From NCBI GenBank assembly GCA_964019165.1, contig OZ025276.1, forward strand, positions 3,347,840-3,411,839: 64,000 bases of DNA, written 5' to 3'. Position numbers and translations under genes: made by a program. Shown piece after piece: positions 1 through 64,000 of this stretch; positions within the stretch are counted from its first letter, which is position 1, and the number at the start of each line of letters is the position of its first letter. The DNA comes from Mastigias papua. Its lineage: Eukaryota > Cnidaria > Scyphozoa > Rhizostomeae > Mastigiidae. A model generated the notes under the pieces. That model ran no database searches. It was not told the DNA's origin and saw nothing but the letters and a program-made list of their open reading frames with translations.

Positions 1-645
1 GGTAGTATATTTGTCACGGTAGTAGAAGGCGCTATTTGGTATGCAGTAGGTACATGTTTTTTTCTTATAAGAAACCAGTTTATAAGCAACCTAGTACTTG
101 GCACGCAAAAAATAAGAAACTTTTAGAACTACAGCAAAAGAGCTAATAAACTTTAGAAATTTCTGTGCTATTTCAAAGTTTGGGTTTTGTGAAATATATT
201 TCCTCCATGGATGTAACTAATGTCAACTAAAAGATATGAGAAAGATCCTTTGGTTAAGAGGAAGATATGTGTATTTTTGCGACAAATGGCACATTGGAGC
301 CATGACCTAGTTCAACACAAAACTGACCCAGTAAAATACCCTTTTTGAGGACCGAAGTGACGATTATATAAAGTGTCCTGAAATTAATGGTGTGGACATG
401 GGGCTGATTTTGATTTAGAGCCGCTCTAACGTCTTTTGTTTGCTGTCATGCTAATAGTTTACTATATCCACATGTTTTATATTGTTTTCAATCCAATCTC
501 CGTTCATTAAATTAGGAAACTTCTAAGAAACCTTTAGAAGTAAAAATGTGGCCAAACAGTAAGACACTTTTAGTACTAGGCCTTGAGCTAGGTTTCTCAT
601 AAAGAAAACACGTGTACTTCCTCTATGTTTTTATATAGTTTATTG
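1..645. other. Intergenic, nothing recognised
   Basis: AT-rich sequence without a supported gene. No terminal repeats or coding remnant of a known family were recognised on either strand. Confidence 0.5.
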
Positions 646-649
646 CGTA

Positions 650-1101
650 CTCTCCAGTCTGGAATAGACATCCCTCCGACTATTAATTTTTGGTAAAAAC
701 TGCACACCAGGACATTCTTATTGAAACCCCCCTGCTTATTAATTGTGAGCCAACAGGAAATTTTCCCAACCAGACCAAGAATTGCCGGGCAAAAGTAACT
801 CGTTGTGACTGTTTGGTGCGCTGAAAAAATCCTAGCGTGAAGTGCGTAATTGCTGGAAGAAGCACTGAAAATTCAGCCAACAGTTGTGGCAATGATGATG
901 ACATTATGAACAACGATGATGGACACATTTTTAACATGCTAGAAATATGTAATAAACGTCATATATTTTTGTCAACAAGCTAAAGTTTTTCATCCAATGC
1001 ATATGTTGGTCTTCTCTCCAAACCCATTTATACCAGCCCACCCCCATAGACATTCACCTTCCCCTGCTTATTGCCAACCCCTTCTATTCTGGACTGGAGA
1101 G
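650..1101. mobile_element. Small TIR element (MITE-like), TA-flanked
   Basis: The left end CTCTCCAGTCTGGAATAGA (650-668) matches the reverse complement of 1083-1101 at 17 of 19 positions. Both ends are bordered by TA (648-649 and 1102-1103), as expected for a Tc1/mariner-type target duplication. The 452-bp length is that of a MITE. A short minus-strand reading frame inside resembles nothing I know. The superfamily is inferred only from the TA flank. Confidence 0.5.
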
Positions 1102-1148
1102 TATATGGTGAAATAGGGAACAAATATGACTAATTTTCATCTACCAAG

Positions 1149-1719
1149 TTAAAAAACAGGGTTATGGGCTGTAATAAAGGATATTAGCAACTTCCCATAT
1201 AATGAGTAGGTAACTAATGTGTGAATCCAGTTGTTGGTTGTAAATATGGAAGAGATTTCTGTAGGTGAGACCTCTGAAGTGCACTCCTCAATAACAGAAG
1301 CAATATCTCTTGGCATACGGGACAAAAAGTCTGCATCCTTGTTTGCATGACCTGGTCTGTATTTAATATCAAAGTTGACATTAGCAAGTTCAGCTACCCA
1401 TCTATAACCTGTGGCATTTAACTTTGCAGAAGTCATGACAACTGTTAAAGGATTGTTGTCTGTGTACACAGTAAAGTGGGGGGGGGGGGGCATAAACTAC
1501 ATAGTCTCAGAAGTGTTCTGTAAGTGCCCACTTCAGGGCTAAAAACTCTAATTTCCCTGAGTGATGGTAGTACCTTTGTTCAGCTGTTGTCAATGTTCGT
1601 GAAACATACCCAAGTACTCGCATCAGGCTGTCTTCTTTTTGGTACAATACAGCCCCTAGGCCTTCTTGTGTTGCATCAACATGAAGCACGAAGGGGTTTT
1701 CAAAGTCCGGGAAAGCCAT
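1149..1719 (-). pseudogene. Gypsy-1 RNase H region
   Basis: Reads LHVDATQEGLGAVLYQ (first catalytic Asp), then TTAEQRYYHHSGKLEFLALKWA (Glu), then FTVYTDNNPLTVV (TDNNPL motif), and a linker with PGHANKDADFLSR: a standard Ty3/gypsy RNase H. Two lesions are visible. A TGA lies at 1507-1509, where the family normally has an Arg-containing FRDYL segment, and a C/G homopolymer at about 1478-1490 shifts the frame just after it. The RNase H is separated from the RT part by a TAG next to 1729. Confidence 0.85.
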
Positions 1720-1728
1720 AATAGGAGG

Positions 1729-2691
1729 CTATGTGAGACAATCAAGTAACTTATTTAGAACTTTCTGGTGTTCTTCAGTCCATTGTATTTGTCTGTTCGA
1801 GGGTACTTGTGTAGATGACCGAGTTCTCTTTTGCTTTTTATCAAGAACTTCTTTGGTTTTAGGTAATGTTTCCTTTAACAAATCATAAATCGGCTTGGCT
1901 ACCCGTGAAAAATCAGGTATATATCTTCTGTAGTATCCCAATAAACCAACTAGATGACGTACATCACCAACAGGTTTTGGTGTCCAATCTTTCAGATGAA
2001 TAAGTGGCGTTATCCCTGCTGGATCAATGCGGTGCCCCTCCTCTGAGATTATGCGTCCCAGGTAGGTTACCTCTTTCTTGAATAGCTCACATTTCTTGGC
2101 TTTAAGTTGTATTCCTTTTTCTTTCAAGCAGCGTAGGACCTTCCTTACATGTTCGACATGATCTCCAAAGCTTTTCGAAAAAATGATAACATCATCCAGG
2201 TATGGAGAACAAAACTCATCCCTATAATCGGCAAGACAGTATTCCATGAATCGTTGCCACTCTGCTGGAGCATTCTTAAGACCCATGGGGAGGCGTACCC
2301 ATTCATAAAGACCCCATGGCATCACAACTGCTGTTAGTTGGCAGCTGGTAGGCTCTACAAATCCCTGATGGTAAGCCTTACCCTGATCCAGAGTAGCAAA
2401 CCATTTCTGGCCTGCCAAGCTATCAAGTGTATCTTGTATTTTTGGGATAGGATGTCTATCAGCTATGGTCTTTGAGTTCAGCTCTCTATAGTCAATGCAC
2501 AATCTCATTGACCCATCCTTTTTGTGCACCACCACACAAGGACTGCTATATGGTGAGCGTGACTTGGTTATAAAGCCCTGATTGAGCAGATCCTTGATAT
2601 ATGCTTTCAATTCAGGATACAAAGGTTGTAGAATTCCAACATAGTTCTTCTCAACAGGGCTGTCAGCTGACAAAGTGATCTTCATTTGCAA
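1729..2691 (-). pseudogene. Gypsy-1 reverse transcriptase
   Basis: About 320 codons of open frame. It contains the RT core in order: [62 protein letters not shown], the catalytic [10 protein letters not shown], and thumb/connection motifs ([26 protein letters not shown]). The YLDD box and order identify a Ty3/gypsy RT. It would have copied element RNA in virus-like particles. The apparent start is arbitrary because it is an internal part of a polyprotein. Confidence 0.9.
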
Positions 2692-3384
2692 TTATTCTTC
2701 ACAGCCAACATCACCTTCATTGGTACAAAAAGCTCCTCTCTCCTCTTTCAGCATACTCAATATAATCTCATTCTGCTCTGGCGATAAACTCCCTGGCACT
2801 TTCATGTCTGGAATCTTCTCAGATAAGTTGCTTTGAGGAACCCCTGAGCATGCCACATTCGACAGCAAACTATTATTCTCAAGAGTTGTGTCTCTACCAT
2901 GCTGTACCTTTTCCTTGCTACTGTCATCATTAAACTTGACTTGGAATGGTGTTGCTGATCTCACTTGGGTTAGCTTTCCTAGCAAGGTATGATTTGGTAA
3001 AATGACATCATGAGAACTGTTGTTTTTGCACATAACATTTATTCTGGCACCGTTTCCTCTCTTGACTGTGATTAAAGAGTCACACACTTCCAGCTCAGAT
3101 GGAAAACAACCATCACTTACCTTCTCAAACAGGACTGGTGTATTTCTTTCGATATAGCCCACATTTATACGACATGGGACATTTACTGTCTCATTTGACT
3201 TTACTCGAATATCTTTCTTTCCACTTTTTACTGTAGACAGAATAACCTCTTTTTCAGACTCTATCATATTTACTAGAGCATCTACTCTTGCTTCTGATAA
3301 TGTCCCAAACATGTGTAATAAACCTCATAATAAATCACTGTGTGAGGCTGGATTATTCATCACCAGTGTCTCAAGAACATTATA
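2692..3384 (-). pseudogene. Gypsy-1 protease-RT linker region
   Basis: The frame continuous with the protease tail resumes right at the LINE-1 boundary (about 3384) with a YNVLETL-like segment. It passes one TGA upstream of 3312 and runs to a TAA before the RT part. It is homologous to the same region of gypsy-2 (15266-15927): both share a repeat like ILPNHTLLGKL / SICTPLGHIEL. Such linkers between protease and RT are typical of this gypsy group. No catalytic motif lies in it. Confidence 0.7.
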
Positions 3385-3408
3385 ACATTACATTGATAGG
3401 TTATAGCA

Positions 3409-4433
3409 ATGGCGGTTGCAGCACGTGTTTTCGCTACTCTATTAAGTTTTGTCTTCATCTGTACGGAGTTGATGGATATCACACCCGTTGATTGTTTGAA
3501 AGTTGTGTGTAAATACAAAGTGTGTAATGTGCAGAACAGAAGAAAATTTCTTGAGGGAAAGGCATGGTTGAAAGCAAATTTATCGAAATCTGCGCGTAAG
3601 TGATCTCATCGACGAGTGGCCTATTCTGGTGAGCTTGACGGTATGGACCCTTTCTTCACATTGCTTCTTTGTGGTGATGTTGAACTAAACCCCGGCCCAA
3701 CAAATCAACAGAGGAATAATAAGTGCATAAAGAACGATGAAGCTTCGGACTTTCCCGAGATTCTCCTTCGTCTTGAAAAGAAAATTGAAAGCGGTCAAGA
3801 GAGCATTCTTGAAAATCAAAGTCGGATGTTGGCTCGGTTAACAACTATTGAAGATCAAAGTGAGAAGTTCAAGGTTGATATATCGGTCTTGAAAACCAAA
3901 CAGTCGGAGTTAGATTCGAAAATAAATGCTATGTCCAAGGAAATTAGCTTAAATTGTGATCATGGTAAGGACCTACAATTTGTGATCGATTGCCATGAGC
4001 ACTATTCTAGAAAAAATTCAATTCGAATTAGAGGAGTCGTGGAGGAGATGGGAGAAGAATTGAGAAGGTTACGTTAGAGACTGTAAAGAAAGAACTTGAT
4101 CTGGATTTGGTTCATTCCGAAATTGACATTGTACATCGTGTTGGGCGTCGTGATAGCAATCCAAGGTCGATTTTGGTCAAGTTTTTAAGCCATAAAACCA
4201 AAGAACGTGTTATGAGATGTAAAAAGAAGGCGGCGCACATAAAAATACATGAAGACCTGGCTCCTGGTATTAAACGTATTTTTAATGAGGTAAGTTCGAA
4301 TAGGAGATTTCTTAATGTCGACAGCGTATGGACCATTGATGGTAACATTACGTTTAGATATATTAATAACCCCCTCACCTTCGAGATCAGGTCCTACGCC
4401 GATTATCATGACTTAGTTAAGTCAAGGCAATAG
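3409..4433 (+). pseudogene. LINE-1 ORF1: signal-like leader, 2A motif, coiled-coil ORF1p
   Basis: Starts at ATG 3409 with a hydrophobic stretch (RVFATLLSFVFIC), then a basic segment. TGA at 3601-3603 replaces the CGA present in LINE-2 (36843-36845). In the same frame follows a 2A motif, GDVELNPGP (about 3673-3699), then a heptad-rich coiled coil and a segment HYSRKNSIRIRGV typical of LINE ORF1 RNA-binding domains. A 1-nt deletion near 4054 relative to LINE-2 shifts the frame. The C-terminal part (IVHRVGRRD, RSILVKFLSHKTKERVM) runs to the TAG at 4431-4433. ORF1 proteins are RNA chaperones packaging LINE RNA. Confidence 0.85.
3673..3699 (+). other. 2A-like ribosome-skipping motif (canonical)
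   Basis: Encodes GDVELNPGP, the exact D(V/I)ExNPG/P consensus, preceded by a hydrophobic run (DPFFTLLLC) as in viral 2A peptides. Ribosomes skip the Gly-Pro bond at such motifs, releasing the upstream leader and continuing with ORF1p. 2A sequences are known in several APE-type LINEs and picornaviruses. The upstream TGA at 3601 means this copy cannot use it from ATG 3409. Confidence 0.9.
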
Positions 4434-4450
4434 GATCTTGGCCGAGATGG
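4431..4450 (+). promoter_or_regulatory. In-frame UAG and downstream element between ORF1 and ORF2
   Basis: The ORF1 stop is CAA-TAG-GAT, and ORF2 continues in the same frame with no further stop. Bases 4440-4450 (GGCCGAGATGG) are the exact complement of 8265-8275 in the 3'UTR. Locally AUCUU (4435-4439) can pair with GAGAU (4444-4448) around a GGCC loop. The only nearby AUG (4447) is out of frame and stops after about 13 codons. Readthrough is inferred, not shown. Confidence 0.55.
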
Positions 4451-7400
4451 AAAAGCTAACATTGACCACCAAAACTCAACTAGTATAGCCAAAGAATTTT
4501 ATCGCAACCCAACACCAAACCTCTGCCTACCTATTCAAAATTACCTAAATCTTTCAGTGTGGAATTGTAATGGTTTTGGAAATTTGAAAGTTCAAACTGT
4601 AAGACAGGCAGGCTGTGAATTTTTTAACAGAATTTTAGAGCGCAATGATTTAATTTGCTTTTCTGAAACTTGGAGAGATCCTATTGACTTATCATTATTC
4701 AACTTAACTAATAATTTGTCTGAATTCCATGAGCCGGGTTTTAAGAATCATTTAGGGGGCAGACCTTCTGGGGGTCTGTCTCTCCTAGTCCGCAATTCAA
4801 TTCTTAAATATGTTTCAATTGTTCTTTCGGATAGTTACCATTTCTGGTGCAGACTTATCAAAAGTGGATTTGGTTGGGAACACGATTTATTTATCTGTTT
4901 TATTTATATTCCCCCAAGCAGTTCAACATTATTGAGAACAGGGCAAGCTCTGTCATTTGAGACTCTCCAATCAGAATGTGCTCATTATGAACGAAAAGGG
5001 TGGGTTCTATTATGCGGCGACTTCAATGCTAGAACGAATGACGTTAATGACTTTGTTGAAAATGACGAATTGGATGACTATTTGCCAATTGACGATAATT
5101 ACTTGCCAGATCAACATCTAGATAAAAGATTAAGTAAAGACACCTCTCCCATTAATGCTAACGGAACTGCTTTTATTGACTTTTGCAAGGCCGCTGGCTA
5201 CCGAATTATGAATGGCAGGGTTGATAAGGATAAGTCCAGCAATTTCACGTGCTTTACTAACAGGGGTAATAGTGTCGTTGATTATGCCCTATTATGCCAA
5301 GACACTTTTTCAATGGTCGACAAACTAAGTGTTGGTGAACTATGTGAATTTTCAGATCACAGCCCAATCGAGCTATCCATAAAAAGCTCGAACAATATAA
5401 TTAAATCGGAAGCGCAGCCTGATATATCAGTGGTAAATCTACCTACATACGACGACAATAAGCTTTTACAGAATTATAAAAAACAATACTATATCAATGG
5501 TGCCTCAACGTCAGACATTCTATCTTTGGCAATGGAAAGCAGCGAGATAACTAGTTTTCTAACTGATATATCAAATGAATTGGACAATAATGATTCATCC
5601 ATAGAGGAAGTTATTGAATCTTTGCGAACCAAAATGATAGATTTATCTGAAGCCCATTTAACTTCCAGAAATATTTTTCGTAAAGCCAAAAGTAAAACCA
5701 ATGTTAAGTTGATGAATACATGTCCTTGGTTTGATGTTGAGTGTCAGAAACGCAAACAGCTATTAAACAACAAAAGAAAAAAATATCAAGCTGCACTGAA
5801 GAATTCCTCCAATTTTGAAGATAATCAAGATATTAATCTTAAGTCAGCTTATTTTCAACAGCGAAGGGTTTATAAAAAACTAATAAGATACAAACATCAC
5901 AGTTTTCTTCAAAAAAAGAAAACAGAACTTTGGGATCTGAAAGGGGAAGCTCCAAAAGTTTTCTGGAAAATGTTGAAAAGTAGAAACGAAAAACACAGTC
6001 TAAACTTCTCTAATAACCAATTATCAAAGTATTTCAGTACCCTTCTAAACTCTGAAGATAGCAGGGACAGACATGAGAATAATCATGAGATCCGGGCTCC
6101 TTCTATTGACACCATGACGCAAAACCTAATTGACGACACTTTAAATCGTGATATTACTTTAGAGGAAGTCAAACTGATGGCTAAAAAGCTCAAAAATGGA
6201 AAAGCTTCTGGGCTTGATATGTTGTCTGCTGAGCTTCTAAAACATGCAAATGATAATTTCATGCTTGTGTTTACTAAACTATTTAACAAACTATTACAAT
6301 CTGGAAAAGTCCCTGAAGAGTGGTCTGCAGGAATAAGTGTAGTTCTTTTTAAAGGGGGTGATAAAGCAAATCTGAATAATTACAGGGGTATTACACTATT
6401 AAATATTTTTGGAAAGTTTTTCTTGGGTGTTTTGCTTGAAAGATTAAATATCGTCATTTCCCAATGTGAAATCCTTGAACAAAATCAGATAGGTTTTAGA
6501 CAAGGATATCAGACATCCGATCATATTTTCACTCTTCGTGCCCTTATTGAAAATTATTTCAGAAATAATAAAGGCCCCCTGTACGCATGCTTCGTGGATT
6601 TCAAAAAAGCCTTCGATTCCGTGGACCATGAGCTGCTGTTGCAGCAGCTTGTTACATATGGAATAAAGGGCAAATTTCTAAACGTCATCTCGTCACTTTA
6701 TGATCGAGATAAATCGTGTGTGAGGGGTAACGATAGTCTGACTGATATTTTCCCTTGTAACAGAGGAGTACAACAAGGGTGCCTTCTTAGTCCAGTCCTT
6801 TTTGCTTTATATTTAAATGATTTAAATAGCCACATTATGGAATCTTCTCAGGGGGTAATGGTGGATGATATACCTGTTCACTCACTTTTATATTCTGACG
6901 ACCTTGTTTTAATAGCAAAGGATAGAAAAGACCTTCAATCTCAACTGGATGCCTTAGATACGTTTTCACAATCTCTTAAAATGGAAGTGAACTTGGACAA
7001 AACTAAAGTCATGTTGATTCAAAAGCAGAAATCCCGTGCTAAATCTAAAAAGAACAAACCTTGGAAGGTAGGTGTTAAAGAACTTAAAGTCTGTGCCTCT
7101 TATAAATATTTAGGTGTAACGCTGAAATCTAATGGGTCCTTTTCAGACCATATCGAGAAATTAAAAGAGAAAGCTCACAAGTCCTACTTTTCCCTTATTT
7201 CTAAAAGCAAAGAATGGGGCGGTTTCCAGCCGCGTCTTTTTCTTTATTTGTTTGACCATACGATTGCTCCCATTTTGAATTATGCTTCAGAAATATGGGG
7301 TTTTGACAAATGGTCTAAGGTGGAAACGCTTCATCTTAAAGCCTGTAAATATGCTTTGGGTGTTCGATCGAGTACAACTACAGATGCTGTATATGCAGAA

Positions 7401-8124
7401 CTTGGAAGAGTAAGTCTCCAATGCGAAAGACATATAAATAATTTTAAATTTTTTCACTCGGCTAAACTCTTTAGATATACAACGTTATGCTAGCAAAGCT
7501 TTCCTTATGCTTGCAAAGGATGCAGATTGTGGCCATTATAACTGGGTATCTCTTGCCCGTGACCTTAGGATACGCTATGACATACAGCATTCAGATACTC
7601 GTTCAGCCATTAAAACTAAGGTCATTAAGCACTTTCAGTCAGAAGTGTTGAATAGATTAAATGAGCATATAACTGAAAATAGAAAACTAAATGTTTATGC
7701 CTCATTTAAAACAACTTATAAATTTGAATCCTATCTTGACTACTTACAGGACTTTACTGTTAGAAGCACATTAGCAAAACTTAGGGTCAGTGCTCATAAT
7801 CTCCACATTGAAACAGGTCGCTTTAGCAAAATCAAAACTCCTAGAGACAAACGATTTTGCCAATACTGCAAAACTCTGAATATTTTCACAGTTGAAGATG
7901 AAAGTCACTTTGTCTTAGCTTGCCCCCTTTTTCAAGAAGAACGTCAAAGACTTTTAGAGGACATCTATAGAACATTCCCAACAACTACCTCCCTTAATGA
8001 CTTCAATATGTATATGTGGCTAATGAGCCAAGAGGATTACAATGTAACCAAACGTTTGGCAGTCTTCTGCAAAACATCTTTGGATAGAAGATCAAACTTC
8101 TTATCCACTTATAGTAGAACATAA
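4434..8124 (+). pseudogene. LINE-1 ORF2: APE endonuclease - reverse transcriptase
   Basis: Open from the UAG to 7493, then one extra base near 7446 (absent in LINE-2) shifts the frame and the rest is read at 7507-8124. The APE endonuclease starts at about 4545 (WNCNG, SETW, GDFNAR, SDHSPI); the RT follows with SGLDMLSAELL, FVDFKKAFDSVDHELL, GVQQGCLLSPVLFALYLNDL and YSDD (6891-6902). The C-terminus has a Cys-His motif, CQYC-x10-H-x5-C. The first in-frame ATG lies at 5208, after most endonuclease catalytic residues, so it cannot be the true start. Makes the target-nicking and cDNA-priming protein. Confidence 0.9.
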
Positions 8125-8313
8125 TTAACGATCATTATATACCTTACAACTATATTTAGTTTTTGTGAACATTAGATTACTTTCTTTTCTTACTGTTGTG
8201 TAGCTTTAAACATAGAGTATATTAGTATTATACATTTAGCTGTGTAATTGTATGCAGTTAAGGGCCATCTCGGCCTATATACTTGAGTTACAAAAAAACA
8301 AAAACAAAAAAAA
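8125..8313 (+). other. LINE-1 3'UTR and A-rich tail
   Basis: Near-identical to 41369-41553 of LINE-2. Contains GGCCATCTCGGCC (8263-8275), able to form a hairpin (stem GGCC/GGCC, loop AUCUC) or to pair with 4440-4450. Ends in an impure poly-A (8291-8313). Confidence 0.85.
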
Positions 8314-8337
8314 TAGCCAATAATTGGGCTGTCCGGT

Positions 8338-8654
8338 GATACTGTAGTGACAAGAATAGGAACCTCTACTGACTATAGTGATGATCCTTTGCCAATTTCA
8401 CAATTTACAATTGACCAACCAATGTAGGGAAATTGTGTCCCATTTGCAGTAACAAGTTCAAGTTCTATACCCATTAAATCCTGAATATCCTTAATCATTG
8501 CTCCTGGGCAATATTTCTGTACTGACACCTGTGCACCACTATCTAATAAAATGTCCAATTCTTTTCCATTTAATCTGCCTTTTATGGTGCATTTTCTTCC
8601 AAGTATCTTTGCAATCTTTTGCTTTTCATTAGGTGTTAGGTGGGCAGCAAACAC
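8338..8654 (-). pseudogene. Gypsy-1 aspartic protease
   Basis: Minus-strand frame with GRKCTIKGRLNGKELDILLDSGAQVSV; the DSGA triad is the retropepsin active site. It continues to GWSIVNCEIGKG, a TAG at 8373-8375, and then an in-frame tail up to the LINE-1 insertion point. Upstream it overlaps by a one-base frame change with the MYND finger. Retropepsins cleave Gag-Pol in the particle. Length and order are normal for the family; the stop and LINE insertion make it inactive. Confidence 0.85.
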
Positions 8655-8685
8655 ACCCGGGTCAGTACCATCTATTTATTGCCTC

Positions 8686-8808
8686 ACAAATTACTTTATG
8701 TTCTTTCCAGTCTCTTTTTTGACACCTCTTGCTACAATATTCAACTGACAAGCAAGAGCCCCAGAGAAGAAGTTTACTTTCATGTTTTTCTTCTCTACAC
8801 CACCTACA
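8686..8808 (-). pseudogene. MYND-type zinc finger in gypsy-1 Gag-Pol
   Basis: A stop-free 41-residue segment between the Gag zinc knuckle and protease. Cys/His spacing is C1-x2-C4, C19-x5-C25-x3-C29-x7-H37-x3-C41, with EYCSKRCQKRDWKEHKVIC: the MYND signature including the QxxDWxxHxxxC tail. The third ligand (residue 16) is Trp instead of Cys, so seven of eight ligands remain. MYND fingers bind proline-rich peptides in host proteins. A second degenerate copy sits at the same place in gypsy-2 (16176-16253). Host capture by an ancestor is inferred. Confidence 0.8.
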
Positions 8809-8894
8809 ATGATGGGACTTTATACCACTGTTACCGACTACTGAGATTCCCGTGTCAGCAGCCGTGTGTAGTTTCCCTGACCTTTATTCTGTGG

Positions 8895-10264
8895 GCATCG
8901 ATAAGCAAAATGGTCACTGGCTCCACATTTCCAACAATGAGTACAATTTCTTCCTTCTTGGATACACATATCACAGTCTTTGGGGGATTCCTGTCTTGGT
9001 CCCCTTCCATTTGTCCTACCGCTTTGGGGATGTTCTATCCCTCTGTTTTGTCATCTCCTGCCTTAGGGTTGCAACATCTGCTTTTAATGCTTGCATTTCC
9101 TTTATTAACTGCTCAGTGGAGTCCACTGGAATTGGGGGGTCATCCCTTTTGGTGATCTTTCTCTCAACTTGTGCGATTTTGGCCCTTGCTTTTGTACCCA
9201 AACCAAGCTTTGAATTTCTTTCTGTCTCCTCCGTTACAGCTATATTCAATTCTGCAATGAGATCTTCATCTTTTACATGTGTGGTTTTCAACAGGGGTCG
9301 TATTCTTGACCTCAAAGTAGTACTGATGAGGCCTGTTTCAATGGCATGGAGGAACAAGGACTGGCACTGGGTATCAACATACTTGAGCTTACTGTGTTCT
9401 TCATGAGAGGCAACGATTAATGTCTCATGTAAATTCAGAGCTCATAAAAGAAATTCTCTTGGTTCCTCTGTTGGGAACTGGACAAGATTTACCAGGCTTG
9501 TGTACAGTTCAGCAGCGCTCTTTTTGTGGTAATGTGCATGTATGATCTTCATTACACTCGGCAAACCCGAATCCCTCATTGCCTCAAGATAATCTCGCAA
9601 CTGCATCCCTGGGGCAATAGCACGAATGATTGCATCCACAATCTCTCTTTCTTCATACCTTGTGTTTATTGCACTCTGAATTTGGCGATTCAGACTTATA
9701 TAAGATAGTTGATCTTTCTGTCCTTGCCCCCCTATTGTCTCTCCTATTCGTAGGTCTCGCTTCAGAATTGTCTTTAACATGTCAAATTCGTTGTTTTCCC
9801 TGATGTCTAACTGGGCTTTTGGTTTTTGCACCCTTCCAATCCTTACTGAGTCTGCTTCCCGGCTTAAATCAATCATCTGCTGGGCCCTGGAAAATTGCAC
9901 GTTCCCCTTCACCCTGATTGCTTCTGAGTGCTGCCTCAACATGGATGTCTTCTGGGGTAGACCCATCCAAACTATCGGCATCCCCCTGGTCATTGTCAAT
10001 GGGCGGTCCTCTCTCCACAAACTCTTGTTGCACATCAACAAGGAATGTCCTTTGTTCTCGATGGTCTTGCTTCTCAACTTCCGCCTCAACGTGCAAAAGT
10101 ATGAGTTTGACTAGCGACAAACGTGATTTATTGACAAGGTCTGGATATGCGATGTTTACCTTTCTACACACTTCCAACAATTTTCCTTTTGTCGAGCTAG
10201 CTAGGGTTCCTTGCAAAGTGAGTTCTAATTCCTCAATATCAACCTCTACATTCTGATGTGCCAT
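8895..10264 (-). pseudogene. Gypsy-1 Gag with CCHC zinc knuckle
   Basis: Starts at ATG 10262-10264 (MAHQNVEVDIEELELTL). A frame change near 9890 leads into SRAQQMIDLSREADSVRIGR and the capsid-like part (LKTILKRDLRIGE, IVDAIIRAIAPGMQLRDYLE, AAELYTSLVNLVQFPTEEPREF). TGA at 9442-9444 interrupts it, probably an ancestral CGA (Arg). It resumes with LFLHAIETGLISTTLRSRIRP and a coiled coil, and ends in CWKCGASDHFAYRC (8895-8936), a C-x2-C-x4-H-x4-C knuckle. Homologous to gypsy-2 Gag (16748-17587). Forms the particle and binds RNA. Confidence 0.8.
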
Positions 10265-10468
10265 GATATTACGAAATTAAGACCAACCGATAACAACCAA
10301 CAAAGCAAACAACTTTATTACCAATAAGCATAAATGATATATAGTCACCGTAAAAACCAATTCTAGGGCCAATGAAAGTAATTCGAATAATTTATCAAAT
10401 GTTACTTCAAGCAAACGCAGGTTATAAACAATGCGACGTCACAACAGTTCGGTGATAAAATCATACCA
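10265..10468. other. Gypsy-1 5' flank, LTR not identified
   Basis: This is where the gypsy-1 leader and 5' LTR should lie on the minus strand, but no copy of it occurs at the other end of the element, so an LTR cannot be delimited. Confidence 0.35.
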
Positions 10469-10702
10469 TTAGGCCCATTGAATTGCCGCATACAATTTCA
10501 AAAGAATATAAACCACGTTTTTGGAATCTGTAATCTTTGTTTCTTCATTCAACTTGAGCGACTTAAAAAAGGAAAAGATAAACTCGCAGTCTGCTGTATC
10601 TGTCTTGGAGAACATCACGTCTATTCGGTCACCAAATGGTAGTGTGGTTAAAATGTCCTCAGCAACCACTCTCCAGAGGCATGCTTGTTCGCAGGCGTTC
10701 AA
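10469..10702 (-). CDS. Unrecognised short coding exon or remnant
   Basis: A 77-codon minus-strand frame (ACLWRVVAEDILTTLPFG ... NVVYILLKLYAAIQWA). It has no in-frame ATG near its upstream end and a stop just before, after a pyrimidine-rich stretch, so it may be a terminal exon. Composition is protein-like with mixed hydrophobic and charged segments. I do not recognise the family. It lies upstream of gypsy-1 Gag but is unlike any LTR-element domain. It could be a host exon or fortuitous. Confidence 0.3.
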   Translation of the reverse strand: MNACEQACLWRVVAEDILTTLPFGDRIDVMFSKTDTADCEFIFSFFKSLKLNEETKITDSKNVVYILLKLYAAIQWA

Positions 10703-11039
10703 CTTAAAAATACTTCAATTTCTCCAAGCAAACAAATAAAACATTGAAAACAACGAAACCCCTCTTCTACTATAGTACAAAACAAAATCCTTTCCCTCTC
10801 ACAATCTCCTCACTTCTCCAATCTCGCGGCCTTTCTCCACACCTTCCTCGTTTCCAGGGGGTTCTAACCTAAATTACAAAAAAGACTAATAATATAATAA
10901 ACTTAAGGGGGTATCTGCTGGATCCCTCACATATATACAAAGTAATAACTTTGATAACAGAACAAATAGTATGTATGAGTACCAGTGAACTGTCATCAAA
11001 TAAGTTATATATTGGTAGAATAGTGTATCAACGGAAACT

Positions 11040-11611
11040 CTTCAATCTGCTTCTTCCATAGTTATATCGCTGGTATTGTCAGATATAAGTTTGGCCTCTT
11101 CATTAACATGTTTGGGAGCATTTTCTCTGTCATCTGGGATATGTACTATGCCAGTACTTTCTACGAGTTCTTTTGTAGGATGGGTGTGTGGAGCGTCATT
11201 AATACTGGTTGATTGTTCACTGATATCACTGTGTGCAACGTCGCTGCGTATGGTCGACTCTTCATGTACATTCTCAGGACTCTGCGAAGATTCCTTATCT
11301 CAGTTAAGTCTTGAGTTAGGTTGCCACGTTGAGCAATAACGTCTAGCTCTTCTTCGTTGATGACAAAGTCATCATCTAAACTGGCGTCTAGTTTATCCTT
11401 CTCCAGTATCTGATTAACATGTCTTTTTAATGCAGATTGTGTTTCTTTGTTGTTTTGTTAGTTGGGTCTTCAACAAAAGAATGTTTTGTGCCGCCTGACG
11501 GAATGCTACTATTGCATCACGAAAAAGTTTTTCTGACAGTTGCATTTGTCTGTGAGCTCTTTTTAACTCTGCTCCTACTTTGTTAACTCTAACTCTAACG
11601 ATTGGCTTCAT
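11040..11611 (-). pseudogene. Unrecognised coiled-coil protein remnant
   Basis: From ATG 11609-11611 the minus strand reads a basic, helix-rich segment (VGAELKRAHRQMQLSEKLF, AIVAFRQAAQNILLLKTQL). After a 1-nt shift near 11445 it reads SALKRHVNQILEKDKLDASLDDDF, then after another shift an acidic tail ending ISDNTSDITMEEAD and a stop at about 11045. Three frames in the same direction with good composition suggest a decayed gene or processed pseudogene. No family recognised. Confidence 0.4.
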
Positions 11612-12964
11612 GGTTCAGTCTATGTTGATGAAAATAGAAATTTAAGGTAGAGAATAGAAGGTGAAGTGGATGGTGTATTCTATCTAAAGTATTAATTCAA
11701 TACTGGATACTTTGTCCATGCATATGAATGGAAGCGCATAGAGAGCAAAGTTGACAAGAAATTCCCTATTATTTTGCAATGCTTTAAAGTTGCATATGTT
11801 AAAAATACATTTGCGTTACACAATCAAACACTGTTGGTTGTAGTTGATTTTATTTTATTTAGGTTTACTATCAAAATCTAAAAGTATAAAGCATAGTCAT
11901 CGAGACTCTTTGACACAAGCATGATAAATACTCGATTAGTAGTTGGTTTGAAATGGATGGATTCAGCTTCCTGATCATTACGGAATTTCTGCAGAAGTAT
12001 AAGTTTAGCTGACATTGTAGTAGTCTACATGTAGGCTCTTATATAGTGGTTTGTTAAGTCCAGGTTATACGGCGTACTTCACATGTGCCAATATCAATCT
12101 AACTACGTTCAGAAATGTTGAAAATGAAAATCAATTCATGTCAAATGCTGTATTTAATGTGTTGCAAGTAACTTCTGTATACTGAGTACATAGAGAACTT
12201 CAGTTTGCTCTGCGCAACTGGCGGACGGACTTTTTGTCTAACTGCGTATGTCCTTCAAGTACACGTTTTTTGTTTTATAAAGAACCTAGCTAAAGGACTA
12301 GTTCTAAAACCTCCATAGTCTCAGACCTCTTTCTATCATATTCTAGTACTAAACAGTCCTTAATACGTCCTTAATGTCACTGCACATATAGTACCAGAAA
12401 CACGGTACAAACACGAGAACAGCATTGGAATTCTAAATTTTGTCGTTAATTCTGGCTAGAACTTAATCTCAAAAGGACACATGCAATGTAATGTAATGTT
12501 CACTTGCATCTGAGTACAGCATTCGGACTTTGAAAATGAAAAGGTGGGTAGGGATTTTTCCTTTAGAAGTATAAGTTCCTTAAGTATTTCGGCCGTCTAC
12601 ATGTAGGTTTGTTATAAAGTGGGTCCTTCTAAAACAGCGGCTATGTTCACAGAAACTCAAGTGTACATACTTATTACCGATGTCAAGTGTAATACAAAAG
12701 TCTTACTCAATACAGTCAAACGCCGTATTGTAAATGTGCTGAATACAAAAAGTGTGTTCGACATTTGTGAAATACGCCGTATGAACTGGGCCCTATAGAA
12801 AACAGTGTGTATGCTTGTTTAGCAGATGTTGTATCTAGTTCTCTGATGGATAGATCAATGAAAGAATGAAAGATCAATGAAAGATCATTAAAAAGGCACT
12901 TTTCAACTACTACATGATACTCCTGCATGCCATGCTGATTACATTAGAGTTACTGGTTCAGATC
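11612..12964. other. Intergenic, nothing recognised
   Basis: AT-rich, no supported gene. The motif GTCTACATGTAGG occurs twice (near 12023 and 12595) in loosely similar surroundings, hinting at a degraded repeat. Confidence 0.4.
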
Positions 12965-13560
12965 GGTTTGCTCTGCCATTTTGTGGTATCAGATGAGTAG
13001 AGGATCAGAAAGTTGCAGAAAGATTATTGGAATTGTGGCCAAACATTGTAAACATTGCGACATTCTGGTGAAGCCTTTCTAAATCAAGGCAGCAATCCTC
13101 TATGACTTTTGGAGCTGTTCGGAAAGGTGTGGTGGATCCAGTAACAACAGCACAATTACTTTTTTTCAGCTTGTTTGCTTCATTATTTCAGCCGTTCTTA
13201 GTGAAGTACTAGTCCAAAGTACCAATGCTACCCTTACTTTACACAGACATTTTGCACTTGTTGAGGTCAGTACTGAAACTTATTGTGAAGGACGATGTGT
13301 TGCAGGGATGTTCTTCTGGTCTACATTTGAGTACCATTGACTTGTAGAAGCAAATTATATTCACGAAACAGCTACAGTTTCACTTAGGCTTTGCTACTGA
13401 TTCGATTCTTGCAGAGCTGAGAAAGAAGAATGTGGTAGGTGAATCAGACATTACTGAGTTTTGATCAGGTGTTCAGAACGGTATTGTGAGGACATTGAAA
13501 AAGCTGGTTGAAAGGTGTGCAAGTAGATCTGTAATTCTTCAAAATGCAGTTATCTTTTTT
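12965..13560 (+). pseudogene. Unidentified coding remnant, plus strand
   Basis: One plus-strand frame, broken only by a few stops, gives protein-like sequence: LELWPNIVNIATFW, TFGAVRKGVVDPVTTAQLLFF, PMLPLLYTDILHLLRSVLKL, FHLGFATDSILAELRKKNVV, LKKLVERCASRSVILQNAV. It looks like a fragment of a TE-borne protein of unknown function rather than chance. It stops where gypsy-2 sequence begins (about 13.57 kb). Confidence 0.45.
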
Positions 13561-13805
13561 ATACCAATTAAAAAAGTAACAACAAAGGTTCATACTTCGT
13601 AATTGGTCTCAAACGTATGTGCTTAACACCAGGCTGGTGCCAGAGAGTCTGCTCCATAATCCACTGTGATAAGCATAATTGTAGCTTGTTTTTATCCATA
13701 CTTAACGTACTAAGATCAAATTGGTCAAAAAATCACTAACTCCCTCTTGAGACTTTGTAGAAACATGACTTACATGAATTTTGGTATTCACATCAGAACG
13801 AAATT

Positions 13806-15265
13806 AGAGAGTTTAAGCACACACAACGTTAACGGAAACGGTACTGTTAACTGATTCATTTCGCTAAAGTGCGCAGGTGCCAGTGGATATCCCCATTCTG
13901 CTAACGGTTTGGCTTACTGTTCTGGAACCTTAACTGAGCATCCTTACTGTTTTGCCAGACCGTTAACTGTCTATCGCCTTTCTACGGAATTATTTAGACA
14001 CCATGGATTCCGAACCACTTTCATTTGCATCAGGGAAGGCTAGTGGGTAAGTTCGGTGTTTTTTGCCTGAATAATTTCATAAAAATTTCATAAATATGTT
14101 TTGTTTATCGTGCTTTAGTTTTTAAGAGAATTAGGCCCAAGCAGTTCGTAGAACACAAATATACTTTAGTAAAAGTGCTTGTAGCCAATGTATTTTAGGA
14201 AAAGGTTTAAATGGTCAACAAAGCACGACAATCTGATGCCGAGAGAGGTTTTAGCTTCTGAAATTTGGAATACGAGAGCAGGGAGTTTAGAAAGAGGAGA
14301 AAAATGGAACTTACTTGCAGAAAAGTTAAAAAATATCGAAAATCCTAAATTTGGTACAAATTCAAGAGCTGTAAGGGAGCGATTTCAAGTTCTCTTTGAT
14401 AAACGAAAAGCTAAAAATAGAGAAGAAGAAAAGGCAAGCGGGATTTCACCTGAAGTTACGAAAGTGATAAAATGCTGGATGAACTTATCGAACTCTTTGA
14501 GTCTGCTGCAATTGAACAAAAGGCTGCAGCTAAAGATAAGGCGGACAAGATAGGTTCAGATGCAGAGAAAGGGCAAGAAATGAGGAGATTGAGTATGGAA
14601 AGGATGAAAGAATCTGCAAAAAGAAAAAGCGGAAGTGCATGTGGGTCAGGAAGGGAAACGAGAAAGACCATTGGAGTGGAGACTGCACAATATGTTAATA
14701 ACAAGTTAAAGTTTGATATGGAGTGGAGAAGGACAGAGCAAAAGTTGAAAGCACAAGAATTGGAGGATAGAGCCAAAGACAGAGAAGCTGCTGAGCAAGA
14801 AAGAAAGAGGCGAGAGGAAAATGAAGAGAAAACCATTGTAAGGATGTTAGAAGGCATGAAAGAGCAGCTTGAACAACAGAATAAGGTACTGATACACTTA
14901 TTTCAGCAACAGCAGCATCAAAATAATTTGATAATGAACATGATTCAGCAAATTAATAAGAAAGATTAGACATAATGTATTAGATCTTCTTGTGATATTT
15001 TTGTACGTTTACTTCAATCAAAGTGGCCATACTTTCACTCACGTTTTCAAAAAATATGAAATGATTTTGGTTTGCCTATTCGAGGAATAAAAAATCTCTA
15101 AGGCTTAAGTCCAAAGGCATGTGGAATTCCTGCCAACGTCATGAGCCCACGCCCTCATAGTGTGATTCATGCTTAAATGAGATTTAGCAAAACAATAACG
15201 GATACGATACCCTTAGTCAGCTAACGTTACCGTCTCCGTTACCGATGTGGGTGCTTAAACTCTCT
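13806..15265. mobile_element. PIF/Harbinger derivative lacking transposase, TSD ATT
   Basis: The left terminus AGAGAGTTTAAGCAC (13806-13820) is the exact reverse complement of 15251-15265, and similarity continues inward (TAACGGA, ACGGTA blocks). ATT duplicates at 13803-13805 and 15266-15268, the 3-bp TSD of PIF/Harbinger. Its termini resemble those of the complete element at 18051-21321 (AGAGAGTTTACG). It holds only the Myb/SANT gene (14188-14969). It sits inside the gypsy-2 linker region. Confidence 0.9.
14188..14969 (+). pseudogene. Harbinger Myb/SANT DNA-binding protein, frameshifted
   Basis: N-terminal Myb/SANT-like domain (FKWSTKHDNLMPREVL, RGEKWNLLAEKLKN, RAVRERFQVLFDKRK, EKASGISPE), then a 1-nt frame change near 14460. 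The second part (14472-14969) is a highly charged coiled coil ending in a Gln-rich stretch (LFQQQQHQNN). The same layout and the ASGISPE signature occur in the protein at 18862-19626. In PIF/Harbinger this second protein binds element ends and helps import the transposase. The frameshift likely inactivates it. Confidence 0.8.
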
Positions 15266-15927
15266 ATTGTCTTGTCGATTCATTGTGATAATGAGGCACT
15301 GATTTACAGTGTACATCAAAAGGAGTCTCCGACTTAAGTAGTTCAATGTGTCCTAATGGTGTACATATACTAAGAGTGATTGGATGGGCACTCAAGTTAT
15401 GTACTGCAACTTTAAGTTTAAATGACTGTCCTCTCTGCAGTGAGAAAAGACTTTCCTTGATTTCTAGTCCTGGGGGCCAAGGCTTCCTTTGGTCAGGAAG
15501 AAATATTACTTCAGTGTTGTTGCTTAAAATCTCAGCATTTCCCCCAGCAAACTATGTTAGTTACTTCTGATGGCTGCAATGTTATCTGGGAATTTGGAGA
15601 TCTTATAGTGGCTAACTCCTTTTCTTTTTTAGTTTGAATTTCGTATACCAAACCTTCAGTCATTTCCCTTGTTTCTTCAAATGCAACTTGAAATGCTCGG
15701 ATTAAATTGTCCCTGTTCAACTGCATAGATCTTATGATGTCCTCACTTATGTAGTAACTTATTATCGGATTAGCAATAGTACAGTCTGAAATCAAAAATG
15801 GAACATTCAAAAGAAGCGATTTGTCACTGTCATATGGAGCTGTTGATTCAAAGCCTACTTCAGCGAAATTATTGTACAGACTTAGTGACTTATTTACCAC
15901 TTGGAGTTCTAGACTAGTTCCGCACAT
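15266..15927 (-). pseudogene. Gypsy-2 protease tail and linker
   Basis: Reads NPIISYYISEDIIRSMQLNRDN and IQTKKEKELATIRSPNSQITLQPSEVTN, aligning with the gypsy-1 segment at 2692-3384. It continues with NNTEVIFLPDQRKPWPPGLE and TPLGHIELLKSETPF up to the Harbinger insertion at 15266. The protease active site itself is not recognisable here. Confidence 0.65.
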
Positions 15928-16175
15928 TTCTTACAATAATGTAGACTGTATATAGGAAAATGTCACGTCAAAAAGTCGCTAGACATTATTGATATCTGAG
16001 AACTGGTGCCCCATAATGCGCTGGTGTCCTTGCCATTTAGTTAACAGTTTATCATGCATGTACTTCCAATGATTAGCAAAATTTTCATTTGTTCTTTGGG
16101 GGTTTGGTGGCAACAATTACTTATGTCGTTATGATGGTATGTCCAGTTGTTTTCCTTTAACGCATGTAGTGTGCT

Positions 16176-16253
16176 GCATATTGGTTTATGCTCTGCCCAC
16201 TGGTTATTTCATTATGTTGCGCTGCAGTAATAAGATATGTTGCATTTGCTACA
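16176..16253 (-). pseudogene. MYND zinc finger remnant in gypsy-2
   Basis: Reads CSKCNISYYC, then two stops where one zinc Cys is expected, then QWAEHKPIC. The spacing C-x2-C-x5-C-x3-(stop)-x7-H-x3-C is exactly MYND. A Cys-rich segment (CGSGKCFVRGC) lies upstream, as the zinc knuckle does in gypsy-1. This supports the MYND finger as an ancestral part of this gypsy lineage. Confidence 0.7.
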
Positions 16254-16747
16254 GTGAAGGCTAACATTACTTGTAGAGGTACAAAAGCTGTCTTAATGGT
16301 TGGGACTTCTTTGACGCGGCTATGCAGTGTCCCTTCGATGAAGCCAATCCCGATTTCCCTGCTGCTGGCCTTTTTTACAACCTCTCACAAAGCACTTACC
16401 TGAACCACAAATAAAGAGTGATCACAGCTACCCTGTAATGCTTTACTGACACACTTTGCATGCAGGAGGAGCCCTGGCTGGTTGTCTTCCATAGGACTTT
16501 TGCCTTAACGATTGTTTTTCTTGACACTTTAAAGTACTTTGGTTTTCTTTAGACTGTTTACGTCTGCTTGGAGTGTTTCGATAGCAACTAACAGTTTAAG
16601 GGATTTCTCTTTTTGTTCTGGTTTTTCCTTATTGGCAGAATGTTCTACGTTAATATTGGCATTTACTGGCTTAGGGGTTTTCTTTCTAGCTCCCAACTCT
16701 GATTATCTTTCATTCTCTGAAGATATTGCCAAATTCATTTCTCGAAC

Positions 16748-17587
16748 TTACTGTTCATGAGGCAATTTTTGCTGTTGTAAAATAGGCCTTAACCTTATTC
16801 TAATGGATTCATCTATTAATCCAGTCTCCATAGAATTGAGGAATACATCTTGAACCAAACTTTGATCATATTGAATAGGAGAACCTGGTTCTTGGCTGGA
16901 AGAAAGAACTTGCTGTCTTAATTTTAGAGCTCTCATCCAAAAATTAAGAGGAGTTTCATTGCAGTCCTGTGTGCAGTTAGCTAGTTCCTCATATGCTTCA
17001 ATAGCAGATTTTTCACAGGAATGACTTTTAAATATAACTCTTACCTGAGACAAAGAAAGTGATGAAACAATCTCCAAATAGGAACATAAATGCAAATGTG
17101 GAGCAATTGACTTAATAACTCCATCAACAATATCTGCGTCAGAATACCCTCTTTCGAGGGCATTTTCAATTTGATTACTTACACTGGAGAACGGCAGTCT
17201 ATTATTTTCGTTTGTGATGGTCCCAGACATTTTACAGTCTTTAAGTCTGATTATCTTTTGGGGGGCTAATGTAGTTCCAGCCCCTGTCTTTGTTGCTGGC
17301 TTATCTGCTAAGTGTGAAATGCTGAGGCTTAAACACTTACTTTTAGCTTCATCCATCTTCTTTTTCTGGATCTCCAGCATGTCTTGAATAGCTTTCTGCA
17401 TGCTGTCAAATCTATCTTTGGCTGTCTTCAGTAACCCTTCGGAATCTTCTCTTTCCTCCTTGCTATCATCTTCCAATGGCAGCATATCCTCAACGATCAC
17501 TCTCTTGAAGCGTAATCAAAACGATTCAGCATCTTCCATTTCCGTTTGACTCCTGTTTATTCCTGATTCATCTGGCACCACTCCCAT
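16748..17587 (-). pseudogene. Gypsy-2 Gag
   Basis: ATG at 17585-17587, then TGA at 17516-17518 (an Arg CGA would fit), then 250 open codons: coiled coil (FDSMQKAIQDMLEIQKKKMDE), then capsid-like sequence (ALERGYSDADIVDGVIKSIA, LHLCSYLEIVSSLSLSQVRV, AIEAYEELANCTQDCNETPL) and VQDVFLNSMETGLIDESIRIRL. It aligns with gypsy-1 Gag (IVDAIIRAIAPGMQLRDYLE, LFLHAIETGLISTTLRSRIR). Confidence 0.75.
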
Positions 17588-17764
17588 GGTAAAAGATGTA
17601 TAGCTACTAGGTGGTTTTGATTTTGGAAAGTGTACCGTTGAATGACTCCATTACCTCATACCCCGAAAAGCTCTCGTATAATAGATGCATCCTCCAGGGT
17701 GGAACATGGAATAGCTTCAGTATGGTTATTCTCCTCTGTTGGCCTTCCCTCGTCAATCATGCAA

Positions 17765-17796
<32 letters not shown>

Positions 17797-17798
17797 AG
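17765..17798. repeat. (ATTG)n microsatellite
   Basis: About eight consecutive GATT/ATTG units. Confidence 0.9.
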
Positions 17799-18861
17799 GT
17801 ATATTTTCCTAAGTCAGTCATCGATGCTACCATTGACAGATTGGGATGCTGAGAATAAATGAGGTAGATTACACGTTCCAGTAGGTAATGACAAGAAAGG
17901 ACTATCATATTGGACAGCTGAAGGATTTTAGAAATTTGCTTATCCTTTGCTACACCTGATTTCATGATTCAAGCTTTATAGAACATAAGATATACATTGC
18001 ATTTGATATACAGCACTCTATGAGCACTAAGAGTTCATGATTCACATATTAGTGAGTTTACGAACCACGACGCACTAGGTCATGAAGAGCCAGAGAGGAC
18101 TGGAACCAGCGCGATCACGTCATCCTCTCAAATCGCAGTGCGTCAACCATACTTCTGTACTGTCTATTTGGGCAAAGCCACGTCATCCTCACAACGAGAG
18201 AGTTTTCCTTGTAAGTACAAGCTGAAAGTTTATATGTGTATACGATTACATTACTTCGTTTGCATTTCGACTCAGAAATCTATTATATTACCTTTTCAAA
18301 GCTATATATTCCATATCATATGCAGGTTAAATCACCGAGCTGCATAACAAAATGGCGCAACCAAGCAGTCAACAGACCATCCAGCAGATCAACCAGCAGA
18401 GCACTTCAAAGTTGGTGAACGTTCGAGTGTCATCGTAATTAGTCTGTATCAATTTTCAGTACTTTCAAATGTACGCGTTACTGAAATATTGATGTTAGAA
18501 TTAGTTTCCATATTCAGGCTATGAGGCCTACCTACTTAGTTTGGAACAGCACCTGTGAATTGTACATTATCATAGGTATTTGTAAGCAGTATGTGTGGAT
18601 TACTATTTGTAGTTATAGCAGCCACTAGGAGAATGCTTGATGACAGTTATTGTATTCTAATAAGCTTGTTATAATGGTAGTAAAACAGAATAGTGTTCAT
18701 CTATGTCAGACATAATCTCAATGTAAATTTTGATCGGAGTATAATACTATCTGTAAATAGTATTCAGAGCTTAATTCGCCTGTGTGGAATTTCAATATAT
18801 TAGAGCACACTTTTGTTTTTCTCATTGTGGTTCCTCTGACATTTCATCAATCAGGCCCAAA

Positions 18862-19626
18862 ATGGTGTGGACCAGTGAGCATGATGAACTGTTGTGCAGG
18901 GAGATCTTGGTAGAGGAGCCCTATCACTTTACACTTGGTACCCAGGAGCGTGGCCAATGCTGGGATAAAATAGCAAGTAGCCTGAATAGATTAGGAAGTC
19001 CACGTTTCTGGGTCGACCAGAGAGCTGTAAGAGACAGATTCTTACAATTAGAAAGAGCTTTTACAAGGAAGATGGCAGAGGAAGAGAGAGCAAGTGGCAT
19101 TAGCCCCCCAGAGCCTACAGATCTTGATATGGCAATAAGGGACATTATTGAAAGGAGGGAAGAGGTGCAAAATGAAGTAGCTAGGGGGGAGGAAAGTGCA
19201 ATAGAGAAAGAAAGGGAGACTGCCGAGTCTGTTAGAAAAAGATCAATGGAAAGGTTGGCAGAAACAAGGTTAAGGGAAAGTCAAGAAGGTGGAAAGAGAA
19301 GAAAGAAGAATGATGGAGATAAGGAAGTAATGGAATATTTTAGAGGAAAAAATGACAGAGAATTTCACCTGAAGAGAGAAGAACTTGAACTGAGAAAGAG
19401 AGAGATTGAAATGAAAGAAAAGGAGAAGGAAAGGGAATGGGAAATCAAGAAGAGGGAGTTGGAAATGAAAGAAAAGGAGTGGGAAGCCAGAGCAAAGAGA
19501 GAGAGTGAAATGATGGCTATTATGCAACATCATCTAAAGAAACAGTCTGAACTAACAAAACAGATGCAAGAGCAAAACAAATTAATGATTGACTTTATGA
19601 AAAAGCTTTTAGACAAATGTAAATAA
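18862..19626 (+). CDS. Harbinger Myb/SANT-like DNA-binding protein
   Basis: Uninterrupted; the likely start is ATG 18862 (MVWTSEHDELLCREIL), because the 26 upstream codons (from 18784) look non-coding and are followed by a CAG that could be a splice acceptor. Trihelix/Myb-like domain over about the first 85 residues (RGQCWDKIASSLNRLG, RAVRDRFLQLERAF, ERASGISPPEPTD), then a long Lys/Glu-rich coiled coil ending LTKQMQEQNKLMIDFMKKLL. Partner of the transposase at 20089-21171: in known Harbingers it binds subterminal DNA and brings the transposase to the nucleus. Confidence 0.85.
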   Translation: MVWTSEHDELLCREILVEEPYHFTLGTQERGQCWDKIASSLNRLGSPRFWVDQRAVRDRFLQLERAFTRKMAEEERASGISPPEPTDLDMAIRDIIERREEVQNEVARGEESAIEKERETAESVRKRSMERLAETRLRESQEGGKRRKKNDGDKEVMEYFRGKNDREFHLKREELELRKREIEMKEKEKEREWEIKKRELEMKEKEWEARAKRESEMMAIMQHHLKKQSELTKQMQEQNKLMIDFMKKLLDKCK

Positions 19627-20088
19627 ATTTCTCTTGTTATGGAATGTTTCTTGACTTTTGTTATATATCATTACTTTGAATTATATGCCATGCAGTTTTA
19701 CAGCTTAAATCATTTCTTTATGCTGATTATGGAATTGTTCACCAAGTGAATTGGAAACTGTTGCATGACAGCAGAGACAGAGACAGCTATTGCCTTACCC
19801 CTGTAATTTTCTCACTTTGCAAGTTGAATTTAATGATAATAGCTGTAGGTTTCCAAAACAGTTGCTATTCACAAGTATTTGTAAGTATTCTACACTCTTA
19901 CCTATTTCATACTGCTATTTTCATGTCATGATTATTAAGTGGGGAAGGTAATTTGAAAGTGATATTTTCATGTGTGGATGGAAAGTTTCAGGGTAGCACC
20001 CCACTGGTCAGATGTGGTAGTTTTTAAAAAAACTGTTTTATGTAAGGTCTATGTAGATCAGCATCATCTCTGTCAAACTCTGACTCAC
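19627..20088. other. Convergent 3' regions within Harbinger
   Basis: The 3' ends of the two element genes face each other here. No other gene is seen. Confidence 0.6.
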
Positions 20089-21171
20089 CTAAGCATGTGC
20101 ATTGTGCAAAAAGTACTCTTCCAATGTTGGGGGGTCAATTTCAAAGAAACGGGACGTGTTATTGCCATACAAGCAAGGTAAGCTATTTCTCAGTAAAGCA
20201 CTGACGATGTAGAACTTGCCAACAGAACTGAGACCACTCTTGAGGTTCTTTCTAAAATCTAGACACTTAAAGTAGTTAATGATATCTCCAAATACCCACT
20301 CTACTACTACTCTAACTTGGCTCATTGACTGATTAAAAGCAACGTCATTAGGATTGAGAGCTGCTCTTCTTGCAAAGGGACGCTGAAGATGAACTCGGTG
20401 TGGGTATGCAGGGTCGCCATATATGCAGAGAGCTTCGCCATCAGGGGAAAAGGAGTGCTGTTCTAACTGCCCTAATAGCCCAGACATAGCAAGCATCCTA
20501 CTGTCGTGTCTTCTCCCTTCGACAGGCCCAAAAAGACTTGCTATCATTCCATTGGCAGTCACAACTGACTGCAACTTAAGAGCATGGACCCTTTTGTGAC
20601 CATTGTATACAGCACGTTGATCTTGGCTCGGTCTGCATATAGGCCTGACAGTGCCATCAACCAAGCCCCAGCAGTTGTCTAATGCAGCACCTTTGTTATG
20701 CACTGCATTTGCAAACGACTTAAGGTTTTCTCTGGAGAGCCATGGTTGATTCAGGTCTGTCAAATGTTGTGAAAACCTGCTGTATATGTCATCCAAAACA
20801 GTATAGCACATCATGCATAGCTGAGGCACAGGCCTCCCAAACCTAGGGACTAAATCGGCGTAGCGACACAGATAAGCAAAACATGTCAAGCAAATGCAAA
20901 GAGCTTCTGCTGAATCCACAACTAGACTGTTATAGCAGTGGTAAGTCTCTGGGAGGTATAGCGCTAAAGCAAGTCTATATATATCATTTTTCTTGAAGGG
21001 CATTTCTACCCAGCATTCTTCATCAGCCATGTCTTCCAAACTAAATCGTGGGTACTTCCAGTAGGGCAGCTCTAGATGCAAAGTAATGCCAGCTAATCGT
21101 CGTTGTGCATAAACGACTTCTTCTTCATCTATCATGTTCTCCTCCATCATATAAAATAAGTCGTCCGCCAT
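20089..21171 (-). CDS. PIF/Harbinger DDE transposase
   Basis: 360 uninterrupted residues from ATG 21169-21171. DDE_Tnp_4-type nuclease: GLVDGTVRPICRP (D172), YNGHKRVHALKLQSVVT, GRRHDSRML (D223), YGDPAYPH (D253) and VRVVVEWVFGDI (E291); the D172/D253/E291 set fits the catalytic triad. N-terminal helical region with RFGRPVPQLCMM. Cuts element ends and joins them at 3-bp ATT/TWA targets. All catalytic motifs are present, so it may be functional. Confidence 0.92.
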   Translation of the reverse strand: MADDLFYMMEENMIDEEEVVYAQRRLAGITLHLELPYWKYPRFSLEDMADEECWVEMPFKKNDIYRLALALYLPETYHCYNSLVVDSAEALCICLTCFAYLCRYADLVPRFGRPVPQLCMMCYTVLDDIYSRFSQHLTDLNQPWLSRENLKSFANAVHNKGAALDNCWGLVDGTVRPICRPSQDQRAVYNGHKRVHALKLQSVVTANGMIASLFGPVEGRRHDSRMLAMSGLLGQLEQHSFSPDGEALCIYGDPAYPHRVHLQRPFARRAALNPNDVAFNQSMSQVRVVVEWVFGDIINYFKCLDFRKNLKSGLSSVGKFYIVSALLRNSLPCLYGNNTSRFFEIDPPTLEEYFLHNAHA

Positions 21172-21678
21172 TTCGAACTTTTCGTAAGAGGTTTAATGTA
21201 GGCGCCAAATCCAATGCGTCGTAGTACTTCATAACAAGTACTTCGGAAACGTACAAGGTTCTCTCTACCCAGACTTCCTCAAAGTGTCATGACCTGGTGC
21301 GTCATGTTTCGTAAACTCTCTATTTACATCAGCATCATCTAAGCATTTTATTGTATCATATAGGAATAGCACGAAGCAGGTATTTAATGTTATCACTTAC
21401 AATGTTGGATTCCTCTGAGGTACTAGAATTCTTTACACTCAATTTACTAACTCAGGATAAACTATATGGCAGGTTGTATAAGATGTTTGGCTACAACCAT
21501 TGACCTGATCATAGCTTACATTATACTGTTAGGTTGTTAGAGATGAATTTGTAATAGATAACTATATCACTTGTATTGTCTAAACTTGGCTTATTTAGCC
21601 CCCCTTCCCAAACTAATTTTATTGGTTAAATTCTGATCTCATGAGTCAAGCTGTACATATATGTCATTCGTGGGCTAT

Positions 21679-22218
21679 TGTTAAACCATGAATCTGTGTG
21701 GCCTAACTAGTGATTTCAAAATGTCTATATCAAATTACAATTATAATACGTCTTAGTAAACTTACAGCGCAACAGCTGAACACAGGCAACAGCAAACGGC
21801 AATCAAGTGATATTTCACCTTGAGGGGATTCTTCTTGCAAACGAAACTTGTCTCTAAGCTTGCGAATACTTCTATGTAGCTTAATGTCTAATAATCAGTC
21901 GTCATCTGACATGATCCGCTGCTCAAAAACTCAAACCAACTAACTAACTTATCCAAAATCTCCACTTATATATATATATGTGTGTGTGTGTGTCAAAGGG
22001 CAAAGGTCTAAAATATGTAATATTACTATAAAAGAAAATGTAACGTAAGGTTATAGCTAAATAACTATTAAAGGTAACTTACACTATGAACTTAAATAAG
22101 CCACCAGTAAGGAACAATCTACATGTAATGCCAAAAATAGTGTGATATATTATGTAATCCATATGTCCAAAAGTGTCCATTACATCATTTGCCATGTGGG
22201 GTGTTCGTAGTCACAACA
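21679..22218 (-). repeat. Gypsy-3 3' LTR
   Basis: 540 bp, homologous to 29451-29991. Contains a TATATG/(TG)n stretch (about 21967-21993). Confidence 0.9.
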
Positions 22219-22253
22219 TTACTCCCCTCGTAGTGTCAAGCCTCCTGGCTTGA

Positions 22254-22969
22254 GAGATAATGTTAAACAGTGTGAATAAGATCTGATGGATAAGTATCTT
22301 AAGGTCTAGTGATCGATGGCTCCGAACTATCATGTGAAGCGTCAGCAAGAGGCTCAGATGAAATAGATTCATGGGCAGAAAAGCAGTCAGTTGGTAGATT
22401 ACAATTGGCAAGGTCAGGAGAGGTTTCATGAAGCACTGGAGGGTCAAGTGGTCGATTAGAAGGGTCATAGTAGGGTTTCATGCTGTTGGCATGCACTGGC
22501 ACGAAGACAGGGCGATTATCGAGTGTACACAAACGGAAATGACCAGGCGAAAGTTTTGTGACAATGCGGTATTGGCCATGATAATGGTGAGAGAGTTTTG
22601 TGAACAGTCATTTGCGATTCTTAGGTGTATATACCCATCCTTTTGATCCAATGTCAAAGGTAACAGGTGCAGAGTTTTTGTTGTAGTGGAACTTCATTTT
22701 CTGCTGTGCAAGCTGGGTATTGGATGCAACAATTTTCTGAGATTCCTCTAAATAAGAAACTAAGTGGGCACGTAACTCTACGACAGAGGAAGAAACATTT
22801 GCATCTGGTAGCAACAATGTGACATTCAGGGGAAGACAGGGTTTGTGACCATACAGAAGAAAAAAGGGGGATTCACCGCTTGTGGCATTAGGTGCAACAC
22901 GATATGTAAAAAGAAGGAGAGGGAGCTGTTTGTCCCAATCGTTCTGATGGGTACTGACGTACATAGTTA
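22254..22969 (-). pseudogene. Gypsy-3 integrase C-terminal half and tail
   Basis: Reads YVSTHQNDWDKQLPLLLFTYR, a standard end of the integrase core, then SPFFLLYGHKPCLPLN and the C-terminal domain (KGWVYTPKNRK, stop at 22608). After a frame change a Pro-rich tail follows (DNRPVFVPVHANSMKPYYDP). No chromodomain is visible. The upstream integrase core is separated by the MITE at 22970-23732. Confidence 0.8.
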
Positions 22970-23732
22970 AGTCCTGGTCAAGCTGATCTAACATTTCACC
23001 TAATATTTGTAAAACAAATGTTAGATGAAATGTTAGGCTAGTTTGGCCGCCTTGTTAGGTCACATAACATCTGTTAGACGATGTTTGATGAAGTTGAATG
23101 GACATCAAAAACACATTTTGTTATGAAATTTTATGCGAAATATGTGATCTGTTTGACCACTCCATCAAACATTTCTCCTACCTTCTGGCCCCATTTTGAT
23201 CATACGCGTGCGTATATCATTGCTATTGTTGTTCGCTATTGTTGCATCCCTGCCACTTATGCCATGAGTTTATAGGAAAGTGTTTCTTGGGAGCATTCTC
23301 TTTTCACTTAGGGACAATGTTTCAACTACTTATGCATGATCTGTCCTCATAATTTCATTGTAGCCTGCAACAGTCTTCAATGCGGAGTTACGAAACTATT
23401 CTAGCTGGTCCTACTTTTTATCCAAGATCTGGTTTTGCTTCTCTTCCAACATCTCTTGCTTTCTTCTTCATATAATTCGTCTTGAGTCAATGCTGCTGCA
23501 GCTTTCACCAATAACTTTCATCTCTCATTTTCACTTTTGTCTGGCATACTCTGCTTCTGCATGCGCTGTTTGTTATTACTCCTTCATACACACACCGCAC
23601 TTTACGAGTTTCAACAGGTGTTTGACAAAATGTTAAGCGAAATGTTATGAGCACATGGTCAAACTGATCAAACATTCCATCTAATGATTCTGAAATGTTA
23701 GCTGACAATGTGTGATCAGTTTGACCAGGGCT
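22970..23732. mobile_element. MITE A: Harbinger-type non-autonomous element, TSD TTA
   Basis: The left end AGTCCTGGTCAAGCTGATC (22970-22988) matches the reverse complement of 23714-23732 at 17 of 19 bases. TTA occurs at 22967-22969 and 23733-23735, a typical Harbinger target. It interrupts the gypsy-3 integrase. Just inside the left end is a 20-bp stem with 3-nt loop (22991-23010 / 23014-23033). No transposase inside. Confidence 0.85.
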
Positions 23733-23735
23733 TTA

Positions 23736-24385
23736 GGCCATCACATAATGTCGATCTGAAATGTTCTACAAGCCCATCCAAGTGGGGGTTTTATGCTGTA
23801 GTGTGTAATCGACGGGTGGTCATGATGTTACAGACAGCTTGCACAACAGAAGACAGGAAATTTGGTCCACGATCGGACAAGAGCGTATATGACGAGCTAA
23901 GATGTCGTCCATGAGGAGCTGTGCAATATGTGTGGCTTCGATAGAAGGGAGAGCATAAGCTTCAGGCCATTATGTATAATAATCAGAGAGTAACCAAAAT
24001 GTACCGATTACCAACATATGTGACTGGTAATATCCATAGCAAGGCAGTCAAAAGGGCCTTCAACAAGGATCGGAAGTAAAGGTGCTTTATGGTGATGCCA
24101 GGGGTGTTTAAGCATGGCACAATCGATGCATGTTCAACACCAGTGTTCTAGGTCCTTAAACATTCCATGCCAGTAATAATGATGGCGAACTTTCTCATAA
24201 GTCTTGAGATGACCAAGGAGTCCTGCAGTTGGGTCATTGTGGCAAGACATCAAAAGATCCTGATGCAATGAAGCAGGAATTATGACTTGAGAGTAAATCA
24301 ACGGTTCTTTATGTTTGCGCGGGCTCCAGAGTTGGCATACAATTCCAGCTTCGTGAAGATAATAGGAATCAATTGTTAAAAGCAA
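23736..24385 (-). pseudogene. Gypsy-3 integrase N-terminal half
   Basis: Contains the zinc-binding HHCC part (ASLHQDLLMSCHNDPTAG, LGHLKTYEKVRHHYYWHGM, CIDCAMLK) and a degenerate core with LSDRGPNFLSS, where the second catalytic Asp (D in SDRGPNF) is visible. Several stops occur. The first 315 bases of the 24071-24385 part are repeated at 25509-25823. Confidence 0.75.
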
Positions 24386-24820
24386 TGATCAAGCTTTAGC
24401 ATCATCAGTGGGCAAAGCTGTGGTTTCTAAATATGGTATAATCACAGATATATCAGGATCTTGGAGCTGAAGAGTATGCAGATTAACAGGAGGAGGGCAC
24501 GAATGCTCCAAAGGAGCTAGGGGCGCAAAAACTGATTGTGACTCGACAGATAAAGAACGAGTAGGGATATCGAGATAAAGCGTCAGTGGCACCGTTTTGG
24601 AGACCCGGATGATCAATGATGTGAAAATCATTTTGCTGTACTTGCAGAGCCCAACGGGCTAGGTGACCAGTGGGATCCTTAACTTTCATCAGCCAAGAAA
24701 GGCTGCTATGATCTGTGTGCACATACACTTTATTGAAGGAAAGATACGGCTGGTAACAAGTAATGCCATCAAGAACTGAAAGAGCTTCACGTTCAGTGCT
24801 GCTGTACCGAGTTTCAGCAA
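24071..24820. repeat. Direct duplication, copy 1 (750 bp)
   Basis: Nearly identical to 25509-26258 (only a few substitutions). Both are gypsy-3 RNase H to integrase sequence. The DNA element at 24821-25511 lies exactly between the two copies. Confidence 0.95.
24389..24820 (-). pseudogene. Gypsy-3 RNase H (first copy)
   Basis: Reads the RNase H end: KVYVHTDHSSLSWLMKVKDP, LARWALQVQQNDFHIIDHPG and ATDALSRYPY, then a frame change into the integrase linker. Duplicated almost identically at 25827-26258. Ends abruptly at the DNA element at 24821. Confidence 0.85.
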
Positions 24821-25511
24821 TACCCCGTTTACACTGCTACGGATCACTTTTAGATCCGTATCAAAAGTGATACGGATTGGGCTTCCGTCTACACTACTCC
24901 GAGCTATCCGTAGCAAAACTGGTACGGCTAGCCGTATCACTTTTGATCCTTTTAGCAAAAGGATCAAAAGTGATCCGGAGAGTTGTAATCCCAGTGCAAA
25001 CCAGTGTAAACGGGGAAACCCGTATCACTTTTGCTACGGATTCACAAGGAGGCTTCATCAGCACATGAGCGAGGCCACACTAGCTAAATCTTACAATATG
25101 GCGCTACTGAACTAACCTTGCGGCCCTGAGCCATCTTTGTTCTCTTGCAATCAATTATTACCTGGAGCAACAAGGAAACTTCCTCCTCTGTCCAGTTGAC
25201 TTCTCTCCTGGGATTCCTTCTGCTACTGTTTTCCACTTCCATTTTCCAAATAAAATGGCAACAAGTAACAATCCAAATCAACAATCACTTATCAGTGTCT
25301 GCAGATTTTGGCGCATTTTCAGATTCGTCACATGTGCGTCAACTGAATTAATTGCCTCTTTTACACTTTATATGCCTCCATTTAGTTATGAATCCGCACT
25401 AGTGTAAACGGAAATCCTATCAGTAGCAAAAGTGATCCGGTGCAGTGTAAACGCGACCTATCCGTACAACTTTTGATCCATATCAAAAGTGATCTGTAGC
25501 AGTGTAAACGG
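24821..25511. mobile_element. MITE B: TIR element with GTTTACACTG ends and Myb remnant
   Basis: The left end CCGTTTACACTGCTAC (24825) matches the reverse complement of the right end (to 25511), with identity continuing into GATCACTTTT apart from one base. AAAAGTGATCCG-like subterminal repeats recur. An internal perfect inverted copy of CCCCGTTTACACTG lies at 25002-25015, so 24823-25015 could itself be a 193-bp MITE. A minus-strand remnant (25084-25284) encodes a Myb/SANT-like start (REVNWTEEEVSLLLQVI), suggesting a Harbinger-type parent. Confidence 0.75.
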
Positions 25512-26258
25512 AAGTAAAGGTGCTTTATGGTGATGCCAGGGGTGTTTAAGCATGGCACAATCGATGCATGTTCAACACCAGTGTTCTAGGTCCTTAAACA
25601 TTCCATGCCAGTAATAATGATGGCGAACTTTCTCATAAGTCTTGAGATGACCAAGGTGTCCTGCAGTTGGGTCATTGTGGCAAGACATCAAAAGATCCTG
25701 ATGCAATGAAGCAGGAATTATGACTTGAGTGTAAATCAACGGTTCTTTATGTTTGCTCGGGCTCCAGAGTTGGCATACAATTCCAGCTTCGTGAAGATAA
25801 TAGGAATCAATTGTTAAAAGCAATGATCAAGCTTTAGCATCATCAGTGGGCAAAGCTGTGGTTTCTAAATATGGTATAATCACAGATATATCAGGATCTT
25901 GGAGCTGAAGAGTATGCAGATTAACAGGAGGAGGGCACGAATGCTCCAAAGGAGCTAGGGGCGCAAAAACTGATTGTGACTCGACAGATAAAGAACGAGT
26001 AGGGATATCGAGATAAAGCGTCAGTGGCACCGTTTTGGAGACCCGGATGATCAATGATGTGAAAATCATATTGCTGTACTTGCAGAGCCCAACGGGCTAG
26101 GTGACCAGTGGGATCCTTAACTTTCATCAGCCAAGAAAGGCTGCTATGATCTGTGTGCACATACACTTTATTGAAGGAAAGATACGGCTGGTAACAAGTA
26201 ATGCCATCAAGAACTGAAAGAGCTTCACGTTCAGTGCTGCTGTACCGAGTTTCAGCAA
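25509..26258. repeat. Direct duplication, copy 2 (750 bp)
   Basis: Second copy of 24071-24820; continues without a break into the RT part of gypsy-3, so this copy is the in-place one. Its left edge shares only CGGAA with the end of MITE B. Confidence 0.95.
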
Positions 26259-27147
26259 GATCTACTTCACGCCCACCGTAGGCGATGACCCTTTCTGACC
26301 CATTTATTGACTGTCATAAGACATAGCCCAAGGCAGATCTACTGGCATCTGTATGAAGATGAAAAGGATGAGAAAATCTGGGTATCCCAGAATCGGAGGT
26401 GAACAAAGACGATTCTTCAAGTCTTGAAAAGCAGCATCACAACATGGATCCCAAACAGAAGGAACGGATTTTCTTGTTAGCCGATTAAGTGATGAAGCAA
26501 TTTTAGCAAAATCCTTAACAAAATGTCAGTAATAGTTACACAGTCCCAAGAAACTACAAACTTCTATCACTGATGATGGAACAGGACATGTTGTAACTGC
26601 ATGGAGTTTACCTGGATCAGGAAGAATTCCTTCTGATGAGTTAACAAAACTAAGAAAATCAAGTGATGAAGTAGCAAAATGCCATTTAGATGGTTTAAGC
26701 TTGAGGTCTGCTTCTCTCAAACAATCAAACACAGCGGTCAATCGAGTTAAATGCTTTTCAAAAGTGCGTGAGAAAATGATTACGTCATCGGTATAGACAA
26801 GGCATATTTTCCAACCGAGGCCATGTAATGCTCATTGCATAAGATGCTGAAAGGTGGGTGGTGCATTAGTCAACCCGAAACTCATAACCTTATATGCGTA
26901 CAAACCAGCATAGGAAATAAAGGCAGTTTTCTCAACTGAATCAGTATCCATGGCAACCTGATAGCCCGACTGAAGATCCAGGGTAGTAAAGTATATGGAA
27001 CCAGAGAGCGCATTAAGTGCATAGTCAATGCATGGGAGTGGGTAGCTGTCTTTCCTGGTAACTGCATTTAACTTCCAATAATCTACACAAAAGCGGGCAG
27101 TTCCGTCTTCTTCCTTAACGAAAACGACTGGGGAACTCTAGGGGCCA
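25512..27147 (-). pseudogene. Gypsy-3 RT-RNase H-integrase start (in-place copy)
   Basis: RT motifs on the minus strand include a degenerate N-terminal part near 27.1 kb, MQLPGK- and DTDSV-like pieces near 27.0 kb, and the thumb (LREADLKLKPSKWHFATSSL, SSVIEVCSFLGLCNYY) ending at 26526. The RNase H TDHSSLSWL block is at 26.1 kb and the integrase zinc region at 25572-25823. Multiple stops and shifts. The order is standard for gypsy. Confidence 0.8.
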
Positions 27148-27900
27148 CTAGACACTTTTATAACATCTTGCAAGCATGGGTTGAATCTGGCTTTCAATTT
27201 CCATCTTTTGTTTTTCAGAGACACAATATGGTGGTTGTTTATAGAAGTACAGCTGGATGGGTACAATCATATCCAAAGTAGTTAATTCGTAGAATTTTCC
27301 AATGGACATTCCTTTGTGAAGTAAAACAGGTGCATCAGTTATGTTGATTAATTGAAAGGTAACCCTATTGTCTTCACCTAGCAAAACTACAGTCGATACG
27401 TCAAATAAATGGCAGGTATCCTGGAATTCTTCAACAGAGTCAATCAACCCAATGACAGGTCCAACAGGTTTTGCTAAATATGCTGGAATAAGTGCTGTTT
27501 ACTTTCTATTGCACATGTGCTGGCTACTTGGACATCTGTACTTAGCGGCTGATTTAAGGGATCTGCACATGCAACAGTATTTTAGGGGTCAAACGTAATG
27601 TGTTTATGTGGTACATTACTTATTGTGCCTGTATTGTGCAGAAAATCGCGTGCAAGAACCACATTTTAGGCCACGTTAGGCACAACGGAAGCTTGACAAT
27701 CATAAACTTTGTCCCCTATGACGATAGGAAATGACAAGACCTACTACAGGTGTTGTATGTCCATCTGCAGTTTTGATATTATAAACTGTCTTGCTCTTCA
27801 ACGCATGAATAATACTCAAAATATCTCTATAAAACTGCTCACTCACAACAGTAATAGCAGCACCAGTATCTACAAGGCGACTTCGCCAAAGATGCATATG
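27148..27900 (-). pseudogene. Gypsy-3 protease and linker
   Basis: The protease piece at 27700-27897 has RLVDTGAAITVVSEQFY, with the DTGA active site. Downstream (27148-27447) is a linker with VVLLGEDNRVTFQLINITDAP and MLARCYKSV at the edge of RT. Frame changes separate the two. Confidence 0.75.
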
Positions 27901-27971
27901 TTTGAGAAGGTTTCATGATCAAACTAGCTCAGAATCAATAAAGGGAATCTCTTTGGTAGTAATGTCAGTAT

Positions 27972-29195
27972 TTATGTGACCTCGTATAGCTGGCTTTGTG
28001 TTTTTGATAAAACATCACTTCGTCTCCAGCTATCACCATTCCTGGCATTTAAAACTAATGGGGAACTATCATAATGGTGGGCCTTCATTGTCCCTAAGTG
28101 GAAGGCCCATTCTTGTTTACATTCTGCTGGCAAGGAAGCTGAGGGTACAAATGAGACTGAGCGCACTGTTGGATTTCTTTGTTGCTGTGGCAACTGTGAC
28201 GGGGAACAGGATTGAGGTCCATTATTTCTTTGCTGGCAGTACTGTGCTACGTGTACTACATTATGACACTTATTGCAAATGGGCTGACCATTGGTAGTCT
28301 CAAATTTCTACCACGAGGAGTGCCATAGTTGTGGTTGAGCGAGCGAGGTCTCCATTTAGGTGATATTTAGCAACATCTTGCAGCACAGCACTTATTTCGG
28401 ATATACATTGTTGCATATTTTGATTTGCAGTGGATTGATCTGACTTGTCAACAGAGGATTGGAAAGGTTGGCCTATTTTAGGAATGGATTTGCTGGACAA
28501 GGTGTGCAAATGTGGCTGATTGCCAGATTTACTTGTAGTGGCTAATGATAGTAGAAGGTGAACGTGGCTCTAACTCTTTGATGCATTGATCTTGGTTGCT
28601 TTGACTAGGGGTGGCCAACAGGCTAGGCCCTTTGACTTCTTAAACAGCATCTCTTAAGCATGCTAGATTCTCCGCTTCTGAAAATATTTTTGGTTGTTGA
28701 AAACCACATGAGATTTTACTTCTGGCGCTAATCCATTAACAGAATAGTCATTAAATCAGTATCGTTTAGGCCAAGTCGTTGACAACGTTTGACAATATCC
28801 TCCATAGTGCTGGTAAGGGGCTCAGATTGACCCTGTCTCCTTGCGTAAAGCTCTTGTGGAGAAATAAAATCAATGTGTGTAGGGCCAGAACACATCTTAA
28901 GAGCAACAACCAGCTCATTGTAGCTGCTTGCTACGGCTTGGGACAAGGTCTGACACCACCATACAGCAGGGCTTTCGAATAAAAGAACCATGGCTCCGAG
29001 CTTTTTGACAGCTCCCCAGCTATAAAATTTTGTGACACATTCACATTTGGAGAGCCATTTGTTAATATCTTCATTTAATGCCTCCTAGACAGTTTTTGGC
29101 TTAAATATACTGCCTTGTGAATTGCCCTTTATTGCAGCCTGGACAGCAGTTAAGTGGGTCTGCAGGTTGTTTACAGTTTCTTCACATTGTGCCAT
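27972..29195 (-). pseudogene. Gypsy-3 Gag with CCHC knuckle
   Basis: ATG at 29193-29195 (MAQCEETVNNLQTHLTAVQA) with a stop after about 36 codons, then a capsid-like part (LFESPAVWWCQTLSQAVA, YARRQGQSEPLTSTMEDIV, RCQRLGLNDTDLMTILL). The zinc knuckle CNKCHNVVHVAQYC (28236-28277) has the C-x2-C-x4-H-x4-C pattern. Several stops. Confidence 0.75.
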
Positions 29196-29431
29196 ACTTT
29201 GTAAAAGGACACTTTTTCATAATCTGATAAGTCAATAATCAATCAAACATAGCATGAACAGCTCTTGAACAAAACAACAGACAGTGACGTACAATTAAGG
29301 TGGCAAAACTGTCTACTATCAGGTGTACACACCAAACATAGGTTGGATGCGTTCTAACTCAAAACCTGTATAGCAACATCATGTAAAATGTTCATATACT
29401 GAAATAAATTGCTTTAATTTCCTCTAATGTC

Positions 29432-29448
29432 CTCACACGGGACACCAA
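29432..29448 (-). promoter_or_regulatory. Gypsy-3 primer binding site (putative)
   Basis: TGGTGTCCCGTGTGAGG starts three bases inside the 5' LTR end on the minus strand, where the tRNA primer anneals in LTR elements. The tRNA is not identified. Confidence 0.6.
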
Positions 29449-29450
29449 TA

Positions 29451-29991
29451 TGCTAAACCACAAATCTGTGTGGCCTATCTAGTGAGTTCAAAATGTCTAT
29501 ATCAAATCAAAATTATAATAGGTCTCAGTAAACTTACAGCATGACAGCTGTACACAGGCAACAGCAAATAGCAATCAAGTGACATTTCAACTTGAGGGGA
29601 TTCTTCCTGCAAAGGAAACTCTTCTTTAAGCTTGCAAATACTTCTACATAGCTTAACATCCAATAATCATCCACTGTCTGAAATGATTGGCTGCTCAAAA
29701 GCTCTAACCAACTAACTAACGTATCCAACATCTCTACTTATACATATATATGTGTGTGTGTGTCAAAGGGCAAAGGTCTAAAATATGTAATAGTATACTA
29801 TTAAACGAAAATGCAATGTAAGGTTAAAGCTAAAGAGCTATTAAAGGTAAATTACACTATGAACATAAATGAGCCACCAATAAGGAACAATCTACATGTA
29901 ACGCCAAAAATATTATATTATATTATGTAATCCATATGTCCAAAAGTGTCCATTACATCATTTGCCCTGTGGGGTGTTCATAGTCACAACA
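29451..29991 (-). repeat. Gypsy-3 5' LTR
   Basis: 541 bp, homologous to 21679-22218 with scattered differences and a (TG)n tract near 29750. Confidence 0.9.
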
Positions 29992-30344
29992 CTATACACC
30001 TTACAATGTGGTATATGAGGCTGCACTGTAGGATCACAAAGTACTATTACTTTTCTATGAACTTGAAGGTTAGGTCTTCTGAATTATTGCAATTGTATAA
30101 CACCTACTCTGAGGGTTCATAGTATGTAGCAGAGGCGGAACCAGGACGCCGCACACGCCACCTGTGCGGCAGTCAAAACTAGTACGTACCATGACGTCAT
30201 CACTGCTTTCCGAGTAGTGAAGACGAACACGATAGACTTTAAAGAATGTAGTTCTACATCGGACTGTTGGTGCGGCACCTTGCTTTGTAGAACATGTCAA
30301 AAGTCATTGTGTAAGGTGTCAGTTCTATTCACAGTAAGTGTCTA

Positions 30345-30525
30345 GCTTTCAAAAAATCGAGCGGCATTTCAATCATGAGAACAATAGGCGGTACTGTTTG
30401 ATCAAAAAATTGAGTGGCGTTTCAATCAAAGAACAATAGAAGGCACCTTTGATCAAAAAATCGAGCAGCATGTCAAATTTGAAAACAATAGGCGGTCTTT
30501 TTGATTAAAAATCGAGCGGCAGTCA
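30345..30525. repeat. Imperfect ~57-bp tandem repeats
   Basis: A unit containing TCAAAAAATCGAGCGGCAT and ACAATAGGCGGT recurs at least three times (near 30349, 30401 and 30453) with a fourth partial start near 30507. It sits just inside the left end of the candidate hAT. Confidence 0.8.
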
Positions 30526-30529
30526 GGAA

Positions 30530-31321
30530 AGTCATGCTGTAGTGCAATAACACTCGACTTACATCTCGTGCACGTCTATAAAGATTAGTTACGGGAGACT
30601 GGCTAACTGAGGACAGTATCAGTCTGTCCCACTTGTATTATACGCGTACTGGGTGACAACACGGAGTTTTATCTGAGGGTTTATTCACTAACGTCTACTA
30701 AGTCACTGGATATCTTATTCACGAGATCCAATGCAATGAGTTTGGAAGTTATATCAAAGCTCATACTTGAATATGGTGGCCTAACTGAGATAGGTCCGCT
30801 TTAAGAGTTGTACCAATCAAGAGACTATGCATCCTCCCCGGCAAAGTGGAGGTTTCCTGTTAGGTATTTAATTTCACTTTATGAACCAAGATGGTATCAT
30901 CCAACGTGACATTTTGACAGTAGATTTTTCCCTAAACCCATTAGACTCTCTTCATTTAGATCCACTGGCCTATTTTGTTTGTTACATTGCAATTGTTTTT
31001 GCTTCATTGTATTTACTTATATAGCTGACTGTTTACTATTATTTAGTCTATTGTTTAGCGAATTGTGTAACTTTTGGAACTTTGAAACACCCAAATCATC
31101 AACGTGAATAATACCAGTTTACTAAACACCCAATGTTCTCTTGTACAGTATATTGTCTAATGTCTGAAGTGCCTACACCCCAATCATTTAGGAACAAAGT
31201 AAGAGCAATTCACACTGAAAATTTGAAAAAGTAAGAACAGCCAGCGGTAACCTCACTTTTATTGGTTCTTATAAAAAGGAGTGTATCTCCATATCTTTAG
31301 ATTGGTGGAGTTGCAGGTAGT
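30530..31321. other. Non-coding remainder left of gypsy-4
   Basis: No reliable gene. Short protein-like fragments around 30.84-30.9 kb cannot be assigned. Confidence 0.4.
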
Positions 31322-31499
31322 TGTTATATTTTTCAAATCAAATTATTGATGGAAGCGGATTAAACCGTAAACAAACTCATCATATTTCATCACGCTTCGT
31401 TCTTATTCCAAAAGCAAAAATCAAATCAACTCAATACACAATTGTAAAATAATACAATAACAAATATGCAATTCGATTTAAATAAGTAAATACACAACA
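31322..31499 (-). repeat. Gypsy-4 3' LTR
   Basis: 178 bp, about 99% identical to 35588-35765. Confidence 0.95.
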
Positions 31500-31554
31500 T
31501 CCCTCCTTTTCTTGGAAACAAAACAAATGTCAAAGTAACAATGAGTTCTCACAG

Positions 31555-33014
31555 TTACTTCCAATTGATATCAAAGTCCTTGAACCTTTCTGGTATCCTC
31601 CTTGCTCTAACTGGCCTCTCTCTAAGTTTCTCTATAACTTCTGATTGTTCTTTCCCATTATTTGCTCTTCCATCATTTTGATCTGCAATTGGTAATGGTA
31701 GCTGAACAGTCTGTTTCTCTTGATCTGTACTCATTGGTTCCCCTTCAGTTACCTCTGGTTGTTCTCTTTCATGATATTTCTTTAAATAGGTTACATTACG
31801 CTGATATTGTACCCCTTCTGGTGATTTCACAATAACACTATTCCCAACTTTGATTTAACCTCATAAGGTTGACTCTTAAACATAGGTGTCAATTTATTTT
31901 CTCTTTCTTGTCTTAACAATACCCTATCTCCTTCTTTTATAGTTTCTTTGGCTCTACGTTTCTCATCTGTATAAATCTTACTCTTCTGTTTACTCTCCTT
32001 GTCTCTATCACGCACTTCTAAATCATCATAATCATAATAATCAATCTCTGGCAATCTTGTACGAATTTTCCTTTTAAACAACAATTCTGCTGGACTTATT
32101 CCTGTGGTGCTGTGTGGTGTTGTTCGGTACATTATAAGATAGTCAGACAACTCCTCTTTCCAATCTTTCTTCTCTATCTGTGAAATCTTTAATCTTTTTA
32201 GCAATGATCTGTTCTGTCTTTCCACTTCCCCATTGGCTTGCGGCCACAATGGTGTAACTTTCCTATGCTTTATTCCCTGCATTTCTAAATAATCTGCAAA
32301 ATCTTTGCTAATAAACTGTGGACCATTATCCGTCGTTATTTCTTTTGGCAATCCATGTATCAGAAATATTTTCTTTAAACTTGCAATAACTTTACCTGTA
32401 GTTGTTGAATTAAGAAAGTCAACTTCAAGATATCTGCTGTAATAATCAACAACAACCAATAAAGTATGTCCTGATGGTAAACTTGGTGTCATCAAATCAA
32501 CTGAGGTATGTTGCCAAGGTCCTTGAGGTAATTCTGTACTCTTCATTGGCTCTGGTGGCTGTGGTTTTCCAACTAACTGACATGAATGACAAGTTTGACA
32601 GAATTTTTCAACTTCTTTATCAATCCCTGGCCACCAAACTTTAGAACGTAATCTTCTTTTCATACTAACTATCCCAGGATGTCCCTCATGAGCAATGTGT
32701 AAAACCTTATCTCTCACATCTTGTGGTATTAATATTCTTGTCCCCCTTAGAACCAATTTTCCAATTAGACACAACTCTTCTTTTACCAAAACATACTGTT
32801 TATTCTTCAGCTCATGCCATCTATTAAATCTAATACTCTTTCTCAGATTTGACAACTCTTCATCTGTGACTGAAGCTTGCTCTATCTCTTTTGTTGTTAA
32901 AGCTGTGGGAGTAGCATTAACAGCAACAAACCTTACATACTCCTCTGTATCAACAAATGATCTTGAATTGCTTTCTTGGAAAAACTGCAATCGTGACAAT
33001 GGGTCTGCAATGTT
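31555..33014 (-). pseudogene. Gypsy-4 integrase
   Basis: Continues the Gag-Pol frame after the TGA at 33015. Zinc domain: AHEGHPGIVSMKRRLR ... CQTCHSCQ. Catalytic core: SVDLMTPSLPSGHTLLVVVD, TTDNGPQFIS and PQANGEVERQNR give the D,D-35-E residues (about D168, D224, E258 counted from the Met at 32999). The C-terminal SH3-like part (KEGDRVLLRQER) precedes a 1-nt deletion near 31840 that changes frame; the last 90 codons are at 31555-31830 (NVTYLKKYHERE). Inserts cDNA into the genome. All catalytic residues remain. Confidence 0.9.
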
Positions 33015-35567
33015 TCATTTTCCTGGAATGTGTTTAACAGTATACCTATAGGGCTGTAAACGTAAAACCCATCTACTGATTCTAGCACTTGGCTTTGATT
33101 TCCTTGAATAGATGAACTCCAGTGGTTTATGATCTGTAAGAAGTTCAAAATCTATTCCATAAAGATACATGTGAAATCTTTCACATGCCCAAACTATACC
33201 CAGAGCCTCCCTTTCTGTTTGAGAATATCTTTTCTCTACTTCTGATAAACTCCTGCTGGCATAACAAATAACTCTATCTTCTCCATTTTGCTCTTGAGTT
33301 AAAACTGCACCCAGTCCTACTGGACTTGCATCTGTAATAAGCTTTGTTTTAGCCCTCATATCAAAATAACCTAAAGTCTCAGCACTAGCTAGCCTACACT
33401 TCAATTCTTGAAATGAACTTTCTTGCTCTGGCCCCCATATAAATTTTTCTCCTTGCTTAGTAAGCTTCCTTAAGGGCTCTGAAATAGTTGATAAATCTGG
33501 AATAAAACGTGCACAGTAAGTTACAAGTCCTAGAAAACTTCTAATGTCTGAGACTGACTCTGGTTGTCTTGCTTGCTGAACTGCTTCAACTTTTACCTTT
33601 GTTGGGCCTATCCCTCTGGCAGACAATAAATGTCCCATGAACTCTACTTGTGACATATGAAATTTGCACTTACTCTTGTTCAATGAAAGTCCTCTTTCTC
33701 TAATCCTCTGAAGTAACTGGTGTAATCTCTGATTGTGCTCATTAAATGTAGCTCCATGAACTATAATATCATCAAAAATGTTAATTACTCCATCACAGCC
33801 TTGTAAAACTTGTTGGATAATCCTCTGAAACATTTCAGGTGCACAAGAAATTCCAAACATTAAACGCTTGTATCGATAAAGACCTTTGTGGGTTACAAAT
33901 GTTGTGATGGACCTTGAGTCTTCATTCAACTCTACTTGATGAAATGCCCACTTAATATCAAGCTTACTAAAAACTGAACTCCCATTGAACTCATGTAAAA
34001 CTTCATCCACTAAAGGTATAGGATGTCTTTCTCTCACAATTGCGCTGTTTGCTTGCCTCATATCTACACAGAACCTGATCTCCTCTTCTGACTTTGGAAT
34101 AACAACAATAGGTGAAATCCATGGAGTTGGACCTTTAGCCTTCTCTATAACATCAAGCTTCTCAAGCTCATCTAATTTCTTTTCAACTTTGCTCCTTAAA
34201 CTGAATGGTACTCTGCGTACTGGCTGTGCTACTGGCTTCACTGACTTGTCTATTGGAATGTCTAATTGAAAATCCTTCAACTTACCTAGACCTTGAAAAC
34301 AATCTTTGTATTCAGAAAGGACATCATATCCATTTAATTCACTGCTGGAAATTGAATTGATTTCAACACCATCATTAATTTTCAACACGTTTAACTTTAC
34401 TGCAGTCTCTCTTCCTAGCAAAGCTTGGCCTTTTTCCTCTATCACTATACATTCTGCATCAACTGAGGTATTTCTAAAAAATAATGTAGCAACAAAACAT
34501 CCTGCAACTTTAAGAGGCTGACTACTTCCATAAGGATACAAATGCTTTGTACATTTCCTTGATACACATTTAATTTTCTTTTCTTTAAGCTCCTCCCATA
34601 ATTCTCTGTCTATCACATTGCAACATGCTCCTGAATCAATAATCATTTTTACATTTGGCACTCCTCCAACTTCTAAACAAACTTTTGGTAGTTTCCCACC
34701 TGATACTGCAAATGCATATTCATCATCTGTGCTATCACTTTCATTTACCATATGACTATTTGGCCTTTTCCCTTTATAGGAGCTCATAGACTTTCCTACT
34801 GCTTGGTTATACTTTGTTTTGCAACACTTGGAAAAATGCCCTTTCTTATTACACTTAAAGCATTCTTTATCTCTTGCTGGACAAGTCAGATCTTTTTGAT
34901 GATGTCCTACTTGACCACATCTGAAACACTTCATGGTAGCTCTCTTTTGTTCTCTAGATTTATGTAACTTAGATCTTACCTGATTCATTTCTGCTTTCTG
35001 AAACCCCTCAATATTACCAGCTTGCTGTTCACTTGCTTCCATAGCCCTGGCAATATCTTGCAACTGTTGAAGAGTTAATGCTCTCCCTTTTTCCAGTAAT
35101 TTCCTCCTCAACACGTAAGATAAACATTTTTCAATCACCTGATCTCTTATTTGCTCATCATTACTTGTCCCAAAATCACAATATTCCGCCCTTTGCCTTA
35201 ACCTTGTTACATATTGATCGATCGTTTCCGAAGACAACTGGTCGGTAGTACGAAAGAGATGTCTCTCGTAAGGCACGTTTACTTGTGGTGAAAAATACTG
35301 ATCTAAGAGCCTAATAGCTACTTGATACCCATCTTCTCCTTCTCCAGGCACAGTTACCGGCAGAGTATGATATATGTCCTGCATATCCATCCCTCCACAA
35401 TGAAGAAGCAGTGCTTTCTTTTGCGTAACATCAGTGATACCCTTTCCAACAACAAAAAATTCAAAAGCACGTTTCCATTTCTTCCATCTTATACCAACTG
35501 ATGTGGGGTCCCCATGACAATTAAACTGCGGAATACCACTGAAATCCGTATTAATAGCTGTAGCCAT
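33015..35567 (-). CDS. Gypsy-4 Gag-protease-RT-RNase H polyprotein
   Basis: 850 uninterrupted residues from ATG 35565-35567. Gag 1-200; CCHC knuckles at about 214-229 (unusual longer last spacing) and 236-249; protease MIIDSGACCNVI (D311); RT with RFCVDMRQAN (~499), FSKLDIKWAFHQ (~534), FGISCAPEMFQ (~571), catalytic IFDD (598-600); RNase H with D746, E787 and TDHKPL (~811). It stops at TGA 33015-33017 inside the RNase H-integrase link, where the frame continues into integrase, so the stop is probably a recent CGA-to-TGA change. A full-length Gag-Pol would need readthrough. Confidence 0.93.
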   Translation of the reverse strand: MATAINTDFSGIPQFNCHGDPTSVGIRWKKWKRAFEFFVVGKGITDVTQKKALLLHCGGMDMQDIYHTLPVTVPGEGEDGYQVAIRLLDQYFSPQVNVPYERHLFRTTDQLSSETIDQYVTRLRQRAEYCDFGTSNDEQIRDQVIEKCLSYVLRRKLLEKGRALTLQQLQDIARAMEASEQQAGNIEGFQKAEMNQVRSKLHKSREQKRATMKCFRCGQVGHHQKDLTCPARDKECFKCNKKGHFSKCCKTKYNQAVGKSMSSYKGKRPNSHMVNESDSTDDEYAFAVSGGKLPKVCLEVGGVPNVKMIIDSGACCNVIDRELWEELKEKKIKCVSRKCTKHLYPYGSSQPLKVAGCFVATLFFRNTSVDAECIVIEEKGQALLGRETAVKLNVLKINDGVEINSISSSELNGYDVLSEYKDCFQGLGKLKDFQLDIPIDKSVKPVAQPVRRVPFSLRSKVEKKLDELEKLDVIEKAKGPTPWISPIVVIPKSEEEIRFCVDMRQANSAIVRERHPIPLVDEVLHEFNGSSVFSKLDIKWAFHQVELNEDSRSITTFVTHKGLYRYKRLMFGISCAPEMFQRIIQQVLQGCDGVINIFDDIIVHGATFNEHNQRLHQLLQRIRERGLSLNKSKCKFHMSQVEFMGHLLSARGIGPTKVKVEAVQQARQPESVSDIRSFLGLVTYCARFIPDLSTISEPLRKLTKQGEKFIWGPEQESSFQELKCRLASAETLGYFDMRAKTKLITDASPVGLGAVLTQEQNGEDRVICYASRSLSEVEKRYSQTEREALGIVWACERFHMYLYGIDFELLTDHKPLEFIYSRKSKPSARISRWVLRLQPYRYTVKHIPGK

Positions 35568-35587
35568 AAATCCTCGTCGCCAATTTT

Positions 35588-35765
35588 TGTTATATTTTTC
35601 AAATCAAATTATTGATGGAAGCGGATTAAACCGTAAACAAACTCATCATATTTCATCATGCTTCGTTCGTATTCCAAAAGCAAAAATCAAATCAACTCAA
35701 TACACAATTGTAAAATAATACAATAACAAATATGCAATTCGATTTAAATAAGTAAATACACAACA
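35588..35765 (-). repeat. Gypsy-4 5' LTR
   Basis: 178 bp. One of the two differences from the other LTR is a C-to-T within a CpG (CACG versus CATG). Confidence 0.95.
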
Positions 35766-36537
35766 GTCAGTAGTCAGCTGTCTATCAGTGGTTTTATGAC
35801 CTAGTTTCTCCTAAGAATATATGCAGTGAGAATGCAAAAAGGTTCCTTTTGTGTAGAGAAGGAACTAGCACCAAAGAACTTGATTCTTCTTTTAAAACAT
35901 ACCATATTGTGTGTGCCAATCATCATTGTGATTACTTACACGGTTACAACATATATGGAGTCCTCTGGTTACTCAAAAGAAAGCAGATAGAACTTTCTTT
36001 CCCATGTAAACTCTATAGAAATTACTTTTTATCATCATACTTTACCTCCTCATTGAATCTTTTCTCTGTTATGGAAGGAGCCCTATCAATGCCCCCCCCT
36101 ACTAGTTTATGCAAGTTTGCTATCATCAGTTTTTATGAACTGTGACACTAGATGATTGCTTCATATTTGAAATTGTGGAGAAGATTTAGAAACCAGGTGC
36201 AAAGGTTAGATGCCCTATGTATCAATCTTAAAGAATAGAAGGTTTATCCCTACATTGTTATCAATGCACCTTTGCCCTTCTTATTCTGGGTTCATTAATG
36301 CTGCTTTTTGTCTCCAATTGCTTTCATTTTGTCAACGAATGGATATGAACTCCTTCAGATTCCATATGGTAATGAATGCATCTTATATACTTATTTGACC
36401 TAATAAGGTAGAAGGAGCTTGAAAAAATCTTCAAATTCACAGACTATCTCCTATGACTACAAGCTTTGTCATCAAAAGTGTGAAATGTCATGTTGAACAT
36501 TTGACCAAAACTTATAGGCAATAAGTTGACAATATAG
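35766..36537. other. Unassigned stretch between gypsy-4 and LINE-2
   Basis: A plus-strand frame (35849-36145) has protein-like pieces (FLLCREGTSTKELDSSFKTY), but I cannot assign it. It may be decayed hAT sequence of the candidate element at 30130-42338. Confidence 0.3.
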
Positions 36538-36547
36538 TGGTCACGTG

Positions 36548-36620
36548 GTCACTGTGGTCTAGTGGTTAAGATGCTTGCCCGGAAAGCAAGAGATCCATTT
36601 TTCGATTCCTGATTTTTCGG
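36548..36620 (+). ncRNA. tRNA-derived sequence with A and B boxes
   Basis: A-box TGGTCTAGTGG (36555-36565) and B-box-like TTTTCGATTCC (36599-36609). The D stem (GTCT/AGAT) and a perfect 5-bp anticodon stem (CTTGC/GCAAG) with 7-nt loop CCGGAAA fold correctly; the T stem and acceptor do not. So it is a degenerate tRNA or tRNA-derived promoter, not a working tRNA gene. It sits about 25 bases before the LINE-2 ORF1 ATG. Confidence 0.65.
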
Positions 36621-36644
36621 CAATATACCAAGGTTATAGCCAAG

Positions 36645-37678
36645 ATGGAGGTGATAGCACATGTTTTCATTGCTCTCGTACTTGTTGTTACTGGAATCGT
36701 GGAATGTTTGGACGGGAAGTCCGAAGATCGGTTAGATATGAACTTGGTGTATAAATATAGGATTTCAAATGGTGTTTGGCGAAAAAGAGCTCTTGAAGGT
36801 AGAACATGGAGTAAAGCAAATGTGTCAAAATCGGCACGTAAGCGATCTCGTCGAAGAGTGGCCTATTCTAGTGGACTTAGAGGTATGGATCCATTCTACA
36901 CATTGCTGCTTAGTGGAGACGTGGAAGTAAACCCCAGCCCAACAAATCAACAGAGGAATAATAAATCCGCAAAGACTGATGAAACTCAAGATTTTTCTGA
37001 GATTCTCATGAGACTTGAAAATAAAATTGAATGCGGGCAAGAGTGTAGTCTTGAAAATCAAAATAAAATGCTGGCTCGGTTGTCTACGATTGAAGAAAAA
37101 AGTGAGAGATTTAAAAGTAATATTTCGGATCTGAAAAGAAAACAGTCGGATTTAGAATCAAAAGTAAACGCTATGTCTAATGATATTAGCTTAAATTTTG
37201 ATAATGGAAAGGATTTGCAATTTTTGATTGATCGACATGAACAATATTCGAGGAAAAAGTCACTTAGAATTAGAGGAGTCTTGGAGGAGATGGGTGAAGA
37301 TATCGAAAAGCTAACGTTGGACACTTTAAAGAAAGAACTTGATTTGGATGTGGACCGGTCTGAAATTGAAAGTGTGCATCGTGTAGGGCGTCGTGATAAT
37401 AGCAAACCAAGGTCGATTTTAGTCAAATTCTTAAGTCACAAGTCCAAGGAACTTGTCATGAGGTGCAAAAAGAAGGCGACGAATATAAAAATAAATGAAG
37501 ATCTGGCTCCTGGTATTAAACGAATTTTTAATGAGGTAAGTTCGAATAGAAGATTTCTAACTGTCGACAGCGTATGGACCATTGATGGTAAATTAAGTTT
37601 AGATATATTAATAACCCCTGCACCTTCGAGATCAGGTCCTACGCCGATTATCGTGACTTAGTTAATTCAAGGCAATAG
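36645..37678 (+). pseudogene. LINE-2 ORF1: signal-like leader, mutated 2A, ORF1p
   Basis: Intact from ATG 36645 through leader, 2A region and coiled coil. The N-terminus has a strong hydrophobic core (HVFIALVLVVTGIVE), then a basic KRSRRR segment, then DVEVNPSP (36918-36941), where Ser replaces the Gly needed for 2A. The coiled coil and RSILVKFLSHKSKELVM follow. A 1-nt deletion near 37590 relative to LINE-1 throws the frame; without it the frame ends at the conserved TAG 37676-37678. Shows that leader and ORF1p were one frame. Confidence 0.88.
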
Positions 37679-37695
37679 GATCTTGGCCGAGATGG
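37676..37695 (+). promoter_or_regulatory. In-frame UAG and downstream element in LINE-2
   Basis: Same CAA-TAG-GAT context as LINE-1; GGCCGAGATGG at 37685-37695 is the exact complement of 41510-41520 in the 3'UTR. Confidence 0.55.
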
Positions 37696-40600
37696 AAAAG
37701 CTAACATTGAACACCAAAACTCAACTAGTATAGCCAAAGACTTTTATCGCAACCCAACACCAAACCTCTGCCTACCTATTCAAAATTACCTAAATCTTTC
37801 AGTGTGGACTTTTAATGGTTTTGGAAATTCGAAAGTTCAAACTTTAAGACAGGCAGGCTGTGAATTTTTTAACAGACTTTTAGAGCGCAATGATTTAATT
37901 TGCTTTTCTGACACTTGGAGAGATCCTATTGACTTATCATTATTCACCTTAGCTAATAATTTTTCTGAATTTCACGAGCCGGGTTTTAAGAATCATTTAG
38001 GGGGCAGACCTTCTGGGGGTCTGTCTCTCCTAGTCCGCAATTCACTTCTTAAATATGTTTCACTTGTTCTTTCGGATAGTTACCATTTCTGGTGCAGACT
38101 TATCAAAAATGGATTTGGTTGGGAACAAGATTTATTTATCTGTTTTATTTATATTCCCCCAAGCAGTTCAACATTATTGAGAACAGGGCAAGCTCTGTCA
38201 TTTGAGACTCTCCAATCAGAATGTGCTCATTATGAACGAAAAGGGTGGGTTCTATTATGTGGCGATTTCAATGCTAGAACGAATGACGTTAATGACTTTG
38301 TTGAAAATGACGAATTGGATGACTATTTGCCAATTGACGATATTTACTTGCCAGATCAACATCTAGATAAAAGATTAAGTAAAGACACCTCTCCCATTAA
38401 TGCCAACGGAACTGCTTTTATTGAATTTTGCAAGGCCGCTGGCTACCGACTTATGAATGGCAGGGTTGATAAGGATAATTCCAGCAATTTCACATGCTTT
38501 ACTAACAGGGGTAATAGTGTCATTGATTATGCCCTATTACGCCAAGAAAATTTTTCAATGGTCGACAAACTAAGTGTTGGTGAAATATGTGAATTTTCAG
38601 ATCACAGCCCAATCGAGCTATCCATAAAAAGCTCGAACAATATACTTAAATCGGAAGCGCAGCCTGATATATCAGTGGTAAATCTACCTACATATGACGA
38701 CAATAAGCTTTTACAGAATTATAAAAAACAATACTATATCAATGGTGCCTCAACATCAGAAATTCTATCTTTGGCAATGGAAAGCAGCGAGATAACTAAT
38801 TTTCTAACTGATATATCAAATGAATTGGACAATAATGATTCATCCATAGAGGAAGGTATTGAATCTTTGCGAACCAAAATGATAGATTTATCTGAAGCCC
38901 ATTTAACTTCCAGAAATATTTTTTGTAAAGCCAAAAATAAAAACACTGTTAAGTTGATGAATAAATGTCCTTGGTTTGGTGCTGAGTGTTGGAAACACAA
39001 ACAGCTATTAAACAACAAAAGAAAAAATATCAAGCTGCACTGAAGAATTCCTCCAATTTTGAAGATAATCAAGATATTAATCTTAAGTCAGCTTATTGTC
39101 AACAGTGAAGGGTTTATAAAAAACTAATAAGATACAAACGTCACAGTTTTCTTCAACAAAAGAAAACGGAACTTTGGGATCTGAAAGGGGAAGCTCCAAA
39201 GGTTTTCTGGAAAATGTTGAAAAGTAGAAACGAAAAACACAGTCTAAACGTCTCTAATAACCAAGTATCAAATTATTTCAGTACCCTTCTAAACTCTAAA
39301 GATAGCAGGGACAGACATGAGAATAATCATGAGATCCGGGCCCCTTCTATTGACACCATGACGCAAAACCTAATTGACGAAACTTTAAATCGTGATATTA
39401 CTTTAGAGGAAGTCAAACTGATGGCTAAAAAGCTCAAAAATTGGAAAAGCTTCTGGGCTTGATATGTTGTCTGCTGAGCTTCTAAAACATGCAAATGATA
39501 AGTTCATGCTTGTGTTTACTAAACTATTTAACAAACTATTACAATCTGGACAATTCCCTGAAGAATGGTCTGTAGGAATAATTGTAGTTCTTTTTAAAGG
39601 GGGTGATAAAGCAGATCTGAATAATTACAGGGGTATTACACTATTAAGTATTTTTGGAAAGTTTTTCTTGGGTGTTTTGCTTGAAAGATTAAATATCGTC
39701 ATTTCCCAATGTGAAATCCTTGAACAAAATCAGATAGGTTTTAGACAAGGATATCAGACATCCGATCATATTTTCACTCTTCGTGCCCTTATTGAAAATT
39801 ATTTCAGAAATAATAAAGGCCCCCTGTACGCATGCTTCGTGGATTTCAAAAAAGCCTTCGATTCCGTGGACCATGAGCTGCTATTGCAGCAGCTTGTTAC
39901 ATATGGAATAAAGGGCAAATTTCTAAACGTCATCTCGTCACTTTATGATCGAGATAAATCGTGTGTGAGGGGTAACGATAGTCTGACTGATATTTTCCCT
40001 TGTAACAGAGGAGTACAACAAGGGTGCCTTCTTAGTCCAGTCCTTTTTGCTTTATATTTAAATGATTTAAATAGCCACATTATGGAATCTTCTCAGGGGG
40101 TAATGGTGGATGATATACCTGTTCACTCACTTTTATATTCTGACGACCTTGTTTTAATAGCAAAGGATAGAAAAGACCTTCAATCTCAACTGGATGCCTT
40201 AGATACGTTTTCACAATCTCTTAAAATGGAAGTGAACTTGGACAAAACTAAAGTCATGTTGATTCAAAAGCAGAAATCCCGTGCTAAATCTAAAAAGAAC
40301 AAACCTTGGAAGTTAGGTGATAAAGAACTTAAAGTCTGTGCCTCTTATAAATATTTAGGTGTAACGCTGAAATCTAATGGGTCCTTTTCAGACCATATCG
40401 AGAAATTAAAAGAGAAAGCTCACAAGTCCTACTTTTCCCTTATTTCTAAAAGCAAAGAATGGGGCGGTTTCCAGCCGCGTCTTTTTCTTTATTTGTTTGA
40501 CCATACGATTGCTCCCATTTTGAATTATGCTTCAGAAATATGGGGTTTTGACGAATGGTCTAAGTTGGAAACGCTTCATCTTAAAGCCTGTAAATATGCT

Positions 40601-41368
40601 TTGGGTGTTTGATCGAGTACAACTACAGATGCTGTATACGCAGAACTTGGAAGAGTAAGTCTCCAATGCCAAAGACATATAAATATTTTAAATTTTTTCA
40701 CTCGGCTAAACTCTTTAGATATACAACGTTATGCTAGCAAAGCTTTCCTTATGCTTGCAAAGGATGCAGATTGTGGCCATTATAACTGGGTATCTCTTGC
40801 CCGTGACCTTAGGATACGCTATGACATACAGCATTCAGATACTCGTTCAGCCATTAAAACTAAGGTCATTAAGCACTTTCAGTCAGAAGTATTGAATAGA
40901 TTAAATGAGCATATAACTGAGAATAGAAAACTAAATGTTTATGCCTCATTTAAAACAACTTATAAATTTGAAGCCTATCTTGACTACATACAGGACTTTA
41001 CTGTTAGAAGCACAGTAGCAAAACTTAGGGTCAGTGCTCATAACCTCCTAATTGAAACAGGTCGCTTTAGCAAAATCAAAACTCCTAGAGACAAACGCTT
41101 TTGCCAATACTGCAAAACTCTGAATATTTTCACAGTTGAAGATGACATTCACTTTATCTTAGCTTGCCCCCTTTTTCAAAAGGAACGTCAAAGACTTTTA
41201 GAGGACATCTATAGAACATTCCCAACAACTACCTCCCTTAATGACTTCAATATGTATATGTGGCTAATGAGCCAAGAGGATTACAATGTAACCAAACGTT
41301 TGGCAGTCTTCTGCAAAACATCTTTGGATAGAAGATCAAACTTCTTATCCAATTATAGTAGAACATAA
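37679..41368 (+). pseudogene. LINE-2 ORF2: APE endonuclease - reverse transcriptase
   Basis: No stop and no ATG between the UAG and the endonuclease start (about 37790). Endonuclease motifs as in LINE-1 (SDTW with D for the usual E neighbour, GDFNAR, SDHSPI). Broken by a 1-nt deletion in an A run (about 39026), TGA 39106-39108 (CGA at 5862-5864 in LINE-1), a 1-nt insertion (about 39440) and TGA 40610-40612 (CGA at 7365-7367). RT 39464-40612 with YSDD; C-terminus 40751-41368 with the CQYC zinc-like motif. Confidence 0.9.
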
Positions 41369-41553
41369 TTAACGATCATTATATAACTTACAACTATATT
41401 TAGTTTTTTGTGAACATTAGATTACGTTCTTTTGGTACTGTTGTGTAGCTTTAAACATAGAGTATATTAGTATTATACACTTAGCTGTGTAATTGTATGC
41501 AGTTAAGGGCCATCTCGGCCTACATACTTGAATTTCAAAAAAAAAAAAAAAAA
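41369..41553 (+). other. LINE-2 3'UTR and poly-A
   Basis: Near-identical to the LINE-1 3'UTR; contains CCATCTCGGCC (41510-41520) and a run of A's to about 41553. Confidence 0.85.
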
Positions 41554-41555
41554 TA

Positions 41556-41660
41556 GTTGAAGCCAATAAGCATTTGTCTATACTGAAGGCACTCATCTTG
41601 TGTGCCAGACAGAACATCCCCATCATGGTGGTGATCAAGCTATTACAGTCAGGAAGACTG
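41556..41660 (+). pseudogene. hAT (DUF4371-like) transposase fragment
   Basis: Reads NKHLSILKALILCARQNIP and, after a frame change, an HHGGDQA-like piece, similar to the start of the hAT/DUF4371 domain (family pattern: CxRQxxxLRGH). Immediately follows the LINE-2 tail, so LINE-2 probably entered a hAT. Confidence 0.45.
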
Positions 41661-42690
41661 TTATAAATTGACTTAGGTCTACATTGGGCAGTACTACCAT
41701 GGTGCTATGAACATACACTCTTCCGTTTTGTTATCCAAGCATGTAGAGGTCCTGACTTGCATTATATAATGCAATGTACATACATGAAATGCAGAAAAAT
41801 GACGTTTAATTGAATGGTGGAGCCATCTCATCAAAAGTACATTGATTACTGATTTAGTACATTATAGTGGGCTTTTAGAGAAAATGAAAGGTTATTAGTT
41901 TTATAATATAAAGTATTAGTGTATGACAGACAATTTCTCTATGGTTCCGAAAACTCATGTTTTGACTTGTAATACCCAGTTATGGATCCAGAAAAGTCTG
42001 ACGGACTTCAGGAGAGCCAATCAAGTACTTTCTTTGTTCTATGCTGAGCCAACAAAATAGACCAGATATGAGTTTGATATGAAATTTTGAAAGACAGTTA
42101 GAAAATCAAAGTAAGGCTGTTGCGATAACTGTACGCTCACTATCGTACTTCAAAGAATGAAGGCTATTGTATGATTTAGGAGGATTGCTGGAAGAGAAGC
42201 GAATCCCACAAAAATCGTAAATATATGCTACTGGTAAAAAATGGGTGTGGCCACCACACAGCCTTTGGACCACGCCCTTTTACTGATATGTCTCTTTGTG
42301 CTGTGCGGAAGTCAGTTATATCTCAGGATCCGCCTCTGTGTAGTATGCCAGACTGGACACAACTAGTGGCTACAACCAGCTGACAGTTCCAGTTATATAT
42401 TTAAGGTGATGTGGAATACTATATCACATAATAGTAAAAACCTATACTTCTAGATCCTATAAGACTCCTTACTTTAGATTTAATTATGCTGGAGATAGTG
42501 TATTAAACTCTTGATGTTTTGACATGTATTGATCTGCATTTGTTGCTGTTTTTCATAGTATGCCTGCTGTGATTCATGTTGTGTTCATTTTGTACGTTAC
42601 TGTTTTACATAAGAAAAGGTAGATGTGTTGTTCCCATATAAACATGTAAGTGCATTGCAAAGCAAAGCACATACTATATATATATCTTTC
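41661..42690. other. No gene; right end of candidate hAT
   Basis: Non-coding. Contains the GGATCCGCCTCTG terminus (ending 42338). Confidence 0.4.
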
Positions 42691-42696
42691 CAACTG

Positions 42697-43105
42697 CATT
42701 GGATCCTTATCCGTGACTTAGATGCAGAAGATCCAGAAGGATTTAGGCAATTTCATAGAATGATTAGGGAATCTTTTTATGAGTTGCTAGCTGTGGTTTC
42801 TCCATTGGTGTCAAAAAGGGATACACATATGCAATGTCACTAAAGCCATCTGAACGTTTATCAGTAACGCTGTGATTTCTTCCAACAGGTTTGTCCTATT
42901 TCACCTACTTGTCTCTCGAAGTCACTTGGTTTTATAACTTCCGGTTATTCTGTCTAAGAATAAATAGTAGATCATGTTTTCCTGTAGGTGAGACATTCAG
43001 GAGCTTGTCATTTCAGTGCAGGATTGGTGAAAGAACAATTTCGCTAATAGTTGAAGAAACTTGTCAAGTGCTCTGTGTAGCACTGAAAGACAAACATTTG
43101 AAGGT
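42697..43105 (+). pseudogene. Harbinger transposase fragment with a GT-AG intron
   Basis: Exon-like piece: DPEGFRQFHRMIRESFYELL and AVVSPLVSKRDTHM, then a degenerate segment ending SNR, then ETFRSLSFQCRIGERTISLI and VEETCQVLCVALKDKHLK. The two parts join in frame if 42889-42989 (GT...TTTTCCTGTAG) is removed as an intron. This is the N-terminal region of HARBI1/PIF transposases before the DDE core. Only part remains. Confidence 0.7.
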
Positions 43106-44124
43106 TTGTACCTCAAATGTTTATTAATCACAATATGAAATATGTTCCAGTGTGAGATGTACAGGAGTACTGTTGGAAATTACTCAAATTAATAAACACA
43201 ATGTACGAGGTATTTTAGAAAATGTACTGTATTCCTGTGTTCCTTGCTATTTATTGCAGAACTAGGACTTTGACCAAACTGCGAGATGCACTGTATGTTC
43301 TCTTGTCTGACAAATTGTGCCTTTGGTTGCATAGTTGGCAAAGGTCAATAATCATTCGTTAATGTACCATTTTGTGCTTGAAAAGTATTTTGCTTATCTT
43401 ATGCCTTTATAATGCTGAACTCTTCTTCAGCCTGCCTTTTCCTGTTCGTCTTGATGTTAAATTTTGCCCTGTTAGGCCTTGATGTTACATCAACATTGCT
43501 TTCCGTTAACCAAAATGATGGTTCTGTGATACAGCCTTGTATGGAAGTATCAGCATCTTCTTCACTTCTCTTCCTGACGTTACTATCCAATGTTGGTGTT
43601 GAAGATATATCCTACAATATCACTGAAGAATATATATTAAAAATTTCAAAATTTATCAGTTATATTTTGTAGACCCCATGTTCAGTTGTATCAAGGTATG
43701 CCCCTGAAGGTTCATTATTGGTAGCCATAAGGCTAGATTGAAACATTATACAAGTAAGAAAGGAAATGCACAAAAGAAGTGGATATAATGAAGTAACAAA
43801 TAAATAATAAGTGAAATAAGAATCTTTTACTACCTGATTCCAGAGATATCTCTTGATCTTCGATGAAAATCTCATCGGGAAAACCACGCCTGTTCCAGGT
43901 TTACAAATACCACACACTGATCAGTTACACATGAGCTGCACTTCTCATGTTATCCATAGTGACGTAATGAAGATGAGGTAGAAATAATCTTGAGGAAGAA
44001 CGTTTTATGCAACCCCAGGAGCCATCATGCCTGCTTCACTGCCTAGTGGTCTGGGTGTACTATATATTAGTTGATTTAGTAAAAATGTGTAATCCAAGCC
44101 ATTAGAAAGTAGTTTAAGACTTAC
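43106..44124. other. Between Harbinger-like fragments
   Basis: No confident gene. Minus-strand frames at 43399-43590 (KFNIKTNRKRQAEEEF) and 43660-43917 are possible downstream exons of the MADF gene but are not assignable. Confidence 0.35.
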
Positions 44125-44291
44125 CTGACTTTTGCAATTTTTCAGACATTTCTTGATACGCTTTTTCTCTTATGTCACAGTTTTTAAAGTCCGAAGATCA
44201 TACGTCATATAAGCATCGATACTCTGGCCACGTATCTGCGATTTTATCCTCTAAGATAGTCTCATTCACCATTTCATTTTGTTCTGCCATA
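44125..44291 (-). pseudogene. MADF-like first exon with splice donor
   Basis: From ATG 44289-44291: ILEDKIADTWPEYRCLYDV, a TGA, then SSDFKNCDIREKAYQEMSEK and a consensus donor CAG|GTAAGT at the end. This is the first half of a MADF/Myb-type domain, which is the accessory protein of many Harbingers. It is convergent with the transposase fragment at 42697, the same layout as the complete element at 18051-21321. Confidence 0.6.
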
Positions 44292-44509
44292 ATAGTCCAC
44301 TATCTTTGAGTTTGTCTTGCATCAACTCAGGACTTATGTCAAGCTTGCTACTTCAGCATCACCACACACACACGGAGGTGCTAATCATGTGTGACAAACA
44401 TTATCTAACATGTTGAATATCGGCTGTAGGAAGCACTAGAAGCAAAAAAGTAAAAAGTGTGCCGCACACACCTGGAGTTCACTGCGTAGCATGCTAGTTG
44501 TCTGCCAGC

Positions 44510-47500
44510 CAGTGGTGGCTGGTCAATAGGGCACATTGGGCAATGCCCCCCAAGCAAAAGGGCACAAATGAAATGTCTACACAGTAGTATATAGCAATAA
44601 GTGAAGTACCCTAAGGTGTAAAATGATCTACTCGCTGCTATTGTTGATGTTGAGCCTCGATTCAATCAAAAGTGAGAAAGCTTCAAATGAAGATGATGTC
44701 ATTCGCGGAGCAGACTTTATTGTGCCCTTCAAATCAGCCGTTTGACATGTGCAGTAGGAAACATCAAAAGCCATATGCCGCCAGAAATGCCATACGATTG
44801 GCAGAAATCCACGAAAGTGGGGCTACTTCAAATCTGCCCTCCCTGATATAACAACAACAACCATGAGCATCGATGCTTTGCCGACGCAGGGCAACTGGCT
44901 TTGATAGAGGTGTGTTCTATTTGAGTTCACGAGGTATCAGTCAAACTACTTGCTGTCTTTAGAGGTACTAACACAACGTTTGATTCTTTCATACTTACTG
45001 CACTATATAGTTATGAATACTGTCAGGAGTCTTCAAATTCGTCCTTTCAGCCAGTTAACTCTGGAAGAACACTTGGAGGTGAAGCGTCTGGGTCCTGATA
45101 GGCCTGAGGTCTTGACGAAATCAGGGTTATCTTCACGTCGTTTCACGAGAACGTGGTACTCAAAGCACAGTTGGCTTACTGGCTGCAGTCAGTCTGGAGA
45201 AGTATAGTGCTTCCCTTGCCTACTTTTTGGAGATTCTCAACGAGAAAAAGCTTGGACCCAGTCTGGTGTGAACGACTGGAAACATCTTTCTGAGAAGGTC
45301 AAGCGACATGTCAAATGTAGTTCTCATGTTGAGAATTGCTTGAAGCTAGCATTCTTTGGCAAAACAAACATTGCCGAGCAGCTAAGTAAAGCTTATAAGG
45401 AATCCATTATTCAACATAATCTTGAAGTTGAAAAAAATCGCCATATTCTGTCAAGAATTATTGACTGTATTAAATTTTGTGGTACTTTCGACCTAGCATT
45501 AAGGGGTCACAATGAAACTCTTACTTCAGATAACCCAGGTATATTCCTTGGTCTAGTTAACTTTGTAGCTGCTCTTTATTCTGTTTTGAGTAAACACTTA
45601 GAATCAGCAACTGTGTTTAAGGGCACTTCTAAAACTGTCCAGACTGTTGCTGGATATTATGTTCAAGACTTTGCAGAGCATACTTCAGAAAGAGATAGAG
45701 CAAGCTGATTTTGTGGCAGTGATTGCAGATGATACAACTGATGTATCAAATCACTTGCAAAATGTTGTTGTCTTTAGGTATATTATGTCTGGCAAGGTTG
45801 TTGAGAGGCTCTGGTCATTCTGTGACTTACCACAAGGTAATGCTGAAACTATATCTATTAATGTAATCAGCTGCTTGAATAGTAGTCTCCCTGGTGTCCA
45901 TGACAAGCAAAAACGTGTTGCCCACTGTTATGATAGTGCATCAGTAATGAGTGGCCAGCATAGATGTGGTCAGAGCATAGTAAAGGAAGCATACTCCAAT
46001 GCTCATTATGTTCATTGCTATGCCCACCAACGTACTCTTGTTCTGCAACAGGCTACTTCACAAATTGATAGTGTACGAGTATTTTTGCACATCTAAATGC
46101 ATTTTCTGTTTTCTTCTCTCACTCTACAAAGAGGGTATCATGCCTTGATGCTACTGTTGCCATGAGAAGTCCTAGATCTGTGCAGACCAGGTGGAATTTT
46201 GAAAGTAGAATTGTTTCTACTGTCTTTGAGCATAAGGATGACTTGAAAGAGTGCTTTAAGCTGATAAAAAATACCTGGAAGAAGGACACAGCTAGTGTTC
46301 GTGATGCAACTTCTCCTTCGGCTTGAGGACAGAAGCTTTATGATCTATCTGAGATTTTTCCACCAGTTGATCCCACATGTAGATATTCTCTATGCCCAGC
46401 TGCAAAAGCGCCAAATCAGCTCTACCTTCATTCAGACATGCTTAAGAAATTTTGTGTTGTCAGTTCACAATGTTAAGGAAAAAATCCCAGATATCTTTCA
46501 CAATAACTCCTGTGCTGTAAATGAGGAGCCTCTTGCAAAAAGGCCTAGGTGTGAATGCTTTGATGAGGAAATGTCAATGGTAGTGAAGGAAGTGTGTGAT
46601 ATTGTAATATCACATTGCAGTTCTAGGTTTGAAGTTACTGGACATCTTGTTGCAGCCACTCTTTTTGAGAGTAGTTCATTTCCAAAGTTTGAGCAATGCT
46701 TCCTAACCAAGGCTGTAGACAGTTCTGCAATATCATTTTCTTTTCTTGATGACACCAAGCTACATTCTGAGCTCTCTGTAATATATAGCAGACCAGAATG
46801 TAGGCAGTGCTGTGGAGCAGTTCCATTACTTCAACTTCTTGTTGAAAGTAACCTAGCTGAAACTTTCTCTGAAACTGTACTTTTGTTGAAAGCCATTATT
46901 ACAGTTCCAATGACATCCTGTGAAGCAGAGTGGTGTTTCTCAACTCTAAAGAGAGTGAACACTTTCTTGAGAAACACAATGTCTGAGGACAGGCTCAATG
47001 CTTTGGCTATGCTTTCCATAGAAAAGAACCTTATAAGAGACTCAATTGACTTCAATCAAAATGTGATTGATATGTTTGCCCAGCTCAAGAATAGAAGAGC
47101 TAAATTTCTTTTTTAAGTAGCTTAGGAGCCTATATATCACTTAAAAATTACAAATCATTGCACTATACTTGATAGTTTCTCCTTCTGCATGCAATATCTA
47201 TATTTTCTATAAATTTTTAGGACAAGAAATATATCATTTTAGACAATTCATATTATTTACTATCCATGGAATGACTACTTTCAGGTAAAAAAACAGTGTG
47301 GCATGAAGCATTGTAACTGAATTGGTTATTTCTCTAAATAGCAGAAAAGACAATACAGACCTTTGACAGCTGTGATTCTCAATGCAGAATTAAACAATAA
47401 AATATGTTATTTTAAAGATATAGCTATTATCATTTTTATGATTCTTCTACTCTCTGGAGGTAAGGCTATCTAATGTCAACTTTTAAGGCGTGGCTCCCAC

Positions 47501-47570
47501 AATTTTACTTAACCACACCCAAGTGTCCACAGCCTTGCCTCCCCAACAAAAATCCCACCAGCTGCCACTG
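44510..47570 (+). mobile_element. hAT transposon with 8-bp TSD CTGCCAGC
   Basis: Left end CAGTGGTGGCTGGT (44510) versus reverse complement of the right end CAGTGGCAGCTGGT (to 47570), 12 of 14. The 8-bp target duplication CTGCCAGC is perfect at 44502-44509 and 47571-47578. It encloses one decayed plus-strand transposase gene. Confidence 0.93.
44950..47116 (+). pseudogene. hAT transposase (ZMYM/DUF4371 type)
   Basis: N-terminal TTF-like zinc region near 45.1-45.3 kb (WYSKHSWLTGCSQSGEV, CFPCLLF); DUF4371 start HILSRIIDCIKFCGTFDLAL-RGH; catalytic part with VAVIADDTTDVSNHLQNVVV and AHCYDSASVMSGQHRCGQSI; CDATVAMRSPRSVQTRWNFE; and the C-terminal dimerisation block SCEAEWCFSTLKRVNTFLRN to 47116. Broken by frame changes near 45690, 46090 and 46320 and stops. 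All conserved blocks are in one direction and order. Confidence 0.88.
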
Positions 47571-47579
47571 CTGCCAGCC

Positions 47580-48760
47580 TGCTCAGCAGCATCTCATAGT
47601 GTGCAGCTGGCTTTAGATTATGAAATAAACAGTCTCTATTGTCATAAGTGTGTTGTACACCAGAAAGATGACAAGTCATGTGAGGAATACAAAATGTGGT
47701 GTGAAGGCATTCTGCAACATAAACCACACAAGCTAATGTGATCATATGGAATCTGAAGGAGCAGTCAACATATTTTACGATCACTTGTAACGTACAGGCT
47801 CTATTATACAACATTTGTTGGTGATGGGGACAGTAGCATATATGGGGATGTAAACAAAGCTTGCTATGATAGGTATAGGAATGATTATACAGTGATAAAA
47901 GAATAATGTGTTGGTTATGTACAGAAAAGACTGGAAAATGCTCTAAGAGAATATAAATGCTAAAACAAAGGGGAACAGCTATGTGACAGGAAAGGCATCA
48001 GTGGGAAAAACCCATTGACTGATTAGATCTGTGACAAGATGCAAAACCATTATGGATCAGCAATTAGAAATAACTCACATGATAAGGATGGAATGTAAAG
48101 AGCTATTTGGACACTTCTTAAGTACATGATCAGACCTGATGGGGAATCACTTGAGCAGCAGCACAACTACTGCCCTCAGACAAGAGATACCTGGTGCAAC
48201 CTTTGGAGAGAAGGTGCAGAGTAACATGATGATAAATGCTTGCAAAGTGCCGTCCAAAAAGAACTAAAGCCACTTATTGTACGTTTATCTAAAGATCAGC
48301 TTCTTGAGAGATGCTTATTGAGACTCACTCAGAATCAGAATGAAGCTCGTAATGGAATTCTGTGGTCCAAGTGCTCAAAAGCAATATTTTGTGGGAGAAG
48401 AAAGTAGACATTGCTGTATGTGACACCATGTCTGTTTTAAATTCTGGTGCAGCAGACAAAGCAGTGATCTTGAAAAGGATTGGTATGGATCCAGGGTACA
48501 ATGTTGTTTTGTTTAAAGAAGCAAGATGACCTGAGATTACAACAGCAGACAAGAAGAGTTCAGTATCACATCACCAGCACAGGAGAATGACAGGAGAAGA
48601 CAAAAAATCCAAGGGAGAAAAAGAGCAAATCATATATAAATCACATGCATTCGGTTTACCACGAAGGGACAAATCTTTGAGGGAGAAGGCAAAGACAAAG
48701 AAAATAAAAAGTCTATACAATTCAGAACATAGGGATAACATTCTCAAGAGCAAAGAGATA
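47580..48760 (+). pseudogene. Mutator-like transposase remnant
   Basis: Plus-strand blocks: LALDYEINSLYCHKCVVHQK, CEEYKMWCEGILQHKPH, FVGDGDSSIYGDVNKACYD, CVGYVQKRLENALREYK, ICDKMQNHYGSAIRNNSHD, TRDTWCNLW, LTQNQNEARNGILWSKCSKA, then a Lys-rich tail. These match the order of the animal Mutator-like transposase domain (GDGDSK, C(I/V)GHVQKRMG, YGLAIR, QNQNE). The D in VGDGDS and others are intact, but stops are frequent. The hAT at 44510 is immediately upstream. Confidence 0.75.
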
Positions 48761-48779
48761 AATTCCCATGGATGACAAA

Positions 48780-49440
48780 ATAACAGTCAGTGAGTGTTGT
48801 AGAGCCAGGAATCACATTTGCAGGTGATACTGATACAAGCACTATTACCTTGTTTAAGTAAGGCTGGTAGTTTGAGCATACATATTTACCTCATGGAAGA
48901 AGAACTCATACTTGCATCTTACAAACTGTTGGCATTAATAATTGAGCCGAACAATAAGAGCGTTTCATGATTGCTTTACAGTAGTTATAGATAGATTTTC
49001 TTCTTAGGTAACTGTTGTAAGATCTAGTTACCATTTTCTGCAATATATTATGGCAGGTGCTTTGCTAGATACATTGCTCAATTTTCAGATGAGTTTTTCT
49101 CAAAATGTCATTTTCGGGTTGTGACCTCACTGCTCAGCTAATATTTTGAGAACCATATGATAAATATTGGTGAAAATGTACATATTAGCATAGTGTTTCA
49201 TGCTCTGTGCACTGAATGTACCAGATTTTTTGTATTATGAAATGTAAATTTACATGTATTTATCCACTGGAAAAGACAGATCCAATTTTTATTACATTCA
49301 GTGCACTCTTCATGTCTCATATAAGCATGCATATGACACCAATTTGTTGCTAATTATCCATATCTGTAATAACACTCTGAAAAGAAAACAAAGTGAAAAC
49401 ATGTATCGACATTACCCCCATCTAGATTTGATATTTTGAA
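48780..49440. other. Intergenic, nothing recognised
   Basis: No supported gene. Confidence 0.4.
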
Positions 49441-49735
49441 ATTGTCTTCTTCAGATTCTTTCTGATTATTGTGAAGTATGCACAATGCATGCACTTGGGG
49501 TTCTCCATGTGATCAGTGTAATCACATGGCTGTCACATGCATACTGAGCATGGACTTGGCCCAGTCTTTTAGTACTATATTTACTAGAGTTATCCACGAT
49601 TAGTTCAGAGAATTAGAAATAGAGTAGAGAAGGAGATTGGAGATAAGAGATTTATGGAAATGATTTATATAACAATAGTATTGCTTACTCTTGAGTTTCT
49701 CTGATAAACTCATCGCCCACCCAAGACACAATATC

Positions 49736-49753
49736 TGGCACCCAACGTGGGGC
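49736..49753 (+). promoter_or_regulatory. Primer binding site, tRNA-Lys-like
   Basis: TGGCACCCAACGTGGGGC differs at one base from the sequence complementary to the 3' end of tRNA-Lys(1,2). It lies 50 bases before a Gag-like frame, so an LTR should end just before it. The upstream LTR limits cannot be fixed because no second copy is present. Confidence 0.75.
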
Positions 49754-49785
49754 TGGGCTGTTGTAGTATATAGTGAAAGAAGTGC

Positions 49786-50360
49786 TTGAAGAAAATGTCT
49801 CTGGAAGAGAATGGAAATTCGCCTTGGGAAAGGCTAAAGGCATTGCATGTTGGAAATCATTCTGTAGTAACGAAGCTTGAGAAAGAAGCTGCTGCAATCA
49901 TCATTGATGGATGTGAGAAAACTGAGTCCACTGATATAGCTGACGTTAATGCTCATCTCACTTCTATTACAGCTACATTGCGTGAGAAACTCCATTATCT
50001 ACAGGAGTTGGATGTGAGATTATTACAGAAGTGCTCTCTTGAGGGGCTTGAAAAGGAGATCGAGGAAGCGACCTGCTGGGAGGCAAGAGTATACGAAGTT
50101 CTAAGTTGAATTGATGAATTCGCAAAGGGGAACTATTCACGGCCAAGGCCAAGTGTGCCAGCTATGACAGTTTCTGATAGTATTGATGGTGATGTGAGTA
50201 GTGTCGCATCTTTGCCTGCAAGGGTAGGCACACGAGATCACGTTATTCAGTCACCTGGATCACAGAGTGGTATTCCTTCGTCTCCACCTAGGATCAGTAC
50301 ATAAGAGTTGAGTGGACTGCATGTAACTGGTGTAAAGCTACCAACGAAAAAACTTTTGTA
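49786..50360 (+). pseudogene. LTR-element Gag N-terminal fragment
   Basis: Coiled-coil sequence VTKLEKEAAAIIIDGCEKTE, LREKLHYLQELDVRLLQKC and LEKEIEEATCWEARVYEVL, then a TGA at 50107-50109 and a Ser/Pro-rich linker ending KLPTKKL. This resembles the N-terminus of BEL/Pao-type Gag (compare 53646-54008: LLKERQKLLRHFDDEILDLL, EEIQNEMFDCEETEVQIL). Truncated where P-element sequence begins. Confidence 0.6.
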
Positions 50361-50439
50361 AAAGCCCAGGTCAGTCTTACTGCTAGTAAACCAATGGACC
50401 AGAGATATATTACAACTTCAAAACCTGGGCTCTCACCTT

Positions 50440-51500
50440 ATACCACATAAGTGGGAGAGGATATAGATTTTTGGCTTACCTCTTTCAGTTGCCTTCTAAA
50501 AGAACAGTAACAAGAAGTGTTTCAAAATTTGCTTCCAATGCTGGATTCAATGAGACATCCTTCTTTGTAATTAAAAATATAGTTGAAGCTTTGTCCCATA
50601 GTGAGAAACTGTGTGTTCTAATGGTGGATAAAAGTTCTCTAAAGAGCAGCCTATACCATGATGCTGCTAGAGATCACCTTGTTGGTTTGGAAGATTGTGC
50701 TGACAGCACCTGTTCTGGTATGCTAGCAAAGTCAGCATTAGTTTTAATGGTTTGTTACATTGCTCATAACTGGAAACAGCCTGTGGCTTACTATCTAGTC
50801 AGTGAATCTTGTTCCTTCAACTAGACTCAGAAGCAGTGTTAGTGGTGCACTCTTCAATCCTGAAGCCATAGGTTTAAATGTTGTTGCTCTTATCAGTGAC
50901 CAAGGATCTACTTTCACACAATTTGTTAATGACCTTGGTGTCACTGCAGACAAGCCACACTTTGAGATGAGTAAACAGTGCTTCACAAACTTGGATCCTC
51001 TACAGCTCCCGAAGAATGCTAGAAATAATGTAATAAAGTATGATTTGGGAAGTTATGACAAAATTGTAACATGGGCATATAAAGACAACTTGTATGAAAA
51101 GAAGCAGAGTCTTCCAATAAGAACAGCCCAAAACTTACTGAGATGCACGTCAATGGAAATGGCTTTCAAAAGATGAAGGTCACACTTGCTTCCCAGGTTT
51201 TCAGCATTCTGTAGCTGCTGGCATGTTCACCATGTAGCCTTGGGTGGTTTGCATGTACGTGCTGCAGCAGCAGCAGAATGTATTGAAATAGTAGATAAAA
51301 TCTTTGATTACTGCAATTCTCAGTCCTTCAGGGATACAAACGTCTGCAGAGGACTACTTTCAAGTAGCACTTTGAATGTGAAGAAATGAGAGAAGGCATA
51401 ACTGTATTTGCCTCACTCAAAGTGTGTAATAAGAAGACTGGGGAAGACACAACCAGTAATTTTAAATGTTTCAAGGGGTGGTCTCTAACCCTAATATCAG
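50440..51500 (+). pseudogene. P-element/THAP9-like transposase fragment
   Basis: Reads LFQLPSKRTVTRSVSKFA, CVLMVDKSSLKSSLYHDAA (first Asp), VGLEDCADS, ALVLMVCYIAHNWKQPVAYY, then after a frame change NVVALISDQGSTFTQFVNDLG (second Asp region), KNARNNVIKYDLG, KRSHLLP/SVAAGMF-like and ALGGLHV-like blocks. This is the RNase H-like core of P-element transposases. Frame changes near 50820 and 51180 and the lack of the THAP domain show it is a dead fragment. Confidence 0.82.
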
Positions 51501-51569
51501 TAGTGTCTTTGTGGGCCATTATCTTATCTTATCTCCTATCTTGCTACAAGGAGGATAAACCAAAATAAG

Positions 51570-52200
51570 GCAACAAGGTGGCAATGCAGATAATCCAACG
51601 TGACAATAACAAGACACTATATTCCCGGTCCATCTCTAAGTAGCCTTTTTTAACTCTCTCTTTTCCTCAGTCCTTTGTTTGTTCTTACCCCCTGGGGATT
51701 ATTATACGCTACATATTTCAACCCTCTCCTGCTGCTCTAGAAGAAAATCTTGAGGTGTATAAGCTTCCAACAGGTCTCTGCTCCATCTGTACAAATCTTT
51801 CATTCATTAAAGATAGGCTAGAAGACTAGTACATTCAACTATTGTGACTTTTGTGTACAAAGCTATCAGCAAAGTATCTCCTAGTTCCTTTCATAACTAC
51901 TTTACTTCTAACTCCTCTGTTCATAAGATTGAAACTTGTTAAGCTACCAGAGGTCTTCAAATCCTTAAAAAACACAACTCTCTATGGTCTTCAAACAATC
52001 AAGTACTTTAGTTGAAACCTTTGGAATACTCTTCTCTTATTCAGTCGTGTTCCTAGCACTGTTCTATAATTCTATTATTTCTGTCTAAACTGAAAACCTA
52101 CTTTATGGACTCATACTTATGTTAAGGGACTTATGTTCAGTGTCAAAGTCCTCCATACTATCATTTAGGTACATCTGGTTGTTTGCTCTGTCCTGGGTAT
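51570..52200. other. Intergenic, nothing recognised
   Basis: No supported gene; CT-rich on the plus strand. Confidence 0.4.
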
Positions 52201-52482
52201 GACATTACACTGCATCCCTGGGGCTCCCTTTAGCAAGGTGTCAGCACCCCAGAAGCTCCTTGTACCAGGGTAACGGTGAAGCTGCTGGAAGCAGGGCAGT
52301 GGATGCCTGTCATTGGGTCAGATAGTACAACCACTATTTGCCTCATTGTGGTACTTATGTCTGGCAGAGGTGCAGTTTAATCTGTTCAATGGCAGGGGTA
52401 ATTTCTCCTAGTTAGCTGGAGACTGCGAGTTGAGAAGGAGCCTGGGGTCTCCACTTGACTTACCTTTACCCCCGACAACCCT

Positions 52483-53030
52483 TTGCACACATATATGGAA
52501 TTTGATACAAATGGAAATTCATACCACATCGTCTGTCGCATGGGTCAACAAGGGGCGCGTTGCTCAGTGGGTGACCATGCTGACAACGAAAAGTATGCTA
52601 CTGGAAGACAGCATCTACAATTGAGAAACAAAGCAAGTATTGGGACTTGGAATGTCAGAAAACTTAAAGAACTTGGAAAACTAAACTCCATTTGCAATGA
52701 GATGAGTAGGCTTGGGCTTCAAATACTTGGAATTTCAGAAACAAATTGGAATGGAAAAGGAAGTTTCAAGACTGGTGAGAACCAGATGGTTATCTTTTCT
52801 GGAAAAGAAGACAGTTACAGTCATGGAGTAACAGTTATTCTAGATACAGATTCAAGCAGAGCTCTTATAGGATACAGCCCTGTCAGTGACAGAATTTTAA
52901 AAGTTAGAATACATGCAAAGCCTTTTAACATCTCAATTGTGCAATGCTATGCTCTGACTATTAATGCAAATGATGAGGAAATGGAAAGCTTCTATGATAG
53001 CCTACAAAAGACTCTAAACACTATCCCTAA
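52483..53030 (+). pseudogene. LINE-3 APE endonuclease, first part
   Basis: SIGTWNVRKLKELGKL (Asn), ILGISETNWNGKG (Glu), HGVTVILDTDSSRALIGYSP and ILKVRIHAKPFNISIVQCYA, cut after FYDSLQKTLNTIP by the BEL insertion. The style (GTWNVRxL, SExxWxGxG) is that of RTE/CFDP2-like endonucleases. Confidence 0.85.
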
Positions 53031-53540
53031 TCTATTTTCTTTAATTACTTGTGAATGTTATTGTTTATTGAGTTGCATTGTTTATTGATTGATTGGATTC
53101 GAATGAAGTACATACATTGGTTTGATTGGATGAAATTGTCAAAGCGAATGGAGAAGCAAATTGAGATGCAAGAGGCAAACCGAATCAAGAATTGTAACTC
53201 TGGCGAATTGGAACTCTAAAGAAATTTAACTCTGAAGTATTGGAACTCTACATATGAAACTTACGAGGTGATAACGTTCATTTTTTGAATTATCTGGTCG
53301 GAGTTATAGAATCCTTGCGGCGCAAGTCAAGAAGTGATGGGAAGAACTTGCAATCACCATTGTTTTTTATATATTTTCATTTAGTTTATCGGATTATTTT
53401 ATACATACAGTCCTCTTATCTTATATGAATTAGGTTCTTTGGTATTATTTGAACCCTTTTGGGGTAATTCTATTCCGTCAACCAGATGGGCGTGTCTAGT
53501 CCTCTGGCCTGACTTGGAATCTAAGGCGGAAAAACGCACA
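53031..53540 (+). repeat. BEL 5' LTR (lacks first 31 bp)
   Basis: Begins TCTATTTTCTTTAATT, corresponding to position 32 of the 3' LTR; ends ...AAAAACGCACA, followed by a putative PBS TGGTCGACACCTGTAGCC (53541-53558). Confidence 0.9.
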
Positions 53541-53645
53541 TGGTCGACACCTGTAGCCGGATTTATGCATAGATTTTACTACATCTTCTTGGTTAGTTTT
53601 GCCTTAGCATTAGGATTACCTTCTTGATATATTTTTCTATCTCAT

Positions 53646-56237
53646 ATGACCTCCGTAATGACTCAAGAGGGGGAAAGCGCCACTAACCCTGCTAGTACCT
53701 CCACTCCAGCCATCTTGTCCAAAAAGAAAAGAATTCGTGCAGGGTACCGAGCTTATGTTACAAAAATCATATCAGATTCTAGGGAGCTATTGGACAAAGG
53801 GCCATGTTTAGTTCCACAAGCAGAAAATCTTAAAGTCCTTTTGAAGGAACGTCAAAAACTATTGCGTCATTTTGACGATGAAATCTTAGACTTATTACCA
53901 GAAGAAGAAATACAGAACGAAATGTTTGATTGCGAAGAAACAGAAGTCCAAATCCTATCGATAATTACCGAACTTGAAAGTAGACAACTCAGTTTACGTG
54001 CAAATTGATCGGCAAACCCAGAACAGTCCGTTGCGACTTCAGTTCCATCCACTGAGATAGTACATTTGCCCAAATTGCACCTCGCTAGTTACAGTGGTGA
54101 CCCAAAAAAGTGGCGTGAGTGGTGGGACTCATTTGACATTATTCATAACAATCCGAATCTTTCTAAAGTGAATAAGTGTAGACATTTGCGAACGCTACTC
54201 GATGGAAAGGCTGCTGCTGCGATATCAGGTATTCAAACAACCGATTCGACTTACGACACGGCTATAGACGGTTTAAAGGAGCGATTTGCTCAAAACCAGA
54301 TGATAAGTAACTCGCATATGGAAGCTCTTATGAGTCTTCCAAACGTCTGCTCACTAAGGGACATAACTACGCTCAGAAAGTTAGTAGACGATATTGACAC
54401 TAACGTAAGGAGCTTAACATCATTGGGCTTAAAACCTAAAGAATACGGTGCACTGTTGAACCCCCTTGTTATGGGAAAGCTACCTGAAGAAATCCGTTTA
54501 TCTGTCACGAAGGAAATGAAAGATAAGGAATGGGACCTTAACACAGTCTTGACACTTTTGAAAACAGAACTTAGTGCTAGAGAGCAATGCGCTCACGTAA
54601 AACCGCCAACAAGTGTCTCTTACACAAAACCCCGCACGCAGACTTTGCCCACACCTTCTGCTCTGGTAACTAATGGTAACAAGGTTGCATGTAGTTTTTG
54701 CAAGGGATTGCATTTATCGGTAAAATGCTGCATAGTAACAGATAAGAAGCAGAGAAAATCCAGTCTTCGGAAACAAGGGCGTTGTTTTGTCTGTCTAAAC
54801 CAGGGTCACATTTCAAAGGATTGCGGGAGTAACAGTAGCTGTCACATTTGTAAACAGCGCCACCATGCCAGCATTTGCGAGAAAGCTGATATGCCTACAC
54901 CTGCAGGGTCCAGGAGCCAACCTAGGGCGCTTGCTAATCCTCTACAGTGGCAGAGTAATCCGACACACTCGTCACCCCTTTCCACCAATGAAATGCACTT
55001 AACTTTGTCTGGGTCAACCCAGGGCAAGTCTACAACCACCATGCATATTGAGACGAAAACTTATGTTCCACTACAAACTGCAAAAGCGTATGTTTCTGCG
55101 GCTCAACACCCTGAGAAATCAGCCGTCGCTCGCTTAATTCTTGATTCTGGCAGTAAACATTCTTACATATCAGAAGCATTAAGATCTACTCTCTCTCTAC
55201 TGACAGTAGGCAGAGAAACATTGACAATAAAAACTTTTGGTGATAATGAGGGCACTGTGCGTACCTGTGATATTGTTCAGTTTTGCGTGCGCAGCCCATA
55301 CAACAGTTTATGTACCTATGTGACTGCGTATGTAGTTCCCATTGTCTGTGCGCCAATAAGAAATCAGGCTATTAACTTTGCTACTAGGAATTATCCACAT
55401 CTCACAGGACTATGGCTTGCCGATTTCCCTGCACAAATTGATGATGCATTGAATTGCGAAATTTTGATTGGTTCGAACTTTTATTGGCATTTTATATCTG
55501 GACAATGCATAAGGGGGGAGCGAGGACCAATTGCACTTGAATCTTGTCTTGATTGGGTATTGTCGGGCCCAATGTATGATTGTCCTTCTTCCTCTTCAAC
55601 TGAAGTAAATCTTGCAGATACCCACGCACTATTTTTGACATCTACTAAAAGAAGTGAAGAGCAAGCATTAGAACAGCAAGTAGCGAAGTTCTGGAGTCTT
55701 GAGTCTATAAGCATATCACGGAACGAACTAAGCTTATATGAGACCTTCCAAGATGAAATCGAATTTATCGATGGCAGATACCAGGTAGGGTTGCCATGGA
55801 AACAAGATCACCCTGTTCTGCCTGATAACTACGATCTTTGCAAGAGATGCCTACAATCTACAATAAATAAACTGAAAACAAATCCACCTCTGATGGAAGA
55901 TTGTAAAAAGATCATTAAAGAGCAAGAAAAGAGAGGAATAATCGAAAGGGTTGAACCGCAAGATGAAGCTATAGTGGGGAATGTGACGTATCTTCCACAC
56001 CATCCAGTAAGTCGTAAGGACAAGCAAACTACGAAGGTTCGTATAGTGTACGATGCGTCAGCTAAGAACAAACATGGAGTTTCATTGAATAGTTGCCTTT
56101 ACACCGGACCGTGTTTACTAAAGACAGTCGCCGAAATCATTGCAAGAGTTAGATTGTTTCCAATTGCAATCACAGCTGACATTGAAAAGGCGTTTCTCAT
56201 GATTTCTGTTAACCCACGTGATCGAGATGCATTGTGA
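53646..56237 (+). pseudogene. BEL Gag-protease-RT N-terminal part
   Basis: ATG 53646; in-frame TGA at 54006-54008; then open to TGA 56235-56237. Counted from the second part: capsid-like 1-180 (KLHLASYSGDPKKWREWWDS), three Cys-rich knuckles at about 209-221, 240-253 and 259-271, protease LILDSGSKHSYI (D360), inter-domain region with CEILIGSNFYWHF, RT start IVYDASAKNKHGVSLN and ADIEKAFLMI. The frame continues after 56237 with a FLWNE-like segment, so the stop is an inserted TGA, probably from CGA. Confidence 0.88.
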
Positions 56238-58036
56238 TTTCTTTGGAATGAAAGTGACAACAGTCAGTCAACAGCAGCAGACCCTGTGATCTATCGCTTT
56301 ACACGAGTAGTATTTGGAGTTTCAAGCAGCCCCTTTTTGCTAAATATCACCTTGAAGAAGCATATAGAACGTTATGCAGATATTCATCCGAATGTGTCCT
56401 CAAATCTTGCCAATGGTTTGTATGCCGACGACGTAAACAGTGGAGGGCATACTATCCAAGAGGCACTAGAATTCTATAGATGCTCCAAAGGAATAATGAA
56501 GGAGGGAGGTTTTAATCTGCGCAAGTGGGCCTCAAACTCAAGAGAAAGTATGGATGAAAGTCGATCAGATGAAAGACTAGAACTTAATTCTGAACACATA
56601 TTGCTGGAAGATGATGAATCATTTGCTAAGGCTAGTTTACCAGTGAATCAACAGAACAAGAACGATAAATTAAAGGTACTTGGTCTCATATGGGACAATG
56701 AAAGGGACACATTCAACTTTGACATTGCTAAGCTGCTACAAGATACACCAGAAAGGCCAAGAACGAAACGAACTATTCTTGGATTAATAGCAAGGATCTT
56801 TGATCCCATCGGGCTGATCTCACCAGTGACAGCTCCACTGAAGGCCTTTCTGCAGAAGTTATTTAAAGATACCTTGATTGGGATCAGCAGCTAACTGGAG
56901 GCCTAGCTGACCACTGGGACTTTCTTCTGTCTAGCGTTGAAAGGCTAGGAGAGATAAACATTCCCCGGTTTTATCTTGGGGAAATTAAGGGAAAGCCAGA
57001 AGAGATCAAACTAGTCAGATTTTGTGACAGTTCACAAGAAGCGTATGCTGCCGTTGTTTATGCCAAAGCAACAGTTGATGGAAAGTCAAGAGTGAGTCTT
57101 GTTATGGCAAAGACAAGAGTAGCTCCATTATCCAGATTAACAATTCCACGTCTTGAACTCCTTTCAGCCTTGATTCTTGCGCGATTAATAAATACAGTAG
57201 AGGAAGCACTCAGTCTCATTGTCAGCACAGACATAGTGAAATGCTGGACAGATTCGATAACAGCTATGCACTGGATTAAGGGACATGAAAGGGAATGGAA
57301 AGTATTCATAGAGAATAGAGTGCAGGAGATTCGCAAGCTTGTGCACCAAGATCTCTGGGACCACTGCCCTGGAATTGATCACCCGGCTGACATACCAACG
57401 AGAAACACAGGTATAGTCAATTTCTTGAATGAAAACCAATGGATTCAAGGCCCTGAGTGGCTTTCAATGGATGAAACTCATTGGCCTAAGCGAACACTAC
57501 CTATAGATCTTTCTGACGATTGTATCAAAGAGATGAAACCAAAGGGTGCAATGAGTATGCTGGTAGAGTCAGAGAAGCGCTCCTTTATATCAAGGTTGAT
57601 TGATTGCCATAAATTCAACTCTTACCAAAAACTTTTGCGTGTGACTGCAACTGTTCTTCGTTTTATCGAAATTTGCAGAGGAAAGGTGAAAGAATCTAAA
57701 GGTTTAACTGCACAAGACCTAGAAAGGGCTGAACAATGTTGGATAAGGGATGTTCAATCTACCATTACTGAAGAAAAACTCACAGATGTAAGGAAACACC
57801 TCGGTAACAGAAAGGATGAAAGGGGCATAATTCGCTGCTTCGGTAGATTAAACACTTCAAGTGTACCTCTTGAAACAAAGAACCCTATACTTTTGCCGAA
57901 GAAACACTACTTCACTCAGCTGATTATTTGGTATTGTCACTGCAAGGTGCTGCACAATGGAACAAAGGAGACTCTGCAAGAACTCAGATCACGTTTCTGG
58001 GTAAACCAAGGTCGTCAACTCGTTAAGGGGGTCTTG
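56238..58036 (+). pseudogene. BEL RT C-terminal part and RNase H
   Basis: RT: VIYRFTRVVFGVSSSPFLLN and catalytic LYADDVNSGG (YADD instead of the more usual YVDD), thumb LGLIARIFDPIGLISPV. A 1-nt deletion near 56880 changes frame; RNase H follows from about 57010 (LVRFCDSSQEAYAAVVY, RLTIPRLELLSALI, CWTDSITAMHWIKG, WDHCPGIDHPADIPTR). Then the integrase zinc region (LIIWYCHCKVLHNG) up to TGA 58037-58039. Confidence 0.87.
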
Positions 58037-59166
58037 TGACCTTGCAGACTATGTAAACGAATTCAAGGCCTAGCCTATCATCCACCAAGTACAGGACAGT
58101 TGCCAGACTTTAGAGTACGAGAGGAGCATACATTTTCAACAGTTGGCATTGACTTTGCAGGACCCCTCTACATTCGAGCGTCAGGTGATCATAAGAAGGT
58201 CTACCTCGCGTTGTTCACCTGTGGAACATCCCGTGCTCTCCATTTAGAACTAGTACCGGACTTGACCGCTGAAACATTTCAGATGTGCTTTCGAAGATTT
58301 GTAAGCCGAAGGGGACTTCCTCTTACGATTGTGACGGATAACGCAAGGACATTCAAGACTTGTTCTAAAACACTAATCACGATTATCAAGTCGTCAAGGA
58401 TGCAATCGTACTTGGCAGAAAGGCGTATTAGCTGGAAATTTAACCTGGCCAAGGCCCCCTGGTGGGGTGGATTTTACGAACGCTTACTTGCCTTAGTTAA
58501 AATATGCCTAAAGAAAACAATAGGTACTGCAAGGCTTTCATATGATGAACTAAGCACTGTAATAACAGAGATAGAAGGGGTACTGAATTCGCGACCATTA
58601 ACTTATATGTATCCCAGAGATCTTGAGGAGCCACTTACTCCATCTCATCTGCTAATGGGACGAAGGTTGCTGCAGCTACCCAATGAGGTCACGATGAAGG
58701 ATAACACTTCCAAGAGGACGAAAGGGCACTATGAAATAGAGCCTCATTTGTCTCTCAGCTGATAAATTGCTACTGGAAAAAATGGAAAAGGGAATACCGT
58801 GTAAATCTGCGTGAGCACCACCGCATGAGATCAAAGGAGTCAAGGACATCGCACATTGCGGTTGGAGAAGTGGTATTACTTCAAGATGAACAAGTTAGAA
58901 ACCGTGCCTTTTGGAAGCTAGGGTTAATAGAAGAACTTATTACCGGCAAGGACAACGAGGTTAGAGGGGTGAGAGTGCGGACAGGAAATAGACATATTAT
59001 AGAAAGGCCTGTACAGAAAGTGTTTCCACTGGAGTTAAAGGCAGTTACGGATAATTCACCAATCAAGGAACAAACGACGACAATAGAGAGACCAACACGT
59101 GCGGCAAAGACCGTTGCAAATGAAAGGATAGCCATCGTTGACCAGCTTGAAGAGGAACTCGATTAG
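58037..59166 (+). pseudogene. BEL integrase
   Basis: After TGA 58037-58039 the frame continues with the zinc Cys pair (CRLCKR). Catalytic core: TVGIDFAGPLYIR (D), LTIVTDNARTFKT (D) and APWWGGFYERLLALVK (E). A frame change near 58750 leads to WKKWKREYRVNLREHH and the C-terminal domain HIAVGEVVLLQDEQVRNRAF, ending at 59166 just before the purine tract and 3' LTR. Confidence 0.88.
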
Positions 59167-59191
59167 ACGAATGCGCTGGTCAAGGGGGGAG

Positions 59192-59732
59192 TGTAGGACA
59201 ATGTGGCCGCTAGCCCCCAACCTCTATTTTCTTTAATTACTTGTGAATGTTATTGTTTATTGAGTTGCATTGTTTATTGATTGATTGGATTCGAATGAAG
59301 TACATACATTGGTTTGATTGGATGAAATTGTCGAAGCGAATGGAGAAGCAAATTGAGATGCAAGAGGCAAACCGAATCAAGAATTGTAACTCTGGCGAAT
59401 TGGAACTCTAAAGAAATTTAACTCTGAAGTATTGGAACTCTACATATGAAACTTACGAGGTGATAACGTTCATTTTTTGAATTATCTGGTCGGAGTTATA
59501 GAATCCTTGCGGCGCAAGTCAAGAAGTGATGGGAAGAACTTGCAATCAACATTGTTTTTTATATATTTTCATTTTGTTTATCGGATTATTTTATACATAC
59601 AGTCCTCTTATCTTATATGAATTAGGTTCTTTGGTATTATTTGAGCCCTTTTGGGGTAATTCTATTCCGTCAACCAGATGGGCGTGTCTAGTCCTCTGGC
59701 CTGACTTGGAATCTAAGGCGGAAAAATGCACA
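59192..59732 (+). repeat. BEL 3' LTR
   Basis: 541 bp, TGTAGGACAAT...AATGCACA. Confidence 0.92.
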
Positions 59733-60626
59733 GTGATGTCAAATTCATCATCAGCGACTTGAATGCCAAAGTTGGCAAAATTGTAACACCAAACACAACC
59801 TGTGGAAAATGTGGTCTTGGAGAACAAAATGAGCAAGGTGAAAGGCTGATAGAGTTCTGCAGTACAAATAATATGCTGATCACTAACACTATGTTTCAAC
59901 ATCACCCTTGGCATCTTTACACTTGGACTTCACCAGATAGAAAAACCTGGAACCACATTGATTTCATCATCATGAGTCAAAAATGGAAAGGTTGTGCGAA
60001 GAATGTAAGAACAAAACCTGGGGCCGACTATAACAGTGACCACCATTTTAATTGCAGATATCAAGCTTCGATTAAAGAAAATGGTACAGCCACTTCAGCC
60101 TAGATGCTTTGACTACCAGGCCTTAGACAACAACTACAAAATCAAAATCTCAAATAGGTTTGAGGCTGTACTACAGTGTGATGAGGAGAGAACCCCAGAT
60201 GAACTGTGGAAAGAAGGGCAAGATATCATGTTGAGTGTTGCTGAGGAAACCGTATGCAAGAAAAAGAAGAAAATAAACAGATGGATGTCAGATGAGACAT
60301 TGAAAGAGGTTGAGAAAAGAAGGTATATTAAAGCAAAGGGAATTAGGGACACTGTAGAGGAAGCAGCCTACAAATGGCAAAACTCCAAAATACAACAAAT
60401 GATGCGGAAAAACAAGGAAACATTTATTCAGGAACAGTGCCAACAGATAGAAGGAAGTGCCATCATTAACTCTATTAAGGACTTACATCAAGGTATCAAA
60501 AACCTCACTAAGAAATTTCACCCAACGATAGATACCATCAAAAATGAAGACGGCATAATAATCTGCAATAGACACCAAGGTATTGCTCTAATCTCTATAA
60601 AAATAATAAAGATCTTGTTTCAATGA
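59733..60626 (+). pseudogene. LINE-3 endonuclease remainder and linker
   Basis: Resumes with KFIISDLNAKVGKIV (catalytic D, N), then LIEFCSTNNMLITNTMFQHH, TWTSPDRKTWNHIDFIIMS and DYNSDHHF (SDH). After a frame change near 60090, a Lys-rich linker (LKEVEKRRYIKAKGI, IKDLHQGIKNLTKKFHPTID) runs toward the RT. Confidence 0.85.
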
Positions 60627-60639
60627 AGGTCCATTTCAG

Positions 60640-61882
60640 AGCACTACAGAGCCACCACCCCATTATGATGAAATTAAGGATGCCATCAATGACCTTAAGA
60701 CAGGAAACAGCCCCGGCTTTGACGGTATCACAGTCGAGATGATCAAGAATGGAGGGGAGAAAGTAGGAATGTTCTATCATACGCTATGCACAAAGATCTG
60801 GATGGAGAAGAAATGGCCTGATGAATGGGGGCTTTCAGTCTTTGTACCTATACAAAAAAGTGGCGATACCCTACAATGCAGCAATAATGGAACAATTTCC
60901 ATTATAAGCCATAGTAGTAAGATCCTGTTGACCATATTTGCTAAATGATTGGGTATCAAACTGAATGAGGAAATGTCAGAAGAACAAGCCGGTTTTCGCC
61001 CAGGAAAGGGTACTAGAGACCAGATAATGGATTGTAAAATGGTGCTTGAAAAGAACGGAGAGAGAGGAAGTGACGTGTTTCTTTGCTTCATCGACTAATC
61101 AAAAGCATTTGACACAGTTGCACATGATATCCTTTGGAATGATATGCACAAGATGGGGTTCCCAACTCATATAATCCTACTAATAAAAGCATTGTATGAC
61201 CAACAAAGAGCAGCAGTAAGAACGAGCTATGGGTTACCTGAATAGTTTGAGATTGGACAGGGGGTAAGGCAGGGATGTATCATTTCTCCGAACCTTTTTA
61301 ACATCTATGCAGAAGCTATAATGAGAAACGCACTCGAGAATTTTGAAGGAAGCATTAGTGTTGGAGGCCAAAAAATAACAAATCTAAGATACGCTGATGA
61401 TGTTGTACCAATTGCTGGGAGGTTAGAAGAGCTTCAAGACCTCGTAAACAGAGTAAAACTGGAGAGTGAGAAAGTTGGTTTGTTCCTTAACACAAAGAAA
61501 ACAAAAGTTATGAAAGTTCAACGAAATCCAACAGACAGTGGAATTGTCACGAAGTTCGATATCTTGGAGCAATAGTCACTAGCAATGGCGATGACTCAAC
61601 TGACGTAAAAAGGAGAATCTGCATAGCAAAGAATGCAACAGTTGCCCTCAGCAAGATCTGGAAAGATAAGAATATGTCACTAGATACTAAAAAACGAGTT
61701 CATCAGACACTTGTATTTCCCATTGAGTCATATGGAGCAGAATGTTGGGTACTAAAAGCTTCTGACAAGAAAAGACTAGAGAGTTTTGAAATGTGGTGTT
61801 ACAGATGAATTCTTAGAATTAGCTGGACGCAGAAAATAACCAATGAAGAAGTGCTTGAGAAAATAAACTGAGAGACAGCTCA
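60640..61882 (+). pseudogene. LINE-3 reverse transcriptase
   Basis: Motifs: AINDLKTGNSPGFDGITVEM, EEQAGFRPGKGTRDQI, FLCFID-(TAA)-SKAFDTVAHDIL, FEIGQGVRQGCIISPNLFNI, LRYADDVVPIAGR, NTKKTKVMKV, then after a frame change YLGAIVTSNGDDSTDVKRRI and ESYGAECWVLKASDKKRLES. Several stops. Interrupted by piggyBac at 61883. Confidence 0.87.
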
Positions 61883-62021
61883 TTAACCCGTTCATGCCCA
61901 AAGTATGTTGCAACGATGCAAAACAATCTTGGCCAACTGAGTCCAGCTTAAAAATAGTGTAGAATTTGAACGTTATTGCAATTTTTCATATTCCACATTA
62001 ATTGGGGTGAAATTGGAGGCT

Positions 62022-62035
62022 GGGCCATATGGCCC
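62022..62035. repeat. Perfect 14-bp palindrome in piggyBac end
   Basis: GGGCCATATGGCCC, self-complementary, 135 bases inside the element end. Confidence 0.85.
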
Positions 62036-62185
62036 TTCCGGGACTTCAAGGTAAATTTGGCAGCTTATTCCTTCCTGGCTTTATATCTGTAATCACTACC
62101 TACAAATCATTGTTGTCACATAAATTAGCTGCAAAAAGCAAACTTATGTCAGGTCCAGTCTAATGCATTCCTAGGGGAGTAAAAA

Positions 62186-62232
62186 GTATGGGTGTGGCTA
62201 GGTGTGATTGGGTGTGGCTGGGTGTGGCAGAG
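62186..62232. repeat. Imperfect GGGTGTGGC tandem repeats
   Basis: Four adjacent GGTGTGG(C/A)-type units. Confidence 0.7.
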
Positions 62233-62475
62233 CCTAGCGTCAAGTATTGCTGCTCTGTCTGGGGCTTCTGTGGAACAACTAAGCTAAATAAAGTACAAAA
62301 ATTTCAAAATAAAGCTGCAAGAATAGTGAAGAATAGTCAATTTGATGCTTCTGCAATATCTTTCATTAAGGATCTAGGATGGCCTACAATCGGACATGTT
62401 AGATTGTAACAAGGTTTATTTCAAAGGGCAAATTGTAAATAACTGAATGGTTACCCTGTATAAATAAGGCTTAAA
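62233..62475 (+). mobile_element. 5'-truncated LINE 3' end (CR1/jockey-like)
   Basis: Encodes the RT C-terminal tail VKYCCSVWGFCGTTKLNKVQ KFQNKAARIV and LGWPTIGHV in two blocks, a common end of CR1/jockey RTs (YCSxVWG..., KLQxxQNRAAR), then a short 3'UTR and an (AAATA)n-like tail. No 5' part: a typical truncated insertion. Confidence 0.75.
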
Positions 62476-62538
62476 TAAATAAATAAATATATATATATAT
62501 ATATATTTATATATAAATAGATAAATAAATAAATAAAC
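62470..62538. repeat. (AAAT)n/(AT)n low-complexity tract
   Basis: AAATAAATAAAT followed by (TA)n and AAATAGATAAATAAAT; probably grew from the LINE tail. Confidence 0.9.
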
Positions 62539-62592
62539 ATCACACTCTTACAATTGTTAAAAATTAGCCAGCACACTTTAAGTCATTGTTTG

Positions 62593-63982
62593 TTAATGTG
62601 TATGGAAGTCTTTGTAACAATTTCATGCAGCTGTGATACAAAGTCCAACCCTACATTTGGTGCACCCAATTCTTGTTTTATCTCCACATTTTGAGCACCT
62701 TGGTCTGTCTGGTCTATGTTCTGGCCAGTGTTGAAGTCCATCATGGTGAACATCATCTTGTGGGATCCTTGTTGGAGGTCGTCTTCGCCTTTGTGCAATG
62801 TCATCCTCTGTTGGCTCAAGACTTGGTCTGCCTCTCCCTCTTTTTGGCACAACACTCCTTACCAAAGAGGAGGCCACCTGTGCTGTGAAGTGCAGCAGGT
62901 CTGTTTGCACTGCGAGGGGTACACCACCATGTCCACTGAGTCGCCGGTAGAGGCACCACGCATTTATCAGGCTTGTTCCCAGGATCCAGAAAAAGATCCA
63001 CATGTAGCCCTTTTTGCTCCTGTGGTGAAGTCGATACAGTGCTTGAAACATATCAATCACATTGACTCCACCCATTCCTCCATTGTAAATATGCACAAAT
63101 GCAGGCCTTTCAACATCAACATACTTCTTTTCCTTGGTGCTCCATATTCTGACAGTTTCAACTGGTGTTGTGAAAGCATAATGTGAGCCAAGTTGCACCA
63201 TTTTGTTATCATACCACCTCACCACAGTCAGTCCAGACTTGAGGTCAACTGCACCATCAAAAGATCCTCTGCCTTCCTTCTTCAACTCATTTTCTGTTTT
63301 AAAACTACAGCCCTTCATGCGATTTTGACGCAGGGTGCCTACAGCATACATGCCCCATTCCTTTAACTTTGATAGTAAAACCAGATGGGTGAAATAGGTG
63401 TCAAAGAAGACTTTGTACTTTTGACGCTTTGGCAAAGTTGAACACATTCTTAGCACTATATCACCCGACCTTAAACCAATGCTCTCACAATGTGGTCTTG
63501 CAGGATCTGGGGCACCATCCAGTTCAAAGTCATGGCAAAACCCACTCACAGAGTTTCGAGAGAATATCTTAAAACCCCATTTCTTTGGCTTTTTTGGCAA
63601 ATACCGCCTAAGGCTGCTCTTTCCCTTGAATGGTATACTTTGCTCATCAATGAAATTTTTCTCTTCTGGCTTTACTGTGAGACAATTATGTAGCAATTTC
63701 TCAAAAAGCTCTCTTATTTTATAAAGTTTGTCTCTATTTGGATCACTAGGATCTGGTGCATTGCTATTATCAGCAAAATGCAGGAATTTTGTGATGATCT
63801 CAAATCGATTCCTGCTCATTTATACTTGCCACTTGTTCGTAGCGTGTTTCTGTCTCCCAGTACATACGATACCTTGGCATCTGTACGATGCACATGCGCA
63901 AAAGCACCCCAAGGTAGTTCTCAATCTCATCTGGAGAGGTTCCAAGTGAACCCTTGTTGACATTACACTGTATGGAGTACAA
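62593..63982 (-). pseudogene. piggyBac transposase, N-terminus incomplete
   Basis: An N-terminal piece (EIENYLGVLLRMCIVQMPRY, from 63982) shifts by one base near 63810 into a 398-codon frame (63819-62623). DDE_Tnp_1_7 core: VFFDTYFTHLVLLS (D140), VVRWYDNKMVQL (D204) and GGMGGVNVIDMF, where Asn253 stands at the usual GGVD catalytic Asp. The C-terminal Cys-rich finger (CSKCGDKTRIGCTKCRVGLC) is cut by TGA 62623-62625, after which the frame continues to a TAA at 62593. Excises and inserts at TTAA. Confidence 0.9.
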
Positions 63983-64000
63983 GTTTGTCTGTTTCGAGAT

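Follow-up and report, generated by a model that had tools for sequence, protein, structure and literature searches.

We examined a 64,000-nucleotide stretch of DNA from Mastigias papua (the window) that carries two copies of a LINE with a single UAG between ORF1 and ORF2. An 11-nt element close behind this UAG is complementary to a hairpin in the 3′UTR, 3.8 kb away, and we consider it probable that the two sites pair and that this pairing promotes readthrough of the UAG to make ORF2. Long-range pairing between the stop region and the 3′UTR is well supported by comparison of related sequences.

Two LINE copies with complementary ends

Copy 1 (3408-8313, plus strand), as read from the sequence, consists of ORF1, UAG, ORF2, a 3′UTR, and an A-rich tail, and copy 2 (36642-41553, plus strand) has the same arrangement. 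The frames are damaged in both copies, and in copy 1 in both ORFs. ORF2 encodes an AP endonuclease and a reverse transcriptase (Pfam Exo_endo_phos and RVT_1). With these domains, A-rich tails, and a target site duplication (ATAGCC on both sides; the flanks of copy 1 read GGTTATAGC and ATAGCC), the element is an APE-type non-LTR retrotransposon (LINE), putatively of the CR1/L2 group.

The UAG of copy 1 lies at 4431-4433 (plus strand) in the context CAA UAG G, and the ORF2 frame behind it (4434-7493, plus strand) has 1,019 open codons, ended by a stop that follows a frame break. The UAG of copy 2, located from the frames, is at 37676-37678 (plus strand). The UAG-proximal element, GGCCGAGATGG, was found at 4440-4450 in copy 1 and at 37685-37695 in copy 2, both on the plus strand, and sequence matching placed its reverse complement, CCATCTCGGCC, in the 3′UTR at 8265-8275 and 41510-41520 (plus strand), with a spacing of 3,825 bases between the partners in both copies. 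Thus, all four 11-mers of the initial annotation are where it reported them. It had also placed the element seven bases past the UAG; the element does begin at the seventh base, and the gap itself is six bases. In copy 1, GAGAU (4444-4448) is predicted to form the loop of a small hairpin, and the distal partner lies in the 3′UTR hairpin GGCC-AUCUC-GGCC (8263-8275, plus strand), whose stem is nearly invariant and whose loop (8267-8271) is complementary to GAGAU.

Allowing up to one mismatch, GGCCGAGATGG and its reverse complement had a total of four matches in the window, against a chance mean of 0.16. When the 60 nt following the stop were set against a 180-nt 3′ stretch in 20,000 first-order Markov pairs, 0.48% contained a perfect run of at least 11. 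The chance of ∼0.5% for a single copy, taken alone, is suggestive only; such a match is rare, as had been claimed, and somewhat commoner than the 1 in 1,000 first estimated.

Conservation and covariation of the pairing

Relatives were collected from the window's own genome (347 Mb). The DNA around the stop had at least 22 places, the ORF2 start at least 71 matches, and the ORF2 of one related family (family B, below) at least 40. A stop-site pattern gave 45 matches, of which 36 were assigned to the LINE and all read. The remaining 9, with one mismatch each, were left out because they were judged unrelated by the matched string (3 of the 9 were read). A 37th stop site (L063), in which the UAG is lost, was added by hand at an approximate place. 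The 3′-end pattern had 57 matches, which were partly read. Joining the ends by place and strand left 28 of the 37 stop sites with a 3′ end within 12 kb, and the 9 without one were dropped.

Diverged copies that lose complementarity had been named as the observation that would weigh against the pairing. Among the 28 two-ended elements, all 11 positions pair in 26, perfectly in 20 and with a single G-U pair in 6. The perfect combinations were GGCCGAG with CTCGGCC (14 elements), GGCCGGG with CCCGGCC (5 elements), and GGCCAGG with CCTGGCC (1 element). Those with one G·U pair were GGCCGGG with CTCGGCC (4 elements) and GGCCGAG with CTCGGCT (1 element); one further element, in which the UAG is lost, had one U·G pair (GGCTGGG with CCCGGCC). 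The two that do not pair throughout are old, damaged copies: C13, of a B-like group (B′), has a single terminal mismatch (GGCCAGG with GCATCCTGGCC), and the decayed L037 has three. The mismatching combination GGCCGAG with CATCCC occurred in none of the 28.

Several other candidates were set aside. Three places with the motif GGCCATGATGG (L091 to L093) were rejected as family members because there was no LINE sequence around the motif, and one 3′ end (CCATCATGGCC, L089), which has no known 5′ partner, was left uncounted. Three matches to the stop pattern in IMG/VR (L074 to L076) were taken as chance, with no complementary 11-mer within the stretch examined. Viral contigs scanned with two ORF2 alignments contained no relative, and scans with exact patterns returned no matches or only these three. 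Rfam had no match for the two end pieces of the LINE.

There were four multi-copy lineages, W (the window), L040, A, and B, and the last three had 75 to 83% identity to W over 281 residues counted from the start of the endonuclease. Covariation across diverged members, the check proposed with the initial annotation, was run and identified one fixed compensatory change, in family B. Here, all 5 copies with an intact UAG and both ends carried GGCCGGGATGG with CCATCCCGGCC, so that an A-U pair has become G-C. In family A, the 5′ side alone has changed (GGCCGGGATGG with CCATCTCGGCC), and a G·U pair was kept in 4 of 4. We built a tree of 13 ORF2 proteins and assigned families to its rows by their end sequences. 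Family A grouped with L040, an A-U family (82/82), inside a group of 100/99, and B fell outside the group containing W (81/81). Because the tree joins A to an A-U family and leaves B outside, the 5′ A-to-G change probably occurred twice, each time to a base still able to pair with U.

We considered whether the two elements might be constrained separately, the 5′ element through a local hairpin and the GRDG that it encodes and the 3′ element through recognition of the 3′ hairpin by the reverse transcriptase, and match by chance. The last ∼60 nt of the LINE, including the 3′ hairpin, show conservation of their own, most families retain GRDG at the protein level, and a single 11-nt run could arise at the rate simulated above. 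However, the element's synonymous third bases are either unchanged or covary with the 3′ loop. In codons the element reads GGC CGR GAT GG, of which GGC and GAT are invariant across the four families; CGA goes with U in the 3′ loop, and CGG goes with C (B) or a wobbling U (A). For comparison, 35 of the last 50 codons of ORF1 encoded the same amino acid in the four families, and the third base was common in just 8 of these 35 (0 of the 7 four-fold codons among them); synonymous sites at the end of ORF1 are thus close to free. Moreover, the 3′ base that changes lies in the hairpin loop, outside the stem, and one register holds throughout the two-ended families and a relative from another assembly (L073, below). 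We regard a chance match between separately constrained elements as unlikely.

A second double change, from G-C to A-U, was found in the B′ copies C13 and C18, which read GGCCAGGATGG and CATCCTGGCC. These two copies form a branch, since, relative to B, they share 12 differences across the 5′ piece and 11 across the 3′ piece. The change is suggestive of compensation, which CpG decay could mimic: B has CpG at both of the changed sites, and its CpGs had changed at 13 of 16 (C13) and 10 of 14 (C18) sites in the 5′ piece and at 2 of 5 (C13) and 3 of 6 (C18) in the 3′ piece. The ends of C18 are 10.7 kb apart and linked by place and strand only; in C13, pieces of ORF2 run part of the way toward its 3′ end.

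The covariation set comprised 19 rows, one for each distinct joined row, with identical copies counted once. L073, which is not among the 28 elements, was included, and C10:416086 and C12:4200089, which are, were absent. Two pairs changed on both sides, in 6 cells, and 97.6% of cells were paired; with the partners slid by 1 to 3 columns, pairing dropped to 18 to 49% of cells. With the B′ copies included, the shuffle control was passed on three of five measures: none of 500 shuffles reached 6 cells, the covariation score, or 97.6% paired. The pair count and the type count were not passed, as two double-change pairs were reached in 133 of 500 shuffles and the observed variety of pair types in 438 of 500. 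Without the B′ copies, one double change was left and the control was not passed (137 of 500 matched).

L073 is a full relative on JAAEPJ010000017.1, a contig in the prokaryote collection labelled as the bacterial isolate “Cli_8”; we read the labels and the element type as pointing to a sponge, which is a reading and not a result. It had 70% identity to the W family in ORF2 and 45% at four-fold sites. Its stop region is TAG GAATTT GGCCGAGAT AGG, with the six-nucleotide gap kept, and the conserved 3′ end again carries the distal partner, CCATCTCGGCC. There, GGCCGAGAT pairs with ATCTCGGCC, which gives 9 contiguous pairs, a mismatch, and one more pair, the spacing being unchanged.

Folding predictions place the two varying pairs within both predicted loops. 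The 3′ element alone (17 nt) was predicted to fold as GGCC-loop-GGCC in six lineages, with the loop AUCUC, or AUCCC in B. In a 61-nt context, the probability of this hairpin was 0.97 to 1.0 in five lineages and 0.39 to 0.47 in family A, where it is not the favoured fold predicted for the longer stretch. A small hairpin behind the UAG with the tip CC-GAGAU-GG was predicted in L028, L033, L040, and L073 (in the last with a different lower stem), and in families A and B the predicted 5′ hairpin is weak or replaced by another fold. RNAalifold gave no common 5′ fold (0.0). Of the local hairpins first described for the two sites, the conserved one in the 3′UTR stands, and the 5′ AUCU/AGAU hairpin, confined to the window's own subfamily, was rejected as a general feature. 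For this reason, the idea that the two sites swap the same stem and loop modules does not hold generally; other families read GATTTT, GGTTTT, GGTGTT, or GAATTT before GGCC. The 11-bp duplex had a predicted energy of −20.8 to −23.8 kcal/mol (−16.6 in L073), compared with −1.6 to −7.1 and about −8 kcal/mol for the local hairpins, so that the duplex is more stable than both summed. These models put the 3′ partner in a hairpin loop and, for several lineages, give a small 5′ hairpin as well, which suggests that the two loops could kiss and then open into 11 bp.

The route to the ORF2 protein

Of 24 copies or pieces, 23 had UAG as the stop (L036 has TGG), and ORF2 is in frame with ORF1 behind this single codon. 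The first in-frame AUG was at codon 259 or 262 in all 15 W and L040 copies with enough open codons, nine of which are open for 1,229 to 1,246 codons. Within 200 codons there was none in A; it was at codon 114 in B and at codon 53 in L073. The WNxNG endonuclease motif, at codons 42 to 46 (28 in L073), precedes the first AUG in every family checked. Two decayed short frames have an earlier AUG, at codon 42 (L035) and codon 89 (L037). Because ORF2 is in frame and its first AUG lies beyond the first endonuclease motif, readthrough of the UAG is the likely route to the ORF2 protein. Two distant control LINE families (28 to 29% amino acid identity) are without the UAG fusion; their ORF2 lies behind a spacer and has its own Met, which precedes the WNIQG motif by 17 residues. 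One of the two also showed an 11-nt match, of low complexity (U-rich/A-rich).

Could ORF2 be made without readthrough, by reinitiation after ORF1, by initiation at a non-AUG codon, or by A-to-I editing that turns the UAG into a tryptophan codon? In the account cited, SART1 is known to use reinitiation and LINE-1 is proposed to do so (PMC5972666), and editing of UAG is described elsewhere (PMC3542737). However, a start at the first in-frame AUG would always remove the first endonuclease motif, and the GTG that precedes the endonuclease is replaced by GTA in family A and by GTT in L073. The element's own AUG, missing in L073, is out of frame and opens 13 codons in W, 2 in B, and a longer stretch in L040; reinitiation there was rejected for its different frame and its absence from L073. 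We consider this group of routes very unlikely.

A further explanation accepts the pairing as real and gives it another role: it would bring the RNA ends together for packaging, for template choice, or for target-primed reverse transcription, and the UAG context by itself would drive readthrough. The 3′ partner does lie within the conserved 3′ end. Further, CAA UAG is the context in four families of the genome, and viral readthrough usually involves two adenines before the stop, which favour it, as well as a structure starting ∼8 nt behind, as described in one source (PMC3542737). However, the 5′ partner stays fixed 6 nt from the UAG in every family, even in L073, where the 5′ context differs (TTT UAG), and the 6-nt gap is close to that usual start. 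Such a role apart from readthrough seems improbable to us.

Known systems and a possible switch

In tombusviruses, according to the sources cited, a stem-loop element close to the stop base-pairs to a 3′UTR hairpin, in its terminal loop, ∼3.5 kb off. Efficient readthrough requires this pairing, which is incompatible with the fold for minus-strand synthesis, and the 3′ hairpin of TCV serves as the core promoter (PMC3234231, PMC5893793). For CIRV, a dual-luciferase reporter is reported to have failed to show readthrough dependent on this pairing in vivo (PMC3234231). The LINE resembles this PRTE-DRTE system of Tombusviridae (CIRV, TBSV, TCV, and TNV-D) in having a UAG before the polymerase part and a predicted pairing with a 3′ hairpin loop. 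The likeness extends to the 3′ partner, which in tombusviruses is tied to a replication signal (PMC3234231, PMC5893793) and in the LINE lies in the conserved 3′ end. By these descriptions there are also differences: the carrier is a LINE at dozens of genomic sites, not a plus-strand plant RNA virus; the pairing has 11 bp, compared with 6 nt in CIRV; and the predicted 5′ hairpin is small and would present a loop, whereas the tombusvirus element is a bulge in a long stem-loop. The LINE appears to share the layout of these viruses, its reverse transcriptase standing where they have a polymerase, and is not a member of the tombusvirus group.

Among reverse transcriptase elements, murine leukemia virus gag-pol likewise obtains its reverse transcriptase through UAG readthrough (in the LINE, likely), and RNA structure follows the stop (PMC5009743), although this is described as a local pseudoknot, whereas the LINE partner is 3.8 kb away in the 3′UTR. 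The LINE is, like SART1 and LINE-1, a two-ORF non-LTR element, and a downstream RNA structure is reported to matter in SART1 (PMC5972666). Unlike the termination-reinitiation described for those elements, which uses the AUG of ORF2, the LINE here has no such AUG ahead of its endonuclease domain. For non-LTR elements, reviews name reinitiation or frameshifting (PMC5009743, PMC5972666). The conserved 3′ end with a hairpin is as in the stringent-type LINEs UnaL2 and SART1, as described, and the A-rich tail is as in SART1 (PMC3747384). Unlike the 3′ stem-loops of UnaL2 and SART1, the loop here also complements the stop region, and its recognition by the reverse transcriptase is putative. Among the open-licence PMC papers listed in literature searches, no title or abstract reported UAG readthrough of a LINE ORF1 or such a long-range 3′ partner in a LINE.

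By analogy with tombusviruses, we infer that the pairing promotes readthrough and may act as a switch. The 5-nt loops GAGAU and AUCUC could meet first, as kissing loops in the modelled folds, and pairing would then extend to 11 bp as the element pairs with the loop and arms of the predicted 3′UTR hairpin. This would lower termination at the UAG, as PRTE-DRTE does in tombusviruses. Pairing and reverse transcription may exclude each other, because the 3′ partner sits in the last ∼60 nt, the presumed template end of the reverse transcriptase. More tentatively, we propose a kissing-loop switch, in which the 3′ hairpin that marks the end for the reverse transcriptase would also license readthrough, which would stop once the enzyme takes the hairpin.

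The field still asks how the level of LINE ORF2 expression is set low and how LINE proteins recognize the RNA that encodes them, and a readthrough signal dependent on the 3′ end would bear on both in this lineage. If the switch exists, the RNA would make its own reverse transcriptase only when its 3′ end is intact, which would amount to a full-length check and a device for cis-preference. It would also have evolved independently of the plant-virus version and would bring a control principle of plant RNA viruses into retrotransposons.

Insertion site and genomic surroundings

The LINE appears to insert sequence-specifically into a satellite. ATAGCC lies directly 3' of the LINE in 11 of the 13 copies whose 3' flank was read (loci L023 to L042), with ATAACC as the variant in L028, and these 3' flanks share a single phase within a tandem repeat, the unit of which was 107 bp in L046 (positions 338 to 701; TRF). 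The 5' junctions read CCAAGG[C/T]TATAGCC followed by the LINE. Both copies in the window, with 5' flanks at 3402-3407 (copy 1) and 36635-36641 (copy 2), sit at GGTTATAGC sites that lie outside an array.

Copy 1 seems to have inserted into a Gypsy-like LTR element on the minus strand (1729-3312 and 9442-10089), with a reverse transcriptase-like ORF on one side and a possible gag-like ORF on the other; the element and both ORFs are named from ORF appearance. A full relative of the LINE (L073) was found on JAAEPJ010000017.1, a contig deposited within a bacterial genome, and this contig is likely eukaryotic contamination of that assembly.

A second predicted hairpin in the 3'UTR

The consensus fold predicted by RNAalifold for six lineages includes a second hairpin, AGCUG...CAGUU (8234-8260), directly 5' of the distal element that is complementary to the UAG-proximal 11-mer.

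The 5' end and the start of ORF1

The ORF1 AUG lies only ∼0 to 3 nt downstream of the 5' junction (3408-3411 and 36642-36647), which leaves the LINE with practically no 5'UTR. ORF1 has a hydrophobic start, followed by a 2A-like motif (3643-3702 and 36880-36945) that reads GDVELNPGP in copy 1 and is degenerate in copy 2 (GDVEVNPSP). With this motif in ORF1, a single LINE RNA may rely on both StopGo and readthrough.
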